A DNA stretch of 5,936 nucleotides, from assembly GCA_028284565.1 (NCBI GenBank), contig JANQRM010000172.1:1-5936 (forward strand), read 5' to 3'. The position numbers were made by a program, and so were the translations under genes. The stretch's first letter is position 1. The number at the start of each line of letters is the position of its first letter. This stretch comes from Anaerolineae bacterium (GTDB lineage: Bacteria > Chloroflexota > Anaerolineae > Aggregatilineales > Phototrophicaceae). Shown here one piece after another: positions 1-5,936 of this stretch. The notes beneath the pieces are model-generated. The model was not told the DNA's origin, searched no databases, and saw nothing but the letters and a program-made list of their open reading frames with translations.

Positions 1-446
1 TTTTGGAGCGTTTGCATGGCGGCTGGTGGATTACATTGTTCGATGCCGGGGGATTTCTCTTTGAATGCAGATAAGCCGAATCCGTTATGATCTACGCAAA
101 TGGAAATGAGTTGACGATTCGAGGAGACAACCATGCCGGGTATTTCTTCCCAGATGCTGTGATTACCTGTCCAGCCATGTACAAAGACAACATAGCCTTG
201 CACATTGGCGATACGGTCTACAAGGAATTCATCGGGTGTCTCAAAATCTTCGGGGAAAGTAATTTGCCAATAAAAATCAGTCAACCCACTGTCAGAGAGG
301 AAGTTTATCCCTGCTTCTCGATCAATATAGCCTTTTTCCATCAAATCATTGAGGCGATATTCCAGAATGTAGGTGTTCGGGAGTTCACCTTCTTCTCTAT
401 TGAAGTAGCCCAGTACCCATTCCATATGGGGATTCATCATGCTCAT
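1..446 (-). CDS. Alpha/beta-hydrolase, N-terminal part (runs off left edge)
   Basis: The 148 visible codons form an open frame that leaves the window at the left edge, so the C-terminus is missing. Residues about 84-124 look like the start of an alpha/beta-hydrolase core: a hydrophobic strand (GYVVFVHGW), the HG-W oxyanion-hole motif at about 90-92, then a second strand ending in DHNGFG (119-124), the usual D-x-x-G-x-G turn. The nucleophile elbow (GxSxG), acid and histidine would lie beyond the edge, so activity and substrate cannot be judged. The first 80 residues are not part of the standard fold; they are charged and mostly helical-looking, with an unrecognised role. The ATG at 446 is preferred because GGAG lies 7 nt upstream; an in-frame ATG at 467 has no such site. 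It has no signal peptide, so it is probably cytoplasmic. An extended -10 element lies just upstream. Confidence 0.8.
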   Translation of the reverse strand, partial: MSMMNPHMEWVLGYFNREEGELPNTYILEYRLNDLMEKGYIDREAGINFLSDSGLTDFYWQITFPEDFETPDEFLVDRIANVQGYVVFVHGWTGNHSIWEEIPGMVVSSNRQLISICVDHNGFGLSAFKEKSPGIEQCNPPAAMQTLQ

Positions 447-481
447 GTATTGTCTCCGATAGGTCATTGATGGTTTAGGAG

Positions 482-490
482 AGTATAACA
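482..490 (-). promoter_or_regulatory. Extended -10 element of the hydrolase gene
   Basis: On the minus strand this reads TGTTATACT, which is a TG-N extension followed by TATACT (5 of 6 matches to TATAAT). It lies about 35 nt upstream of the ATG at 446, a reasonable distance for a short leader. No good -35 box is seen at 15-18 bp, which is tolerated by extended -10 promoters. It suggests that the hydrolase is transcribed separately from the upstream membrane-protein locus. Confidence 0.4.
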
Positions 491-516
491 TGAAACAAGA
501 ATTGTAAGATATTTTG

Positions 517-551
517 AGGGTGGTGTGATTATCAAAAAGACATATCACCCT
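517..551 (-). terminator. Possible hairpin after the membrane-protein locus
   Basis: AGGGTG (517-522) pairs with CACCCT (546-551); an alternative or additional pairing is GTGAT (525-529) with ATCAC (544-548). Read on the minus strand, it follows the TAA at 590 by about 40 nt. The loop is long and the tail (CAAAATATCTT) is not a clean T-run, so it is a weak terminator candidate. The rest of the 447-589 gap shows no gene. Confidence 0.25.
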
Positions 552-589
552 AAATTGAAAATGAGGCGCGTTTTGCAGGTAGCTAAGAA

Positions 590-1117
590 TTAGCTCCGCG
601 CAATTGAAGCTATAATTTGATTATGGACATCAATCATAATTGCAAGATTAATCGCTAAGCCGGCTATGCCAATGCCGACAAACATTTCGCCGCCGGGAGC
701 TGACATACCAGCAAAAATAAGAAACAGGATAATTAGCCCGATAAATATGAGGATACCTCCACCAAGATGGGCTGTACCTCGAATGATGGTCTTGCCAGTG
801 GTGGGGTCTTTTTCGATAATACCTTTGGCTCTGGCAGAGGTATAAGGGATGATACGGCGGATGAACCGATCTCTCACAATTTTAAATTCACCAAGTGTGG
901 AATGTCTTGGGTAGGCATGGGCTTTCCGTCTCCACGGGAAAAATGCACCTGCACCATCACCTTCAGTGAAACGAATTTGCTGTGCAATCTCCTCTATTGA
1001 ACGCTCGCTGGCGAACTCAAATGATTTTGGAAATAGAAATCAGTCCCAACTTCCCGATTGAGTATGGGAAGCACGATTTTTGGGTTTGTCAGTGTCGTAA
1101 AATGAACTCAAGAGCAT
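590..1117 (-). pseudogene. Two-helix membrane protein interrupted by an in-frame TGA
   Basis: The family is not recognised. The frame opens at ATG 1117 or, more likely, at TTG 1111, which has AAGGAG 7 nt upstream. It runs 25 codons to a TGA at 1040-1042, then stays open in the same frame to TAA 590. The sequence after the TGA looks like genuine protein: an amphipathic stretch (SERSIEEIAQQIRF), a basic segment (PWRRK), then two transmembrane helices at about residues 121-139 and 145-163, separated by a short Gly/Pro turn. The short C-terminal tail is polar. Between the TGA and a GTG at 877 there is no ATG, GTG or TTG, and that GTG has no convincing ribosome site. A clean restart is therefore unlikely, although a shorter 95-residue product from 877 cannot be excluded. 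A TGG codon would give the natural-looking SWDWF, so a point nonsense mutation or a sequencing error is the simplest explanation. It sits 71 bp downstream of the pilin gene on the same strand. Confidence 0.55.
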
Positions 1118-1143
1118 TCTCCTTATGTCAAAATTTATGTTAA

Positions 1144-1175
1144 AGGGTATCCACCAACGTGATGATAGATACCCT
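1144..1175 (-). terminator. Hairpin downstream of the pilin-LamG gene
   Basis: AGGGTATC (1144-1151) and GATACCCT (1168-1175) form a perfect 8-bp stem with a 16-nt loop, beginning 13 nt after the pilin stop codon on the minus strand. The following bases on that strand read TTAACATAAATTTTG, only a loose T-rich tail. It is probably a weak or partial intrinsic terminator, or an mRNA 3'-end structure. Confidence 0.4.
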
Positions 1176-1188
1176 ATCGCTTGTTTAC

Positions 1189-2436
1189 TTAGGGGCAACC
1201 AAGATAGGTATGGAGATCACTGAGGTCTGTACCACTAATCGCCGAGTTCCATGTGAGGATTTCGGCAACACTCCCGTTGAAGTTACTGCCAGAACTATTC
1301 CCGCCACTGTGATACTTCGAACTGCTATTTTGACCCATCACGCCGATTCCACCGCTATGCGCTGTCAATGTGCCTGCATCGTTGTTTGAGCCGATTGAAG
1401 TCCCATCAACATAGAAATAGGTGTTGGGATTATTGAGAACAATGATAGCGTAGTAGGTTGTGTTCGGTTGAATAGCGATGTTGTGGTTCTTAAGACCCCA
1501 ATTGGGACTTAAATTCCAGATACCAAGATACAAATTGCCGCCGTCGATATAGACGTTTATTCCCCGTGTTCCGCCACCTTGCTCATATATCACCTGCTTT
1601 CCACTAGTATCGGCACCTGTGGTGAATTCAACAGCAAAGGTCTTCTGATCATATGAACCTGTATTGATGTTAACATGATTCCCAATATGATAACGTCCAC
1701 TGGTTGAGGTAGCATTGTGATTGTTCCCACTCATATCACTCACTGAGGAACCTGTGAAGTTTTGTAAGCGGAAGACAAAGTTCGATGGCGGAGATGCTGT
1801 CGCACAAACATCAACGGTTGCTGTGGGGGTCGGTGTATTTGTAGGCGTAGGCGTTGGTGTATTCGTTGGACTACCGCCTCCACCTGTTGTAGATGTCGTA
1901 CTACCTGTTGAGCCTGTTGTTACACTGCCTGATGTACTGGTGGTTCCGCCGGATGTTGAGGTTGTCCCGCCGCTAGTAGACGTTGTGCCACCAGAAGTAG
2001 AAGTCGTGCCGCCACTGGTTGAGGTCGTCCCTCCTGATGTACTAGTGGTTCCGCCGGATGTGGAAGTTGTTCCGCCACTAGTAGAGGTTGTTCCACCAGA
2101 TGTGCTGGTTGTGCCACCACTAGTTGAAGTTGTGCCGCCAGAAGTCGAAGTTGTTCCTCCGCTAGTAGAGGTCGTGCCTCCAGAGGTGCTGGTGGTTCCG
2201 CCACTGGTACTTGTCGTGCCACTTGATGTCGATTGGGCGACTTCAAAGCAGGTATCGGTTCCAGTTGCTTCTAAACTACAAACCACATTGGAAAAAACAT
2301 TGCCAATGGAAGGTCCTAAGATTGCTAGCACTACAATCGATGCCACAGAGACCAAGACAAGAATCAAAGCATATTCGACTAAACCTTGTCCGTCTCTTCC
2401 TTTCTTTTGTTTTGGGGTTGATGAAAAAATTGACAT
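1189..2436 (-). CDS. Flp-type pilin fused to a Ser/Thr-Gly repeat stalk and a LamG-like C-terminal domain
   Basis: This 415-residue protein has four parts. Residues 1-65 are a class III (Flp/type IVb) prepilin: a short basic leader, then the cleavage motif G16|QGLVEY with Glu at +5 and Tyr at +6, then a hydrophobic helix (about 19-41). Residues 73-170 are 14 heptads TTSTSGG. Residues 170-209 are a Ser/Gly then Pro/Thr linker. Residues 211-415 resemble a LamG/concanavalin A-like jelly roll, with TFAVEFTTG, NTYFYVDG and a typical ending FNGSVAEILTWNSAISG. Flp pilins are normally 50-80 residues, so this is a large chimera. By family knowledge, the head should be processed by a TadV/FppA-like peptidase and held in the membrane or a Tad pilus, while the LamG tip would bind glycans or matrix outside the cell. 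Cysteines occur as C53/C63 and C211/C414, possible disulfides. The ATG at 2436 has AGGGA 9 nt and AGGG 3 nt upstream. No tad assembly genes are visible nearby. The pilin head is secure; the tip's ligand is unknown. Confidence 0.88.
   Translation of the reverse strand: MSIFSSTPKQKKGRDGQGLVEYALILVLVSVASIVVLAILGPSIGNVFSNVVCSLEATGTDTCFEVAQSTSSGTTSTSGGTTSTSGGTTSTSGGTTSTSGGTTSTSGGTTSTSGGTTSTSGGTTSTSGGTTSTSGGTTSTSGGTTSTSGGTTSTSGGTTSTSGGTTSTSGSVTTGSTGSTTSTTGGGGSPTNTPTPTPTNTPTPTATVDVCATASPPSNFVFRLQNFTGSSVSDMSGNNHNATSTSGRYHIGNHVNINTGSYDQKTFAVEFTTGADTSGKQVIYEQGGGTRGINVYIDGGNLYLGIWNLSPNWGLKNHNIAIQPNTTYYAIIVLNNPNTYFYVDGTSIGSNNDAGTLTAHSGGIGVMGQNSSSKYHSGGNSSGSNFNGSVAEILTWNSAISGTDLSDLHTYLGCP
1928..2218 (-). 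repeat. 14-unit, 21-bp tandem repeat encoding TTSTSGG
   Basis: Thirteen and a final slightly altered copy of a 21-bp unit lie head to tail in the pilin-LamG gene, coding for residues about 73-170. The protein unit is invariant, while the DNA units differ at many third positions. Ser at the fifth heptad position is encoded by AGY in some units (1967-1987, 2072-2092) and by TCN in others (1946-1966, 1988-2008). Units at 1928-1987 and 2033-2092 differ at only 7 of 60 positions, hinting at a larger block duplication of 105 bp. The product is about 70% Ser/Thr with Gly pairs, suiting an extended flexible stalk. Confidence 0.95.
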
Positions 2437-2506
2437 GAACCCTGTTCCCTACACATGATTTACAGATAATGACACCAAAGCGATGAATGAATGCTTTGTT
2501 AAATCA

Positions 2507-2512
2507 AGTATA
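2507..2512 (-). promoter_or_regulatory. Weak -10-like box upstream of the pilin-LamG gene
   Basis: TATACT on the minus strand matches TATAAT at 5 of 6 positions and lies 71 nt upstream of the pilin ATG. No good -35 is present at 16-18 bp (GGGTTC region), and no TG extension is seen. It is the best candidate in the 120-bp gap (2437-2556) between the glycosyltransferase and the pilin; read-through from the glycosyltransferase is equally possible. No convincing terminator is seen after the glycosyltransferase stop. Confidence 0.2.
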
Positions 2513-2556
2513 GGGTCAAAATGAGGATAGAACCCTTAATATATAGAAGAGAGGGG

Positions 2557-3732
2557 CTAGCTTGCAGAGGAAATTGCCTGTTGATAGACCGTTTCAAATT
2601 GTTCAGCAATCTGTTCCCAAGTAAACTTTTCTTGGACTAAATCTTGTCCATTTAGCCCTATATCGTGGAGTTTTGTAGAGGAGCTGAGGAGCGTTTTTAG
2701 GGCTTGTTCAATCGCATCAACCTCTACATCAACGATCAAGCCTGCTTCATACTCTGCTACTTCAGGTAAATTACAACCGGGCGAAATCAACACTGGGATA
2801 CCACTGGCTAGGGCTTCGAGGACTGCCATCGACAATCCTTCTCCAATGGCAGGGAGTGCAAACACATCGGTAACAGCATAGGCTTGTAAGCGTTCATTGC
2901 CTTCTAAATAACCTGTGAGAATAATTCGCTCATCGTGATAGGACTCAAGGGTTGGTTGCATCCCCTCATCGGGACCGACAATTAGCAGGCGTGTATTTGG
3001 CATATCAGCTTTGATGAAGGCTTGTGCCAATAAATCAACTCCTTTGCGCGCCTGTAACCGTCCCATAAACAACACCACTGTTGCATCCCCGATGCCATAT
3101 CGTTGTCGGAATTCGTCAGCATTCGGTAGTCTCTGATAAATCGTTGGATCGATTGCATTAGGGATGATATGGAATTCAGCAGGGATTTTTCGCTTGCCAA
3201 ATTGTGTCCAGAGTGCTTGAGCATCGACAAGTTCCTGATGGGTAAGAGCAATCACATGATCGAAGCGTCTAGCGAGGGCTGGACTGAGCAATGTATCCCA
3301 TGCTTTTTTGAGACGACTTCTACCTGTGCTGTGAATAAGTGTGCCATGTGGCGACAGTATCATTGGGATTTTCATCTGTTGGGCAATTGGTGTCACGACC
3401 AGATTCTCAATCGTGCGGAATTCGTGGCAATGTAAGACATCCACATCGTCTAATATTTGTTGAGCAAGGGCTTGCATCTTGTTGGGGGTAGATAGATTTA
3501 CTTTTCCTCTCAGTTGAGGCGATACATTTGGGCTACGATAGACCTGTATGCCATTGATGATTTCTTCTGCATGGTTAGCATAGCGTGAGGTTTGGTCAAG
3601 TGCGTCGGTAGTGAGGACGGTGATGCGATGTCCCCGTTGATGGAGAACTTGTGTCATCCCTTCGACGGAGCGCACTACGCCCCCAAACGCATAAGCAGGT
3701 GTATAGTAGGGTGTCAGATGAAGAATGTGCAA
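2557..3732 (-). CDS. Family 4 glycosyltransferase (GT-B fold)
   Basis: This is a full-length 391-residue retaining glycosyltransferase of the GT4 type. The N-terminal Rossmann half starts directly with strand one (MHILHLTPYY), has the Gly-rich loop GG at 17-18 with Arg21, and SPHGT at 127-131. The C-terminal nucleotide-sugar half has PNAID (191-195), the phosphate-binding FMGRLQARKG (Arg225, Lys230), IVGPDEG (251-257) and the E-x7-E signature Glu298/Glu306 in GEGLSMAVLE. It would transfer a sugar from an activated donor to a lipid-linked, polysaccharide or protein acceptor in the cytoplasm; donor and acceptor are not predictable. It has no membrane segment. The start is TTG 3732; a TGA lies a few codons upstream in frame, with no ATG between. 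The Shine-Dalgarno site is poor (GAGG is about 20 nt away), suggesting weak initiation. The pilin-LamG gene follows 120 bp downstream on the same strand. Confidence 0.93.
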   Translation of the reverse strand: MHILHLTPYYTPAYAFGGVVRSVEGMTQVLHQRGHRITVLTTDALDQTSRYANHAEEIINGIQVYRSPNVSPQLRGKVNLSTPNKMQALAQQILDDVDVLHCHEFRTIENLVVTPIAQQMKIPMILSPHGTLIHSTGRSRLKKAWDTLLSPALARRFDHVIALTHQELVDAQALWTQFGKRKIPAEFHIIPNAIDPTIYQRLPNADEFRQRYGIGDATVVLFMGRLQARKGVDLLAQAFIKADMPNTRLLIVGPDEGMQPTLESYHDERIILTGYLEGNERLQAYAVTDVFALPAIGEGLSMAVLEALASGIPVLISPGCNLPEVAEYEAGLIVDVEVDAIEQALKTLLSSSTKLHDIGLNGQDLVQEKFTWEQIAEQFETVYQQAISSAS

Positions 3733-3766
3733 CGCTATCTGCTTTCTTAATCCTCGAATTCACCTC

Positions 3767-3797
3767 ATTCTATCGAAAATTTCCCAATTTTCACCAA
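3767..3797 (-). promoter_or_regulatory. Candidate glycosyltransferase promoter with inverted repeat in a 19-bp spacer
   Basis: On the minus strand, TTGGTG (3797-3792) and TAGAAT (3772-3767) are separated by 19 bp. The spacer region carries a perfect inverted repeat, GAAAATT (3775-3781) and AATTTTC (3786-3792) around a 4-bp centre. The geometry resembles a MerR-type promoter, but the arms do not match the palindrome of the divergent MerR promoter and are very AT-rich, so chance is a real alternative. It sits about 35 nt upstream of the TTG start. Confidence 0.35.
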
Positions 3798-3801
3798 TCC
3801 C

Positions 3802-3832
3802 TTGACTCTCAAGTTACTTGAGACAGTAGACT
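3802..3832 (+). promoter_or_regulatory. MerR-type promoter and operator of the regulator gene
   Basis: TTGACT (3802-3807) and TAGACT (3827-3832) are spaced by exactly 19 bp, the over-long spacing typical of promoters controlled by MerR proteins, which activate by untwisting the DNA. The spacer contains a perfect palindrome, CTCAAGT-T-ACTTGAG (3808-3822), centred between the boxes as a dimer binding site. It lies 40 bp upstream of the MerR-family gene, so autoregulation is the straightforward inference. Confidence 0.85.
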
Positions 3833-3837
3833 TTTTG

Positions 3838-3847
3838 TGTCATGACA
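3838..3847. promoter_or_regulatory. 10-bp palindrome near the expected transcription start
   Basis: TGTCATGACA is a perfect palindrome beginning 6 bp after the -10 box of the MerR-gene promoter, about where transcription should start. It could be a second protein-binding site or a chance match; no known factor is recognised. Confidence 0.25.
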
Positions 3848-3872
3848 ATTCGTATCATCGTTTGGAGAGCAT

Positions 3873-4694
3873 ATGTTCAAAATTGGAGATTTTTCCCGAA
3901 TCAGCCAAGTTCCCGTCTCGACCTTACGTTACTATGCAGATATTGGTTTGCTTGAACCTGTCCGAGTCGACCATGAATCCGGCTATCGCTACTACTCATG
4001 GACCCAACTCCCACGTTTGAATCGCATTCTTGCGCTGAAAGATTTAGGTCTCTCACTGACACAACTCAAGTCCTTACTTGATGATGAATTGTCACTGGAA
4101 GAGTTAAAAGGGATGTTCAAACGGAAACAGGCAGAGCTACAAGCGCATCTCACAGAAGAACAAGCGCGGTTAGATCGAGTCTCGGCACGACTGAAACTAA
4201 TAGAACAGGAGCAGAAAATGCCAGAACAAGAAGTTGTCCTCAAATCGATTGACCCAATTTATGTATTATCTGTCCGTACAGTCATCCCAGAGCAAGATGA
4301 TGTCGCTACTTTGCTCACAGAAGTCTTTGGCAACATCATGCCAAATGGGATAAATCCAATGGGCGCGCCTATGACCATTTTTCACGACCCCCAATTCAAA
4401 GAGAAGGAGTTGGACATCGAAATCGCTGTGCCAGTGGATAAAAGCGTCACCCAAACTTTCGACCTTAGCCAGAATCGACAATTAAAGCCCAAAACACTCG
4501 AAGCTCTAGACAATGTTGCGTCATTAATCCATCAAGGGGGATATGACACGCTCTTACAATCGTATACTGTTCTCGCCAAATGGATTGAAGACAATGGCTA
4601 CGAAATCGTCGGGCAACCCCGTGAACACTACATCAGTTCACCAGATGCTGAAGGCGGTCCCATGACCGAAATTCAATATCCCGTGAAAAAGTAA
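3873..4694 (+). CDS. MerR-family transcriptional regulator with GyrI-like effector-binding domain
   Basis: This 273-residue protein has the layout of BmrR-type regulators. Residues 1-70 are the winged helix-turn-helix: FKIGDFSRISQVPVSTLRYY, then GLLEP and the wing SGYRYYS. Residues about 75-118 are a long charged helix (coiled-coil dimerisation). Residues about 122-273 resemble the GyrI-like/AraC effector-binding fold, ending in the typical EHYISSP (251-257) and TEIQYPV (265-271). Members bind hydrophobic or cationic compounds and switch on efflux or other resistance genes; the ligand here is unknown. The ATG at 3873 is preceded by GGAG with 5-nt spacing. The only clear operator is in its own promoter, and no efflux gene follows in the same direction, so any further target is either the divergent glycosyltransferase or lies outside the window. 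The gene ends at a hairpin shared with the convergent neighbour. Confidence 0.92.
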   Translation: MFKIGDFSRISQVPVSTLRYYADIGLLEPVRVDHESGYRYYSWTQLPRLNRILALKDLGLSLTQLKSLLDDELSLEELKGMFKRKQAELQAHLTEEQARLDRVSARLKLIEQEQKMPEQEVVLKSIDPIYVLSVRTVIPEQDDVATLLTEVFGNIMPNGINPMGAPMTIFHDPQFKEKELDIEIAVPVDKSVTQTFDLSQNRQLKPKTLEALDNVASLIHQGGYDTLLQSYTVLAKWIEDNGYEIVGQPREHYISSPDAEGGPMTEIQYPVKK

Positions 4695-4707
4695 AAAACA
4701 TCAGCTT

Positions 4708-4730
4708 GGGCATATCACTATGGTATGCCC
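4708..4730. terminator. Bidirectional hairpin between convergent genes
   Basis: GGGCATATC (4708-4716) pairs with GGTATGCCC (4722-4730) as a 9-bp stem with one G-T wobble and a 5-nt loop. It begins 13 nt after the MerR-family stop and directly abuts the stop codon of the minus-strand gene (4731). On the minus strand a TTTTTT run follows within about 10 nt; on the plus strand the tail is TTACTCATAT. It probably ends transcription from both sides. Confidence 0.65.
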
Positions 4731-5936
4731 TTACTCATATATCTCGACTTGGATTCCAACTTCACCCAATGCTTCTCGCAGGGTCTGCGATTGTTCAGCA
4801 CGGATAATACATGCCATTGGTCCCAAGCGACTTCCTAAAAACCGCCGTAACTGAGGTGAATCATAGATACGGTTCATGAGTTCTGGCGATGTCGTCCGCA
4901 GAAGCATGACTTGTTCAAACGTGACTTCTGCTTTTGCGCCCGATTGCCATGTTTGGAGCAGTTGCGTAATGGTATGTGGTATGGGCTTATTATCCAGATG
5001 GCGATTGAGAAACGCGGTTATGTGTTCATGTGTGATGCCTTGATCTTGTCCGCGTTGGATACCATTCGCATCTATCTTGTAGACATAGGTATTGCCAGCA
5101 CTCAGCCATGAGGTAAAGCGCGCTAATTGAAAGCGATCAAAGCGATTGACTCGCCGTGAAACTTGGATTGTTCCGTCCGTATTGACAACAATCGGGTCGG
5201 TATCATCTGGCACAATTACCCATTCGCCCATTTCAAAAAATGCCCGACCATAAGCTGTTAAGCGGACTGCATCATCCGCTGTATCGACCAATCCCAACCA
5301 ATGTAGCGGACCCATCAGGTAGAATTCCAGTAATGCTCCTTCGACGGCATCCCAACTCTCGAATCCACGTAGAAATGCTCCTTCTTCATTGCGGATATAC
5401 CAACTGTCATAATCACTCCCCGGACGTTGGAAGTCTGGCTCGACGTCTTTCACCATGTCAATGAATTCATCTATCGGCAACCAACCTTCTTCAGGGGCAA
5501 ATTCACCCAGCATACCCAGAATAGTTTGTCGCCCCACGACCGGATCGTATGCCCAGCCAGAGTCATCAGGAAAGAGTCCCGGTACATGCCATAAATCTCG
5601 ATAATGTGTACTGAGTCTCCACGCGTCTGCCAGCATCTTGACTTGCTCACTCCGATTTGCCGTCAACCAACGCCGAGCTTCCGCACGTTTCGGGAATGCA
5701 CGCCCATCACTTGTGGTCAACAAGTCCGCACTGACTCCGACTCCCAGCAAAAACGCCAAGCGGATTTCTCCGTCCGTCAGCATAAATTGCAAGAGGCGAT
5801 GGCGGTCATCATTCGAAAAATTGTTGCCTTCAACATGCGTTTCGTTCACCTGCAGATAGGCAAGCAGGGTGGTTAAGTCATCAACAAGAGAGGTATCCGC
5901 CTGCTGGATATTTTCGACAGCTTCAAGCGGAGGAAT
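4731..5936 (-). CDS. Helicase-associated (XPB/Ssl2 N-terminal-like) domain protein, C-terminal part (runs off right edge)
   Basis: The 401 visible residues are the C-terminal part of a longer protein: the frame is open to the right edge. A GTG at 5849 would give 372 residues, but the 29 codons upstream of it are coding-like (DLTTLLAYLQ continues the helical pattern after it), so that GTG is probably internal. The middle has GPLHWLGLVD (visible residues 209-218), a winged-helix-like element common in this family. From about residue 248 to 364 it resembles the helicase C-terminal domain 3 type (strand IVVNTDGTIQVSRRV, helix RFQLARFTSWL, TYVYKIDANGI, HITAFLNRHLDNKPIP). No Walker A or DEAH motif is visible, so this part has no ATPase of its own. 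By family knowledge such proteins are found beside or fused to XPB-like helicases and are thought to act in DNA repair or processing, but the function is unproven. It ends TAA at 4731-4733 against a shared hairpin. Confidence 0.8.
   Translation of the reverse strand: MPPLEAVENIQQADTSLVDDLTTLLAYLQVNETHVEGNNFSNDDRHRLLQFMLTDGEIRLAFLLGVGVSADLLTTSDGRAFPKRAEARRWLTANRSEQVKMLADAWRLSTHYRDLWHVPGLFPDDSGWAYDPVVGRQTILGMLGEFAPEEGWLPIDEFIDMVKDVEPDFQRPGSDYDSWYIRNEEGAFLRGFESWDAVEGALLEFYLMGPLHWLGLVDTADDAVRLTAYGRAFFEMGEWVIVPDDTDPIVVNTDGTIQVSRRVNRFDRFQLARFTSWLSAGNTYVYKIDANGIQRGQDQGITHEHITAFLNRHLDNKPIPHTITQLLQTWQSGAKAEVTFEQVMLLRTTSPELMNRIYDSPQLRRFLGSRLGPMACIIRAEQSQTLREALGEVGIQVEIYE

Follow-up and report, generated by a model that had tools for sequence, protein, structure and literature searches.

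Does a Flp-type prepilin head that runs into a long stalk and a LamG domain belong to a pilus, or does it only secrete and anchor an adhesin? The question is raised by a gene on the minus strand of the window, which is the whole 5,936-nucleotide stretch of DNA that was analysed. In the available text of PMC12075869 a Flp is a short protein of 50-80 aa that is helical throughout, a definition that a protein of 415 residues with a LamG tail does not fit.

Head, stalk and tail of the 415-aa protein

The gene is a single open frame that starts with ATG and encodes 415 residues plus a stop. The features of the locus are as follows.

1189..2436, minus strand: whole gene, Flp-headed stalked LamG protein of 415 aa (open frame; ortholog in genome G351)
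2389..2436, minus strand: residues 1-16, basic leader ending in Gly16 (sequence; predicted prepilin peptidase site G16/Q17)
2281..2388, minus strand: residues 17-52, Flp-type helix with Glu5/Tyr6 and GPSIGNVFSN (Flp_Fap E 3.4e-4, below cut-off; tree grouping)
2239..2280, minus strand: residues 53-66, neck with Cys53 and Cys63 (cysteine comparison of heads; putative disulfide)
1879..2238, minus strand: residues 67-186, T/S/G stalk with 13 STSGGTT units at nucleotides 1939-2211 (repeat analysis)
1807..1878, minus strand: residues 187-210, G/T and then TP-rich linker (sequence)
1192..1806, minus strand: residues 211-415, LamG (ConA-like) domain from Cys211 to Cys414 (Laminin_G_3, G351 tail, fold search)
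2557..3732, minus strand: GT4-type glycosyltransferase gene (Pfam), 120 bases upstream of the 415-aa gene and on the same strand

After Gly16 the protein continues with QGLVEYALILVLVSVASIVVLAILGPSIGNVFSNVV, in which Glu is mature position 5. The strongest hydrophobic stretch lies in windows starting at residues 22-24 and is the sole one above the threshold used. Sequence and hydropathy thus give the protein the class III leader (Gly-1, Glu+5) and hydrophobic helix that mark a Flp. A sequence-only reading of this DNA had described a complete Flp prepilin motif with its hydrophobic helix, a stalk and a LamG-like tail in one frame, and all of these were seen. The head profile check that it proposed gave a Pfam Flp_Fap match at residues 20-52 with an E of 3.4e-4, yet the score of 20.8 bits is below the curated cut-off of 32.2. 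Classical Flp pilins (PF04964) have the leader, Glu5/Tyr6 and the hydrophobic helix with GPxIxNxFSN in common with this head, but the 415-aa protein has about 350 extra residues in addition to its low Pfam score. There was no Pfam match to TadE or Tad in the protein at E <= 1. In a 40-column tree its head groups with Flp heads against TadE heads. A TadE or TadG head is therefore ruled out.

Residues 67-186 are almost exclusively T, S and G, and STSGGTT is repeated 13 times, perfectly and in register, over residues 76-166. The seven-residue repeat has no hydrophobic position and is therefore not a coiled-coil heptad, which rules out a coiled-coil stalk. The 78 pairs of units differ at 512 nucleotides and at no amino acid, and serine alternates between TCN and AGY codons. 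The mean pairwise DNA identity of the units is 0.687, against 0.677 +/- 0.009 when the stalk's own codons were shuffled among identical residues; 12.5% of the 1,000 shuffles reached the observed value. Since the identity is at the codon-shuffled level, there is no clear trace of recent unit copying, and this result and the divergence of the units rule out recent tandem duplication. The plain reading is that each unit may be under purifying selection for fold, spacing or a modification site. It is also conceivable that the codons were scrambled by selection to avoid recombination.

The longest exact DNA repeat in this stalk is 17 bases. In the stalks of two relatives, from genomes G351 and G512, it is 29 and 38 bases, values measured without a null. 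Since these exact repeats are longer, the two stalks may grow by slippage. The whole-protein AlphaFold2 model has regular strands in the heptads, with a block pLDDT of about 71-77 over most of residues 81-140. AlphaFold2 falsely builds regular strands for perfect repeats, according to the available text of PMC11795689; therefore, the beta-solenoid model of the stalk is not counted as evidence.

Four further perfect heptad arrays occur in the fetched loci (L005, L010, L022, L027). In three of them (L005, L010, L027) the DNA identity departs from the codon-shuffled null by no more than about one standard deviation, and in the L022 array (GGYTTWS x 11) it is above the null, with z of 4.3 and 5.6 in two runs. 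The heptads of L022 and L027, and also those of L005 and L010, are of the GGYxxWS kind. By eye, the L022 and L027 arrays end subtilase-like proteins.

The proposed LamG-like tail is borne out by Pfam. Laminin_G_3 (PF13385) matches residues 253-404 with an E of 2.8e-7 and 31.2 bits, over the cut-off of 27.6. The AlphaFold2 model of the tail alone is of low confidence (mean pLDDT 47.7). A Foldseek search with that low-confidence model gave 77 matches at E <= 0.001, whose query-based TM-scores are low, at about 0.3-0.47. Among them are pentraxins, LG domains of neurexin, CBM40 modules and receptor-binding domains of lectin-like type. The whole-protein model had no Foldseek match at E <= 0.001; its top rows were neurexin and agrin LG domains at E of 0.0055 and above. 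Neither the protein nor its tail had a credible relative in sequence searches of the PDB.

On the plus strand, at 1721-2458, an open frame of 245 codons lies antisense to the head, the stalk and part of the LamG domain. The repeat explains why its translation is VPP-rich, and the frame has no other support. Scans for promoters and terminators were at chance level, with 12 promoter-like sites against 7.6 +/- 3.1 and 2 terminator-like sites against 3.6.

Stalked, giant and cassette-borne relatives

When the full protein was searched against 151 genomes of the order, 150 matched it somewhere. Among the matches listed almost all were to the head alone, and only G351 matched both head and tail. The ortholog in G351 (L038, 553 aa from its ATG) has a Flp head, a T/S/G stalk, two Ig domains and a LamG domain that scores 30.4 bits with Laminin_G_3. 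It is 45% identical to the 415-aa protein overall and 48% in the tail. A profile of the LamG tail matched one of 154 genomes of the order and, at E <= 1e-5, four of 396 genomes of the class, here the class of an Ardenticatenaceae MAG in the phylum Chloroflexota. The Flp head is present in only one of these four (G351); the other three lack the motif in the first 300 residues. A third stalked form of 463 aa, in G512, has a Flp head, a G/S/T stalk, a cadherin-like domain, a thrombospondin type 3 repeat and malectin.

Protein searches gave one match among 41 candidates with the head region and one among 936 with the tail region. A two-sequence profile gave 14 matches among 7,997 scored candidates, and eight of the 14 were inspected. 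One is a truncated form of the G351 protein (P0003), two have Flp heads (P0001, P0010), one is a flagellar hook-associated-type protein in which the LamG domain sits on a different scaffold (P0004), and four are rich in S, T and G but lack a Flp head. In P0010, a protein of 288 aa with the source name Flp/PilA and a precomputed PF04964 match, the head is followed by a short G/T/S linker and then further sequence. The plasmid collection gave one weak match, to LamG only. The database gene call P0003, compared with L038:808-2469, starts within an Ig domain and lacks the Flp head and stalk. Since this call drops both parts, protein databases can hide such fusions and probably under-count them.

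Of 154 genomes of the order, at least 25 also have a Flp-type head in a frame of 1,021-1,889 codons. At least 24 of these genomes came from the head-profile search, and G056 was added (loci L077, L078, L110-L127, L129, L160-L163). Pfam scans of six of the 25 giants found PA14, InhA-like MAM, reelin-type or Ig-type domains. At three loci that were viewed (L111, L113, L122) the giant gene is flanked by a folD-like and a guanylate-kinase-like gene, both named by eye. The sequence-only reading had called the 415-aa protein giant, a word that suits these relatives of up to 1,884 aa better. Its claim that the architecture is uncommon stands for Flp with LamG (1/154 and 1/396 genomes) but not for long Flp-headed proteins in general. 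Smaller extensions are found in mid-size Flps, in which a short C-terminal addition brings the length to about 140-175 aa (L004, L020, L023, L026, L074, L079, L080, L081, L082). Two of these were scanned, and one has a Big_1 match below its cut-off.

The head tree has 97 rows on its 40 columns, 57 of its 94 inner branches are open, and the bootstrap had not settled. Among the heads of the 25 fetched giants 23 are distinct, and these make up a single group (99/98). With the heads of the 415-aa and G351 proteins added, the set numbers 25 and stands at 98/94, in a tree that the program flags for its few columns. The G512 head falls apart from the other two stalked heads; therefore, one origin of the stalked forms is not supported. 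All three stalked heads have Cys at mature position 37. A Cys within mature positions 36-38 is found in 3/3 stalked, 11/23 giant, 1/40 short, 0/11 mid-size and 0/8 cassette heads. F32 is kept in all giant (23/23) and stalked (3/3) heads. G25-P26 is kept in 23/23 giant heads, and the GP pair is absent from two of the three stalked heads. The Flp_Fap score is under the cut-off in every long Flp-headed protein scanned, including the stalked forms of G351 (17.0 bits) and G512 (29.2 bits), and in many the match is absent at E <= 0.01.

Of the ties between long Flp-headed proteins and the Tad pilus, the firmest is a set of cassettes. A Flp-CBM6 protein of the Ardenticatenaceae MAG was used as query, and 23 of 396 genomes matched it at E <= 1e-15, 11 of them including the head. 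At all 11 loci (L001, L150-L159) the head motif is followed by a shared V/L-APP-x-L sequence, and the Flp-headed gene (486-916 aa) comes directly after a PF13400 (TadG-like) gene on the same strand. A TadE (PF07811) gene precedes the PF13400 gene at 10 of the 11, and L157 is cut by the contig start. Because the 11 loci were selected for their similarity to a single protein of this type, 11/11 is no measure of frequency in the class. The tails carry CBM6/CBM35 in four, GH115_C in three (one with Golvesin_C), F5/8 type C in one and InlB-type repeats without a CBM in three; InlB-type repeats are also present in one of the CBM proteins. Only 3/11 cassette proteins match Flp_Fap at E <= 0.01, and these below the cut-off. 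Their assignment as Flps therefore rests on the motif and, for eight, on the tree; the heads of L150, L158 and L159 were missed by the pattern filter of the tree and were judged by eye. Upstream of the cassette there is a further long TadE-headed protein with a CARDB domain (L001:1063-3171, 702 aa; L153:58-2175, 705 aa).

Pilus subunit or anchored adhesin

The 415-aa protein is probably a modular Tad (type IVc) minor pilin that displays its LamG module on a stalk. The Flp head would be inserted in the membrane and cut by prepilin peptidase after Gly16. The Tad machine would then add the protein to a thin Flp pilus as an infrequent subunit, either within the fibre or at its tip, and the helix of the protein would pack against those of ordinary Flps. 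The neck with its cysteines and the S/T/G stalk would hold the LamG domain away from the fibre. Binding of a ligand by the LamG domain would let the pilus bring the cell to the surface that bears this ligand.

Such a pilin needs a prepilin peptidase, and the check for one was run in relatives. Peptidase_A24 has one match in each of the six genomes searched, the ortholog-bearing G351 among them (G351, G020, G280, G164, G056, G001). T2SSF has two matches 654-725 bases apart on one contig in each of the same six. These profile matches indicate one TadB/TadC-kind machine per genome. In three Chloroflexales genomes only Tad genes for pilus building are described in the available text of PMC7332563, and Flp, Cpa and TadB/TadC clusters are described in Anaerolineae in that of PMC4877987. 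The module order of the G351 ortholog, the Tad-like machine of G351 and the TadE/TadG-like cassettes of relatives all support the pilin reading. It also gains from the G25-P26 and F32 residues kept in heads, which leader cleavage alone seems not to need. The third stalked Flp, which ends in malectin, would fit a pilin as well.

Some observations speak against a pilin. The 415-aa and G351 genes stand alone, with no tad gene adjoining the former (Pfam, window) and none seen at the G351 locus. The stalked heads are not one group, and two of three lack the GP pair. Flp_Fap is below its cut-off in all long Flp-headed proteins scanned. It is worth weighing, as an unlikely but serious alternative, that the prepilin head only secretes and anchors a stand-alone adhesin, which is never polymerised and whose stalk spans the envelope with LamG outward. 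The orphan state of both genes is the reason that this alternative is kept. It would also suit the long low-complexity stalk next to the membrane helix and the 1,000-1,900-codon relatives, whose size is considerable for a fibre and whose neighbours at the three loci viewed are folD-like and guanylate-kinase-like rather than tad genes. However, the helix retains Flp features beyond the leader, and similar long Flp-headed proteins sit in TadE-TadG cassettes at 11/11 loci chosen by likeness to one. The sequence-only reading had offered a decorated minor pilin or an anchored adhesin; both remain, and the gene order of relatives favors the minor pilin.

LamG domains bind many kinds of ligand. In the favoured reading the ligand here is most likely a polysaccharide or glycoprotein. 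It is rather improbable that a modular Tad pilin carries a LamG domain that is no lectin and instead binds protein, calcium or the coat of a neighbouring cell, or serves as a structural cap. Related LamG domains do occur in other scaffolds such as P0004, and no ligand-binding residues were identified in the domain, but recognised carbohydrate-binding modules are found among the other Flp-headed tails.

A misassembly that joined a Flp gene to an unrelated LamG gene can be dismissed as very improbable: repetitive DNA can mislead assemblers and the P0003 gene call starts within an Ig domain, but the DNA of the heptad units is on average only 69% identical, with a longest exact stalk repeat of 17 bases, and the same head-stalk-LamG order lies in one frame in the independent genome G351, so that the junction is no assembly error, the objection that the sequence-only reading had raised against itself.

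The product of the GT4-type gene has general GT4 enzymes as its PDB relatives. No such neighbour was seen, by eye, at the G351 locus. The gene at 2557-3732 might conceivably glycosylate the stalk as an operon partner. Among the 396 genomes of the class, the nearest relatives of the Helicase_C_3 protein encoded nearby are in G020 (58% identity), G280 (57%) and G377 (53%), so that the window most likely comes from the Chloroflexota.

Flp-borne modules and known systems

Serine-rich-repeat adhesins of Gram-positive bacteria have an S/T-rich stalk, a lectin-like domain and a GT4-type glycosyltransferase gene nearby, all of which the locus of the 415-aa protein shares. They differ in secretion route and anchoring, and there is no sign of stalk glycosylation here. 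A Tad-system protein with a pilin-like module and a large adhesion-type domain has the same general plan, but its pilin-like module contains a beta-sheet, and it has a vWA domain and no stalk.

The best reading by analogy is that the 415-aa protein may be the Flp counterpart of streptococcal PilC. PilC of S. sanguinis (PMC9934059, PMC8179133) shares with the G351 protein a pilin head and Ig-like and ConA-like lectin modules, to which the latter adds a stalk. The pilin, Ig and ConA-like plan binds glycans in PilC, as given in the available text of PMC9934059, and this likeness supports a pilin here too. PilC is type IVa, with a crystal structure and glycan binding, whereas the Flp-type protein is known from sequence. 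As described in the available text, PilC also lacks a T/S/G heptad stalk, unlike the 415-aa protein. The adaptable tips of the Tad pilus (KilL/M/N, TadE/F/G; available text of PMC12075869) likewise place variable C-terminal modules on a Tad pilus, but on TadG/KilN-type minor pilins and not on a Flp-type head.

Modular pilins are defined in the available text of PMC8179133 by an N-terminal pilin signal and helix with a C-terminal module that is not pilus-specific, and the 415-aa protein has both, the module being Laminin_G_3. That survey lists more than 1,200 modular pilins with 264 architectures, found via the IPR012902 motif, and PF13385 is among the frequent ones. The word Flp is absent from its main text. 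In the open-licence literature no account of a Flp head joined to a module of this kind was found. The 415-aa protein would therefore add a Flp-headed variant to the modular pilins, and the relatives suggest a wider pattern in Chloroflexota. The sequence-only reading had suggested a family of surface lectins. This held in a wider form, since Flp-type heads recur with LamG, malectin, CBM6/35, F5/8C and PA14/MAM; its part on glycan binding by LamG did not find the same backing.

A broader proposal is put forward tentatively, at somewhat less than even chances. The Flp pilin of Chloroflexota may be an all-purpose carrier that was fused repeatedly, with a low-complexity stalk or linker in between, to exchangeable tips that mostly bind carbohydrates (LamG, malectin, CBM6/35, F5/8C, GH115_C, PA14/MAM). 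This would give Tad pili swappable Flp-borne heads and a TadE-TadG-FlpX tip cassette, and the STSGGTT stalk, as a structured rod or as a glycan ladder, would owe its exact heptad to selection. What keeps the heptads perfect while their codons are scrambled is a question that the stalk raises. From each cassette one can read off a pilin, the TadE and TadG proteins that go with it, and a candidate module for ligand binding.

According to the available text of PMC12075869, the Flp subunits of Tad pili are tiny and plain and the variable parts belong to TadG-like tips; variable domains are assigned to TadG/KilN there and to CpaL in the available text of PMC12607857. If the present reading is true, Flp-type heads with 200-1,800 extra residues would be a second way to functionalise Tad pili. 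Since relatives have long subunits with other tips, thin pili may be a mount for exchangeable adhesive heads. This could explain the choice of surface or partner in a class of largely uncultured bacteria.
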